From Acidobacteriota bacterium (GTDB lineage: Bacteria; Acidobacteriota; Terriglobia; Terriglobales; Acidobacteriaceae): a stretch of DNA of 46,750 bases. The DNA is taken from assembly GCA_003225055.1 (NCBI GenBank), contig QIAU01000171.1:1-46750 (forward strand), given 5' to 3'. Of this stretch, positions 1 to 46,750 are shown in pieces. The notes under the pieces are model-generated. The model was given only the letters and a program-made list of their open reading frames with translations, did not search any database and had not been told where the DNA came from. The translations under genes were made by a program, and so were the position numbers. The stretch's first letter is position 1, and each line of letters begins with the position of its first letter.

Positions 1-1
1 C

Positions 2-256
2 GGTCTTCTGGTACCGGTGTCGCCCCAGAACACCAGCCGCAAGTGTCCTCGGTGCCGGCACACAGCAGCGGAGAACCGCCAGACGCAAACCAAGTTCGTG
101 GGCGTCGAGTGTGGCTTCTCCGCCCATGCGGATTGGGTTGGTGCTATCAACATCAGGGAGGAGGGACTCGCCTCGTTAGCCTGTTCGTCGTCTTGGCATG
201 CTCGAAGTGCGTCGTGTCAGGAACCCACCGAGGGCATGGTATGCGCGAGCGTATAG
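2..256 (+). CDS. tnpB: TnpB-family transposon nuclease, C-terminal zinc-ribbon part (5' truncated by window edge)
   Basis: The open frame enters from the left edge, reads LVPVSPQNTSRKCPRCRH and continues to HADWVGAINI. This is the typical C-terminus of IS605 OrfB/TnpB: a zinc ribbon followed by the last RuvC motif, whose Asp is present. The first CxxC pair (CPRC) is intact. In the second pair the family normally reads CVEC, but here it is GVEC, so one zinc ligand is replaced by Gly. TnpB proteins are RNA-guided DNA nucleases that help maintain the transposon. With one ligand lost this copy may be inactive, though only the tail is visible. The tail after about residue 50 is poorly conserved in the family. 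Confidence 0.85.
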   Translation, partial: GLLVPVSPQNTSRKCPRCRHTAAENRQTQTKFVGVECGFSAHADWVGAINIREEGLASLACSSSWHARSASCQEPTEGMVCASV

Positions 257-921
257 AGCCGGCAGGAATCCCCTCCCTTCACCGAGGGGAGGAGGTCAAC
301 AAAACTACCACCCGGTTGGTCGTAGGGATCAGCGGCGCAACCGGCTCTGTTTACGGGGTGCGCCTGCTGGAGTTGTTGCAGAATACCGGGGTGGAAACGC
401 ATCTGGTGCTCAGCAAGTGGGGCGCGCGCACTCTCATTCATGAGACAGCTTACTCGGTCGAACAGGTTCAGCAGATGGCGACCCACTGTTATGCGTCGGA
501 GGATGTGGGCGCTCCCATTTCCAGCGGATCCTTTGTTACTGCGGGAATGGTAGTTTGTCCCTGCAGCGTCCGATCGCTAGCCGCCATCGCTCACGGCCAC
601 GGTGATACGCTCATTCACCGCGCCGCTGACGTTACCCTTAAAGAACGCCGTAGGCTGGTGTTGGTCGTGCGCGAGGCTCCGTTCAACGAAATCCATCTCG
701 AAAACATGCTGAAACTCTCGCGCATGGGCGTGGTGATTTTTCCGCCGGTACCTGCGTTCTATAACCAGCCCAAATCCATTGCAGAGATTGTGGACCAGAG
801 CGTGATGCGCATTCTCGATCAATTTTCGATTCATCTGCCAGCGGGCAAGCGCTGGGACGGCAAGATGTCCACGGGCCGCCGCGCTTGCGTTCCAAAGGAA
901 AAGACGAAGTCGGCACCGTGA
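241..921 (+). CDS. ubiX: UbiX-type flavin prenyltransferase with a transposon-derived N-terminus
   Basis: UbiX joins dimethylallyl phosphate to reduced FMN to make prenyl-FMN, the cofactor of UbiD-type decarboxylases. The Rossmann-like start VVGISGATGS, the PCSVRSLAAIAHG segment, RAADVTLKERR and FPPVPAFYNQP are all characteristic. The family usually starts only a few residues before VGISGA. Here no ATG exists at that place, because the upstream DNA is the end of an insertion sequence. The first in-frame ATG is at 241, inside the element and overlapping the end of tnpB, and would add about 25 residues. A TTG at 316 is an alternative that would begin right at the core. The C-terminus carries a short basic extension. 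The function call is firm; the start is uncertain. Confidence 0.88.
   Translation: MRERIEPAGIPSLHRGEEVNKTTTRLVVGISGATGSVYGVRLLELLQNTGVETHLVLSKWGARTLIHETAYSVEQVQQMATHCYASEDVGAPISSGSFVTAGMVVCPCSVRSLAAIAHGHGDTLIHRAADVTLKERRRLVLVVREAPFNEIHLENMLKLSRMGVVIFPPVPAFYNQPKSIAEIVDQSVMRILDQFSIHLPAGKRWDGKMSTGRRACVPKEKTKSAP
269..290 (+). repeat. Subterminal hairpin at the IS right end
   Basis: Perfect 7-bp arms TCCCCTC (269-275) and GAGGGGA (284-290) surround an 8-nt loop. In IS200/IS605 elements such a hairpin is bound by the Y1 transposase TnpA. In TnpB-bearing elements it also lies within the guide (omega) RNA region. The role is inferred from position next to tnpB. Confidence 0.7.
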
Positions 922-1320
922 GGATTTACTGGACCGGGTGCCCAGCGCGAAAATTTCCCGCCGTTCATGGCCAATCGCGAAGGTCACGTCCGCATCCCGC
1001 TCCGCGTCAGAAACGTTCGGGGCGAAATAGGCGGCTTGCCATGCGCTGCACAGTCCTTGTGTTTTACGCTTGGCGGAAGATTCGATTTCCCGCCACCCCA
1101 ATCAATTGCTTTCCGTTCCTTAAACTGAGTTGGTCCCGCACGACTGACAAAATTTGTCGGTAGCCAAGGCCGACGAGCCTTTAATCGCAGCCTCGGTTTT
1201 TCTATCCCCCCTAGATTCCGGCGATTAAGAGCCGCTGCGGTGCGCGGACTTTGGCATTTTAACTGCTCCCTCCAGGGTTGCCGCCACTCTCGCCGCTAAC
1301 AGGAATGGCAGGTAATTTTC
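922..1320. other. Intergenic stretch, no gene recognised
   Basis: About 400 bases follow ubiX. Open frames here lack conserved motifs and ribosome-binding sites. I see no tRNA, clear terminator or repeat. Confidence 0.5.
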
Positions 1321-1713
1321 ATGTGGATGGAAAGAATCTGTTCCGGAGTGCTCGAGGTCCATACTGAATCTGGCCCATACTATGTGCGCCCGTCTTGGGG
1401 CGAACGGATCCGGCTTCTGTGGACATTTCGCAACTTCCGTTTGTTGCCCCGGCAAGTTCTGAGCCAACGCGAACTGACTCTGGTATCGGCGCTGCTCCAA
1501 CGCGGGAGCTGCCAGCCCCACGACGAATGTTGCATCGGCACTGTCGAGTGGACAGCATCCTTACTACCGGTGCAATCGCCGCCCAGGCACGACCCACCAA
1601 CCAGCCCTTCCCTGGCGGTTACAGCTCTGGCGAGCAAGGTTCGGCCGCGATCCAGGCGGCGTCGTGGCAAGAAGAGTCCGCAAGGCGCCATCGACGTCGC
1701 AGTCCGCTATTAG
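1321..1713 (+). CDS. Small conserved hypothetical protein
   Basis: The 130-residue frame starts with ATG. Its first 60 residues (YYVRPSWGERIRLLWTFRNF, then a Leu-Pro-Gln-Val-Leu segment) resemble a small uncharacterised protein I recall from acidobacterial genomes. The remainder is low-complexity and ends in a basic Arg/Lys-rich stretch (about residues 110-120), which may mark a shorter ancestral end. No signal peptide, catalytic motif or membrane segment is visible. The ribosome-binding site is weak (GGCAGG about 9 nt upstream). The opposite strand has overlapping open frames without recognisable motifs, so this is the best candidate but not certain. Confidence 0.5.
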   Translation: MWMERICSGVLEVHTESGPYYVRPSWGERIRLLWTFRNFRLLPRQVLSQRELTLVSALLQRGSCQPHDECCIGTVEWTASLLPVQSPPRHDPPTSPSLAVTALASKVRPRSRRRRGKKSPQGAIDVAVRY

Positions 1714-1884
1714 TGCGGCTTGTCCGGCAAGACCTCGATAAACACAGTGTTTATTGTGTGCTCTGGTCCAAATGACAGCCCAGGCAGGACCATACGTAAT
1801 GTGACCATGCCTCAAGGTTCGGCTAAAGTCCAACAGAGCGCTTCTCGAACAGGTCCTCCTGAGCGCGCAGGTAAGGAGGTACAA

Positions 1885-2421
1885 ATGAGGCATCGCCTTG
1901 GGCAGGTAAAGCCGTGGATGGAACGGGCAGCAGCCAGGCTCTGGCGGCAGAGTCATCCTGCAATGATCACGATCGCTAGCCTGGTAAAGGAAGTCGGGTC
2001 TCGACACACAAACGAGCTAATTTTAGCTCTTGGCATACTGATAGGCGCGGCGGCATTCGGATTGTGGCGGCAGAGCTTCGCCGCCGGTCTTTTCGCAGGC
2101 ATCCCGCTGTTCTTCCTCGCCGCCATCTATAGAACTACCGAGCAGACGTTGGCGGCTGTCCGGCAATCGCGTATCGAAGCGCGAGTGGCCAATAAGGTCG
2201 TCCAGACTCCCGTCCAGCCGGCGCTTGAGAACAGCGATACCCTGAACGAGGCGATCGCCTGTTTGACGCCCTGGGTCGCGAGCGAGGTCTCCCTGACCGA
2301 GGAAGACGCGAAGCAATGTTGCGCGGTTCTTCTGGCTTCGATAATTGACCGAGCGCAACCGACGGTCGAGGGCGTGTGTTCTTCGGCCAGCAATGGCAAC
2401 CCGCAATATTCGCGTAGTTAG
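1885..2421 (+). CDS. Hypothetical membrane protein with two adjacent hydrophobic segments
   Basis: The ATG at 1885 is preceded at ideal spacing by AAGGAGGT, a strong Shine-Dalgarno, so it is preferred over starts further upstream in the same frame. The 178-residue product has a basic, Trp-containing N-terminus. A hairpin-like pair of hydrophobic stretches follows (roughly residues 42-75: ILALGILIGAAAFG, then FAAGLFAGIPLFFLAAIY). The C-terminal half is soluble, helical and mildly acidic. I do not recognise the family. Its stop lies next to the convergent hydrolase gene, overlapping it by about 4 bases. Confidence 0.6.
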   Translation: MRHRLGQVKPWMERAAARLWRQSHPAMITIASLVKEVGSRHTNELILALGILIGAAAFGLWRQSFAAGLFAGIPLFFLAAIYRTTEQTLAAVRQSRIEARVANKVVQTPVQPALENSDTLNEAIACLTPWVASEVSLTEEDAKQCCAVLLASIIDRAQPTVEGVCSSASNGNPQYSRS

Positions 2422-3713
2422 TTGCGGCCTAATCGGAAGGCGGCTGCCCCGGCAGAACTCGCGTAAACGGCGCGCTCGAACTTCTCGACCACGGAGTTTG
2501 TTACCTCATCGCTAAATGGAAGTATCTGCATCATGATTACGGCGCAGGTCTTCCGGGACGGGTCAATCCAGAAAAAGGTATTGAAGATACCAGCCCAGGC
2601 CAGCGAGCCGGGAGAACGGCCGCCTGGGACCGGCCGGGTGTTGATGGCAAATCCCAGGCTAAACTTGTCCAGCGAACCCGGAATACGCACAGGATCTTTG
2701 GCGAACTGGGGGAGCAAGCTCCTTAGTTGCACGAGGACTAAATCGCCGATCTGGTTGCGACTCATCTGGGCAACTGTTTCGGATTTAAGAATCCGTTTGC
2801 TGCCGACTTTCCCTCCGTCCATCAGCATGCGCAGAAACTTCATGTAGTCGTTGGCCGTCGCGTAAAGCCCGCCGCCACCACTGAAAAATCGCACTGGTTG
2901 GAACGGCTGTTGCGGGGGTTCCATGAAGCTGCCATCCTCCAGGCGTTGATGAAGGGCTACAACACGTGCCTGCTTATCGGGAGGAACATCGAAAAATGTG
3001 TCAGTCATCCCGAGCGGCTGAAAAATATGTTGACGAAAGTAGTCTTCCAGAGTTTGGCCACCGACCTTTTCCACCAACTTACCCAGCCAGTCCGTACTGA
3101 TTCCGTATTCCCATCGCGTTCCGGGATCAAACAGGAGTGGCGCCTTCAGAAAGCCGTCGTCTCCTTGACGCGCGGACGGGACTGCTCCGGTAGCCACGTA
3201 GCGCTGCAACTCCGGATCGAAAAACTCGTAGGCAAATCCTGATGTGTGTGTAAGCAGCTGCCGGACCGTGGGGGGTGTTGTAGGGGGCCTGAGTTTTGCT
3301 TTTCCGGTGCCGGGGTCGAATCCTTCGAGTACCTGAACGTGGGCAAGCTCAGGGAGGTAGGTCGCGGCGGGTTCATCCAGTTTCACTCGCCCGCCCTCGA
3401 CGAGCTGCATCACCGCCACCGACGTGACCGGCTTGGTCATCGAAGCGATGCGGAAAATCGAATCTACAGTCAGACGGATGTTTTTAGTCGTATCCCGCTT
3501 TCCAAACGTGCCTTGATAGGTGACCTTATCTGCGACTGCGACCATCGCCACTACGCCCGGGAGTCTGTTCTCATTGACCGCATTCTGCAAGACTTGGTCA
3601 ATGGGATTGGATTCGGCCGAGCCTTGGGCAAACAGCGTGAGAGTTGTCGTACTCACGAGAGCTGCGACCAAGATGCTGCGCGAAAACGTGCTTTTCGGAC
3701 GGAGAGATCGCAT
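2418..3713 (-). CDS. Secreted serine hydrolase of the beta-lactamase / class C penicillin-binding fold (EstB-like)
   Basis: The 431-residue protein has a Sec signal peptide (residues about 1-30, LVAALVSTTTLTLFAQG). A beta-lactamase-fold hydrolase domain follows. The nucleophile motif SMTK lies at 91-94, with the general-base Tyr at about 203 in WEYGISTDWLG. A segment around LAWAGIFNTFFWIDP near the C-terminus stands where these enzymes keep their third motif. Relatives are family VIII carboxylesterases and D-aminopeptidase-like enzymes as well as beta-lactamases, so ester or amide hydrolysis in the periplasm is likely but the substrate is unknown. The start ATG at 3713 gives a clean signal peptide. 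It converges on the small membrane-protein gene to its left. Confidence 0.9.
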   Translation of the reverse strand: MRSLRPKSTFSRSILVAALVSTTTLTLFAQGSAESNPIDQVLQNAVNENRLPGVVAMVAVADKVTYQGTFGKRDTTKNIRLTVDSIFRIASMTKPVTSVAVMQLVEGGRVKLDEPAATYLPELAHVQVLEGFDPGTGKAKLRPPTTPPTVRQLLTHTSGFAYEFFDPELQRYVATGAVPSARQGDDGFLKAPLLFDPGTRWEYGISTDWLGKLVEKVGGQTLEDYFRQHIFQPLGMTDTFFDVPPDKQARVVALHQRLEDGSFMEPPQQPFQPVRFFSGGGGLYATANDYMKFLRMLMDGGKVGSKRILKSETVAQMSRNQIGDLVLVQLRSLLPQFAKDPVRIPGSLDKFSLGFAINTRPVPGGRSPGSLAWAGIFNTFFWIDPSRKTCAVIMMQILPFSDEVTNSVVEKFERAVYASSAGAAAFRLGRN

Positions 3714-4684
3714 GGGGACTAAGCTCGACCGACTCTTTCGTGTGGGCAGTATATCCCATGCCGCCTGCAGAACCTATGGCTTGGGCCGGACGAGCCGGAC
3801 GAGGCGGACAAAAGTGACAGGCGAGTGTTCCGTCGGGGGCAGGAGCAGGCCAATATCGGGACTGACCGGGGGTATTCCCCAGCGGCCAGGATGAATTCTT
3901 TCTGAATTCTTTGTTTACTGTTGCGGCTGATCAGCAGAACTCTATATCCTTCCCCGCGTGTCCGATGCTCGCCCTTCCAAGCAGTCGATACAACACATTT
4001 CAGCCATCCGTGAGGAACCGAGTCCACACGCACGGCCGAAACGCCTGGTCTATTTTGGTTATCCGGGGGTGGTGTTTGGATTCTATCTCTATTACTCTCT
4101 CCAGTCCGGACGTTGGGAATGCTACGTGGGCCGATGGACCAATGAACCAATGAACCGGGGATCATGCGCACCGCATTCTTAAGCGGCATGACAAAATGAC
4201 CGCCGGATTTTTCTTTCTCCCCGCAATGCCCCGGGCACGCGCCTCGTTTCTCACGCTAGCCGTATGTGCGCTTCTGAGCTTCTGCGTGTCCTCAACAGTC
4301 TAGGAAACGTCTTCGGAGGCGACCGGGGAGGCACGCGGGGGAAACTGACCCTGGCGTGGTCCGACACCAATGGTTTATCTTCTGAGCCGTCTCTGCCTTT
4401 GTCACTTTTTACTCTTTTGCGGGTGCTCCCACGCTTCGGCTGGTTCCCGGCCTGAGTCACCTGACCCAATCGTTGCGCTTGGACTGCTACTCTCTGTCTC
4501 GCTCTGCCGTGAAACTGTCAGGGCCGCTTCTTGCCTTCCTTTTGCGCGACCCCGCACCCGCCCGGGCTTTTTAACGTGAGTGGGGACGGCAGCCGCTTGT
4601 TCGGGGGAAGGGAAGGTGCCGCAAGAGGTCGGCGAGAAAAAAGATGCCGCGCATTGCGGCACCTTGTGGTGCTGAAACTCTTGG
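3714..4684. other. Long non-coding stretch between divergent units
   Basis: Nearly 1 kb holds no frame with a recognisable motif. Frames such as the minus-strand one at 3719-4189 read through low-complexity and repeated sequence. A short tandem CCAATGAA pair lies near 4139-4155. The 3' end holds the terminator described separately. The promoter of the hydrolase is probably just right of 3713 but I cannot assign it. Confidence 0.5.
4640..4665 (-). terminator. Rho-independent terminator of the AAA+ ATPase gene
   Basis: Read on the minus strand, a TGCCGC/GCGGCA stem with a 5-nt loop (plus coordinates 4645-4661) is followed by TCTTTTTTC. It begins about 20 bases after the ATPase stop codon. A second arm 30 nt further on (AAGGTGCCGCAA at 4613-4624, complement of 4654-4665) could form a longer alternative stem. 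Confidence 0.8.
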
Positions 4685-5842
4685 CTACTTGTTTTCCTGC
4701 GGAGTGGCGCCGAACTCGCGGCGTCCGGCCACAGTGCGGGAGGCTTTGGCGGAGGCGGGCGGTGCTGCCGCCGCCCCATAGCGCTCAAGGAGCACCGGAA
4801 CCATAGCGCCTTCGGCTTCCTTGATAAAGGTCATTTTGCCTTCAGGCGTGAGGTCAACCCGCACAAAGTCACCGAGCTTCACCTGGCCGGTCGCCACTAG
4901 ATTGGCCAGCGGAAATACCAGGTTTTTCTCAATGGCTCGCTTCAGGTGACGCGCTCCATACTTTGGATCGGTCCCTTCGTGCAGCAGGAAAGCCTTCACC
5001 TTGGGCGTGCAGGTGAACACGAACTGATTGGCGCCGGCAGCCATCAGGATGCGCTGCTGCACCATGCCGAGTTCAATTTCCAGGATTTGCTGCAGCTGCT
5101 CGGAACGAAGTGTCTTGAAGACCACGACCTTGTCGATGCGGTTCATGAACTCCGGGGTGAACTTGCGGCGGGCAGCTTCGACCGCCGTGCGGCTGATCTT
5201 GTCATCCAGCTTGGTATCCAACAAAGCCTGGACACGGGAAAAACCGATGCCGCCTTCGACCAGCCCGTTCATCTCGGTGGCACCCAGGTTCGAAGTCATA
5301 ATGATGATGCATTGGGATAAGTCGACACGACGATTGTCCCCCAAGGTGAGGGTCGCTTTGTCCAGGATCCCGAGCAGGAGCTGCCATAACGAGTCGGAAG
5401 CCTTCTCGATTTCGTCGAAAAGCAGGATGGAGAGCTTCAGCTTTTCGGTGTGCCACTGGTTCAGGGCTTCCTGGGTAAGCAGCGGGTGAGTTTCCCGGTG
5501 TCCCAGGTAGCCTGGGGGGGACCCAATCAGCTTGGCAATTTCGTGGGAGTGCTGGAACTCGGCACAGTCAATCTTGATGCAGGCGCGGGCGTCGCCAAAG
5601 AGGGACTCCGCCATGGCTTCGACGACTCGGGTTTTCCCTGAGCCGGTGGGGCCAAGAAACAGTAGATTTCCGACAGGGCGGCCGGGAGGGTTGAGGCCGG
5701 CCAGGAACATTTGATAGATCTCCACCACCTTCTCGACGGCCTGGTCCTGACCCACAATCTTGCGCCGGAGAGCGTTATCAAAATCGCGGGCGTCACTGCT
5801 ACGACGGTTCGGATCGAGCGCAGTGCTGAGTCCTGTTTTCAT
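4685..5842 (-). CDS. AAA+ ATPase of the Clp/HSP100 C-terminal (D2) type
   Basis: A 385-residue single-ring AAA+ protein. It has Walker A GPTGSGKT, Walker B LLFDEIEKA, sensor 1 IIIMTSNLGA, the FTPEFMNRID arginine-finger region, and a C-terminal small domain with YGARHLKRAIEKNL (sensor 2). This layout matches the second ATPase domain of ClpA/ClpB/ClpC. The N-terminal domain and first ATPase domain are missing, and the ClpX zinc finger is absent. It presumably unfolds or remodels proteins in the cytoplasm; a protease partner is not encoded nearby. I chose the ATG at 5842 (MKTGLSTALDPN) because AAAGGAG lies upstream and conservation begins there. The frame is open 47 codons further upstream. The C-terminal Ala-rich tail (AAAAPPASAKAS) is likely disordered. 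Confidence 0.9.
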   Translation of the reverse strand: MKTGLSTALDPNRRSSDARDFDNALRRKIVGQDQAVEKVVEIYQMFLAGLNPPGRPVGNLLFLGPTGSGKTRVVEAMAESLFGDARACIKIDCAEFQHSHEIAKLIGSPPGYLGHRETHPLLTQEALNQWHTEKLKLSILLFDEIEKASDSLWQLLLGILDKATLTLGDNRRVDLSQCIIIMTSNLGATEMNGLVEGGIGFSRVQALLDTKLDDKISRTAVEAARRKFTPEFMNRIDKVVVFKTLRSEQLQQILEIELGMVQQRILMAAGANQFVFTCTPKVKAFLLHEGTDPKYGARHLKRAIEKNLVFPLANLVATGQVKLGDFVRVDLTPEGKMTFIKEAEGAMVPVLLERYGAAAAPPASAKASRTVAGRREFGATPQENK

Positions 5843-6225
5843 TGTCTCGGGGCCCTCTCCTTTTCCTGGGCCTGGTTCCTGCCGGGAAGACTTGCCGTCA
5901 TTGCCTGGGGAGCGACAAATTTTGTCACAGCCGGCATCCTGTTGTACTGCAAATGGCTCGCCATCCTGGGATTTGCTGCCCATTCTTTCATTTCTACTCG
6001 CTTAGATGCCCGTCCCGATCTCTGGGCTACATTCCACAAATCGGGCAGAGACCCGTAAAAGAGAAATAATTTGCTGTATCCGGGAAGTTTTTTGGCCGTC
6101 CAATGGAGTGGAACTGGTGCCTACCATGTATATATGATCTGCGGGCGGCCTTGGCCCGACGTAACTGGCGACCGCCACCTGCGCGGGCTAGTATCCAGCC
6201 AAATACCGGCTGAATGGGAGAAAAC
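5843..6225. other. Divergent intergenic region
   Basis: The region lies between two divergently transcribed genes and so should carry promoters for both. A TATATATGAT stretch at 6129-6138 may be part of a promoter for the rightward gene, but no matching -35 is convincing. No RNA gene or repeat is seen. Confidence 0.4.
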
Positions 6226-7695
6226 GTGCGTCGTCTTGGGATCATTTCGACTATCATGGCTGTCACTTTGCTGCTAGTTTGCGGGCTGGGGTGGCTAGGG
6301 AAAGCCACACCTTCTGCCGCCGCACAGAATCCCCAGCAGGGACCACCTCAGACCGCCGTTCTGAGCAGCCGCCCGGATCCCCAAAGTGCCCCCCCGGGGA
6401 CGGTCGCGTACGTGGCGCAGCGGGGCGAAAGCGTTCCTCTCATCGCCAGGCATTTTTTATCCCAAACATCATATTTGACGTCCGCCGAGCTGGCCGAGGG
6501 CATTCGCAAGACGAACGGCAAATCGGGTAATGCCGTCAAGCGGGGTGACACCCTGTTTATTCCCGGGATCTTGGACAGCCCCATTACTGAGAAGGCCATT
6601 CCCGTTGGCCGGGACTTTGAGGTTCGCGCGGTTTATCTGACCGGGGTCATGGCCGGCAGCGACCATGGGTTACGGATTATCAGGCGCTGGCGCGAGTTGG
6701 GCGGAAACGCCGTGGTTTTTGACATCAAGGACAGTGACGGCATTCTAAATATCCCGTTTGACTACCCGCTGGGGACCGACAGAAAGCACCACCCCATTCC
6801 CGATCTTCCGAAGTTCGCCCGGTTCCTGCATTCGCAAGGCATGCACGCCATCGCCCGGATTGCGATCTTCCGGGACGAGCACCTGGTGGTAACCCATCCT
6901 GAGTTGGCGGTGCACTCCTACCGGAACAATCAGCCGTGGCGTGAGAACGGCAAGCTGGTATGGACTGATCCCTCCCATCCCAAGGTGCAGGATTACAATA
7001 TTGCTTTGGCCAAGTACGTTGGCAGGTCTGGCGTAGATGAAGTGCAGTTTGACTACGTGCGCTTCCCTGCCGAGGGTGACCAGAAGGATGCCAGCTTCAT
7101 CTATCAGAAGGAACATCCGGAGTGGCACCGTACCGACGTCATCACTAATTTCCTCAAACATGCCTACGACGAGTTGCACCCGGAAGGCGTGCTGCTCTCG
7201 CTGGATGTTTTTGGCGTGATGGCGTGGCAGCGACCGGTAGACTTGGCTCACACTGGCCAGGACATCCCCGGGATGGCGAAGTATTGTGATGTGCTCTCGC
7301 CCATGATTTACCCTTCCCACTTTTTCGGTATGGATGGCTACGCGCATCCGGGCGACGCGCCGGAACATTTTATCGGCGAATCCATGGACCGCTTTCAGCT
7401 GATTACCAAGGATACCGGCGTGGTGCTGCGGCCGTGGCTGCAGGCATTCGCTTGGCGCACCAAGACCTATTCGCCTAAGTACATCGCGGTTCAGGTAGCC
7501 ACAGCCAAGGCGAAAGGCGGCATTGGGTTCCTGTTCTGGAATGCCAATAACAATTACGGCAAGGCCTACGCCGCCATGCCTGGCATGCGTGCTTCCAAGC
7601 TGTTCCGCGGGGACGAGTTACCTGGACGTACGACTGTGGCTGGCGATAAGATCACCGGAGCGCATGTAACGCCGGTGAGTGCTCCCATTCCGTAA
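6226..7695 (+). CDS. Exported DUF4015 / putative glycoside hydrolase with a LysM-like N-terminal segment
   Basis: A signal anchor or signal peptide (IISTIMAVTLLLVCGLGWLG) starts the protein. A segment at about residues 60-115 follows, with features of a LysM-like peptidoglycan-binding motif (VAYVAQRGESVPLIARHF and GDTLFIPG). The large C-terminal TIM-barrel-like domain has VRAVYLTG, NAVVFDIKDSDG, GVDEVQFDYVRFP, LSLDVFGVMAW and GFLFWNANNNYG. This is the pattern of the DUF4015 putative glycosyl hydrolase family, with the Asp in QFDYVRFP in the usual acid/base region. A cell-wall polysaccharide substrate is an inference from the LysM-like part. GTG at 6226 is preferred (GGGAG at suitable spacing); an in-frame ATG lies 12 bases upstream. 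Confidence 0.85.
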   Translation: MRRLGIISTIMAVTLLLVCGLGWLGKATPSAAAQNPQQGPPQTAVLSSRPDPQSAPPGTVAYVAQRGESVPLIARHFLSQTSYLTSAELAEGIRKTNGKSGNAVKRGDTLFIPGILDSPITEKAIPVGRDFEVRAVYLTGVMAGSDHGLRIIRRWRELGGNAVVFDIKDSDGILNIPFDYPLGTDRKHHPIPDLPKFARFLHSQGMHAIARIAIFRDEHLVVTHPELAVHSYRNNQPWRENGKLVWTDPSHPKVQDYNIALAKYVGRSGVDEVQFDYVRFPAEGDQKDASFIYQKEHPEWHRTDVITNFLKHAYDELHPEGVLLSLDVFGVMAWQRPVDLAHTGQDIPGMAKYCDVLSPMIYPSHFFGMDGYAHPGDAPEHFIGESMDRFQLITKDTGVVLRPWLQAFAWRTKTYSPKYIAVQVATAKAKGGIGFLFWNANNNYGKAYAAMPGMRASKLFRGDELPGRTTVAGDKITGAHVTPVSAPIP

Positions 7696-7770
7696 CAATC
7701 GTTGCGCGAATGCCAGCTTCCCCGACCTTTTCCATCCCGAATAGCTGAAATTGCATCAGATGACCTCGGG

Positions 7771-7776
7771 TATAAT
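7771..7776 (+). promoter_or_regulatory. Putative -10 element (TATAAT) upstream of ilvE
   Basis: A perfect TATAAT lies 110 bases before the ilvE start. The only -35-like match (TTGCAT at 7751-7756) is 14 nt away, shorter than ideal. ACCTC (7763-7767) and GAGGT (7777-7781) form a small inverted repeat around the -10 box. Confidence 0.4.
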
Positions 7777-7886
7777 GAGGTGCAATAGCTTTTCCCCCAG
7801 CCCTCAGTGAGCCGTACTGCCCGCATAGCACCTCGGCTGACGGGTCGCGCCCGGCGGCTGTTGCCGGAGGAAAACAAGGAGCGCTG

Positions 7887-8834
7887 ATGGCCATTCAGAA
7901 GACCGAAAAGATCTGGCACAACGGCAAGCTTATTGCCTGGGACGACGCCTGCATCCACGTGATGTCGCATGTGGTCAATTACGGGTCATCGGTATTCGAG
8001 GGCATTCGCTGCTACGCGCTTCCCAACGGCCCGGCCATTTTTCGGGCCAAGGAACACATACAAAGGCTGATCGATTCGGCCAAGATTTATCGCATTGAGG
8101 TTGACTTCACGCGCGACGAGCTGGTCGCCGGCATGCTAGATGTAGTCGGCAAGAATGGCGTATGGCCGTGCTATGTCCGGCCGATTGTTCTGCGGGGTTA
8201 CGGCGAAGCGGGAGTGAATCCGTTCCAGTCGCCGACTGAGGTCTACATCTGCAATTATCCCTGGGGCAAGTATTTGGGCTCAGATGCCGAGCAAGGGGTC
8301 GACGTGTGCGTTTCCAGCTGGACGCGCATAGCGCCTAACACGCTGCCCGCAATGTCGAAGTCCGGCGCCAATTACATGAACTCCCAGCTGATCAAGATGG
8401 AAGCCATCATCGACGGCTATGCGGAGGGCATTGCACTGGATGTGAACGGGTACGTCAGCGAGGGCTCGGGCGAGAACGTATTTGTCGTGCGCAATGGCGT
8501 GCTGCAGACGGCGCCGCTCGGCAACTCGGTGCTGCCGGGAATTACCCGCGATTCAGTCCTGACTATTGCCCGCGATCTTGAAATTTCAGTGGTGGAACAA
8601 GGTATTCCGCGCGAGATGCTCTACCTGGCCGACGAAGTATTCTTCACCGGCACGGCGGCAGAAATCACGCCCATTCGCTCGGTGGACAAGATCAGGGTGG
8701 GCAAAGGCACGATTGGGCCGATCACCAAGAAGGTCCAGAAAGAGTTCTACGGCATCGTCACCGGGGAGAAGGCTGACCGCTTCACTTGGCTGACGCCGGT
8801 GCCGGTCCGCAGCAAACAAACGGTAAGCGTTTAG
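7887..8834 (+). CDS. ilvE: Branched-chain amino acid aminotransferase
   Basis: This fold-type IV PLP enzyme interconverts Val, Leu and Ile with their 2-oxo acids, using glutamate/2-oxoglutarate, in the cytoplasm. It is 315 residues long, usual for the family. The PLP lysine is K158 in PAMSKSGANYMNSQ. Other family signatures are NYGSSVFEGIRCY (31-43), the LDVNGYVSEGSGENVFVV segment, GNSVLPGITRDS and DEVFFTGTAAEITP. GGAG lies 7 nt before the ATG at 7887. The gene stands alone with a long leader (7777-7886). No leader peptide rich in branched-chain codons was recognised. Confidence 0.96.
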   Translation: MAIQKTEKIWHNGKLIAWDDACIHVMSHVVNYGSSVFEGIRCYALPNGPAIFRAKEHIQRLIDSAKIYRIEVDFTRDELVAGMLDVVGKNGVWPCYVRPIVLRGYGEAGVNPFQSPTEVYICNYPWGKYLGSDAEQGVDVCVSSWTRIAPNTLPAMSKSGANYMNSQLIKMEAIIDGYAEGIALDVNGYVSEGSGENVFVVRNGVLQTAPLGNSVLPGITRDSVLTIARDLEISVVEQGIPREMLYLADEVFFTGTAAEITPIRSVDKIRVGKGTIGPITKKVQKEFYGIVTGEKADRFTWLTPVPVRSKQTVSV

Positions 8835-8933
8835 TATTACCGCTCGCTCCAGAATTCGAACGGGCGCTCGACGGCGCCTTTTCGACTTTTGATCACCGGT
8901 TCACCTACCAGCCACAATTACCAAGGAGGAATT

Positions 8934-9473
8934 ATGGCAACACCACACTTGAGTCCGACTCCCGAGTTCGTTCTGGCCTATCGCCAGATGATGCTTGAGG
9001 CCTTCACCAATGAAGTGCAAACCACCAAGAAGGTTTTGGCCGCCATTCCCGATACCAAGCGCGACTACCGTCCTGACCCGAATGCGCGTACGGCATGGGA
9101 ATTGGCGTGGCACCTGGCCGAATGCGATGTCGATTTCCTGGACAGCATAGCGGACTTGAAATTCAGTATGGAGACGGTCGAAAAGAAGGACAAGCCCGGC
9201 ACTGTGGCCGAACTGATCGCCTGGTACGACAAGAACATCACTCGTGCCATGAACCGGGTTCGCAGCTTAAACGCACAGCAACTGCTGACCCCCGTGAACT
9301 TCTTCGGTGTGTTTAATCTGCCTGTCGCGTTCTACCTGGGATTCCTGAACAATCACAGCGTCCATCACCGCGGGGCCCTGGCCACCTATTTGCGGCCCAT
9401 GGGCTCCAAGGTGCCGTCCATCTATGGCGGCAGCTACGACGAGCCATTCCAGCGGCCGAGTAGTGCTGCGTAA
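8934..9473 (+). CDS. DinB-fold (YfiT/DinB-like) four-helix protein
   Basis: The ATG at 8934 follows AAGGAGGA at ideal spacing. The 179-residue product has a DinB-like helical bundle. A first metal-ligand His is in ELAWHLAECD (about residue 60) and later histidines are in NNHSVHHRGAL (about 143-147), giving the usual His triad. Members bind a divalent metal. Some act as thiol-dependent S-transferases, but most are uncharacterised stress-associated proteins. The gene ends 25 bases before an intrinsic terminator. It is read in the same direction as ilvE, 100 bases downstream, and could share its transcript. Confidence 0.85.
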   Translation: MATPHLSPTPEFVLAYRQMMLEAFTNEVQTTKKVLAAIPDTKRDYRPDPNARTAWELAWHLAECDVDFLDSIADLKFSMETVEKKDKPGTVAELIAWYDKNITRAMNRVRSLNAQQLLTPVNFFGVFNLPVAFYLGFLNNHSVHHRGALATYLRPMGSKVPSIYGGSYDEPFQRPSSAA

Positions 9474-9497
9474 GAGCTGTTCAGTGCGGCGCAACCA

Positions 9498-9525
9498 ACG
9501 CCGCCTCTCGTGGGCGGCGTTTTTG
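9498..9525 (+). terminator. Rho-independent terminator after the DinB-like gene
   Basis: An 8-bp perfect stem ACGCCGCC/GGCGGCGT with a 7-nt loop is followed by a T run (GTTTTTG). It is well placed to end the ilvE-dinB transcript. Confidence 0.9.
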
Positions 9526-9734
9526 CTTTGAACAGCAGATTCCTGGGCGCTAAACCGAAGTCGGGCTAAAGCGCCTCGGAATGACAAGATCTTATTTCCC
9601 TGAACCGGTCACCTGCGCAACCTGACACCTGCGACCTCCGGTCCAAGTGGCCATTTGCCGCCATTACTTAGGTCATCTTGGGATAAGTAACGTTTCGCGC
9701 CATGATACAGGCTGCTCCCTGGGGGAAGTGTGCC

Positions 9735-10856
9735 ATGAACATTGATGATCTGCTTCGAATAGCGATGGAGCGGCGCGCCTCCGACTTGCACCTCAAGGTC
9801 GGCAACTACCCGCACTTGCGGATTGATGGCGAACTGACCCCGCTCACTGACCAGCCGCGCGTCAGCGCCGAAGACATGCTCACCATGGCCTTCAGCATGA
9901 TGTCGGCCCGGCAGAAGCAGAAGTTCAAAGAGACAACCGAGATCGACATGGCGTACGGAGTGGCCGGGTTGGGACGCTTCCGTGTGAACGTCTTCCAGCA
10001 GCGCGGAAACGTAGGTCTGGTGTTACGCGTCATTCCGACGAAGATTCGCGCGCTCGATGAACTTTACTTGCCCAAAGTCGTAGAGCAGATTTGCGACATG
10101 CCCCGCGGGCTTGTGCTGGTCACGGGGGTTACGGGTTCCGGCAAATCGACGACCTTGGCCGCCATGGTTGATCGCATCAACTCCATGCGGGCCGAACACA
10201 TCATCACCATCGAGGACCCAATCGAATTCCTGCATCGCGACAAAAAGGGTTACGTCAACCAGCGGGAAGTCGAGGTGGATACGCCTAACTTCTCGTCGGC
10301 ACTACGCGCCTCACTCCGTCAGGACCCGGACGTGATCCTGGTGGGCGAAATGCGCGACCTGGAAACAATCGGCACAGCAGTCCATGCGGCGGAAACCGGC
10401 CACATGGTGTTCTCCACGTTGCACACCCTGGACGCGGTAGAAACGATCAACCGTATCATCGCGGTCTTTCCTCCGCCGGAACAGAAACAGATTCGTTTGC
10501 AGCTAGCGGCAGTGTTGCGGGCGATCATCAGCCAGCGCCTCGTGAAGCGCGCCGACGCCGAGGGCCGCGTGCCTGCGGTCGAGGTCATGATCAACACCGC
10601 GTTTATTCGTGAATGTATTTTGGTGCCGGAAAAGACGCGTTCCATTCGCGACGCGATTGCGGCGGGCACATCGCAATATGGCATGCAGACTTTCGATCAG
10701 TCTCTCTGGGACCTGTTCCAGGCCGCCCTGATCAACTACGAAACCGCACTCGAAAACGCCTCCAACGCCGACGACTTCAAGCTGCGTATGCAAGGCATCG
10801 CATCAACCGCCGACATCTCGCGGCAAGCGATGCAGTCATCCGGCTACGGCCGTTGA
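9735..10856 (+). CDS. pilT: Type IV pilus twitching-motility retraction ATPase PilT
   Basis: PilT hydrolyses ATP at the pilus base in the cytoplasm to depolymerise type IV pili and power twitching. The 373-residue protein has the PAS-like N-terminal domain (ASDLHLKVG), Walker A GVTGSGKSTT, the Asp box IITIEDPIEFLH, Walker B LRQDPDVILVGEMRD and the His box STLHTLDAVETINRII. The AIRNLIRE-type retraction motif region corresponds here to TRSIRDAIAAGTSQYGMQTF. The start at 9735 follows GGGGGAAG, and the product then begins MNIDDLLRIAMERRASDLHL. No other pil genes lie in this window. Confidence 0.95.
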   Translation: MNIDDLLRIAMERRASDLHLKVGNYPHLRIDGELTPLTDQPRVSAEDMLTMAFSMMSARQKQKFKETTEIDMAYGVAGLGRFRVNVFQQRGNVGLVLRVIPTKIRALDELYLPKVVEQICDMPRGLVLVTGVTGSGKSTTLAAMVDRINSMRAEHIITIEDPIEFLHRDKKGYVNQREVEVDTPNFSSALRASLRQDPDVILVGEMRDLETIGTAVHAAETGHMVFSTLHTLDAVETINRIIAVFPPPEQKQIRLQLAAVLRAIISQRLVKRADAEGRVPAVEVMINTAFIRECILVPEKTRSIRDAIAAGTSQYGMQTFDQSLWDLFQAALINYETALENASNADDFKLRMQGIASTADISRQAMQSSGYGR

Positions 10857-10876
10857 GTTTTGCCTCCTGAACACCG

Positions 10877-10901
10877 GGCGCGCGCAAGCGCGCCTTTTTT
10901 T
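10877..10901 (+). terminator. Rho-independent terminator after pilT
   Basis: A 7-bp perfect stem GGCGCGC/GCGCGCC with a GCAA tetraloop is directly followed by seven T residues. It starts about 20 bases after the pilT stop. Confidence 0.95.
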
Positions 10902-11006
10902 GTTTAACTACGGAGACACGGAGGAAGATTTTTCATATTTTTCCTCGGCGGACTCTGTGGCTCCGTCGCGGTGGATTTTCGTTACTCGTAGCAGTAAGGT
11001 GTTCTC

Positions 11007-11540
11007 ATGGCTCTACGGCGGCCACCAAAAACCTACACCGAGAACGAGCTGTACGAATACGCAGTCGGAGCTCTCTCCCGGCGCATGCGCACCGTGGCCG
11101 AGCTTAAGCGATTGCTACGACAGCGGGTGGAATCGGAAACGGGGCTTGGGCAGACACTGGTGGAGCTTGTTATCCGCCGACTTAAGGATCAGGGCTACCT
11201 GAACGATTCCGCGTACGCGGCGACCTATTCGTCTTTGCGTCGGGATAATGAGAAGTTCGGCCGGATGCGGGTGATCACCGATCTGAAGGCCAAGGGGGTG
11301 CACGGCGAGATAATCGAGCAAGCGGTCTCCTCAGCGTATGATGAAGTCAATGAAGAAAAACAGGCCCGAGCTTATTTGAAGCGAAAACGTCTGCGAAAAC
11401 CCGAGAACCAAAAAGAAGCCGCTCGCATTTTTCGTAATCTGGCGCGCGCCGGTTTTGGGGCGAGTACAATTCTCAGGATTTTGAAGAAATGGGATGTGGA
11501 GGAAGAGACGTTGAGCGCGCTGGAGAGCGAAAGCGGTTAG
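11007..11540 (+). CDS. recX: Regulatory protein RecX
   Basis: The 177-residue protein is of RecX type, binding RecA filaments and limiting recombinase activity in the cytoplasm. It shows the three-helix repeat layout: YEYAVGALSRRMRTVAELKRL, VIRRLKDQGYLNDSAYAATY and, after a Lys/Arg-rich linker, RIFRNLARAGFGASTILRIL. The RTVAELKRLL and GYLNDSAYA segments are typical. recA is not adjacent in this window, unlike in many bacteria. A weak hairpin (11561-11581) follows the gene. Confidence 0.88.
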   Translation: MALRRPPKTYTENELYEYAVGALSRRMRTVAELKRLLRQRVESETGLGQTLVELVIRRLKDQGYLNDSAYAATYSSLRRDNEKFGRMRVITDLKAKGVHGEIIEQAVSSAYDEVNEEKQARAYLKRKRLRKPENQKEAARIFRNLARAGFGASTILRILKKWDVEEETLSALESESG

Positions 11541-11560
11541 TGGATTTCGCGATCTTCCTT

Positions 11561-11584
11561 CGGTTGAGCTGCCTTCAACCGTTT
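11561..11584 (+). terminator. Possible weak terminator after recX
   Basis: CGGTTGA (11561-11567) and TCAACCG (11575-11581) form a perfect 7-bp stem with a 7-nt loop, followed by only three T residues. It lies 20 bases after the recX stop. Confidence 0.45.
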
Positions 11585-11603
11585 CCCGGCACCGTTGAGA
11601 GTG

Positions 11604-12112
11604 TCACTTGAGTGGCGGGTCCGCGACAAAACCATGTTCCAGCCCGTAGGGGCGAAAGAAATTCAACTTCCAAATATATTTCGGATCGTAATCAATCCGA
11701 GGTCTCCGTAGAAACGCCAGAAATTCTTCTTGGAAGCTACCTACGTTTGTGATGATGTTCGGCCTGCGATTGATGTAAGCATTGGTCATTGGCTTCTGGG
11801 AGATGCCGACCGTCAAGGCGCCATACCCTTGCCTGCCACGCAAAACCCTTTGTGTGTTTCTGGTTCATCCATTTTGTGAGGCACCCTTCAAGAGTTGTAC
11901 GGCCTTCGCCAGCGGGATGGCTGCAGGTGGGGAAAGGAGGATGCGGGCGTGGTCTCCTGTTCCACCGACGAGGAGGGCTTGGAATCCCTTTTTCCGGTCA
12001 ACCCCACCCCAAAATGCCCCGAGCTGTGCCTGAATCGTGGCAGCGATGAGCTTGCGACCCCCTTCGTTGAGAACACGCAATGTGCGAGGCTCGAAAGCCA
12101 GGTGTGTGGCAT
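11604..12112 (-). pseudogene. Decayed IS200-like / REP-associated Y1 transposase
   Basis: Three minus-strand frames join to give one Y1-transposase-like protein. The N-terminal part MPHTWLSSLAHCVFSTK starts at 12112. A second frame (12080-11865) carries GGTGDHARILLS and PAAIPLAKAVQLLKG, with the family's usual HxH pair changed to HAR. A third frame carries GYGALTVGISQ, SFQEEFLAFLRR and IDYDPKYIW, which is the normal C-terminus. Between the second and third frames the residues KGFAWQ appear out of frame. At least two or three frameshifts are needed, so the gene is dead. The catalytic Tyr region (normally near a YI..Q..HHR segment) reads AYINRRPNIITNV and has lost the His pair. No element ends were identified. 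Confidence 0.82.
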
Positions 12113-12293
12113 GTGATTTCAGGCGTCCCCCCGGCTTACGGCGGTAATCCCACGGCCAATTAAATACCCTGAACTCGCAAGAACATCGTGGTGCGCCAAC
12201 GCGCTTCCCATATTGGGCAGGCTCGCGATGTTAAAATGACGAGTTGTAATCTCCACAAAATTGGCCTTCTAGATAAAAGGTGCGCGCATCCGT

Positions 12294-15239
12294 ATGCTTT
12301 CCGGATCCCAGATTCGGCGCAAATTTCTGGATTATTTTGTCCAGCACGGGCACGAAGCGGTTCATTCTTCGTCCCTCGTTCCGGCGAACGATCGCACTCT
12401 GCTGTTCACCAACGCCGGGATGAATCAGTTCAAAGACGTGTTCCTGGGCCTGGAGAAACGCGACTACTCTCGAGCAACCACCTCGCAAAAATGCGTGCGC
12501 GCCGGTGGTAAGCACAATGACCTCGGGAACGTAGGCTTCACTAATCGCCACCACACGTTCTTCGAGATGCTGGGCAACTTTTCCTTTGGCGATTACTTCA
12601 AGAAAGACGCCATCGCCTTCGCCTGGGAATTGATCACCTCACCCCAGTGGTTCGGCATTCCGAAAGACAAGCTCTTCGTGACCATCTTCAAGGGTGAAGG
12701 CGGCGTGCCTCGCGACCAGGAGGCCTACAACCTGTGGCTCGGGCAAGGTGTCCGGAAGGAGCGGATTTTCGAGTTCGGTACCAAGGATAACTTCTGGCAA
12801 ATGGGCGACACCGGTCCCTGCGGGCCATGCAGCGAGATTCACTATGACATGGGCGCGGTCGCGTCGGACCAGGGACACACCGACTGCGCTTTCGGCTGCG
12901 ATTGCGGTCGGTACGTCGAAATTTGGAACCTGGTGTTCATGCAGTTCGATCGGGACGCGTCGGGCAAGCTCAATCCGCTGCCCAAGCCGTCGATTGATAC
13001 GGGAGCGGGGCTGGAACGGCTGACGGCGGTACTGCAGGGAAAAATTTCCAATTACCAGACGGACCTTTTCGTCCCGCTGATCAATCGAGCGGCGGAGTTG
13101 GCCGGGGCCTCGCTTAAGAAGGAACTCGATAAGGAGGCGCATTCAAAGTCCGCGGCTTCGCTGCGCGTAATCGCCGATCATTCTCGGGCGGCAACGTTCC
13201 TGATTTCGGACGGCGTGTTGCCGTCCAATGAAGGCCGTGGCTACGTTTTGCGCAAGATCATCCGCCGCGCAATTACCCACGGACGGCTGCTCGGCCAGAC
13301 AAAGCCGTTTCTTTCCCAGATGGTATTCGCTGTGCGCGATCTCATGCAGGATGCCTATCCTGAGTTGAAAGAGAACGTGGACCGGGTCTCAAGAGCTGTT
13401 CATGTAGAAGAGACTCGTTTCGTTCACACTCTTGAACTTGGATTAAAACGATTGGAAGAGGACTTTGAACAAACTAAGCACCATCAATTTCAGGAATATC
13501 TAGCTGGGCTTCTGGAAAAGAATAGTTTGGCTCCCGTCGAACCCCTCGAGGTAATTCAGAAGCTGCGTTCGAAGTTTAAGCCCGGGATCGACGATAAGAC
13601 CGACGAAGGTCGGAGAGCGCTTTATCGGGATTTCTTTCACTACGTGAATGAGCCGCAAGAGAGGAAACCTAATGACAGCCCCAATCAGCAAATCGCTGGA
13701 ATGAGGCGAATCGCTGCAAACTTCAGGCCCACCTATCCAGGCATTCAAGGCTTCAAGCTCTATGACACCTTCGGCATGCCGCTGGATTTCATGCAGGATG
13801 CGGCGCGTGACCAGGGAATCACCTTTGATCAGGAAGGCTTTGAGCGGGCGCTGGCCGATCAGCGCGAGCGTGCGCGCGCGTCCTGGAAGGGTGCTGCGAA
13901 GCAAACCGCGAACCCTGCTTATCAGAAGCTGCCGACGTCTGTTTTCGAGGGCTACCGTCAGACGCGATCGGAAAACTGCGAGGTGCTGGCCATCATCAAG
14001 GCTGGACAAGGCGCGCAGGAACTGAAGCCTAGCGACGAGGGCGAGATCATCCTCGACCACACGTCTTTCTACTCCGAAGCCGGCGGGCAGGTCGGCGACC
14101 GCGGGTGGCTTTACAGCGAAGATCACAACACGGTTGTCGCGGAAGTCCTGGGCTGCTATTACCCGATCCAGGGGGTGCGCTCTCACCAAGTCATTGCCAA
14201 GCAACCCATCCACGTTGCTGACAAAGTGGATGCGGTGGTGAACCGCGAGATCCGCGAGGCCACAATGCGGAATCACACAGCCACCCACCTTCTCCATGCT
14301 GGGCTGCGCGAAGTTTTGGGCAAGCATGTGAAGCAGGCAGGTTCGCTGGTCGATCCCGGACACCTGCGCTTTGACTTCTCGCACTTCACTCGAGTAGAAG
14401 ACGAGGAGTTGCAGGACATCGAAGACCTGATCAACAAGCAAGTCCTGCGCAACGAGAAGGTGCAGGTCATCGAGAATGTTCCCATCGATGTCGCCATCAA
14501 TGAATACAAGGCTATGGCGCTGTTCGGCGAGAAATATGGCGATAAGGTGCGGGTCATCAAGATCGGCGATTTCTCTACCGAGCTCTGCGGCGGCACGCAC
14601 ACCGGCGCCACCGGCGAGATTGGGTTGATCAAGATCCTCAAAGAGGGCAGCGTGTCGTCGGGAGTGCGGAGGGTGGAGGCGGTGAGCGGCGAGGGATCGC
14701 TCCAGCATTTCAGGCAAGATCACCAACTGGAAAGCGTGGTGGCCAGCCTGGCGGCTCCTTCCGCTGTCGCTTCGCCTGCTGAGGCTTTGAAGGCCGAACT
14801 CGATAAACGCGAAGCCGAGATTAAGCGTCTGCAGCGGGAACTAGATCAGGCGCGCATGAAGTCGGCGTCATCGTCCGTTACCACACTGAACGAAAAGATC
14901 AAAGACATTCGTGGCGTCAAAGTGCTGGCGTACCGCGTCGACAACCTGGAGCGCGGCCAAATGCGGACTTTGATTGACCAACTGCGTGACAAGCTGGGGT
15001 CGGGTGTGGTGGTGCTGGGATCGGCGAGCGATGGTCGGGTGGCTTTGATTGTGGGGGTCACGAAGGACCTGACCTCGCGCATCCAAGCCGGAAAAGTTAT
15101 TGGACCGGTAGCGCAACGCGTCGGCGGCAAAGGTGGCGGCCGCCCGGATATGGCCGAAGCCGGCGGGAACGATCCTTCGGCGCTGGACTCGGCGCTCGCC
15201 GAGGTGTATACGGTCGTGGATTCGCTGCTGGGGAAATAG
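12294..15239 (+). CDS. alaS: Alanyl-tRNA synthetase with an internal insertion
   Basis: This class II synthetase charges tRNA-Ala with alanine and edits mischarged Ser/Gly in the cytoplasm. At 981 residues it is about 100 longer than the usual 875-880. The catalytic domain is clear ([54 protein letters not shown]). The editing domain has HTATHLLH and [13 protein letters not shown] metal-binding motifs. The C-Ala domain ends with [15 protein letters not shown]. Extra residues (about 390-480) lie between KRLEEDF and [16 protein letters not shown], where other AlaS proteins have a short linker. Their DNA (about 13465-13735) looks less GC-rich and has different codon use. The frame stays open throughout. 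The start MLSGSQIRR fits family N-termini. Confidence 0.97.
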
Positions 15240-15289
15240 CTCGCAATCCTTGTGAGTTCTGCAACCTGGGAATGCCTTGCTACGATACA

Positions 15290-15425
15290 GTTCGACGAAG
15301 CGGGTTCTTCGACTTGGGGACCATTCGTAAGCGAATCGACCCGCCAGGGTGACAGAAATTTGGTGCGCCTGAGCCCCCGACTCCGCATTTGCTCGCTGCG
15401 CGAGCTCAAGCTGCGCTCAGGATGA
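15290..15425. repeat. Degenerate intergenic repeat sequence
   Basis: The segment between alaS and the STAS-like gene ends in GCTGCGCTCAGGATGACAG. It resembles short intergenic pieces elsewhere in the window (for example near 37645-37690 and 46370-46390, CTCAAGATGACG). It appears to be a family of dispersed non-coding repeats; copy number cannot be judged from this window. Confidence 0.4.
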
Positions 15426-15454
15426 CAGACTTCAAGAGAGCAGGGAGCCCCCGC

Positions 15455-15817
15455 ATGGAAGAGCGTATTCGCTTTGTTACCCATCAGGGCCATCCGATCT
15501 TGTTCGTTGACTTCTCTCACTGCCGAGCGGTAGAGATTCTGAGGTTGTTGCCCGAAATCCAGGAGCTCATAACATCCCAGCCGCGCAACTCTGTGCTGGC
15601 TCTCGGCGATTTTAGCGGCGCCGAAGTGCGGCGCGAAGTAGCCGACCGTATTAAGGAAACGCTCGTTTTCGACCGGCCACATATCAAGCGCTCGGCCCTG
15701 GTCGGGGTTGACAAGGTCCCTAAGGTCTTCCTGGATTCATTCAGGACTTTCTCTCAGCGCGAGCTTCCCGTTTTCAAGACACGTGATGAAGCTATGGATT
15801 GGCTGGTGAAAGAATAG
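15455..15817 (+). CDS. STAS/SpoIIAA-like small protein
   Basis: A 120-residue cytoplasmic protein with FVDFSHCRAVEILRLLPEIQ, SVLALGDFSG and KTRDEAMDWLVKE. This is the alternating beta/alpha pattern of SpoIIAA-like (STAS-fold) proteins found singly in many environmental genomes. It ends with the typical 'F.TRDEA.DWLV' tail. The ATG at 15455 follows AGGGAG and gives the domain start directly; the frame is open 22 codons upstream through an intergenic repeat. No anti-sigma partner is next to it. Role unknown. Confidence 0.75.
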   Translation: MEERIRFVTHQGHPILFVDFSHCRAVEILRLLPEIQELITSQPRNSVLALGDFSGAEVRREVADRIKETLVFDRPHIKRSALVGVDKVPKVFLDSFRTFSQRELPVFKTRDEAMDWLVKE

Positions 15818-15859
15818 TACCCGGTGACCGAGTACCCAGTACCCAGAAAGAACTCGGGA

Positions 15860-16972
15860 CTAGCTTTTCCACTTCAGCGTGACTGGGCCCGTGATCGGGT
15901 GGCGAAACTCCCCGCCGGTGCGAAGTGATTCCAAATACGCCTGCTTGAGCTGGAAATACCACTTGGCGGGACGGTCTGCATCATCGATCAGCATGAGGTG
16001 CGGGTTGTGCCTCAGGCCTTCGGCCTGTTTCTCCATGGTATGGCGATCTTGCTCGACGAATTTGGCGAAGACATACTTCAGCAGTTCCGGGCCGAAAGGC
16101 AGCCAGCGGAAGAGATTCCAGGCGGCGACCACATCGATGCGGCAATGGCTGCGGGTGATCGGCGTCACCGTGGTCAAACTCGAGAACCAGTACTTCCCTG
16201 CCCGGATGGTCTCCTGGCGCAGGTTGGGGAGCATGAAATCGATTGTGGTGGTGATGGATTCCGCGTCGGCGTAAAGCTGCACGAGCTTGTAGGGAGCACT
16301 GTTGGATGACGGCGTGTGGGCGCTCATGCGGAAGCCGTAAGGGATTGGCTCGAAGGCCTTCTGCTTTTCGTGGATGCTGTGACGGGTGCGCCACCACCAC
16401 GCCTGATGAACAAAAGGCCCATGCGCCGGGTCCATCAGGCCGATGATGCCGTGATCCACGCTGACCGGCATGTCGGCCGTCAGATAGGCAAGCTTGAATT
16501 TATCCGTGAAGGTCGGAACACGCGGAGCGGAAATCCGCGGCTCGGCAGCTTTGGTTGCCCCCGCCCCGGCAGGCGCGGGCTCGGGCACGAAAACCCAGAT
16601 GTAATCATCTCTTTCCTGACAAGCAAGGCTGCCGGCATAGATGCGATCGATTTTCAGATTCTGGCCCGCCGTGAGCGATGGAATCTCGCGACACTGACCT
16701 GTGTGCGCATCAAACTTCCAACCGTGATAACTGCATTCCACGAGCTGGCCGTCGAAGCTGCCGCAGGAAAGCGGCATGCCGCGGTGCGGACAAGCATCGC
16801 GCAACGCAAAAGCCCGACCCTGCGCGTCGCGACCGATGACCAATGGAGTTTCGAGCAGCAGGGCCTTGGCCAGCTTGCGGCGCCGCACGCGCTCGCTGGG
16901 CAGGGCACGATACCAGAAGCCGAAGAGCATCAGGGAATCGGGTGCTTGGCACTGTAGGGGGGAGTCCTTCAT
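15860..16972 (-). CDS. Rieske [2Fe-2S] ring-hydroxylating oxygenase, alpha-subunit type
   Basis: A 370-residue non-heme iron oxygenase. The Rieske cluster ligands are Cys61-Pro-His63 (CPHRGMPLSCG) and Cys80-Ser-Tyr-His83 (ECSYHGWKFD). The catalytic domain has the D/E-x2-H-x4-H type iron site in VDHGIIGLMDPAHGPFVHQ. Such enzymes need an external reductase and ferredoxin; none is adjacent. Aromatic-ring hydroxylation or demethylation is the family role; substrate is unknown. The gene is convergent with the STAS-like gene and monocistronic. Start at the ATG at 16972. Confidence 0.88.
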   Translation of the reverse strand: MKDSPLQCQAPDSLMLFGFWYRALPSERVRRRKLAKALLLETPLVIGRDAQGRAFALRDACPHRGMPLSCGSFDGQLVECSYHGWKFDAHTGQCREIPSLTAGQNLKIDRIYAGSLACQERDDYIWVFVPEPAPAGAGATKAAEPRISAPRVPTFTDKFKLAYLTADMPVSVDHGIIGLMDPAHGPFVHQAWWWRTRHSIHEKQKAFEPIPYGFRMSAHTPSSNSAPYKLVQLYADAESITTTIDFMLPNLRQETIRAGKYWFSSLTTVTPITRSHCRIDVVAAWNLFRWLPFGPELLKYVFAKFVEQDRHTMEKQAEGLRHNPHLMLIDDADRPAKWYFQLKQAYLESLRTGGEFRHPITGPVTLKWKS

Positions 16973-17446
16973 TCGATGTGTTCTTGTTTCGGCCGTCCCG
17001 CCGGGACTTTGTTCCTTTTAGACATAGATAGCCATTGAAGTGGCGGGGCCATCTTCAATCGGCCCTATCGACCTGACCGTTGATTGACTCGACCGCAGCA
17101 GCGCCAGCGCTGCTGCTGCTGCCTGCCGCCTGCCTGCGAGCTTACGCTCGCCCGGCATGTCGACATCTGTGCAGAAATCGTTCCCATCCGCCGCGCCCTA
17201 CTATAACAGCGCCGGCGGCGGGCTGACACGACAAGTAACTGTTACCTCCGCCGTTTGGGCTTGGAAGATAGATGGTTTATTTCCAGAAACTTACCGCGAT
17301 TACTGCAATGGTTCTATGGCCTTTGGATAGATTGCCGACATCTTCCCAGCGACCTATAATCGGAGCACTCTGGTAGACATTCTCCGTCAGGTTTCCGGGT
17401 AGGTAGCGCAGGGGCAAGTTGCGCCTGCGTGGGAGCTTATTCCGGA
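16973..17446. other. Divergent intergenic region with a strong promoter
   Basis: About 470 bases lie between the Rieske gene (leftward) and the transglycosylase gene (rightward). It contains CAGCAGCGCC and GCGCTGCTGCTGCTG near 17095-17125, able to fold, and the promoter listed separately. No open frame with recognisable motifs was seen. Confidence 0.5.
17332..17360 (+). promoter_or_regulatory. Sigma-70-type promoter for the lytic transglycosylase gene
   Basis: TTGCCG (17332-17337), a 17-nt spacer, and a perfect TATAAT (17355-17360). Transcription would start near 17367, giving an 80-base leader before the ATG at 17447. Confidence 0.7.
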
Positions 17447-18301
17447 ATGCAAAAGCGCCTGCATCTCGCCCTGATGGTCACGCCCGTAATCGCGACCTTC
17501 CTTTCGATCACCACACTACCAGTGCAGGCAGCTGAAGGTTCCGACAACGCGGGGGCGCTCACGGCTACAACCGACGAGTATGGACGGCGGGTATGGGTCA
17601 ACGAATCCGCACCGAAACCCAGGCCGGTCCGTCAGAGCCAGACTTGGACGCCATCCGGTCGCCCGCTGGTGTACTGGAGTTCGCGGGAGCATCGCTTCAA
17701 ACCTGTGCCTCACACCAGTATGCGGGCAGCGCGCTCGGCAGCGGCCGAGGTGAACCAAATACTGCAGAATTCGGGGAGCACGCCGAGCCCGTCGGCCAGT
17801 TTCCCTTTCAGCCGGAGCCGGTACACGCAGGAGCAGGTGGATGCCGCGATTGAGCAGGCGGCGACACGGCATAACCTGGATCCCAACCTCGTGCGTGCGG
17901 TTATCAAGGTTGAATCCGACTTCAATCCCAACGCAGTCTCCCGCAAAGGCGCCATGGGATTGATGCAGCTGATGCCGAACACGGCGCGGCAGTTGAATGT
18001 CACCAACCCCTTTGATCCCGAGCAGAACGTGGACGCCGGTGTACGCCATCTGAAACGCTTGCTGGAGAACTACGGTGGCGACGTGAAATTGACCCTGGCG
18101 GCTTACAACGCGGGAGCAGGCGCTGTGGCACGCAGCGCGGGCATTCCGCGCTTCACCGAGACTCGCAAGTACGTCAAGCGGATCACGGACCTTTATTACA
18201 ACGGCTCTTCCGAGGTCCGGGTTCTCGGGAACCCCTCACGCGAACCCGTGCTGGTTCAACGAGATGAGCGGGGCGTGCTGCGCATCAGCAACACTGATTG
18301 A
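17447..18301 (+). CDS. Secreted lytic transglycosylase (SLT domain)
   Basis: Such enzymes cleave the MurNAc-GlcNAc bond of peptidoglycan in the periplasm. Numbered from the ATG at 17447, residues 1-28 form a signal peptide (LALMVTPVIATFLSITTLPVQAAE). A linker with basic, Pro/Ser-rich segments follows. The goose-lysozyme-like SLT domain covers about 126-265. The catalytic Glu is E156 in AVIKVESDFNPNAVS, then GAMGLMQLMPNTA and TLAAYNAGAGAV. The segment around residue 45 (DEYGRRVWVNE) resembles DUF4124-like short repeats seen in related proteins. A GTG 18 bases upstream is an alternative start. It lies upstream of and parallel to an amidase gene, so the two likely cooperate in wall turnover. Confidence 0.92.
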   Translation: MQKRLHLALMVTPVIATFLSITTLPVQAAEGSDNAGALTATTDEYGRRVWVNESAPKPRPVRQSQTWTPSGRPLVYWSSREHRFKPVPHTSMRAARSAAAEVNQILQNSGSTPSPSASFPFSRSRYTQEQVDAAIEQAATRHNLDPNLVRAVIKVESDFNPNAVSRKGAMGLMQLMPNTARQLNVTNPFDPEQNVDAGVRHLKRLLENYGGDVKLTLAAYNAGAGAVARSAGIPRFTETRKYVKRITDLYYNGSSEVRVLGNPSREPVLVQRDERGVLRISNTD

Positions 18302-18316
18302 GTAGAACGCATCTTT

Positions 18317-18354
18317 AGAGTGGTAGTTTTCCAGGAGAGTGGTAGTTTTCCAGG
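18317..18354 (+). repeat. Perfect 19-bp tandem duplication
   Basis: AGAGTGGTAGTTTTCCAGG occurs twice back-to-back (18317-18335 and 18336-18354) in the gap between the transglycosylase and amidase genes. It may be a replication slippage product or a paired regulator site. Confidence 0.9.
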
Positions 18355-18388
18355 TTTCTAAGATAAACGCGATATGGGCTAGAAGAAA

Positions 18389-20428
18389 TTGAAGAACCCA
18401 GTTGGTAGCTATCGCGCGGTACGTTGGGGTGCGCTTATCCTACTGCTGCTCCCCTCGCTGTCTGCCTTTGCGCGCCACAGGGAAGCCTGGGCCCGGGAGC
18501 GGTTTGCGGCGGCCGAGGGCATGCGGGAAACGCTCAATGGCAAGCCTGCCGGAGAGCGCACGCGGCATGATTTCCAGCGTGTCTTGAACGCTTACCGGAG
18601 CGTCTATTACGGCTCTCCTAGCTCGACCAAAGCCGATGCCAGCGCAGCTTCTGTGGCCGAACTGCTGGTCGAAATGGGACGGCAGTTCGACGACGAGAAA
18701 CTCCTGCGCTCGGCCATCAAGCAGTATGAATTTCTCCGCCGCGAATATCCTCGGAGCAGGTATCGCTTTGACGCATTGCTCACCATCGGGCAAATCTACA
18801 AAGACGATCTTGACGACCCGGACCAGGCGCGCCGCACCTTTGAAGAGTTCCTAAAGCGCTATCCGCGGCACCGCCTGGCCGATGATGCCCTAACGGATAT
18901 AGCCGAGCTGGCTCGGAAAGCGGCGGCGGGAAAAGAGGCTGCGAGCAAGCGTGCGAAATCCGCCGCGACCGACGATCCCGAAACGGCCGCTAATCCCGCG
19001 AGCGCTGAAAAGGGCGGCAGACTCGGCCACGTCACTGGGCTTCGTTACTGGTCCACGCCCGACTGCACGCGCGTGGCTATCGACCTTGAGCAGAGGGTTA
19101 AGTTCGACTCGCAACGTCTGAATCGCCCACAACGAATTTTCTTCGACCTCGCCGACACGAGACTGGCGGGGACGCTGGTGGGCAAGAGCTTCGATGTAGA
19201 CGACGGATTGCTGAAGAAAATCCGTGTGGCGCAGTTCAAGCCCGATAAGACTCGCGTTGTGTTGGAAGTGGATGACGTCTCCGAATACACCGCGTTCCTC
19301 CAGCCTAACCCCACCCGCCTGATTATCGAGATTCGTAACCAAAAATCGGCCAAGACTCTGGCCAACAAAGAACGGGTGAAGATCGCTGACGATCAGCCCG
19401 AATCTGGGTCCGAAGTTGATTCGGGCGCGGCGGAGCTGTCTCCTGCTGCAGAAAAGAATTCAGATTCGCAACCGGCAGGCCGGAGGCACGGTAAACGCAA
19501 AGCCGTTGACGGCAACAATGATGAAGTGGCCACGCTGGACCTGCTCGACCTTCCGGTCGAATCAAAGACGCCCGCCGAAACGGTCAGCCCACTCGATTCC
19601 AGGGCTACTCGCGTAAGGGGCGAATCTCGGAAGAAGCCAACTTCGGCAGAGTTGGCACGTGAAGCTCAGCCAACAGCGGCCGGCGACCGCTCACTCATTC
19701 GCGCCTTGGGCCTGAAGATTGGCAGGATCGTTATTGACCCCGGCCACGGTGGGCATGATACGGGCACGATCGGCCCGAATAGGCTCGAAGAGAAGAATCT
19801 GGTCCTCGATGTGGGCAAGCGATTGGGCAAACTCCTCCAGGCCCGGATGGGAGCGGAGGTAGTTTTCACGCGGGAGGACGATACATTCATCCCGCTGGAG
19901 ACGCGCACCGCCATCGCCAACCAAGAACAGGCCGACTTGTTCGTTTCGATTCATGCCAACTCCAGTTCCGATCCGAAGGCCCGCGGCGTTGAGACCTATT
20001 ACCTGAATTTCACAACCAATGCCGATGCTCTGGAAGTGGCGGCGCGCGAGAACGCGGCTTCCGACAAGTCGATCCATGAATTGCAGGATCTGGTAAAGAA
20101 GATTGCGCTGAAAGAGAAGATCGAAGAATCACGGGAATTTGCCGGCGACGTGCAGCGCTCGCTGCACAGCGGCTTGGCCATAAAAAGCCCGGCAATTCGC
20201 GACCGCGGGGTCAAAAAAGCGCCATTTATCGTGCTGATCGGCGCCAATATGCCCTCCATCCTGGCCGAGATTTCCTTTGTCAGCAACCCTAGCGACGCAC
20301 GCAAGTTAAGAACTGCCGAATACCGCCAGCGGATTGCCGAGTCGCTCTACAAGGGCATCTCGCACTATGTGAGTGGCTTAAGTGGAGTGAAGGTGGCCAG
20401 CCGCATGGGCAAAAGCGAAGGGCAGTAG
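18389..20428 (+). CDS. N-acetylmuramoyl-L-alanine amidase with TPR and AMIN domains
   Basis: The enzyme cuts the amide bond between MurNAc and the stem peptide in the periplasm, as AmiC-type amidases do at cell separation. A signal peptide comes first (GALILLLLPSLSAFARH). TPR-like helices lie at about 95-175 (SAIKQYEFLRREYPRSRYR, ARRTFEEFLKRYPRHRLA). An AMIN domain at about 213-320 likely targets it to the wall or septum. A disordered charged linker precedes the amidase_3 domain at about 445-665. Zinc ligands are in VIDPGHGGHD, EEKN and SIHANSS, and the catalytic Glu is in ILAEISFVSNP. The start is a TTG at 18389. The combination of TPR with AMIN is longer than the simple AmiC layout. Confidence 0.92.
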   Translation: MKNPVGSYRAVRWGALILLLLPSLSAFARHREAWARERFAAAEGMRETLNGKPAGERTRHDFQRVLNAYRSVYYGSPSSTKADASAASVAELLVEMGRQFDDEKLLRSAIKQYEFLRREYPRSRYRFDALLTIGQIYKDDLDDPDQARRTFEEFLKRYPRHRLADDALTDIAELARKAAAGKEAASKRAKSAATDDPETAANPASAEKGGRLGHVTGLRYWSTPDCTRVAIDLEQRVKFDSQRLNRPQRIFFDLADTRLAGTLVGKSFDVDDGLLKKIRVAQFKPDKTRVVLEVDDVSEYTAFLQPNPTRLIIEIRNQKSAKTLANKERVKIADDQPESGSEVDSGAAELSPAAEKNSDSQPAGRRHGKRKAVDGNNDEVATLDLLDLPVESKTPAETVSPLDSRATRVRGESRKKPTSAELAREAQPTAAGDRSLIRALGLKIGRIVIDPGHGGHDTGTIGPNRLEEKNLVLDVGKRLGKLLQARMGAEVVFTREDDTFIPLETRTAIANQEQADLFVSIHANSSSDPKARGVETYYLNFTTNADALEVAARENAASDKSIHELQDLVKKIALKEKIEESREFAGDVQRSLHSGLAIKSPAIRDRGVKKAPFIVLIGANMPSILAEISFVSNPSDARKLRTAEYRQRIAESLYKGISHYVSGLSGVKVASRMGKSEGQ

Positions 20429-20507
20429 GTCCTGATTTGTGGCCTCTCTGGAAACTTTCTTGCCGACTCTGTAGTCTAATTAAAAAACACGGCATGCTTG
20501 GGTCCTG

Positions 20508-21656
20508 ATGGAATCGCCAGCAATCTCGATCATGCTCCTGCTTGTGGCTGCTGTCGGCGTGTCCGCAGCGGCGGAACGGCCGGCCGTCCTGCCCAGAGAT
20601 TTTGCCGGCTGGCACATGCAAGGGACAGCCAGGGCCAGCCGTGATGCCGGCGTCGCCGATCCTGCCTACGCTTCCTTGCTGAAGGAGTACGGGTTCACAG
20701 ACCTGGAAACGGCTAATTACAGGCGCGACGACGGCCGCACCCTTGCCATCAAAGCAGCGCGTTTCGAGAATACGAGCGGGGCGGTCGGCGCCTACACCTT
20801 TTATCGGCAAGCTGAAATGCAGAAGGAGCAGATCGGCGATTGGGGATCGTCCTTCAATCAACGTATTCTCTTCTTTCGCGGAAACGTCCTCATCGATGCA
20901 GTGTTCGACCGAGTCACGGCGATGTCTGCGGCCGAACTGCGGCAGCTAGCCGGGTTTCTGCCCCGACCGACCGGCAGCACGGCGAATATGCCGCCGATCC
21001 TGGCTTACATGCCGAGCGCAGGGCGTATCAAGAACACGGAGAAGTATGTGATGGGGCCGCTGGCTCTCTCGCAGGTGTCCTCTCCGCTTCCCGTGCCCTT
21101 GGTGGATTTCGCGGCGGGCGCGGAAGTGGTGCTGGCGAAATACTACAGTGCGGGCGGGGACGCCATTCTGATGGTGATCAACTACCCGACGCCGCAGATC
21201 GCCGCGGAACACATGCGCCGCATCGACGCCACAGAGGGAAACACGCAGCAATCACCGGGAGTGGCTTCGATCGTGGATGTGGGACCGTTCTTCGATAAAA
21301 GGAGCGGGCCCCTACTCGTCATCGCCTCGGGGCCGATCTCACAAACCGAAGCAAGATCGCTGCTGGGTTCGGTAAATTATGATGCGGACGTCACCTGGAA
21401 CGAGAACACGTTCTCCGACAAGAAGAACAATCTCGCCAACCTGCTGGTGAACATCATCATCCTATGCGCCATCCTGATTGGGCTCGCGCTGGTGGCAGGA
21501 GTAGCGTTTGGTGGCCTGCGCATTGCTATGAAGCGTCTGCTCCCGGACCGCATTTTCGATCGACCGGAAGAGATGGAATTCATCTCTCTGCATCTGGAAG
21601 AAGGCCCACCGCGGCCCTCCGATTCCAAGCTAAGTTCCTCAATTAAAGCCGGTTAG
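20508..21656 (+). CDS. Exported DUF6599-like protein with a C-terminal membrane anchor
   Basis: A 382-residue conserved hypothetical protein. A signal peptide (ISIMLLLVAAVGVSAAAE) is followed by two similar alpha/beta halves, which contain GAVGAYTFYRQAEM and VLAKYYSAGGDAILMVINYPTPQ. A single transmembrane helix lies at about residues 320-345 (LVNIIILCAILIGLALVAGV), then a short basic and Pro-rich cytoplasmic tail. I recall this family from acidobacterial genomes; no function is known. It lies 79 bases after the amidase in the same direction and may be cotranscribed. Confidence 0.75.
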   Translation: MESPAISIMLLLVAAVGVSAAAERPAVLPRDFAGWHMQGTARASRDAGVADPAYASLLKEYGFTDLETANYRRDDGRTLAIKAARFENTSGAVGAYTFYRQAEMQKEQIGDWGSSFNQRILFFRGNVLIDAVFDRVTAMSAAELRQLAGFLPRPTGSTANMPPILAYMPSAGRIKNTEKYVMGPLALSQVSSPLPVPLVDFAAGAEVVLAKYYSAGGDAILMVINYPTPQIAAEHMRRIDATEGNTQQSPGVASIVDVGPFFDKRSGPLLVIASGPISQTEARSLLGSVNYDADVTWNENTFSDKKNNLANLLVNIIILCAILIGLALVAGVAFGGLRIAMKRLLPDRIFDRPEEMEFISLHLEEGPPRPSDSKLSSSIKAG

Positions 21657-21759
21657 TTGACCGAAAAGCCGGTTTTCTGGAAAATAGAGCATTTCCCGGG
21701 ACATGTTGACGCCTTTCCTAAATCATTGAAAACAAATCTATTTATTTCCTAGAAATTTG

Positions 21760-21789
21760 TTGACACGCGGGTTTTTCGGCTCATAAGAT
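21760..21789 (+). promoter_or_regulatory. Sigma-70-type promoter
   Basis: A consensus -35 TTGACA (21760-21765), 18-nt spacer and TAAGAT (21784-21789). It points toward the zinc-ribbon membrane protein at 21986, with a leader of about 190 bases. Confidence 0.75.
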
Positions 21790-21844
21790 TTCGCCAGAAA
21801 GTTTTGACGGATTTTGCCTCCGTTGGAACTATTCTCCCTTGAAG

Positions 21845-21876
21845 AAAAGGCTGCCTGCGTTGTCGGGTGGCCTTTT
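21845..21876 (+). terminator. Possible attenuator or weak terminator in the leader
   Basis: AAAAGGC pairs with GCCTTTT around a partly paired loop and the stem ends in four T residues. It lies between the promoter at 21760 and the gene at 21986, so it could regulate read-through. This is inference from position only. Confidence 0.35.
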
Positions 21877-21985
21877 CGTTTGCGCAGGTTCGCATTCCCG
21901 GTTCTCAGTTCTCAGTGAAGGAACTCATAACAACTATGCTGCGTATTATGAGAGAGGACTTTCGTATGTTCACTAGGGAGGGCTC

Positions 21986-22486
21986 ATGTTCTGCGATCAG
22001 TGCGGTGCGCCTCTGCAACCCGGTCAGCAGCGCTGTGCGCGTTGCGGTAAAGAAGTGATTGGACGGATCGAGGCGGTTTATGTTCAGAAGAACCGGGTGC
22101 AGGAACACGTGCGACTGCTTGCGATTCTCTGGATGGCGTACTCGGCATTAAACGTCGTCGGTGGGATCATCCTGGTCGTGATTTCCAACACTCTGTTCGG
22201 CCGCTTCAGCCAAGCCGGACCACCTCCCGAAGTCACAAGCTGGCTGCGCCCGTTCCTTACCGTCATCGGATGCTTGGTTCTGGCTAAAGCCGCCGGTGGC
22301 CTTATTGCCGGTTGGGGCTTGCTGCAACGCGAACCTTGGGGAAGAATTCTGACGCTCGTCGTAGGATTCATCTCGCTGTTCAACATTCCTATTGGGACCG
22401 CGCTGGGCGTTTACACCCTTTGGGTGCTGCTGCCGGCGCGATCCGACGAGGAGTATCGCGCCTTTTCGCAGGCACAAGCGGCGTAG
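21986..22486 (+). CDS. Zinc-ribbon membrane protein
   Basis: A 166-residue protein opens with MFCDQCGAPLQPGQQRCARCGKEV in outline: two CxxC knuckles forming a zinc ribbon. Three to four hydrophobic helices follow (IILVVISNTLF, FLTVIGCLVLAKAAGGLIAGW, ILTLVVGFISLFNIPIG, ALGVYTLWVLLP). The ribbon would face the cytoplasm. Proteins of this plan are common in acidobacteria and are of unknown role. The AGGGAGG ahead of the ATG supports the start. Confidence 0.8.
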   Translation: MFCDQCGAPLQPGQQRCARCGKEVIGRIEAVYVQKNRVQEHVRLLAILWMAYSALNVVGGIILVVISNTLFGRFSQAGPPPEVTSWLRPFLTVIGCLVLAKAAGGLIAGWGLLQREPWGRILTLVVGFISLFNIPIGTALGVYTLWVLLPARSDEEYRAFSQAQAA

Positions 22487-22586
22487 CAGGCGCCGCGCAC
22501 ACCGGTGTTTAGCCACGCAAGCGACGCAAGAGGCTTAATTGCAGGAATCGTGCCGCGCTCTGAGAATTTTTGGAGGCTACTCATAG

Positions 22587-22799
22587 CTACTTTCGTCTCT
22601 TATTTTCCTGTACTGCTCTATTAGACGCTTGCGCCATGTGGTCCGCCCACGATTCCCCTAAGAATTCGACCCATTCGCTAACAGCACGTTGCAGAATATA
22701 GGCAACACTACGTCCGGTTAACTTGGAATACGATTTCAGACCTTGGTACGTGATTGGGTCAACTTTCACAGGAACCCGCTTACTCTTTACTTTTGCCAT
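22587..22799 (-). CDS. Small ribbon-helix-helix-like DNA-binding protein
   Basis: The 70-residue product begins MAKVKSKRVPVKVDPITYQG and continues LKSYSKLTGRSVAYILQRA. A basic beta-strand followed by two helices suggests a ribbon-helix-helix (CopG/Arc-like) repressor or orphan antitoxin. The start at 22799 is chosen over the in-frame upstream codon at 22853 because the beta-strand motif begins there. No toxin gene is adjacent. Fold assignment is by pattern only. Confidence 0.6.
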   Translation of the reverse strand: MAKVKSKRVPVKVDPITYQGLKSYSKLTGRSVAYILQRAVSEWVEFLGESWADHMAQASNRAVQENKRRK

Positions 22800-22853
22800 T
22801 TTCCGCCCAAAAACCCCGATGGGCCGCGCGTGAGACTCCCTTCCGAGAAACAC

Positions 22854-24144
22854 AGCCCATGAGGTTCTTCATTTTATGGGTTCTGAGAGGTTAGCAGATA
22901 TCGGAGACTGTGTATTGGAACAGAAGTACATCGCGTTCGACCAGCGAAGTGCCTATGAAAGCGCTCGAGCGAAGGAGCCATTTTTTCGTGGGTTCTCTCC
23001 TGTGGGGAGTGTGGGGGCCAGCGATTCTCGGAACTCCCCGCATTCGCGCCGATCGCAGCGCCCGGTCTGGCTATTTTCGTCGCGGCATATATGACGTTTT
23101 CTTCCCTTCACACCGCGAGGGGCTTCGGCATCGAACTCGCCTCGGCCCGCTGCGAATATGATGGTGACGACCGCTCATCGTTTTGCACATTGTTTTGCAC
23201 ATTGCCGAGGCAGGCAAACTCTTTCTTAATACTGAGCAGGCAGACTGGAAGAGTGTGGCAGGTCGTTTATCAGAGATTTACAGCATGCGAGTGCACCGAA
23301 CGCTTTATCTCTTTGCTGACGACGGGGTTTCCCCTTTCAGACCGTAGCTGATGCGATCGACATCGTAAAAACACCCCGGTGGCGGTCATATCGAGCTCGC
23401 TAAACATCACGGTACGGTTGATAACTCCAACAGCGATGAACGCTCGTTGCCCTGAACCCGTCGTGACTGGTTGATAAATCGCGATTGAACTCGACCGGGT
23501 CGTGAGACGCCTGATTTCGTCGGTTGACGCGGAAACAGCTACAATCTTTCCGCGTCTTGGCTGTTTCCGCAGATACGCAGCAAATCCGAGCTACGTGCAA
23601 TGACTCGGGAGTTCTCCAGCAGTCGCTGGATGGCTCCTTGTCCTCTGCCTTCTTCTCACGTTCGTGTACCCCGCGGAAAGCTTGTTTGCAATTTTCTGGA
23701 AGGCCATCCCGAAGCTCATCGGTGCTCACAACCCGACGCGCTTACTGCTACTCGGGGTCTACTCTGGTGTTTTCGCTACCGTCGCCATTTTCAGCTTCTG
23801 CCTCCGATGCTATCTCTGTCGCGGACGCTGACATCTCGGCGGTCAACTCAACGGTGAGATACGCGCCGGCTCCAAAACGTGATTGGGTGCGCCAGTGGCG
23901 TTTGGGTGATCAACGTTAAATTTGTCCTGGGCATCCAGCACTCGCAAAACCTGCTCTTGCGGATGACGCTCGAACCCAGGGGGAGAATGCGAAACGCAGG
24001 CTGCGCGGAACTCGTGTCTGCGCCCGACCTGGAACTCCCGCAAAAGCGCAAACGTATCGCTGATCGCATCCGACGTTGGTTGGAAACGACCGATGGTGAC
24101 GATTACTTGGACCTGAGTGCCTGATCGTCCGATCGCTGCAGTCA
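22854..24144. other. Accessory region without recognisable genes
   Basis: About 1.3 kb with many short overlapping frames on both strands but none with a known motif or good ribosome-binding site. A 12-bp tandem repeat TTTTGCACATTG lies at 23181-23204. The sequence looks eroded. Confidence 0.5.
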
Positions 24145-24513
24145 TCAAGCCTCAGGTCGGACGCGTGGAACCTCTTCATGCAGCGAATCGAACGCGACCG
24201 CGATGCCGATTGCTGACGTTGGCGTGGCTCGTTCCACGCGCACAACGTGGCCTGCGAGGTGAAGCCGAATCCTGTTATTCCCTTTCAAATACTCCACCAC
24301 GAACTCAATGTATTGGCCACCGTTCAAGCAGAAGTCGGAATAGAAGAAAATACCTCGTGGAGAGATGTCCCGCACGAAAGCGACGTGCTCCTGAGAGCGG
24401 GCCAAACCTACCGTGATCCAGGCTGGCAGGCGGATGAAGGCTCGTGCAGCGCTGCGGTGGGCTGTGAACAAGCTGTGCTCGCCTGGGACGCTCTGATTCG
24501 TGTATTCGGGCAT
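24145..24513 (-). CDS. PilZ-domain protein
   Basis: A 122-residue protein with RAFIRLPAWITVGLA, an RDISPRGIFFYSD segment and GHVVRVERATPTSAIGIAVAF. This is the PilZ pattern (an Arg-rich N-terminal switch, DxSxxG and a beta-barrel). PilZ domains bind cyclic di-GMP. The usual RxxxR is only partly kept (RAFIRLP). AAGGGGGAG lies just before the ATG at 24513. It may link c-di-GMP to an unknown output; no partner is adjacent. It is the only recognisable gene in this otherwise eroded stretch. Confidence 0.8.
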   Translation of the reverse strand: MPEYTNQSVPGEHSLFTAHRSAARAFIRLPAWITVGLARSQEHVAFVRDISPRGIFFYSDFCLNGGQYIEFVVEYLKGNNRIRLHLAGHVVRVERATPTSAIGIAVAFDSLHEEVPRVRPEA

Positions 24514-26259
24514 GTCTCCCCCTTCGTCTGGGGGAGGGCAGGAGACGAGGAGAGAGAACGGTGCAAGAGCATTGCCCTTCGCCGAAGTGTCCCGTCTTCA
24601 GCAACATGCGACGGCTGGCTGGTTTTGCTCTGCGTAGCTTCTTCATGGTGCTGCGTTGTTTTTCCCTGATTACCTTCCGGCACAAACGTAACCAGTCACG
24701 TAACGTTAGCTCCGCACAATCGGGGGGAGCAGAAGTGCATGCGGCGGAGGAGGCGAAGCATTCTTACGCGAAACTCCCAGCGCCGGTGGAGAGGAGGACG
24801 ATGGACGATGAGCGTTTCTGGAACTCAAGCAATTTCGCCTTTACGTCCTTTATATCTCAGTAACGACACGTGAGAGCCATTGTCCAGCCGTTAGCCTTGT
24901 CTCAGACTGATCCGCGACTGGGGAACGGGCAGCATGCGATCGAGCAATCGAAGGAAGATAGCTGACGACCGCGAAGACAGATATTTCTGGTTGCTTGCAA
25001 GCCTATGCCTTATCCTGTTCGCTGGTCTCTTATTGAAGCAGTAAATAGAATCGGAAGCAAGGATGGTCGGTTCGTCTGGACGAGAGACTGTTCATGGCTC
25101 CGGCAATACCAAAGTGGGACTAGAAGCTGTTGCGCAGGAAATCGAGGCGTGGGAGCCGAACCTCTCCGATTCGCCGGTCCGACACGCTGATCAGCCACCA
25201 ACATTCTGCCACGATAGGCTCTGCCAAGTGCACAGAGCTGTTAGGTAGGTGCATTACACTTTCGCGCGATCCGATTTTCGCAAGTTGGAAAGAGTCTATA
25301 TATATATGACATCCGAGTGCAAAGGCGGTGGCATGTTCGTAGGCAAGTGGAGCGTCAGCGTGCGCAACACTACCTCATGCCCGGTCTGCCGCTTGCCCCA
25401 ACCAGTAAAACCATATGGAGGGCGATACAAGATAGCTGACCACCGGGAACCCGAAGGTGGCAAAGGCGCACCACCAACTGGGGAAAGGTAATCCTTCCTC
25501 TTGTGTTTTCCTGTTCCCCACCCGCGCGGACCTTGATCCACTCCGGGGAAAAATGGGATTCACCCCCGGGACACCTATTTTTTTAACCCGATCCGCGAAA
25601 ACCTGCCCACAAAAACTAAAGGGACGACAACAGGGCTCGATTACTCTAGTGTGGTCGGGCCTTACAGCTGGGCAATGACGCGACTGCTCCAACTTGTCTC
25701 TCGCCATAATTCTGTCCGGCTCTGAAATCGACAGTTTTGCAAGACTTCCTCAACTTGGGATTGCGCTATGACTTGGCTGGGAAACATACCTGCAAGTGGG
25801 CAGAAGCCTCCCGCTGCCAGCTGCTGATCTTTCTTAGCGTGGCTCTTGCCCTTCAGGACCCAATCCTCCGTGGGTGTGCAGCTTGGGGTGAAGACATCGG
25901 GCCTCTTCGCTTGGGAGTGACCCGCACTATACACCTTCCGATGCGACGTTTGCACGGAGTATCTAACTCAAATGGAAACCAGACGTGCCCGGCTCTCAGC
26001 AAGTCCGCTAAATCGAGGGACCGCCTCGGCTCCGCTACCCTTGCAGGGCTGCGCCCAGGTCCGTCGCCTTATTTACCGAAAAAAAGTTACACCTGCACTG
26101 GGCGACAACATCTGACGGCGCGTACGGCACAAGAGTAACTACGCCTTGGTGATTTGCGCTTTCTGACAAAGGCAAGCGAGACTGGATGTTGATTCAGTTC
26201 CCTTTCCCTTAGAACGCGATTCTCGTTCGGCATCCCCCAGTTTTGGCCTTGGAGTCATT
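24514..26259. other. Long region without recognisable genes
   Basis: More than 1.7 kb with no conserved coding region apart from a possible small zinc-ribbon frame at 25306-25491. The minus-strand frame at 25375-25707 contains a hydrophobic stretch (WWCAFATFGFPVVSYLVS) but no recognised family. A run TCTATATATATATGAC lies at 25294-25309. Confidence 0.5.
25306..25491 (+). CDS. Possible small zinc-ribbon-like protein
   Basis: A 61-residue frame contains TSCPVCRLPQPVKPYGGRYK followed by IADHREP. It resembles a Cys4 or Cys2His zinc knuckle, but only one CxxC and a His are visible. The start is placed at ATG 25306, right after an AT-rich run; there is no good ribosome-binding site. It could be a fragment of a longer, decayed gene. 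Confidence 0.3.
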   Translation: MTSECKGGGMFVGKWSVSVRNTTSCPVCRLPQPVKPYGGRYKIADHREPEGGKGAPPTGER

Positions 26260-26709
26260 ATGGAGAATACAACTGCGCCGACTACTCAGCGTCAAGGATC
26301 AAGTCTAGCAACATGGTTCCCGACTTTTGTGATCCTGATTTTTGCGACTATCTTTTATTCTTCGAGTGCGGTCGGCCAGAGCATCACCGTGGCGGCTGTG
26401 GGGCCGACACGCCTGGACTTCGGCCCACAAGTTTCGGCTACAACAAGCCGAAGTCGCGTGATCATACTTGCCAATGCCGGATTGGATCCTATGCCGGTCT
26501 CACAGATCTCCGTCACGGGCGACTTTGCAGCTACGGACGAGTGCCCCAGGCTGCTTCCGGCTGGAGAAGAATGCAGGATATGGGTGTCGTTTAAGCCTGC
26601 AGCGGAGGGAGTTCGTGCGGGTAGGCTGATCATCACTGACGAGGCTGGCACTCAGAGAGTTGTCTTGTTCGGAACGGGAATGCCTGTGCTTAAAGCATCC
26701 CAAAAGTAG
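26260..26709 (+). CDS. Exported choice-of-anchor D / ASH-like Ig-fold protein
   Basis: A 149-residue product. The N-terminal hydrophobic stretch (FPTFVILIFATIFYSSSAVG) acts as signal peptide or anchor after about 20 polar residues. A single beta-sandwich domain follows (LDFGPQVSATTSRSRVIILA, then AAEGVRAGRLIITDEAG), of the choice-of-anchor D/HYDIN-like type. Two cysteines (DECPRLLPAGEECRI) may form a disulfide, as these repeats often have. Relatives are usually large multi-domain surface proteins, so this single-domain form is small. GGAG before the ATG supports the start. It lies upstream of an S8 protease that is also exported. Confidence 0.8.
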   Translation: MENTTAPTTQRQGSSLATWFPTFVILIFATIFYSSSAVGQSITVAAVGPTRLDFGPQVSATTSRSRVIILANAGLDPMPVSQISVTGDFAATDECPRLLPAGEECRIWVSFKPAAEGVRAGRLIITDEAGTQRVVLFGTGMPVLKASQK

Positions 26710-26886
26710 ATTCTCATTCTCCGTTTACGCGGATCCTGTATTCGTCAACGCGATTTCAACCGCGGTTGACCCGACTCCTTCCTCTGAACTTTACCTTCCA
26801 GCCCCAGTTCGTGCGGAGCCCGGCGCAAAACCATCCTTTCTCACGGGGATGCAGTTCCGGACCATGGCGGTCAGTGTGTCAGCAAC

Positions 26887-26899
26887 GGACAAAATGTCC
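26887..26899. promoter_or_regulatory. Operator-like palindrome 1 upstream of the S8 protease
   Basis: GGACAAAATGTCC is an inverted repeat GGACA-N3-TGTCC. A second copy lies 90 bases downstream. Both are followed by CTT. Assignment as a protein-binding site is inference. Confidence 0.5.
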
Positions 26900-26975
26900 C
26901 TTATGCAGGGCACCCCGTAAGTTGCTGCATTTGCGATCTTCTCCGGGTGTGCTGAGACCCGAGACAGTGTGGGAT

Positions 26976-26990
26976 GGGACAAAGTGTCCC
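26976..26990. promoter_or_regulatory. Operator-like palindrome 2 upstream of the S8 protease
   Basis: GGGACAAAGTGTCCC is a perfect 6-bp-arm inverted repeat with a 3-nt centre. It matches palindrome 1 in its GGACA/TGTCC core. Centre-to-centre distance to palindrome 1 is 90 bases. Confidence 0.5.
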
Positions 26991-27144
26991 TTGTTCTGTT
27001 TTGGGGAGAACTTAGCCAAGCAGCTGAAAAGCAATAGTTTACTTCTACCTGCTGCCTTCGGAATCGGACGTGCTTCTTGACTCCGGGTAAGGCGACCTCC
27101 CCGTCGCAGTGAGCACGAGAAAACTATTTGTCTTGGGGAGCGAC

Positions 27145-28989
27145 ATGCAAAGGCTCCGACTAGGTCATCTGATCCGCTACTTCAGCAGGGCCGAGGGCAG
27201 AATTCGCGCCGATGCGTCGTCACTTGAAGGCCGTACTCGCGACGCGTGCAAGGCCGTCATTACGTTGTGCCTGTTCCTGCTTGCCGCGGCGCAAGCGTTC
27301 GCGCATCCTAAGCTGTCGCCGGAGCTGCGACATACGAAGCCGGGCAACCGTGTCGATGTGATTGTGCAGTTCAAGAGCAACCCCACAGAACGCCGTATAG
27401 CGAAAGTTACCGGCAAGGGTGCCGCGCTGAAACAGAAATTATCCGCTGTCAATGGAGCGGCCTTCACATCCCTGCCAGCGGAAGCTCTTGCGCAGCTCGC
27501 TCAAGATCCAGAGGTCGCCTATATAAGCCCGGATCGTCCCCTGCAAGGCACATCCAACTTCGACTACACACCCGAAAGTGTGAATGCGCCCTGGGCCTGG
27601 CAGCAATTGCAGCTGGACGGGACAGGCATCGGAGTCGCAGTAATCGACAGCGGCGTATATCCCGTTGGTGATCTCTATTGGTACAACGCGGCCACTGGAG
27701 CCTACGGTTCGCGCGTCGTCTATAGCCAGAGCTTTGTCCCTGGAACTACGGATACATCCGATTACTACGGCCATGGCACGCACGTAGCTGGCATTATCGC
27801 CGGTGCCGGATGGTTTTCCTCCGGAAACCACTTCTCTCATACCTTTGAGGGGATCGCCCCGAATGCAAAGATCATCAACTTGCGGGCACTGAATCAAAAT
27901 GGGGCGGGCACTGACAGCAGTGTCATTGCTGCGATTAACGCAGCGATCAAGCTGAGATCGAAATACAACATCCGGGTGATGAATCTTTCCCTCGGGCGTC
28001 GAGTCTATGAAAGCTACACCCTCGATCCGCTATGCCAAGCGGTCGAGGCGGCCTGGAAGGCGGGAATTGTCGTCGTAGTGGCGGCCGGTAATCAGGGCCG
28101 CAATGACAGCGCGGGCACCAATGGCTACGGAACTGTCGCCTCGCCCGGCAACGACCCATATGTGATCACCGTCGGCGCAATGAAAACCGCGAATACCCCA
28201 GACCGTGGAGACGACACGGTTGCCAGCTACAGCTCAAAGGGTCCTACGGCTTTTGATCACGTGGTAAAGCCCGACATCGTCGCCCCCGGCAACCGGGTGA
28301 TATCGCTGCTTTCTCCACATTCTCAACTACCGCAGCAGTATTCGGCGACTGACGTACTCATGACGGAATACGCCGATTCGTCCATTCAGCAACTCGTCAT
28401 GAACTATACCAGTACCGACTTGTCGCCCGCTTACTTGCGCCTGAGCGGAACCAGTATGGCGACTCCTGTGGTCAGCGGTGCTGCCGCGCTCATGATCCAG
28501 GCGGATCCGACGCTGACGCCTGATACGGTGAAAGCTCGGCTGATGAAATCCGCCACCAAGAGTTTCCCCATCGATAGCACGACGACTGACCCCACGACAG
28601 GCCAGACTTTCATCGACTATTACGATATTTTTACGGTCGGCGCCGGCTATTTGGATATTCAAGGAGCGCTGACAGACCTCGATACGGTACCACCCGAGCT
28701 AAATGCCGAATCCCCAACAGCAGTCTACGATTCAACCACGGGCAATGTCTATCTCAGTTCCAACAGTTCGGTGCTGTGGGACAGCTCCGTGATTTGGGGT
28801 AATTCAGTTATTTGGGGAAATACCGTGTTAGCAGGGACCGTCGGCAGTCAATCCGTGATCTGGGGCGCATCGGTCATTTGGGGCAACAGCACACAAGCCG
28901 GATTCAGCGTCATCTGGGGTTCGAGTGTCATATGGGGAAACTCGACCCAATCGGGTGTGCTGAACACCTTGAGTGCTGGCGAGAAATGA
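27145..28989 (+). CDS. Exported S8 (subtilisin-like) serine protease with C-terminal VIWG repeats
   Basis: The protein is 614 residues from the ATG at 27145, which follows GGGGAG; a GTG 36 bases upstream is an alternative. A long basic N-region precedes a signal-peptide core (VITLCLFLLAAAQAFAH). An I9-like propeptide follows (VDVIVQFKSN to YISPDRPLQ). The S8 domain has the catalytic Asp in VAVIDSGVY, His in YYGHGTHVAGIIAG and Ser in LSGTSMATPVVSG, plus the oxyanion Asn region VVAAGNQG. After the catalytic domain, about 70 residues (DNA about 28765-28965) hold six VIWG motifs (SSVIWGNSVIWGN and similar) with one VLWD variant. The tail is not a known sorting signal; it looks like a short beta-solenoid or surface-association motif. 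A membrane protein follows 61 bases downstream. Confidence 0.93.
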   Translation: MQRLRLGHLIRYFSRAEGRIRADASSLEGRTRDACKAVITLCLFLLAAAQAFAHPKLSPELRHTKPGNRVDVIVQFKSNPTERRIAKVTGKGAALKQKLSAVNGAAFTSLPAEALAQLAQDPEVAYISPDRPLQGTSNFDYTPESVNAPWAWQQLQLDGTGIGVAVIDSGVYPVGDLYWYNAATGAYGSRVVYSQSFVPGTTDTSDYYGHGTHVAGIIAGAGWFSSGNHFSHTFEGIAPNAKIINLRALNQNGAGTDSSVIAAINAAIKLRSKYNIRVMNLSLGRRVYESYTLDPLCQAVEAAWKAGIVVVVAAGNQGRNDSAGTNGYGTVASPGNDPYVITVGAMKTANTPDRGDDTVASYSSKGPTAFDHVVKPDIVAPGNRVISLLSPHSQLPQQYSATDVLMTEYADSSIQQLVMNYTSTDLSPAYLRLSGTSMATPVVSGAAALMIQADPTLTPDTVKARLMKSATKSFPIDSTTTDPTTGQTFIDYYDIFTVGAGYLDIQGALTDLDTVPPELNAESPTAVYDSTTGNVYLSSNSSVLWDSSVIWGNSVIWGNTVLAGTVGSQSVIWGASVIWGNSTQAGFSVIWGSSVIWGNSTQSGVLNTLSAGEK

Positions 28990-29049
28990 TCAGAACCACA
29001 GCACGATAAGAAGAACGCAAGAGCATTTTGGGCAATCGGAGCTAAACGA

Positions 29050-29775
29050 ATGCAGAGCAATGCGTCTTCCATTTCAAGAATGTTTTTGGCGGTCGTAGTA
29101 CTGTCGGGCTTGGCGGTGCTGGCGAATGCTTTCTTGCATGCTAATTCAGTGGATCATGTTCGTTTTGTGTCCTTCCTCATGGTGGCCTGCCTGGCAGCCC
29201 GTTTGAAAGTCAAGCTGCCTGGACTCACCGGGAACATGTCAGTCAATCTGCCTTTCATCCTGGTTGCTGTGGCTCAAATGAGTGCCTCGGAAGCTATGGC
29301 AGTCGCATGCGTCTCGACTCTGGCACAGTCCCTCCCGCGCGCAACGCAGAAATTCAATCCCATCCAGGCGGCATTTAACTTCTGCAACATGGCGCTGGTA
29401 GTCGCGGCTACTCGCTTGGCTTTCGGTCACCTCATGAGTGTGATCGTTTCCCACTCGCTTATCCTGTCAGTCTCGGCGGTTGTGTTCTGTCTGCTTAACA
29501 CCGTACCGGTGGCGATCATCATTGCACTGACGGAAGCGAAGAATGCGCTGAAGATCTGGGGGAACATCTTCCAGCTTTCGTTCCCATACTTTGTGCTTAG
29601 CGCGGCAATTGCCGGACTGGTCTTGACCGCTTCGGAGCAGATCGGCTGGCAACTGCCGTTGCTTGTTCTGCCTGTGATGTTTGGTGTCTACCATTCCTAC
29701 AAACGCTACTTCACAAGCGGCGCGGAGGTAGCTCCGGCGCCACTCGCAAATGCCAAGGCAGCAATAGCGCGATGA
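29050..29775 (+). CDS. Multi-pass membrane protein, MASE-like sensor module without an output domain
   Basis: A 241-residue protein with about seven hydrophobic helices (MFLAVVVLSGLAVLANAFL, VRFVSFLMVACLAA, SVNLPFILVAVAQM, MALVVAATRLAFGHLM, LILSVSAVVFCLLN, FPYFVLSAAIAGLVL, LPLLVLPVMFGVYHSY). The layout resembles the membrane sensor domains that precede HD-GYP or GGDEF domains in other proteins, but no catalytic domain follows. That similarity is a weak impression, not a firm family call. GGAG lies upstream of the ATG. It follows the VIWG-repeat protease closely and is probably cotranscribed with it. Confidence 0.7.
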   Translation: MQSNASSISRMFLAVVVLSGLAVLANAFLHANSVDHVRFVSFLMVACLAARLKVKLPGLTGNMSVNLPFILVAVAQMSASEAMAVACVSTLAQSLPRATQKFNPIQAAFNFCNMALVVAATRLAFGHLMSVIVSHSLILSVSAVVFCLLNTVPVAIIIALTEAKNALKIWGNIFQLSFPYFVLSAAIAGLVLTASEQIGWQLPLLVLPVMFGVYHSYKRYFTSGAEVAPAPLANAKAAIAR

Positions 29776-29865
29776 TTGCGAACGAGCGAGCGCCGGGCAA
29801 GTTCTGGATCTCTGGGCGCTCGCTTCATGCAACGGAAGATGCTTCGCTCGGATACATTCTAGTTG

Positions 29866-30060
29866 AGCATGCACTAACTCCTTCAGGCGGGAATAGTCCA
29901 GGTGCAGAGCTCGTGCTGTCATGCCATGCTGTTGAGCTAACTCTGCTGCCGTCGACCATGGAATCCGCTAACGCTGCCGATGTGTGCTTCGGAACTGGTC
30001 CAGCTGCTGCCGTGCTTGCTCCATGTCCGTAGCAATAGCCGGCGCAATATCGGCTTTCAT
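29866..30060 (-). pseudogene. Remnant of an IS66-type accessory gene interrupted by a stop codon
   Basis: Reading leftward from ATG 30060 (preceded by CGGAGGATCGATTG) the frame gives MEQARQQLDQFRSTHRQR, then TAG at 29968-29970. It then continues in frame with IPWSTAAELAQQHGMTARAL and HLDYSRLKELV. The two halves together resemble the small IS66-associated protein whose family pattern is roughly RLxQFRxxHRxRxRIPxxxW, AAELAxxHG, A.xLRLDYxxLKxRV. Its C-terminal half is lost, replaced by unrelated sequence. No IS66 transposase is nearby. Confidence 0.55.
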
Positions 30061-30141
30061 CAATCGATCCTCCGACGTTAACAGGCGAGGTCAGCGCAAG
30101 TCATGCAGGCTTGCAGTACTCACCGCCTTCTAGCGTCTATG

Positions 30142-30597
30142 TTAGGTTTTCTTCTTTTGGCTATGCTTGCCGCCAGACTCTGCACGCTTCCTGGAACGAT
30201 ACAGGTCGGAACCCCTTACTGGCGTTTGCTTCGCCGCACGAGGCAATAGCTCTCGTATGGCTAATTGCAGGAATGTAGGAACATTCCTTTTAGAGACGAA
30301 GCCGTTCACGAATTGCAACGCATCTTTGGGCAGCAGCTCATAGCCCGAGAGCATGAGAATGGGCAATTCCGGATGTGTCTTTTTGATTTCCGCAGCGACC
30401 TCCCCACCGTCCATTTCTGGCATTTCATAATCAAGCAGCACTTCATCAACGGGACAAGAGGAAAGGAGTTCAAGTCCTTGACGGCCATTGCTCGCAGTCA
30501 GAACAATGTAGCCTGAGTTTTCCAGGACCATTTTGTGTAGATTGAGCTGCCGCTCTTCATCATAGATTAGAAGGATAGTTCCCTGTCGGACGGACAC
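30142..30597 (-). CDS. Single-domain response regulator (CheY-like)
   Basis: A receiver domain with an acidic pair in ILLIYDEERQ, phosphoacceptor Asp in EVLLDYEMPEMDG, the Thr/Ser switch in LPILMLSG and a conserved Lys in NGFVSKRNVP. The last 30 residues are basic (GSDLYRSRKRAESGGKHS), with no effector domain. The start is taken as the GTG at 30597, which has AAAGGGGG at good spacing; the frame is open further upstream to 30675. No histidine kinase is adjacent, so the partner is unknown. The domain has the residues needed for phosphorylation, in contrast to the degenerate receiver at 33.7 kb. Confidence 0.85.
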   Translation of the reverse strand: MSVRQGTILLIYDEERQLNLHKMVLENSGYIVLTASNGRQGLELLSSCPVDEVLLDYEMPEMDGGEVAAEIKKTHPELPILMLSGYELLPKDALQFVNGFVSKRNVPTFLQLAIRELLPRAAKQTPVRGSDLYRSRKRAESGGKHSQKKKT

Positions 30598-31369
30598 GGC
30601 CACCCCCTTTGCGCGGAAACACAGGCCGACGTGCTTGCGCAGCGGACCGCGTCCGCGCAGGGCGCGGGGTTGCACAGATACAGTTGCACTCTGGGGGTTG
30701 CTTTTCTAAAGTCAAGGGGAAAAATGACGGACCGTATCCGCTTTGGTTGGCATAAGCTGGAGCTATTATCCACAGGCCTATGACGAAGACCAGTGCATTG
30801 TGTTGCTCTCGACGCGCGTGTCTGCCGGACGCTTAATCGCTGGCGCTTCAGCCGTCCATCCCTGGTGGGATTGGCATCTGTACAGCTGTGCAAAACCTCG
30901 GCAGAACCACGTCGAAAGCGCATATGAGACTTTGTAAAGCGGAAAGCGTTGCCGGCACAGCTTCGATAGGGTCACCAGATCCGTCGCTGCGTTAGAGTGC
31001 AGGTTTGTGGCACCATGCGCGTACCGTCGTTGTCGCCTCCCGTAGTGGAATGCCTTCTGCTCACAATGCGTCAAGCAACCTGTCGTGATACACGCTGCCG
31101 TAATCGAGGCTCAATATGCCGGCTACTTCGGTCAGCCGCCGATATTTTGCGAGCACATTCACCCCACCCTGCACTCGCAAGTCTGCCAGACGTGGAAGTA
31201 ACCGCCGAGGCCACCTAGTTGTCCAAAACCAAAGCTTGATGTCTGCTGCAAGCGAATAAATGCGGAGCTCTATCGCGACTTGAAGTCCGCCGAGATCAGC
31301 GAGTTCCTCCGGTTTCCCGTTGACTCTAGCTACTTTCCGGCGCAAAAGTCGGAATAGAACCATCGCTAA
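30598..31369. other. Region without recognisable genes between receiver and integrase remnant
   Basis: About 770 bases with overlapping frames on both strands, none with a motif I recognise. The long minus-strand frame 31061-31975 spans an integrase remnant and tRNA fragment and is judged fortuitous. Confidence 0.5.
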
Positions 31370-31675
31370 TCCTGGTTCGCTCCACCCGGTAGCAATCGGA
31401 GCGGTAGGGACATTCTGCACCCGATCCGCGAACACTTGGGGATCGCGCGCCGTGGGTTCCATGCTTTCCGGCACGGCTTGGGTACGGAGCTGATGCGGGT
31501 GAGCACAAACCCACGCGTGGTACAGGAGCAGCTCGGTCATGCTGATCTCAGGATGCTCCAGCGCTATGCGCATGTGATCCCCAACGATCAACGGACAGCC
31601 GCCGAGCGCGCGACCGAGATCTTTTTGCGGCGTTCTGCGGCGAACTCGCAAGGTAAGCCGTTGCAAGTAAACTGA
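31370..31675 (+). pseudogene. Tyrosine recombinase (integrase) C-terminal remnant
   Basis: The frame opens after a TAA at 31367 and reads SGRDILHPIREHLG, GFHAFRHGLGTELMR, QLGHADLRMLQRYAHV. The last three correspond to the conserved Arg/His motif (HxxRH), the LGH motif and the catalytic Tyr (RYAH) of phage-type integrases. The first Arg and the arm and core-binding domains are missing, so only the last 100 or so residues remain. It ends 6 bases before a tRNA-Glu 3'-half sequence, the classical place for an integrase next to its att site. Confidence 0.8.
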
Positions 31676-31680
31676 CGGGT

Positions 31681-31724
31681 TGGCGTCCCCGACGGGATTT
31701 GAACCCGTGTTACCACCGTGAAAG
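31681..31724 (-). repeat. 3'-half tRNA-Glu fragment (att-like site)
   Basis: Read on the minus strand, the segment begins CTTTCACGGTGGTAACACGG and ends in a T-arm, acceptor 3' strand and GACGCCA. This matches the anticodon loop (TTC), T arm and acceptor 3' strand of tRNA-Glu. The 5' half that should lie to the right is absent (the sequence there is unrelated), so no functional tRNA is made. Such 3' halves are left when integrases recombine at the anticodon loop. Confidence 0.8.
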
Positions 31725-31727
31725 AGG

Positions 31728-32129
31728 CAGCGGTCGCTCTGCAATGCCGTGTAAGGAACCGATGAGAACGCTAGAGAACACGCCCATGTTGTACCGTCCT
31801 TGTACCGCGAGTGTTGACACGGGAAGCCTGAAAACTGGGAGATGTGGCGATCTTGAGAACGAACCAGCAAGGATGATTTGGAGCCATACTGGCAAGATGA
31901 GACCGACTGGCTCTGCACGGTCGAATTCTTGCCCACTGATGATCGAGAGGCTCGGGTGTTTGCTTCGCACATCATCGGGTACCGGCTGGTGATCCTGCAA
32001 AGATGGCGACGCCGAGATAGTGAGGCGAGTCGTCGGGTTTGCGCACCGGATCGCTCAGTGCACTCAGGTACCTCAGCAAAAGCTTCTCAACGCATCACTG
32101 CGCCTGGAATTTTACTTCGACAGCCATGG
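31728..32129. other. Intergenic stretch right of the tRNA-Glu fragment
   Basis: About 400 bases; no gene, RNA or terminator recognised. Confidence 0.5.
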
Positions 32130-33779
32130 CTAAGGTTTCAGGAGTGATTGACCGTAGGCGACGGGAATTGCGAAATTTGATCCGCCGAATTCGCGCACCA
32201 TGGCGAAATTTATTCCTATCACTTTGCCCTGATTGTTGAAAAGCGGACCGCCCGAGCCACCTGAGCTGGTTTGGGCATCGTAGACAATCTTGTCAGCGAG
32301 CACGTCGCCGATGTGCCCCTGGGTGGTGACTGGCCTGATCAGATTGCGGCGCGCGAGTTCTTCCATCACCTGCTTCGGATCACCTTTGGACGCATTCGCG
32401 ATGGACTGGAGCGTCTCTGCGCCGGCCCGCGCCAGAATTGCATCAAGAGCGGTAGGATATCCGAGTAGTACGACCGGACCGCCACTGACCGCCGAGCGCC
32501 GGCCGTCGGCGAGGGCAATCTGTTTGATTCCCAGCCCTGAAACATTTCCCTTCACGACGGCGACGTCTGCGGCTGCTGAAATCTTCTCGGTGCTGACGGC
32601 AATGCCGCTGGTAATGCCGGGGAAATAAGCGGTCATCTCGGCGATCACGGGCTCAACCCCTTGATCGAGCATTTCCTTCAGATCGTCATTCTGCCACCAA
32701 GGCTCGGCGACGTGATGATTGGTGAGAATTCGTCCAGTGTCGGACACAAGGAAACCGGTGCCGAAAACATCCAGGTGTACTTCCGGACCATTCCCGGAGA
32801 GGCCGACCAGCGGATTGCTGTGTTCGTCGGTCTGAGGCTCGCCGCTGCTCGTCACTCCGGCATAGCGAAGTCTCAACCCGGTCGTGTGCTCGCGGAAGCC
32901 GAGCACAACATGGATGAGGCAGACGCTGGGTTCATAGGCCTGGATAATCCTCTCAGCAAACTTGCCTTCGGTCTCGATCTTCTGAAGGCGGCTTTCTACG
33001 GCTGCTAATTGGTTCTGCAAGGCAGAAGCATCTTCTGACTTGCTGGTTGCAATTTGCGATTTCAGGGTTTCGCTCTGTTTCTGGAGTTGAAGCTTCTGTG
33101 GATCGCTCGCCGGGGATGGACTGTGATCCCGCTCGTCAAGGGCGCGACGCGAGCGTTCCATCAGCCGTTGTTCCGTCAGCACGCCGCTCTGCAATCGAGT
33201 AATGGCAGCGTAGACTCGCGTATTCTGTTCCTGGGTGCGACGGTAAAAGAGCAGAAAGACCAGGGCGGCAACGATAAGCACGGCGACCGTCGCCACTCCG
33301 CCCACCCGAAGGGTCCGTCGTTCTTCGTTGACGGCTGTCACCACCTGCTGGGTAGCGTTTCGATTTTCCTCGGCAAGGCGCAGCCGCTCTCGAAATTCGT
33401 CCGCGATAGACTTATTCCGAAGTTGCGAGCGAAGCCGCGACAACAATTCATGTGGGTCGAAGGGTAGAGACAGTACATCGTCGGCCCCGAGATCCAGCCC
33501 CCGAGTGCGCTCGGCTGATCCTCCCGGAGATAGCATCACAACGCGTATGTTGTGAGTGTTTTCGGAACCTTTGATTTCAGAGAGAAGATCGCAGCAATCG
33601 AGCTGCGGCGGATTGGCACCCAGGATAACAGCGTCGGGACCGAAGGCGAGGACGGCCCTCATTCCCCCCTGATAATCGGTCGAAACCTCGTATCCCGCAT
33701 CGCTCAGAGCTGCAGCGATGTGCTTCCTGAGACTATCGTCAGACTCCACTACCAAGACTCTCTCTGTTTTGTGGTTCAT
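32130..33779 (-). CDS. Degenerate receiver domain fused to a membrane trypsin-like (HtrA/S1-type) protease
   Basis: A 549-residue fusion. Residues about 6-120 form a CheY-like receiver. It keeps the acidic pair (ESDD, 12-15) and Ser84. The phosphoacceptor Asp is Gly54 (VILGANPP instead of a LLDxxMP-like motif), and the conserved Lys is absent (LSLPFDP instead of TKPF). A transmembrane helix spans about 161-178 (VATVAVLIVAALVFLLFY). A coiled coil at about 225-275 (QLQKQSETLKSQ, NQLAAVESRLQKIE) follows. The trypsin-like domain has His356 (LTNHHV), Asp405 (AAADVAVVK) and Ser509 (SSGGSGGPLFN). The topology would put the receiver in the cytoplasm and the protease in the periplasm. No PDZ domain is present, unlike DegP. 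Its frame and ATG at 33779 are clear. Confidence 0.9.
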   Translation of the reverse strand: MNHKTERVLVVESDDSLRKHIAAALSDAGYEVSTDYQGGMRAVLAFGPDAVILGANPPQLDCCDLLSEIKGSENTHNIRVVMLSPGGSAERTRGLDLGADDVLSLPFDPHELLSRLRSQLRNKSIADEFRERLRLAEENRNATQQVVTAVNEERRTLRVGGVATVAVLIVAALVFLLFYRRTQEQNTRVYAAITRLQSGVLTEQRLMERSRRALDERDHSPSPASDPQKLQLQKQSETLKSQIATSKSEDASALQNQLAAVESRLQKIETEGKFAERIIQAYEPSVCLIHVVLGFREHTTGLRLRYAGVTSSGEPQTDEHSNPLVGLSGNGPEVHLDVFGTGFLVSDTGRILTNHHVAEPWWQNDDLKEMLDQGVEPVIAEMTAYFPGITSGIAVSTEKISAAADVAVVKGNVSGLGIKQIALADGRRSAVSGGPVVLLGYPTALDAILARAGAETLQSIANASKGDPKQVMEELARRNLIRPVTTQGHIGDVLADKIVYDAQTSSGGSGGPLFNNQGKVIGINFAMVREFGGSNFAIPVAYGQSLLKP

Positions 33780-34020
33780 GGCCGCTTCTTAGGATGGTGC
33801 CAGACTGTCACAGGATTCAATTCGGGCGGGGTCGGCGTCCGTGGTTCCTGGGCCAGTGACGGACTATGGCTCGGCGGTGGACAAGTAACCCTTCGGAACG
33901 CGCGTCTCTGCGCGACCGTGTCAGAAACATCCAAAGTAAGGGAGAGGTGTCCCGTTGGCTTCACCGGGTTCCCCGCTCTTTGCAGTTTCAGCCGCTACAG
34001 CTGACTTTTCCTTGGGAAAC

Positions 34021-34263
34021 TCAATCACCTTGCCGCGCTGATCTCGGGGCTCCCACTTCACTCTTTTTGGGAAAAGATCCCATAGCTCCCAAAACCCTTT
34101 TGTCACCCACTATGTACATGATGGAATCGTCATTTTGGGATGCGGGCTCACCGAAGAGCGAGCCATAGAAGGCTCGCGTTGCCGCCAAGTCTTGGACGCG
34201 AAAGACAAGATGATCTACGTAAAGGTCTTGCAGTAGTTGGCCCACGGCCTTGTCTCTGACCAA
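34021..34263 (-). pseudogene. Truncated VOC/glyoxalase-fold protein remnant
   Basis: The N-terminal part reads VDHLVFRVQDLAATRAFYGS and then DSIMYIVGDKRV. This is the first half of a VOC-fold (glyoxalase/bleomycin resistance) domain, with the first metal His in DHLVFRV. After KRV the frame continues with unrelated sequence and ends at 34021. An overlapping frame (33921-34106) continues with FWELWDLFPKRVKWEPRDQ, so a frameshift near 34095 may separate the parts. Whole VOC domains are about 120 residues, so this one is incomplete. Confidence 0.6.
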
Positions 34264-35138
34264 TTTTCAAATTTCGACGAAGAATGATACCTCATCCCCG
34301 CGATCGGTGATGCCGCAGTTGACCAGTTGAGAGGCGTTACACCATCCCCCCGCGGTTTTGACATCATCTCTTTGCTTTCGACACTTCTATAGTGGTTCCC
34401 TTGCGGTCCTCTTCTTGCCTGTCACCTGACCTGGTCCTTGCCAGGCCTTTTCCTTCTGTGCTCACGACCATGGCTTTTGACCACAGCCGCCGAAGGTGGT
34501 TTGGAACCTGTCCCTGCAGACCGGTTCCGAGGGGCCTACCCTACCCTCATCAGTTAAGCAGTTACGCTCTACTCAGCCTTTCAGCCTTTCGTGCTCGTGG
34601 CGCACGGTGGTCGGCAACTCTTGCCTAATCCGATAATGTCAGAGTCGCCCGTGGTAAAGGAGAAATCCGAAAAACCCTGTACATTCGCGCAAAGGCACAG
34701 GGCAAAGGGCGATATTCTACGCTGAAATGTCTTGAGGTTGGTATCCCTTGACCACCGATCCCCACCGATCTAAAGAGATACGGCCAGCCCTTTTTGCTTT
34801 TGCGCGCGGTCTCATGTCGTTGGGCTACGTCTGCTTTTCTACTGCTCTTTCGAATTCGCGACTTTCTTCTCGGACGTGACCAAGGGCGCCTTCGAAGATG
34901 CCGCAGCATGGGCCGGCGGTCGATAGCGGTCTCGGCGGCGTGGGCGTCCCGCCCGCCCACGCCGGGAGGGCCAATGAGTGTTGATAACGTCAACCATGCC
35001 TCTCAACCGTCTGTCGCTTCCGGATTGCCCAGATCCGGAAGCGTTTCGCAACGTGTACACTAGCCGAAAAACCTACGCAATCGCGCCCTTCCCCATTCTC
35101 CGTTGGGCCGATTTTCGCTCTGACCTTCTGGGGTCGGT
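34264..35138. other. Eroded region without recognisable genes
   Basis: About 870 bases. The plus-strand frame 34392-34628 is Pro/Ser/Arg-rich and lacks motifs. The minus-strand frame 34625-34993 is basic and lacks motifs. Remnants of the integrase upstream of 35139 may be hidden here. Confidence 0.45.
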
Positions 35139-35342
35139 TTGCGTGCCCTCGGGGTCGATGACCTCACCATCTCAGAAATTCTGCGCCACAGTGATGTCTC
35201 GGTGACGCGAGGGAGCTACATCAAGCGGGTTGGCGAGAAAGCCAGCGAAGCCATGGACGGGTTTGAGGCTGAACTCGCGAAGCCAACGAAGAGTGTGAAA
35301 GCACCCCGGGCTGACGCAGTCATTCCAGCAGGCATGGCGTGA
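35139..35342 (+). pseudogene. Second integrase C-terminal remnant
   Basis: Residues LGVDDLTISEILRHSDVSVT followed by RGSYIKRVGEKASEAM match the C-terminal end of a phage-type tyrosine recombinase. The LRH motif (usually LGH) and the catalytic Tyr in RGSYIK are visible. The catalytic Arg motifs that should precede LGVDDLT are not in frame. It lies 330 bases before an intact tRNA-Thr. It is different in sequence from the remnant at 31.4 kb, so two separate elements were here. Confidence 0.65.
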
Positions 35343-35671
35343 GGTAAAATAAACGCATGTCAAGCGTGAGATCAGGTCACTGTTATCCCAACTTCTGCCC
35401 CATGTTGTGGGGAGAAAGCAGATGACCGCATTGTTCACGGTTGTGTTGCTCCTCGGTCTGCACAGCACGTTCGATGCTCCTCACGTCCATGTCGAACCCG
35501 CACCGATTGAGCCGAGCGTGACGGTTTCGGCCTTTGCGTCGGGCACTGCCTCGGTTTCGATCGCGAGCAGTTGGTGGGACACCAGCTTCGATTGGAAACG
35601 TTGACATGCCGATGCCCATAGCCTGATGGGATATAGGATGGGATATAGAAAGTCCGTAAGTGATTGAAAAA
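35343..35671. other. Intergenic stretch before tRNA-Thr
   Basis: A frame at 35407-35604 encodes 65 residues with a hydrophobic start (MTALFTVVLLLGLHSTF) and a Trp-containing tail. It may be a small exported protein but I cannot support it by family. Confidence 0.35.
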
Positions 35672-35746
35672 GCCGACGTAGCTCAGTGGTAGAGCAGCCG
35701 ATTCGTAATCGGCAGGTCATCGGTTCAAGTCCGATCGTCGGCTCCA
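35672..35746 (+). tRNA. tRNA-Thr (anticodon CGU)
   Basis: A complete 75-base cloverleaf. The acceptor stem is GCCGACG with CGTCGGC, followed by T and an encoded CCA. The D-arm is GCTC/GAGC and the anticodon arm is GCCGA-TTCGTAA-TCGGC with anticodon CGT. The T-arm is ATCGG-TTCAAGT-CCGAT. The 3' half is repeated at 37308, showing that an element has integrated at its 3' end. Confidence 0.96.
35706..35743 (+). repeat. attL-type repeat: 38-bp tRNA-Thr 3' half, copy inside the intact gene
   Basis: Begins at the anticodon-loop TAA and ends before CCA. It is identical to 37308-37345. Together they bound a 1.6-kb segment. Confidence 0.85.
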
Positions 35747-35843
35747 TGTTTCAATGATTTACGGCTAACCCCGGAATACGTTGTGGCCCGTTTGGGGCCC
35801 AAGGTATTCGCTGCAATACTCGCAGAAGCCGGATCATTGCAGG

Positions 35844-36249
35844 GCTCCTTGGAGACTATTATATATACGCTAATAGCGTATATATCTGGATAGTACGCTA
35901 TTAGTGAGCGTACGATCGTCGAATTGACCTCGTGACGGTGACGGCTATGCCGCAACCTCGGATGTGCACACGTTTTGACTGTGAACTTGGTGAACTCGGA
36001 TTCCTGCTGCTAGGAAAGGGCCGCTGGATCGCGGAGGAAGGGATCAACCACAACGACACCTTCTAAATCTTGGTCTGCTTGCAAGTCCTCAGTGAGCAAG
36101 TATCTGCACGCGGCAGCTTTGGCTGCGGCCACAATCAAAGCGTCCCAGAACGAGAGCTTATAACGATCCTGAAGGTTCCATGCCCGTTCGAGAAGACCTT
36201 CGTCCACCGTTACGGGTTTCCAAGCCAAAAGATCGCGCACTTCGGACTG
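35844..36249 (-). repeat. 406-bp direct repeat, copy 1
   Basis: Near-identical to 36288-36693 (offset 444; about six differences seen by eye, two near the outer edge, three in the palindromes and one in the toxin-derived part). It contains the 3' part of the toxin gene plus the paired palindromes. A 38-bp unique spacer separates the copies. Confidence 0.9.
35861..35917. repeat. Paired palindromes in repeat copy 1
   Basis: TATATACGCT-AAT-AGCGTATATA is a perfect 10-bp-arm inverted repeat. It is followed at once by GTACGCT-N7-AGCGTAC. Both share ACGCT...AGCGT cores. The set is repeated in copy 2 (36305-36361) with compensating small changes that keep the arms paired. Confidence 0.8.
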
Positions 36250-36318
36250 ACAACGCACGTCGGCCTGCGTCGGCTCGGAGATCCAACGCTCCTTGAAGAT
36301 TATTATATATACGCTCAT
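36010..36318 (-). pseudogene. Truncated duplicate of the PIN toxin (C-terminal part only)
   Basis: The last 78 residues equal residues 67-144 of the intact toxin with a single Glu-to-Asp change (LQADQD instead of LQAEQD). The N-terminal 24 residues (MSVYIIIFKERWISEP) derive from the palindrome region of the next repeat copy. The first PIN acidic residues (Asp8, Glu49) are missing, so it cannot be an active nuclease. Confidence 0.85.
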
Positions 36319-36693
36319 AGCGTATATATCTGGATCGTACGCTATTAGTTAGCGTACGATCGTCGAATTGACCTCGTGACGGTGACGGCTATGCCGCAAC
36401 CTCGGATGTGCACACGTTTTGACTGTGAACTTGGTGAACTCGGATTCCTGCTGCTAGGAAAGGGCCGCTGGATCGCGGAGGAAGGGATCAACCACAACGA
36501 CACCTTCTAAATCTTGCTCTGCTTGCAAGTCCTCAGTGAGCAAGTATCTGCACGCGGCAGCTTTGGCTGCGGCCACAATCAAAGCGTCCCAGAACGAGAG
36601 CTTATAACGATCCTGAAGGTTCCATGCCCGTTCGAGAAGACCTTCGTCCACCGTTACGGGTTTCCAAGCCAAAAGATCGCGCACTTCGGACTG
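36288..36693 (-). repeat. 406-bp direct repeat, copy 2
   Basis: This is the copy continuous with the intact toxin gene. Its right edge falls inside the toxin codons (at Gln66-Ser67) and its left edge beyond the palindromes. Confidence 0.9.
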
Positions 36694-36888
36694 CGCCCCC
36701 TGGCGCGCGCGGGGCCATTTCTGTGTGACTTTGACGTAGAACTCTTGCAACACCTGGAAACTGATCCGGCCGCGACGGCTCTTCCACAATTCCGCGCGCC
36801 ACGCGCGCGCGGCATCTCGCTTCTTGAGGTCGGCATCGTCGAGCGCGTAGATGAAAACGTTGGTGTCAACGAAGATGGGAGCGGTCAT
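36454..36888 (-). CDS. vapC: VapC-type PIN-domain toxin
   Basis: A 144-residue PIN-domain protein. The acidic residues that bind Mg2+ are Asp8 (FVDTNVFIYALD), Glu49 (VLQEFY), Asp101 (SFWDALI) and Asp120 (LLTEDL). Such toxins are metal-dependent ribonucleases that cut tRNA or rRNA and slow growth until bound by the antitoxin. The ATG at 36888 lies inside the end of the antitoxin gene (23-base overlap), the normal vapBC arrangement. Its 3' two fifths are repeated downstream. The fold call is strong; the RNA target is unknown. Confidence 0.9.
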   Translation of the reverse strand: MTAPIFVDTNVFIYALDDADLKKRDAARAWRAELWKSRRGRISFQVLQEFYVKVTQKWPRARQGAQSEVRDLLAWKPVTVDEGLLERAWNLQDRYKLSFWDALIVAAAKAAACRYLLTEDLQAEQDLEGVVVVDPFLRDPAALS

Positions 36889-37114
36889 GCGCCTCCTCGC
36901 GCGACGGGTATCGGCCGTCTGTCTTCAGGAAAGGTTTTCGCGTGAGGGCGCGCCGCATGGCAGTTTCGTAGCTATTTTTCTCGCGCATGTGAGCCTTCAA
37001 TATTCCTGCCAAAAGACGCGAGACACTCGTATCTCTCCGGGCAGCTTCAAGCCGTGCCCACCGGGCGACCTGCTCCTCAAGGGTGATCGTAATATTTCGC
37101 AAACGAGTCTTCAT
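36866..37114 (-). CDS. vapB: VapB-type antitoxin, ribbon-helix-helix
   Basis: The product from ATG 37114 is 82 residues. MKTRLRNITITLEEQVARWA is the beta-strand plus first helix of a ribbon-helix-helix DNA-binding domain, and RRDTSVSRLLAGIL is the second helix. The C-terminal tail (RALTRKPFLKTDGRYPSREE) is the toxin-wrapping part. The frame is open to 37210, but conservation begins at this ATG. A palindrome lies 18 bases upstream. It overlaps vapC by 23 bases. No Shine-Dalgarno is visible, and a TACACT -10-like box lies only 11 bases before the ATG, which suggests a leaderless mRNA. Confidence 0.82.
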   Translation of the reverse strand: MKTRLRNITITLEEQVARWARLEAARRDTSVSRLLAGILKAHMREKNSYETAMRRALTRKPFLKTDGRYPSREEAHDRSHLR

Positions 37115-37124
37115 ATCACGGAAA

Positions 37125-37145
37125 CAGTGTAACACGGAATCCGTG
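37125..37145 (-). promoter_or_regulatory. vapBC promoter/operator
   Basis: CACGGAATCCGTG (37133-37145) is a 6-bp-arm palindrome. Read leftward it directly abuts a TACACT -10 box that lies 11 bases ahead of the vapB ATG. Binding of VapBC here would block the promoter; this is an inference from layout. Confidence 0.5.
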
Positions 37146-37307
37146 CCCTCGCTACCGGTCCTTTGCCGACCTTGCCGACCTGAAATCGTCGCCTCAATCC
37201 TGCTGGACAAAAATTGTTGTACAAACGTTTCCTTGAGTCCTCAACCTCCAAAACACCCTGGCACGCCCCTTATCACACAACAACATACGCAAAACCGGGT
37301 CGCTTCC

Positions 37308-37345
37308 TAATCGGCAGGTCATCGGTTCAAGTCCGATCGTCGGCT
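37308..37345 (+). repeat. attR-type repeat: 38-bp tRNA-Thr 3' half without the 5' half
   Basis: Identical to 35706-35743. Upstream bases (CGCTTCC) are not tRNA, and GCAGG follows where the intact gene has CCATG, so this copy is not a functional tRNA. Confidence 0.85.
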
Positions 37346-37766
37346 GCAGGTCCTCTGCCTCTGCTTTTCTGCTAGCCGGCCGTCCCCGTTCGATGTTAGC
37401 TTTCCATCACCAGGTTTATGCCGCGCAGTTTCCCTCCGCGAAGGCTGCTGCCAATTGGGCCACGCCTTAGGTAACTTGCCGGAAACGCAAGAGAAAGACG
37501 ATACAAACAGTTGTCCGCCAGAAGTCTCGGGGGATGATGCACGAATCTTCTGAAGCGAGGCTGGGGCGGATGCTTTATGTCCTCATCCTCAGAGTTTGAG
37601 GATTTTGCGTGCAGGGCAATGCCTGCTAAGGCACGCCAGATCCCTTCGACTCGCTTCGCTCGCTCAGGTCGGGCTCCTCGCGGACGGGCGTCCGCTTGAT
37701 GGGTGACGACATTAGGAGTCGGCTGGCAGTAACGCTTCGTTCCTAACACGTTTTGGGGAGTCGGAA
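37346..37766. other. Intergenic stretch with repeat-like sequence
   Basis: Contains a 7-bp-stem hairpin ATCCTCA/TGAGGAT (37585-37603) followed by TTTG, a weak terminator candidate. A CTTCGACTCGCTTCGCTCGC segment typical of dispersed intergenic repeats also lies here. The minus-strand frame through it reads RPRGARPERAKRVEGIWR, a translation of the repeat. Confidence 0.5.
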
Positions 37767-38225
37767 TTGCGACGGTTGTTGGCAGGTAGTCTTATCTTTT
37801 TCTGCAGCGCGGCGTGGGCGCAGGGACCGCGCGAAACCATCCCCAGTGAACCGGTCCCCACCAGCCCGGTTGTGATCGTCCAACCAGGCTCGGTGCCCGA
37901 CGCGCCGTCAGCGCACAAGAGATTTTGGGATTTGTCCAATAGCGTGCTGGTCGGCGGCATGGCAGGAACAACGGCATTGGACTTTGTGGCCACACAGCGC
38001 AATCTATCCGGGCCTTCCGCAGGGAACGAATATAACCCGCTGGCTCGGGTTTTTACCGGAAGCACTCCGGGAAGGGTGGCTTACTTCAGCGGAGCGATGG
38101 CAAGCACAGTGGGACTGAGCTACCTGTTTCACAAGACCGGACACCACAAGCTGGAACGCACCACGCTGATGATCGGGATCGGATGCTCGACCCAGGGCGC
38201 GGTTTACAGCTTCCTGCATCATTGA
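37767..38225 (+). CDS. Exported conserved hypothetical protein
   Basis: A 152-residue protein. The TTG start at 37767 has GGGGAG at good spacing and gives MRRLLAGSLIFFCSAAWAQG as signal peptide. The mature part has PDAPSAHKRFWDLSN, two hydrophobic stretches (VLVGGMAGTTALDFVA and VAYFSGAMASTVGLSYL) and HKTGHHKLE before a final hydrophobic segment. I recall similar acidobacterial proteins without assigned function; membrane association is likely. Confidence 0.72.
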   Translation: MRRLLAGSLIFFCSAAWAQGPRETIPSEPVPTSPVVIVQPGSVPDAPSAHKRFWDLSNSVLVGGMAGTTALDFVATQRNLSGPSAGNEYNPLARVFTGSTPGRVAYFSGAMASTVGLSYLFHKTGHHKLERTTLMIGIGCSTQGAVYSFLHH

Positions 38226-38307
38226 GCAGCGAGCTTGCGCTTCCGGCGAAAGTTTAGTATTTTCTGAAGCGAGTCGGACCCCCAGCACCCCCCTCCGCTT
38301 TACTCTT

Positions 38308-38772
38308 ATGGCTCTCGTCGTTCGTCCTTCCAGGATTCACGCTACCGGCTGCTATACGACTGCTCCCATCGCAGAGGGGACTTTTATTGTGGAGTACACC
38401 GGACCGCGGCTAACGGCCGAAGAAGCCGAAGCCCAATACGCCGACCAGGAGGAAACGTACCTGTTTGGTCTGGATGATGGGAAGCATGTCATCGACGGCT
38501 TCGGCGAGGCTGCTTTCATCAATCACTCCTGCGATCCCAACTGCGAGACGGACGAAATCGAAGGGCGGGTCTGGATTATCGCGGCGCGGGATATCGCCGC
38601 CGGTGAGGAACTCAGCTACGATTACAACCTCTATGACGGCGAACTGGATGACGACCAGCCTTGCCTTTGCGGCGCTACCAATTGCCGCGGAACTCTCTGG
38701 GGTGAGGACGAGCTAGCCAGGCGGGCAAGACTCGCGCAACGGGCTGCCAGTTTGACAACACCTGGATGGTAA
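38308..38772 (+). CDS. SET-domain protein, lysine methyltransferase type
   Basis: A 154-residue compact SET domain. It has the N-terminal RPSRIHATGCYTTAPIAEGT, INHSCDPNC (71-79) and the catalytic ELSYDYN (101-107). A post-SET-like Cys cluster follows, with Cys119-Leu-Cys121 and Cys126 (CLCGATNCRG). Together with Cys75 these would bind zinc near the SAM pocket. SET proteins transfer methyl groups from S-adenosylmethionine to protein lysines. Bacterial targets are mostly unknown. The ATG at 38308 gives the domain from its start. Confidence 0.9.
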   Translation: MALVVRPSRIHATGCYTTAPIAEGTFIVEYTGPRLTAEEAEAQYADQEETYLFGLDDGKHVIDGFGEAAFINHSCDPNCETDEIEGRVWIIAARDIAAGEELSYDYNLYDGELDDDQPCLCGATNCRGTLWGEDELARRARLAQRAASLTTPGW

Positions 38773-38921
38773 AGCCTGAGTAGTTATTTCCCTGCGGCAT
38801 AGGGACAATGGATGGCAGCCTTGGCCGACGATGACTCCTCGCCCAAGCCAAAGTCAAGGCCAGAGAAACCAGTATAAGGGCGGGTTTGTTTTGCCGTCCT
38901 AGAAGCATTTGACGCTTCGGC

Positions 38922-39925
38922 TCACTCTCCGATCCAGGCGCCCAGCCCGCGGAGTGAATCCACGTGGTCGCAAATGATCTTGGTCGGACCCACAATGGGG
39001 GACAGCGAGAATGAGACCCACAGATCCCCAAATCCAGGCCCAGAGCAGTAAAGCCACGGTCACGGCCAGCGGGTTGAGCCGCAAGCGCCTTCCGACAACT
39101 TTGGTATAAAGCGCGTTCACCGTCACCAAGTGCAACCCAACCGGTTATCACGACTACCAGTGCCCAGTTCTGCTCACTTCACCGATCCCCCCCCGCCAGA
39201 GGAGGCAGGAGGGCGACAAAGACTTCGAGATACGATCAAGCTCGCGAAGCCGCTGATCACACCGCTAAAGTAGAAGTACTTGATACCGAGAAACCAGAAC
39301 ACCAGAACGCTGATGCCCGCATTCACCAGCCCCACCAAAAGATTGCCCACGAGGAAGCCGCGAATCATGTTGGAGATTCTGCCGATGGGGCGGTGGGCTA
39401 AAAGGCGGTGCCCCCCTTCGGAAACAAGCGCACGGTAGCAAAGTGAGCATGGCCTTTCCAGGTGAGCATGAAGAAGACCAGGAATGGGACAAAGCTGATG
39501 GCCAGCAAAACCTCCATGAGCGTACTGCCGCCTTCCGAGAGGAGACTCGATACGCCGGGGTGCTCTTGAATTCTGACCGGGACTACCTTCGCTTGCTTCT
39601 TCTGAGGAGGAGTGACCGCCGAACGCGTGCGCTCCTCAATTTTCGAGGTTTGAGAGCAGATCTTACTGGCCGTCTCCCGAAGCTTGCTGGAATAATTTGG
39701 TAAATCATTGGCAAAGTCCACGACGCGATTGAAGAAGAAATAACTCAGTCCACCGATCAAGGTCAGCATCAGCAGCACGGCAATGAGGGATCTGGCAGCG
39801 CGCGCAGGGTCGTGATCCAGTACCAGTTTGAGAAAATAAATCAGGCCGAGTACAGCGACGACCGCAACCACAATCTGGGCGATGGAGCCGGCCTTGATCG
39901 AGGCATGAAGGACTTCCTCTTCTTC
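38922..39925 (-). pseudogene. Frameshifted AI-2E-family (PerM-like) transporter
   Basis: Several minus-strand frames join to one multi-pass permease. Frame 1 (from about 39925 to 39398) reads KAGSIAQIVVAVVAVLGLIY, FLKLVLDHDPARAARSLIAV and VPFLVFFMLTWKGHAH. A second frame (39368-39174) continues MIRGFLVGNLLVGLVNAGIS and IKYFYFSGVISGFASLI. A third (39135-38899) has MHLVTVNALYTKVVGRRLRL and NPLAVTVALLLWAWIWG. A last frame gives PTKIICDHVDSLRGLGAWIG and stops at 38922. These match the order of the AI-2E/UPF0118 family. At least three frameshifts break it and the N-terminus lacks a start codon, so it is a dead gene or contains assembly errors. Confidence 0.85.
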
Positions 39926-40228
39926 TTCTTTCTGTCGATCCGCGTGTTTCTGTCGATCCGAGGACCGCTTGCGGTATTTCTGTTATACGGTCAGACATAC
40001 AGGGTCACCATCCGGCGACTCGGACCGGGCATCCCTTACATCCCATTGAGAGTCTGCGGTTCGCCTGACGCTAACCTCCATACAGCGTTTGCTGTAGCGT
40101 TGTCAGTGAGTTGCGAGGGCACCAGCCCGGGTTACCGAAGTCATCCGAGAACGGCGGCTAACTGGCCAAAACGCCCGTCTGGCGCGGTAAGATCAAGCGC
40201 GCGTTCTATGTGTCTTTGAGCGCCCCTT

Positions 40229-41953
40229 ATGACCACGGCGAAGGACTCCACTTTCGGTCGGTACGAGATTCTGGCGGAGATTGGTCGTGGAGCTATGGGT
40301 GTGGTCTACAAAGCCCGCGACCCTAAAATCAACCGTCTGGTTGCCATCAAGACCATTGCCGTCCTGGGCCGGAGTTCTGGCCAAGAACGGGAGTACCGGG
40401 AGCGATTTTTTGTCGAGGCGCAGGCTGCGGGACGGCTTTCTCATCCTTGTATCGTGACCATCTTCGATGTCGGCGAAGAACTGGACAGCATCACGCCATA
40501 CATCGTCATGGAGTATGTCGACGGCAGGTCGCTGGAAGACCTGCTCTCCGAGGAAAGCCGGAAATTTCCGGTGGAAGAGTCGCTCGCGCTGGCGCAGGAA
40601 CTAGCCGAAAGCCTAGATTACGCCCATGCCCACGGCATCGTTCATCGCGATATCAAGCCGGCCAACATCATCATTACTGAAGATGGCCACCCCAAGATAG
40701 CCGATTTCGGAATTGCGAAACTGAACCTCGCGAATTCGATCACCCAGACTCAGGCACTGGGTACTCCCGCCTATATGTCGCCTGAGCAATTGAATGGCGA
40801 TAGGGTTGACGGACGCTCTGATCTGTTCTCGTTGGGTTCTATCCTGTACACGATGCTCACCGGCTATCGCCCATTCCAAGGGGATAGCGCACTCACGGTT
40901 TCCTTCAAGGTGGTGAACCGGGAACCTGTGCCAGTTTCGGCGCTGGACTCGGAGCTGTCGCCGGACGTTGACTACATCATTTCCCGCGCCATGGCTAAAG
41001 ACGCGGCTCAGCGTTATCAAACTGGAATGGAGATGGCGTTGGACCTGCAGGATGTCCGCAACGGTTTTCTGCCGCGCAGCACGATGGGGGCGTTGCCGCC
41101 CAAAGCCGACGCCGAACCAAGCCCGTTGGACACTTGCGGGTTGAGCACCGTGAAATTTTCTTTGCCACTGGCGGCCAGACCTGCAGGCAACGAGCGGTCT
41201 GTCAAATCCCATAAAAGCAGCGCCGGTTGGCCACTTTGGCAATACGTCGCGATTGCGGTCATGGCTATTGGCGTCCTGGGAATTAGCTCTGCCGTGTTCC
41301 GCCAACCTGTATCGATCGAAATATCCAGGATCCTCAAGAGCGAACCGGCCCTTTCCTCCTCGATGGCCCCGGCTCGGAACCGAGAACCTGAGGTCCCGGT
41401 TCCGACCGCGGCTGTCCCAAGCGCGAGCATCGCTGAGTTGCCGAAGCAAGTGTCGGCTGATTCGATGGCATCACCGGTATCTATGAAAGCGGTGCCGACC
41501 TTAACCGGCCGCAAAAAGACGGCTGCCCGCAACCGTAAGGCGCTTTTCGTTGCGAAATCGGATACCAAAATTTCCGGCTTGAAGAATGGCCCTGCGCAGG
41601 TAGTCAATCCGGCAACGCCCTCCACCCTAGTCGGTTTTTCCACGCTCCACATGCGGGTGGAACATCATTTTCCTGAAGCCCAGGTTTTGATGTGGATCGA
41701 TGACAAGCTGACCTACACACACACGGTAGGTGGCGTTGTAAAAAAGCGTCTGGTAGTTTTCAAAGGAGTCCGAGGCTTCGAGTCAGAATCCTTTCGCGTC
41801 AGCGCCGGCAAGCACAGCGTCCGCGTGCGCGTGCAATCCTCCGACAGTTCTTACGATCAGACAGCGAATATCTCAGGAAGTTTCCCCGAGGATGGCGAGA
41901 GGGCTCTACGCATTGCCTGCGACAAGCACGAACTGAAGCTCGCGCTGCAGTAG
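40229..41953 (+). CDS. Membrane Ser/Thr protein kinase (PknB-like)
   Basis: A 574-residue Hanks-type kinase. The Gly loop is GRGAMG (19-24) and the ATP Lys is K41 in VAIK. The alpha-C Glu is at about 63, the catalytic loop HRDIKPAN has Asp141, and DFG has Asp159. The APE-like motif is SPEQ. The kinase ends near residue 285. A transmembrane helix lies at about 336-356 (YVAIAVMAIGVLGISSAVF). An extracytoplasmic Pro/Ala/Ser-rich linker leads to a final domain of about 110 residues (MRVEHHFPEAQVLMWIDDKL) with a beta-rich look, of unknown role. The next gene is a MerR-HTH/TPR protein 100 bases downstream. Confidence 0.93.
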   Translation: MTTAKDSTFGRYEILAEIGRGAMGVVYKARDPKINRLVAIKTIAVLGRSSGQEREYRERFFVEAQAAGRLSHPCIVTIFDVGEELDSITPYIVMEYVDGRSLEDLLSEESRKFPVEESLALAQELAESLDYAHAHGIVHRDIKPANIIITEDGHPKIADFGIAKLNLANSITQTQALGTPAYMSPEQLNGDRVDGRSDLFSLGSILYTMLTGYRPFQGDSALTVSFKVVNREPVPVSALDSELSPDVDYIISRAMAKDAAQRYQTGMEMALDLQDVRNGFLPRSTMGALPPKADAEPSPLDTCGLSTVKFSLPLAARPAGNERSVKSHKSSAGWPLWQYVAIAVMAIGVLGISSAVFRQPVSIEISRILKSEPALSSSMAPARNREPEVPVPTAAVPSASIAELPKQVSADSMASPVSMKAVPTLTGRKKTAARNRKALFVAKSDTKISGLKNGPAQVVNPATPSTLVGFSTLHMRVEHHFPEAQVLMWIDDKLTYTHTVGGVVKKRLVVFKGVRGFESESFRVSAGKHSVRVRVQSSDSSYDQTANISGSFPEDGERALRIACDKHELKLALQ

Positions 41954-42057
41954 GCCTCGCCCGGTTTTCCTGTTATCAGCCGGTATTTCCACAACAGTTT
42001 CTTCTTGCTAAAAATTGGCGAAGTTGCTGATAATACACGCGAGAGACCCACAAAGCC

Positions 42058-42954
42058 GTGTATCGATATAGTCGGACCGATCTGCTGCGAATTCTGCGAA
42101 TCACACCGCGGCAGTTGGCGGGATGGGAGCGGGCTGAACTAGTTGCCGTTGCCGTCGGCGACAACTACTCGTTTTTTGATCTTCTGCAAATCAAGAAAGT
42201 GCGCGACCTGTGCGCGCAAAAGGTGCGTCCCGGGGTCATTCGCCGGTCGCTGCGAGCGATGCTACAGCAGGTAGCCGGCATGGAAAATCCCCTGCTCGAG
42301 GCGGGCGCCTACACCACCGGACATCGCATTGCCTTCCGCCATGACGGTAGACTGTTAGAGCCCATTGCCGGGCAGTTCCTCATGGATTTCTCGGTTGAAG
42401 AAAAAGTCGTGTCGAGCAAGGTCTCTACGCCGCCCAAGCCCGTACCAGTGGAGAAGAACGCGGCGGAGTTGTTTGCCCGCGGTATAGCGCTGGAGGAAGA
42501 TCCCAGCACGCAAGCAGAAGCTATTGCTGTCTACGAAAAGGTGCTGGAAATGGAACCTGGCCACGCTGCTGCCCACATCAACCTCGGAACGCTTCACTAT
42601 AATCGGCAAGAATACCAGGCCGCGGAAAAACACTATCGAGCGGCCATCGAAATTGACGCGCGTTACGCGCTGGCTTATTTCGACCTGGGCAATGTCCTCG
42701 ACGAAACCGGCCGCGTGAGCGAAGCCATACAGGCCTACGCGACTGCGCTGCACCTGGCGCCAACGTACGCTGATGCGCACTACAACCTCGCCCTGGCCTA
42801 CGAAAAGACGCGCGAACCGCGCAAGGCTCTGAAACACTGGCAGGCCTACGCAAAGCTGGACTCCACGGGGCCGTGGGCCATCCACGCGCGCAATCAGATT
42901 CAGCGCATTCTGCAGGCCGATCCGCTGAAGCTAGTCCACCTGCGGCGGGAGTAG
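42058..42954 (+). CDS. MerR-like HTH protein with TPR repeats
   Basis: A 298-residue protein starting with GTG. The N-terminal 70 residues look like a MerR-type winged helix (YSRTDLLRILRITPRQLAGW, then YSFFDLLQIKKVRDLCAQKV). A linker region follows. TPR helices from about residue 135 to 275 include EAIAVYEKVLEMEPGHAAAH, YQAAEKHYRAAIEIDARYAL, EAIQAYATALHLAPTYADA and RKALKHWQAYAKLDS. It is probably a transcription factor or adaptor using TPRs for protein contacts. It lies directly downstream of the kinase, in the same orientation. Confidence 0.85.
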   Translation: MYRYSRTDLLRILRITPRQLAGWERAELVAVAVGDNYSFFDLLQIKKVRDLCAQKVRPGVIRRSLRAMLQQVAGMENPLLEAGAYTTGHRIAFRHDGRLLEPIAGQFLMDFSVEEKVVSSKVSTPPKPVPVEKNAAELFARGIALEEDPSTQAEAIAVYEKVLEMEPGHAAAHINLGTLHYNRQEYQAAEKHYRAAIEIDARYALAYFDLGNVLDETGRVSEAIQAYATALHLAPTYADAHYNLALAYEKTREPRKALKHWQAYAKLDSTGPWAIHARNQIQRILQADPLKLVHLRRE

Positions 42955-43126
42955 TTCGTTCCGCAATTAGGCGCTCGACGCCAGACCCTTGGCGGCCTGA
43001 CGGCTGCTCAGGACGACGGCATTTTTGTGGTGGCGAAGGGATGCTCGCACCGGGAGCCAATAACGCGGGTCGGAGGCAGGTGCTAGAATTCCTACTTCCT
43101 CATCTCTTCGCTGAGGGTACTCATAG

Positions 43127-44305
43127 ATGCCAGAAGCCACTTTGACCGCAGAACATCCCACTCCACTCAACGCGCTCACCGACGACGAAATTTTATTCCG
43201 CGACAACGTTCGGCAGTTTGCTGAAGAAAAAGTGCGTCCCCTCTCCAAGGAAATGGATGAGAAGGGCGTTTTCGACCAGGATCTGGTCCTGCAGTTCTTC
43301 CAACTCGGCCTGATGGGAATCGAGGTTCCTGAGCAATACGGCGGTGGAGCCGGTTCGTTTTTCGAGGCCATCCTGGCCGTCGAAGAACTTTCCCGGGCAG
43401 ACGCCTCGGCAGGGGTCGTGGTTGACGTTCAAAATACGCTGGTCAACAACGCTCTGCTGCGCTGGTCGAATGAAGAGCAGAAAAAGCGTTACCTGCCCAG
43501 GCTGGCGGCGAACACCGTCGGCGCCTACGCCCTCAGCGAGGCGGGCTCAGGGTCCGATGCCTTCGCGCTCGAAACCAAGGCCGAACTCAAAGGCAGCGAC
43601 TATGTCCTGAACGGGCGCAAACTCTGGATCACTAATGGCAAGGAAGCAGGCGTGTTCATTCTGTTCGCCACCATTGATCGCGCAGCCGGCTACAAGGGAA
43701 TTACCGCTTTCATCATCGAAAAGAATTTCCCGGGTTTCACGGTCGGCAAGAAAGAAGACAAGTTGGGAATTCGCGCCTCATCTACCTGCGAACTGATCCT
43801 GGAAGACTGCCGCGTACCCAAAGCCAATGTCCTCGGTGAGGCGGGCAAGGGGTACAAGATCGCCATCGGGACACTGAATGAAGGCCGCATCGGCATCGGC
43901 GCGCAGATGGTTGGCGTAGCGCGTGGAGCATGGGAATACGCCTGCAAGTACGCCCAGGAACGCAAGCAGTTCGGAAAATCTATCGCCGATTTTCAGGCCA
44001 TCCAGTTTCAAGTGGCACAGATGGCCACAGAAATCGAAGCGGCGCGTCTCCTGGTGTACAACTCTGCTCGCATGAAAGATGCCGGCATGAACTTCGTCAA
44101 AGAAGCCGCCATGACCAAGCTGTTCTGCTCCCAGGTGGCAGAGCGCGTGACTTCCCTGGCCATCGAGGTCTATGGCGGGTACGGGTTCACGAAGGATTAC
44201 CCGGTCGAAAAATACTGGCGTGACTCGAAGATCGGGAAGATTTACGAAGGCACTTCGAACATGCAACTGCAGACCATCGCCAAGTTGGTGCTGGGCGGCA
44301 AGTAG
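43127..44305 (+). CDS. Acyl-CoA dehydrogenase
   Basis: The FAD flavoenzyme makes the trans-2 double bond of acyl-CoA, the first step of beta-oxidation or branched-chain acyl-CoA breakdown. It passes electrons to ETF. At 392 residues it is of normal length. Signatures are YALSEAGSGSDAFALET, KLWITNGKEAG, FGKSIADFQAIQF, YGGYGFTKDYPVEKYWRDSK and IGKIYEGTSNMQ. The catalytic Glu in the last motif is at about residue 374, the position used by short- and medium-chain enzymes. The ATG at 43127 follows GAGGGTAC. No ETF genes are adjacent. Confidence 0.95.
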   Translation: MPEATLTAEHPTPLNALTDDEILFRDNVRQFAEEKVRPLSKEMDEKGVFDQDLVLQFFQLGLMGIEVPEQYGGGAGSFFEAILAVEELSRADASAGVVVDVQNTLVNNALLRWSNEEQKKRYLPRLAANTVGAYALSEAGSGSDAFALETKAELKGSDYVLNGRKLWITNGKEAGVFILFATIDRAAGYKGITAFIIEKNFPGFTVGKKEDKLGIRASSTCELILEDCRVPKANVLGEAGKGYKIAIGTLNEGRIGIGAQMVGVARGAWEYACKYAQERKQFGKSIADFQAIQFQVAQMATEIEAARLLVYNSARMKDAGMNFVKEAAMTKLFCSQVAERVTSLAIEVYGGYGFTKDYPVEKYWRDSKIGKIYEGTSNMQLQTIAKLVLGGK

Positions 44306-44574
44306 ATCAGAAGGACGGGCGAGGTGCCTGCGCGTTAGTGCCAAACTGGGAAAGTCCTTGCTGGATACGGCTTTTAGAGGGCCAACCAGGACACGATGGG
44401 GCATGGCAAGTGACAGCCCGTAACGAAGGCTGGTTACCGCTTATGTGCAGCGAGTTGCAGTCGACGGGGGCGCGCGGGACCGGCAATTTGCATGTAACTA
44501 ACATTTATTCAGCTACTTAGGTTTCAGACAACTGATGGTGCATTAGCTGCAATCTGAGGATTTGCCTGCTGCTC

Positions 44575-45009
44575 TTGGGGCCCAGATCGGGGTGCTACTT
44601 GCTGTCGCCAGAGTCACTGAATGAAACGCTGAGCGAGCCTAAGAAGAAAATTTCCTTGCTCCCGGCTCTCACGGTACTTTTTGTGATCTCCTACGGCATG
44701 ATGAGCATGCTGATTATCGAGCAGGGGGACACGATCAACTCGCAACGCTGGCTGATTAAGCAGTTGTTTGTCGACAGTAGCGAGCTGACAGCACTCAAAG
44801 GTAAGGCTATCCAGCAGCAGAATGCCGAGGCTCAGGCCCAAGCCAAGGCAGGCGCCAAGACCCAGGCGCAAGCCCCGTCGAAACAGGTTCCAGCCCCGCC
44901 CCAGGCAAAAGAGAATGCGAACAACAAGGTTAGGAAGGCTGCTCCCCAGCATCCTCCGAAGCCGGCTTCAGATGTAACCGATGCGCGTCGGATTGTGGTT
45001 TCAATTTGA
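44575..45009 (+). CDS. Small hypothetical protein with one membrane helix and Ala/Gln-rich tail
   Basis: A 144-residue frame. The conserved part seems to begin at ETLSEPKKKISLLP, preceded by possible start codons TTG 44575 and TTG 44599, neither with a good Shine-Dalgarno. One transmembrane helix (LPALTVLFVISYGMMSMLII) follows a basic cytoplasmic N-terminus. The outer part has QRWLIKQLFVDSSELTALKG. A Gln/Ala repeat-like segment (AEAQAQAKAGAKTQAQA) and a Pro/Lys-rich tail follow. It resembles acidobacterial hypothetical proteins. It precedes another lineage-specific small protein by 20 bases and probably shares its transcript. Confidence 0.65.
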   Translation: MGPRSGCYLLSPESLNETLSEPKKKISLLPALTVLFVISYGMMSMLIIEQGDTINSQRWLIKQLFVDSSELTALKGKAIQQQNAEAQAQAKAGAKTQAQAPSKQVPAPPQAKENANNKVRKAAPQHPPKPASDVTDARRIVVSI

Positions 45010-45028
45010 TAGACCTTGCGAGAAACCA

Positions 45029-45277
45029 ATGAAGACCCTGGTGGCAGGACTTCTTCTGTTTTCCATCCCCGGCTTCCGTGATATCCCGTCTCCCAAGAAA
45101 CCCACCGATCCGGTGCTGGCTCGGACCCACCAGACCGGACGGTGGTACCTCGCTGAAAGCGGACACGCGGTTTTCTGCTCTGGTCCGGTCATTACCGTCA
45201 ACATGGGCGATGGCGGACTGCGCAAGGTGGCTACCTACTGCCGAGGAAGCAAGCCGCTGGTACCGCTAAAAGAGTAG
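45029..45277 (+). CDS. Small exported conserved hypothetical protein
   Basis: The 82-residue product has a short signal-like start (MKTLVAGLLLFSIPGF). DIPSPKKPTDPVLARTH, GRWYLAESGHAVFCSG and RKVATYCRGSKPLVPLKE follow. Two cysteines may form a disulfide. I recall near-identical small proteins in acidobacteria, with no known role. The ATG at 45029 is 19 bases after the stop of the previous gene; the ribosome-binding site is weak. Confidence 0.68.
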   Translation: MKTLVAGLLLFSIPGFRDIPSPKKPTDPVLARTHQTGRWYLAESGHAVFCSGPVITVNMGDGGLRKVATYCRGSKPLVPLKE

Positions 45278-45423
45278 AAGCTGATTCGGCGGATGTGGAA
45301 TTTCTTCTCAATTCGTTAGTCGAATACATTCCTTTTCGTTTGCGCCTGATTCTTGTACAAACTCGCCATCGTTCCTAACATCCAAGGATGGACTTGCTAA
45401 ATTGCTGTAAGGGGGCGAGCGCT

Positions 45424-45543
45424 ATGGCTTCAGGCCCGATGCCCGAACCCCTGACTCACCAGGAGGTTGACACAGAACAAGAGCCCGATTTTTCGCCATC
45501 CCGACCGGCTGGCCGAAGTACCGCATCGCAGGAGGAGGAATAA
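45424..45543 (+). CDS. Possible very short acidic protein
   Basis: The 39-residue frame begins MASGPMPEPLTHQEVD and ends RSTASQEEE. A good AAGGGGGCGAG lies upstream of its ATG. It is Pro/Glu-rich and predicted disordered. Its stop lies 30 bases before the next start, so it might be translated together with that gene. No family recognised. Confidence 0.45.
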   Translation: MASGPMPEPLTHQEVDTEQEPDFSPSRPAGRSTASQEEE

Positions 45544-45573
45544 TCCGCGTCTCAATCTGAAGGAAGACAAGAC

Positions 45574-46278
45574 TTGGCTTCAGCAGGAAGCAAGGGGGCA
45601 GGTGCGAGCACTCAGCCGGCTTACACGCTAGAATTACGCGCCGCCGATCAACGAAGGCAGATCCACAGTTCCGTGACGGAATTCACGTCACAGCTTCGAG
45701 AAAAGCTTGACGTCAAGAGAAACGTGCGGGCGCACCTTCCGGTACTCTCGGGCGCGACTGCCGTTTTTGGTCTCTTGGCTGTTCACCTGCTTGTAATTCC
45801 GCGGCTTCGCCCCCCAAATTTCGCAGATCAACGGCTCATCGAGGAGAACACCATGGCAGTTGTGAACAGCCTAGCCGGCGCCCTGAGCCGCCGGATGTCC
45901 AAGAGTATCTCGCCCAAAGGCCATGCCATTGCCGATTACATCGCGGTCGCGGCCTTCTTCATTAGCGGAGCTCTTTTCTGGCGACGCCACAAGCGGGCCG
46001 CGATGAGCGCGTTCATCTGCGGTGGCGCTGAGCTGGCGCTGAACCTGCTGACGGATTATCCCGGAGGTGTAAGACCGGCTATCACCCTGGCAACCCACTC
46101 CAAACTCGACTTGGGGCTGGCTGCGGTAACCGCGGGTATGCCGGAGTTCATGGACTTTGAAGATGATCCGGAAAAATCATTCTTCCTGGTCCAAAGCGGC
46201 GCGATGACCGTGCTGGCGAACCTCACCGAGTTCCACCCGGAACGCACCTTGGGGAAAAGACTGCGGAAGGCGGCGTAA
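45574..46278 (+). CDS. Two-part membrane protein: DUF3618-like N-terminus joined to a hydrophobic domain
   Basis: The 234-residue frame starts with TTG after GAAGGAAGAC. Residues about 20-75 (ELRAADQRRQIHSSVTEFTS, LREKLDVKRNVRAHL) plus a transmembrane helix (GATAVFGLLAVHLLVIP) look like a DUF3618/YqjD-type protein. From residue 94 a new region begins, MAVVNSLAGALSRRMSK, with hydrophobic segments (AVAAFFISGALFW) and LLTDYPGGVRPAITLATHSK. Its internal ATG at 45853 has its own GAGGAGAACACC. In relatives the two parts appear as separate proteins. So this may be a fusion, or two genes joined by a lost stop codon. Confidence 0.65.
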   Translation: MASAGSKGAGASTQPAYTLELRAADQRRQIHSSVTEFTSQLREKLDVKRNVRAHLPVLSGATAVFGLLAVHLLVIPRLRPPNFADQRLIEENTMAVVNSLAGALSRRMSKSISPKGHAIADYIAVAAFFISGALFWRRHKRAAMSAFICGGAELALNLLTDYPGGVRPAITLATHSKLDLGLAAVTAGMPEFMDFEDDPEKSFFLVQSGAMTVLANLTEFHPERTLGKRLRKAA

Positions 46279-46295
46279 GCAGATCCACATTCATG

Positions 46296-46400
46296 TCTGT
46301 CATCCTGTCAAACCCAGCGTGGCGAAATATCTCGCGTGCACAATTTCACAGGTCGGCACCCCAGATCCTTCATTCAGGCTGCTCAAGATGACGACCTGTG
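46296..46400. repeat. Degenerate intergenic repeat sequence
   Basis: The segment runs from CATCCTGTCAAACCCAGC to CAGGCTGCTCAAGATGACG. It resembles the repeat near 15.4 kb. It lies between two genes and is not coding. Confidence 0.35.
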
Positions 46401-46452
46401 GTCCGGGTTCCCCAGCCAGCGGCGCTGCCCAAAATCCGGTACATTTGTCTAC

Positions 46453-46750
46453 ATGCCGAGGTTCGAGAAGCATATCTTTGTCTGCTGTAACCAGCGGCCC
46501 GAGGGGCATCCTCGCGGATGCTGTGATCCGGAGGGCAAAGCCGAACTGCAGTGGATTTTCAAACAGAAACTCGCCGCGCGCGGTCTGAAACACAAGGTAC
46601 GGGCTAACAAGTCAGGATGTCTGGATCAATGCGAGCACGGGCCCAATCTAGTCGTCTATCCGGAGGGCGTGTGGTACGGCCGGGTCACCGCGGCCGATGT
46701 TGATGAGATTATCGACTCCCACATCATCGGTGGACGCCCGGTCGAGAGGC
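46453..46750 (+). CDS. (2Fe-2S) ferredoxin-domain (thioredoxin-like) protein, 3' truncated by window edge
   Basis: From ATG 46453 the frame runs open to the window end (99 codons) and reads MPRFEKHIFVCCNQR, HPRGCCDPEGKAELQWIF, KVRANKSGCLDQCEHGPNLV and VYPEGVWYGRVTAADVDEII. This is the thioredoxin-like [2Fe-2S] ferredoxin fold. The likely ligands are Cys11, Cys24, Cys56 and Cys60 (GCLDQC). Such small ferredoxins carry electrons in the cytoplasm. It is probably nearly complete, as relatives are about 100-110 residues long. Confidence 0.88.
   Translation, partial: MPRFEKHIFVCCNQRPEGHPRGCCDPEGKAELQWIFKQKLAARGLKHKVRANKSGCLDQCEHGPNLVVYPEGVWYGRVTAADVDEIIDSHIIGGRPVER

Follow-up and report, generated by a model that had tools for sequence, protein, structure and literature searches.

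Membrane-anchored trypsin-like proteases of the Acidobacteriota carry degenerate receiver or FHA-like domains

A gene in the stretch of DNA analysed here (46,750 nucleotides in full, hereafter the window) encodes a protein, P0001, in which a receiver that has lost its phosphorylation residues is joined through one predicted membrane helix to a trypsin-like protease with an intact catalytic triad. The finding is better stated as a membrane protease family that is present across much of one phylum and has interchangeable degenerate signalling domains, and what is new here is that the same protease has an FHA-like domain in the receiver's place elsewhere in the phylum.

Pseudo-receivers are an acknowledged class whose switching is largely unknown, and how they are turned on and off is named in PMC12632262 as the main question still to be answered in the field; neither 'protease' nor 'peptidase' is a word of that text. 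Acidobacteria are among the groups with the most aspartate-less receivers (ALRs) per genome, and the output domains of such receivers have been tabulated (PMC4395418, in its accessible part). P0001 resembles both pseudo-receivers and ALRs in matching PF00072 while key active-site residues are lost, but differs in that its output is a protease past a membrane helix. A 2008 survey lists FHA-FHA-Tryp once, in Bacteroides thetaiotaomicron, and neither 'receiver' nor 'response regulator' occurs in the accessible text of that survey (PMC2605481). An FHA-type domain ahead of a trypsin-type domain is the layout of some relatives of P0001, whereas P0001 bears a receiver and not FHA, and the likeness to the Bacteroides thetaiotaomicron entry is one of layout. 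In a literature search limited to the main text of open-access articles we recognised no paper on a receiver-membrane-trypsin protein, and a description elsewhere is possible.

Domain organisation of the receiver-protease protein

The gene is a single minus-strand frame of 549 codons plus a stop, bounded as an earlier note on this DNA had placed it, and its features are collected in Table 1.

Table 1. Features of the receiver-protease gene, in window coordinates
Feature	Coordinates	Strand	Basis
Whole gene, 549 aa (P0001)	32130..33779	minus	ATG at 33779, stop 32130-32132; relatives align over entire frame
Pseudo-receiver domain, residues 6-122	33414..33764	minus	Pfam, alignment, (beta-alpha)5 fold in AlphaFold2 model
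Putative alpha4-beta5-alpha5 face, R91 to R115 (kept: R91, D100, D101, E111, R115)	33435..33509	minus	Alignment; PhoB/BfmR pairs from accessible text of PMC4888885, PMC4511772
Vicinal cysteines C62-C63, start of alpha3	33591..33596	minus	Alignment of 64 rows
Predicted membrane helix, residues 155-183	33231..33317	minus	Hydropathy
Predicted helical / coiled-coil linker, residues 203-285	32925..33173	minus	Model helices 203-218, 227-245, 248-285; low confidence to about 230
HtrA-like trypsin domain, residues 286-549, without PDZ	32133..32924	minus	Pfam, Foldseek, VIA-align
Catalytic His356	32712..32714	minus	Sequence, alignment
Catalytic Asp405	32565..32567	minus	Sequence, alignment
Catalytic Ser509	32253..32255	minus	Sequence, alignment

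By Pfam the N-terminal domain qualifies as a receiver (Response_reg, PF00072, residues 8-116, E 1.5e-10, 41.6 bits with a cut-off of 30.2), while P0001 does not match FHA at E up to 1. AlphaFold2, run with 26 aligned relatives, gave five models with mean pLDDT values from 76.2 (the best, pTM 0.58) down to 56.3; confidence is low for residues 131-230, and the receiver is predicted as five strands alternating with five helices (block pLDDT of 72-91 for residues 1-120), with the last helix extending to residue 152. The Pfam match and this (beta-alpha)5 model agree with the earlier proposal that the receiver fold is kept. The best relative of solved structure by sequence is PleD (9g85, 2wb4 and 1w25; E about 1e-22 over two stretches), the pseudo-receiver of which takes part in dimerisation (PMC12632262, accessible text). 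The second receiver of Caulobacter PleD serves a diguanylate cyclase, however, whereas that of P0001 has a protease beyond a membrane helix as its output. A structural search with the P0001 model gave no receiver chain among the 50 matches listed, the list being filled by the protease, and the assignment of the receiver fold rests on Pfam, the sequence match to solved structures and the AlphaFold2 model.

Residues 155-183 are hydrophobic (peak mean hydropathy 2.81), in line with the single membrane helix previously proposed to lie between the domains, and no cleavable signal peptide is apparent in the sequence ahead of the receiver. The Trypsin_2 match covers residues 340-523 (E 2.9e-18), and the protease domain is the C-terminal end of the protein, with no PDZ match at E up to 1 in Pfam. 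Its triad is the one that had been assigned from the single sequence, and His, Asp and Ser are present in all 120 aligned rows of all types, short paralogues included. The fold is nearest to HtrA1, DegQ and DegS delta-PDZ by Foldseek and VIA-align (VIA-align Z of 20.8 to HtrA1 and 20.2 to DegS delta-PDZ, with 22% identity to the latter over 188 residues of the same trypsin-type fold), and many of the nearest structural folds are envelope proteases. DegS has an N-terminal membrane helix; P0001 differs from DegS and HtrA in having a receiver and a helix ahead of its membrane segment and in what appears from the model to be a helical insert at about residues 445-480. The C-terminal PDZ of the HtrA/Deg (S1C) proteases is missing, and P0001 scores far under the NCBIfam cut-offs for HtrA/Do (NF047968, 47 versus 470 bits; TIGR02037, 38.9 versus 416.2 bits). 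P0001 has the layout of the Acidobacteriota FHA-like/receiver membrane protease family as we define it in this analysis: a signalling fold, one hydrophobic helix and a helical linker, ahead of a homologous protease domain with the His-Asp-Ser triad.

Loss of phosphorylation residues and retention of the dimer face

We aligned 64 distinct receiver-bearing proteins with 15 ordinary receivers. Residues E12, S13, G54, S84 and L105 of P0001 align with D/E, D, D, T/S and K of the ordinary receivers, one of which has Tyr at the first position. The two Asp residues and the Lys are accordingly replaced by S13, G54 and L105, and the absence of the phosphoacceptor Asp and of the Lys had been recognised correctly from the window sequence. 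The conserved Lys is missing in all 64 proteins (Arg takes its place in 14), none of the 61 rows that have a residue at the second, metal-binding position is acidic at it, 27 of 63 retain the switch Ser/Thr, and the aligned family rows lack one residue directly after the Ser/Thr position. Among 62 rows the phosphoacceptor position is occupied by Gly (27), Glu (13), Asp (12), Ser (5), Asn (3), Ala (1) or Arg (1). It is thus not the case, as the earlier note had allowed, that relatives all keep a phosphorylatable Asp; the 12 that have one all carry Arg for Lys and a non-acidic second position. The canonical five-residue set occurs in none of the 61 rows in which all five positions are filled, and P0001 does not have the phosphorylatable Asp with Mg2+ acids and Lys of a canonical response regulator. 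Judged by these residues, the domain is a pseudo-receiver throughout its clade. The conservation of Gly54, which the earlier note had proposed to check, does not extend to the residue itself: by the same alignment Gly is typical of the window's side of the family and not of the whole family. The protease tree requires at least five changes between Asp and non-Asp at this position.

Nearly all of the 64 proteins still have the residues that make up the PhoB-type dimer face (R91 in 62, D100 in 62, D101 in 60, E111 in 63 and R115 in 62), and R117 is invariant. The PhoB dimer is bridged by Arg91-Glu111', the PhoB Arg115-Asp101 pair has been tested by charge swap, and Arg117-Asp103' of BfmR is the equivalent of PhoB Arg115-Asp101' (PMC4888885 and PMC4511772, accessible text). 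The 15 comparison receivers keep the dimer-face residues about equally well, and because ordinary receivers do so the alignment shows retention and not gain of this face, which could reflect inheritance or a constraint of the fold.

Occurrence and conservation of the fusion

A scan of named public genomes gave 35 loci, mostly titled acidobacterial metagenome assemblies, with 40-86% identity to the window frame in the best segment. Receiver and protease are fused in one frame at 25 of these, among them L062, the receiver of which is very degenerate. As to the other ten, L040 is open at the contig end and otherwise whole, the gene is split into two or more frames at six (L043, L044, L047, which is the same as L002, L048, L050 and L064), L046 and L063 are cut by a contig end, and L065 is a short fragment. 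Several of the six broken relatives are split near the linker, by sequencing error or real splitting. L046 (1-1200, plus strand) is a second copy in the assembly of L031; in its frame the stretch between query residues 126 and 176 or so is skipped, and the membrane helix seems absent. L048 and L053 have Verrucomicrobia/Spartobacteria titles, and these outside-phylum titles are likely to reflect misbinning.

An assembly artefact or a chance fusion is ruled out by the one-frame loci, which also disposes of the possibility, raised earlier, that the fusion is unique to this assembly or a sequencing error. A chance frame is excluded because the identity extends over many genomes and the receiver has Ka/Ks values of 0.07-0.21. 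The corresponding values for the protease are 0.07-0.18, and these ratios, computed for 15 pairings of the window gene and for the six closest pairs without it, several of them near synonymous saturation, show that purifying selection acts on both domains.

Matches to the protease profile are found in 18 of 298 genomes of the window's order (E below 1e-100), in 75 of 399 genomes of its class (E up to 1e-60) and in 60 of 396 genomes of the phylum (E up to 1e-20, short paralogues included). The profile (A2) scores the window gene at 481 bits, the window gene itself being a row of A2.

FHA-like relatives and short paralogues

Searching with a profile restricted to the protease domain brings up long forms in many of the phylum's families. 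Four of ten scanned relatives reach the Pfam FHA cut-off (L005, L096, L100 and L102) and L107 lies just below it (19.7 versus 20.7 bits). The remaining five (L099, L104, L112, L114 and L116) do not match FHA at E up to 0.01, two of them having sub-threshold PF16697 matches, and their FHA-like assignment rests on the alignment and the all-beta N-terminus of one model. In the model of a degenerate FHA-like member, the all-beta N-terminus is followed by long helices; a Foldseek search with it gave HtrA-type chains only among the best 50 matches listed and is uninformative on FHA, as the protease fills the list. At the residue after the invariant Gly, which we take to be the position of the FHA phosphothreonine-binding Arg, the 24 aligned FHA-like forms have Ser (10), Thr (7), Ala (3), Cys (3) or Pro (1), and none has Arg. 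Both forms are present in the window's class, where members with the family codes f10 and f96 score as FHA-like and those with f1, f3, f5 and f7 as receivers.

The signalling domain is evolutionarily dispensable to the protease, since 22 short paralogues are without an N-terminal signalling domain. One short trypsin paralogue with neither receiver nor FHA is encoded, as a second copy, in the genome of the window (L168, G000:C4:12942-13583).

An unrooted protease tree was built from 84 of the 120 rows, near copies having been dropped by hand and the ten broken or cut loci excluded earlier. The receiver-bearing proteins form one branch with a support of 100/100, which also takes in three truncated genes and L044, a frame-broken receiver gene that is wrongly labelled FHA-like on the tree, and the short paralogues form a separate branch. 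The FHA-like label was given by exclusion and includes L098, L099 and L103, in which FHA signal is slight or absent; rows were labelled short according to locus number, and none of these has an FHA or receiver score above 6 bits. The tree program warned that the long rows, L100 and the short paralogues, meet. This tree is most simply read as a receiver having once taken the place of an FHA-like domain, a direction that is suggested because the FHA-like form is the more widely spread.

Genomic neighbourhood

Clustering of neighbours over 25 and then 40 loci gave no conserved operon partner family-wide, and the widest neighbour clusters away from the gene cover six and five of the 40 loci. An orphan single-domain receiver with Asp and Lys present and Tyr at the first acidic position is encoded in the window at 30142-30675, on the same (minus) strand as the protease gene and 1.45 kb downstream of it; it is absent from the neighbours common to the 40 loci. 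A DAC/DisA_N protein of 195-197 residues (PF02457 for L036) is encoded less than 200 bases from the receiver-protease gene at three of the 40 loci (L036, 7721-8308, plus strand; L155, 5935-6519, plus strand; and L151, by cluster), in varying orientation. A few kilobases upstream of the protease gene in the window are a SET-domain gene (38308-38772) and a Ser/Thr protein kinase gene (40229-41953), both on the plus strand. The window also encodes a Subtilase (PF00082; 27109-28989, plus strand) with a C-terminal run of 'SVIWG(N/S/A)' repeats, and two minus-strand stretches in tandem (36010-36318 and 36454-36888) share a near-identical PIN-domain C-terminal part, the first being shorter and the PIN match being found for the second.

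Discussion

The explanation that we prefer, and hold with roughly even confidence, is that P0001 is a DegS-like, PDZ-less, single-pass membrane protease tuned by a dead receiver that acts as a cytoplasmic dimerisation or docking module. The N-terminal receiver, having lost phosphate acceptance, would dimerise or dock in the cytoplasm through its alpha4-beta5-alpha5 face; by way of its extended final helix, the membrane segment and the coiled coil it would determine how the HtrA-type protease oligomerises or is positioned; and the protease, on the far side of the membrane, would have its cleavage of envelope proteins tuned. A membrane-anchored HtrA-type protease that has no PDZ would need other regulation, and the recurring N-terminal feature may be a phospho-signalling fold used without phosphate chemistry. 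The parts of this explanation established at the level of sequence are the architecture, the loss of phosphorylation residues, the retention of dimer-face residues, the intact triad, the purifying selection on both domains and the FHA-like domain of relatives, while topology, dimerisation, direction of control, activity and substrate are what we infer. HtrA proteases are usually trimers, which sits awkwardly with receiver dimers, and the broken gene at six of the 35 loci, the short paralogues that do without the domain and the want of a family-wide neighbour also count against it. The earlier note had read the protein as a cytoplasmic receiver that might sense a partner and control a periplasmic protease across the membrane, an interpretation that is supported as to the architecture and its conservation and otherwise plausible but unproven. 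Two features escaped that note: other proteins of the phylum carry an FHA-like domain on this protease, and the receiver retains its PhoB-type dimer face.

Signalling might instead run from outside to inside, with the periplasmic protease domain sensing envelope stress and the cytoplasmic dead receiver serving as the output that binds a kinase, a receiver or another partner once the protease changes state. HtrA-type domains are responsive to peptides and misfolded proteins, selection acts on the receiver domain, and an intact orphan receiver lies nearby in the window; yet the triad is kept in every aligned row, so that proteolysis is probably the output, the orphan receiver is not among the neighbours common to loci, and we consider this direction unlikely. 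It is less probable still that the N-terminal domain does no more than serve as an inherited spacer or as a handle for assembly, without a signal of its own, as the Ka/Ks of the receiver is close to that of the protease and R117 and the dimer-face residues are present in nearly every protein, although the existence of short paralogues, the occupation of the same place by an FHA-like domain elsewhere and the six broken public loci, several of them split near the linker, would all be compatible with such a passive anchor.

Redox control through the vicinal cysteine pair is a fair rival to which we assign a low probability: a C62-C63 disulfide, or ligand binding there, could alter the dimer state of the receiver and hence the protease. 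Disulfide control has been described for pseudo-receiver proteins such as RitR (PMC12632262, accessible text). Of 64 rows, 51 have C62 and 45 have C63, in an alignment that is uncertain at this place for rows with inserts, and all 15 comparison receivers have Gly at the C62 position; against this, another residue is found at C62 in 12 rows and at C63 in 18 (with one gap each), and vicinal cysteines may be structural. The orientation that we have assumed, with the receiver presumably cytoplasmic and the protease beyond the membrane, bears on a further, similarly improbable reading in which both folded domains are cytoplasmic and the helix only tethers the protein or dips into the membrane. Flanking charge does not settle the orientation, since neither is preferred when K+R are counted before and after the helix (21 rows versus 20, of 61) and net charges are if anything more positive after it, and no cleavable signal peptide precedes the receiver. 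A strongly hydrophobic helix between domains (mean of peaks 2.56 over the 61 rows) normally separates compartments, however, and the envelope proteases among the nearest folds also speak for a protease outside the cytoplasm.

Returning to a dead receiver that tunes the protease from within, we suggest tentatively, as a possibility that is less likely than that explanation itself, that this family of membrane proteases is controlled from the cytoplasm by dead phospho-signalling domains, a pseudo-FHA first, replaced once by a dead receiver that keeps its dimer face. If so, the dead folds of two unrelated phospho-systems would do the same job, the inside-out control of an HtrA-type protease, and what matters would be the docking or dimer surface and not the phosphate. 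The family offers a large natural series in which some receivers have lost more of their chemistry than others (one position being D, E, G, S, N, A or R), its output is an assayable enzyme, and its relatives carry another degenerate domain in the receiver's place; inside-out control of envelope proteolysis would thereby become directly testable.
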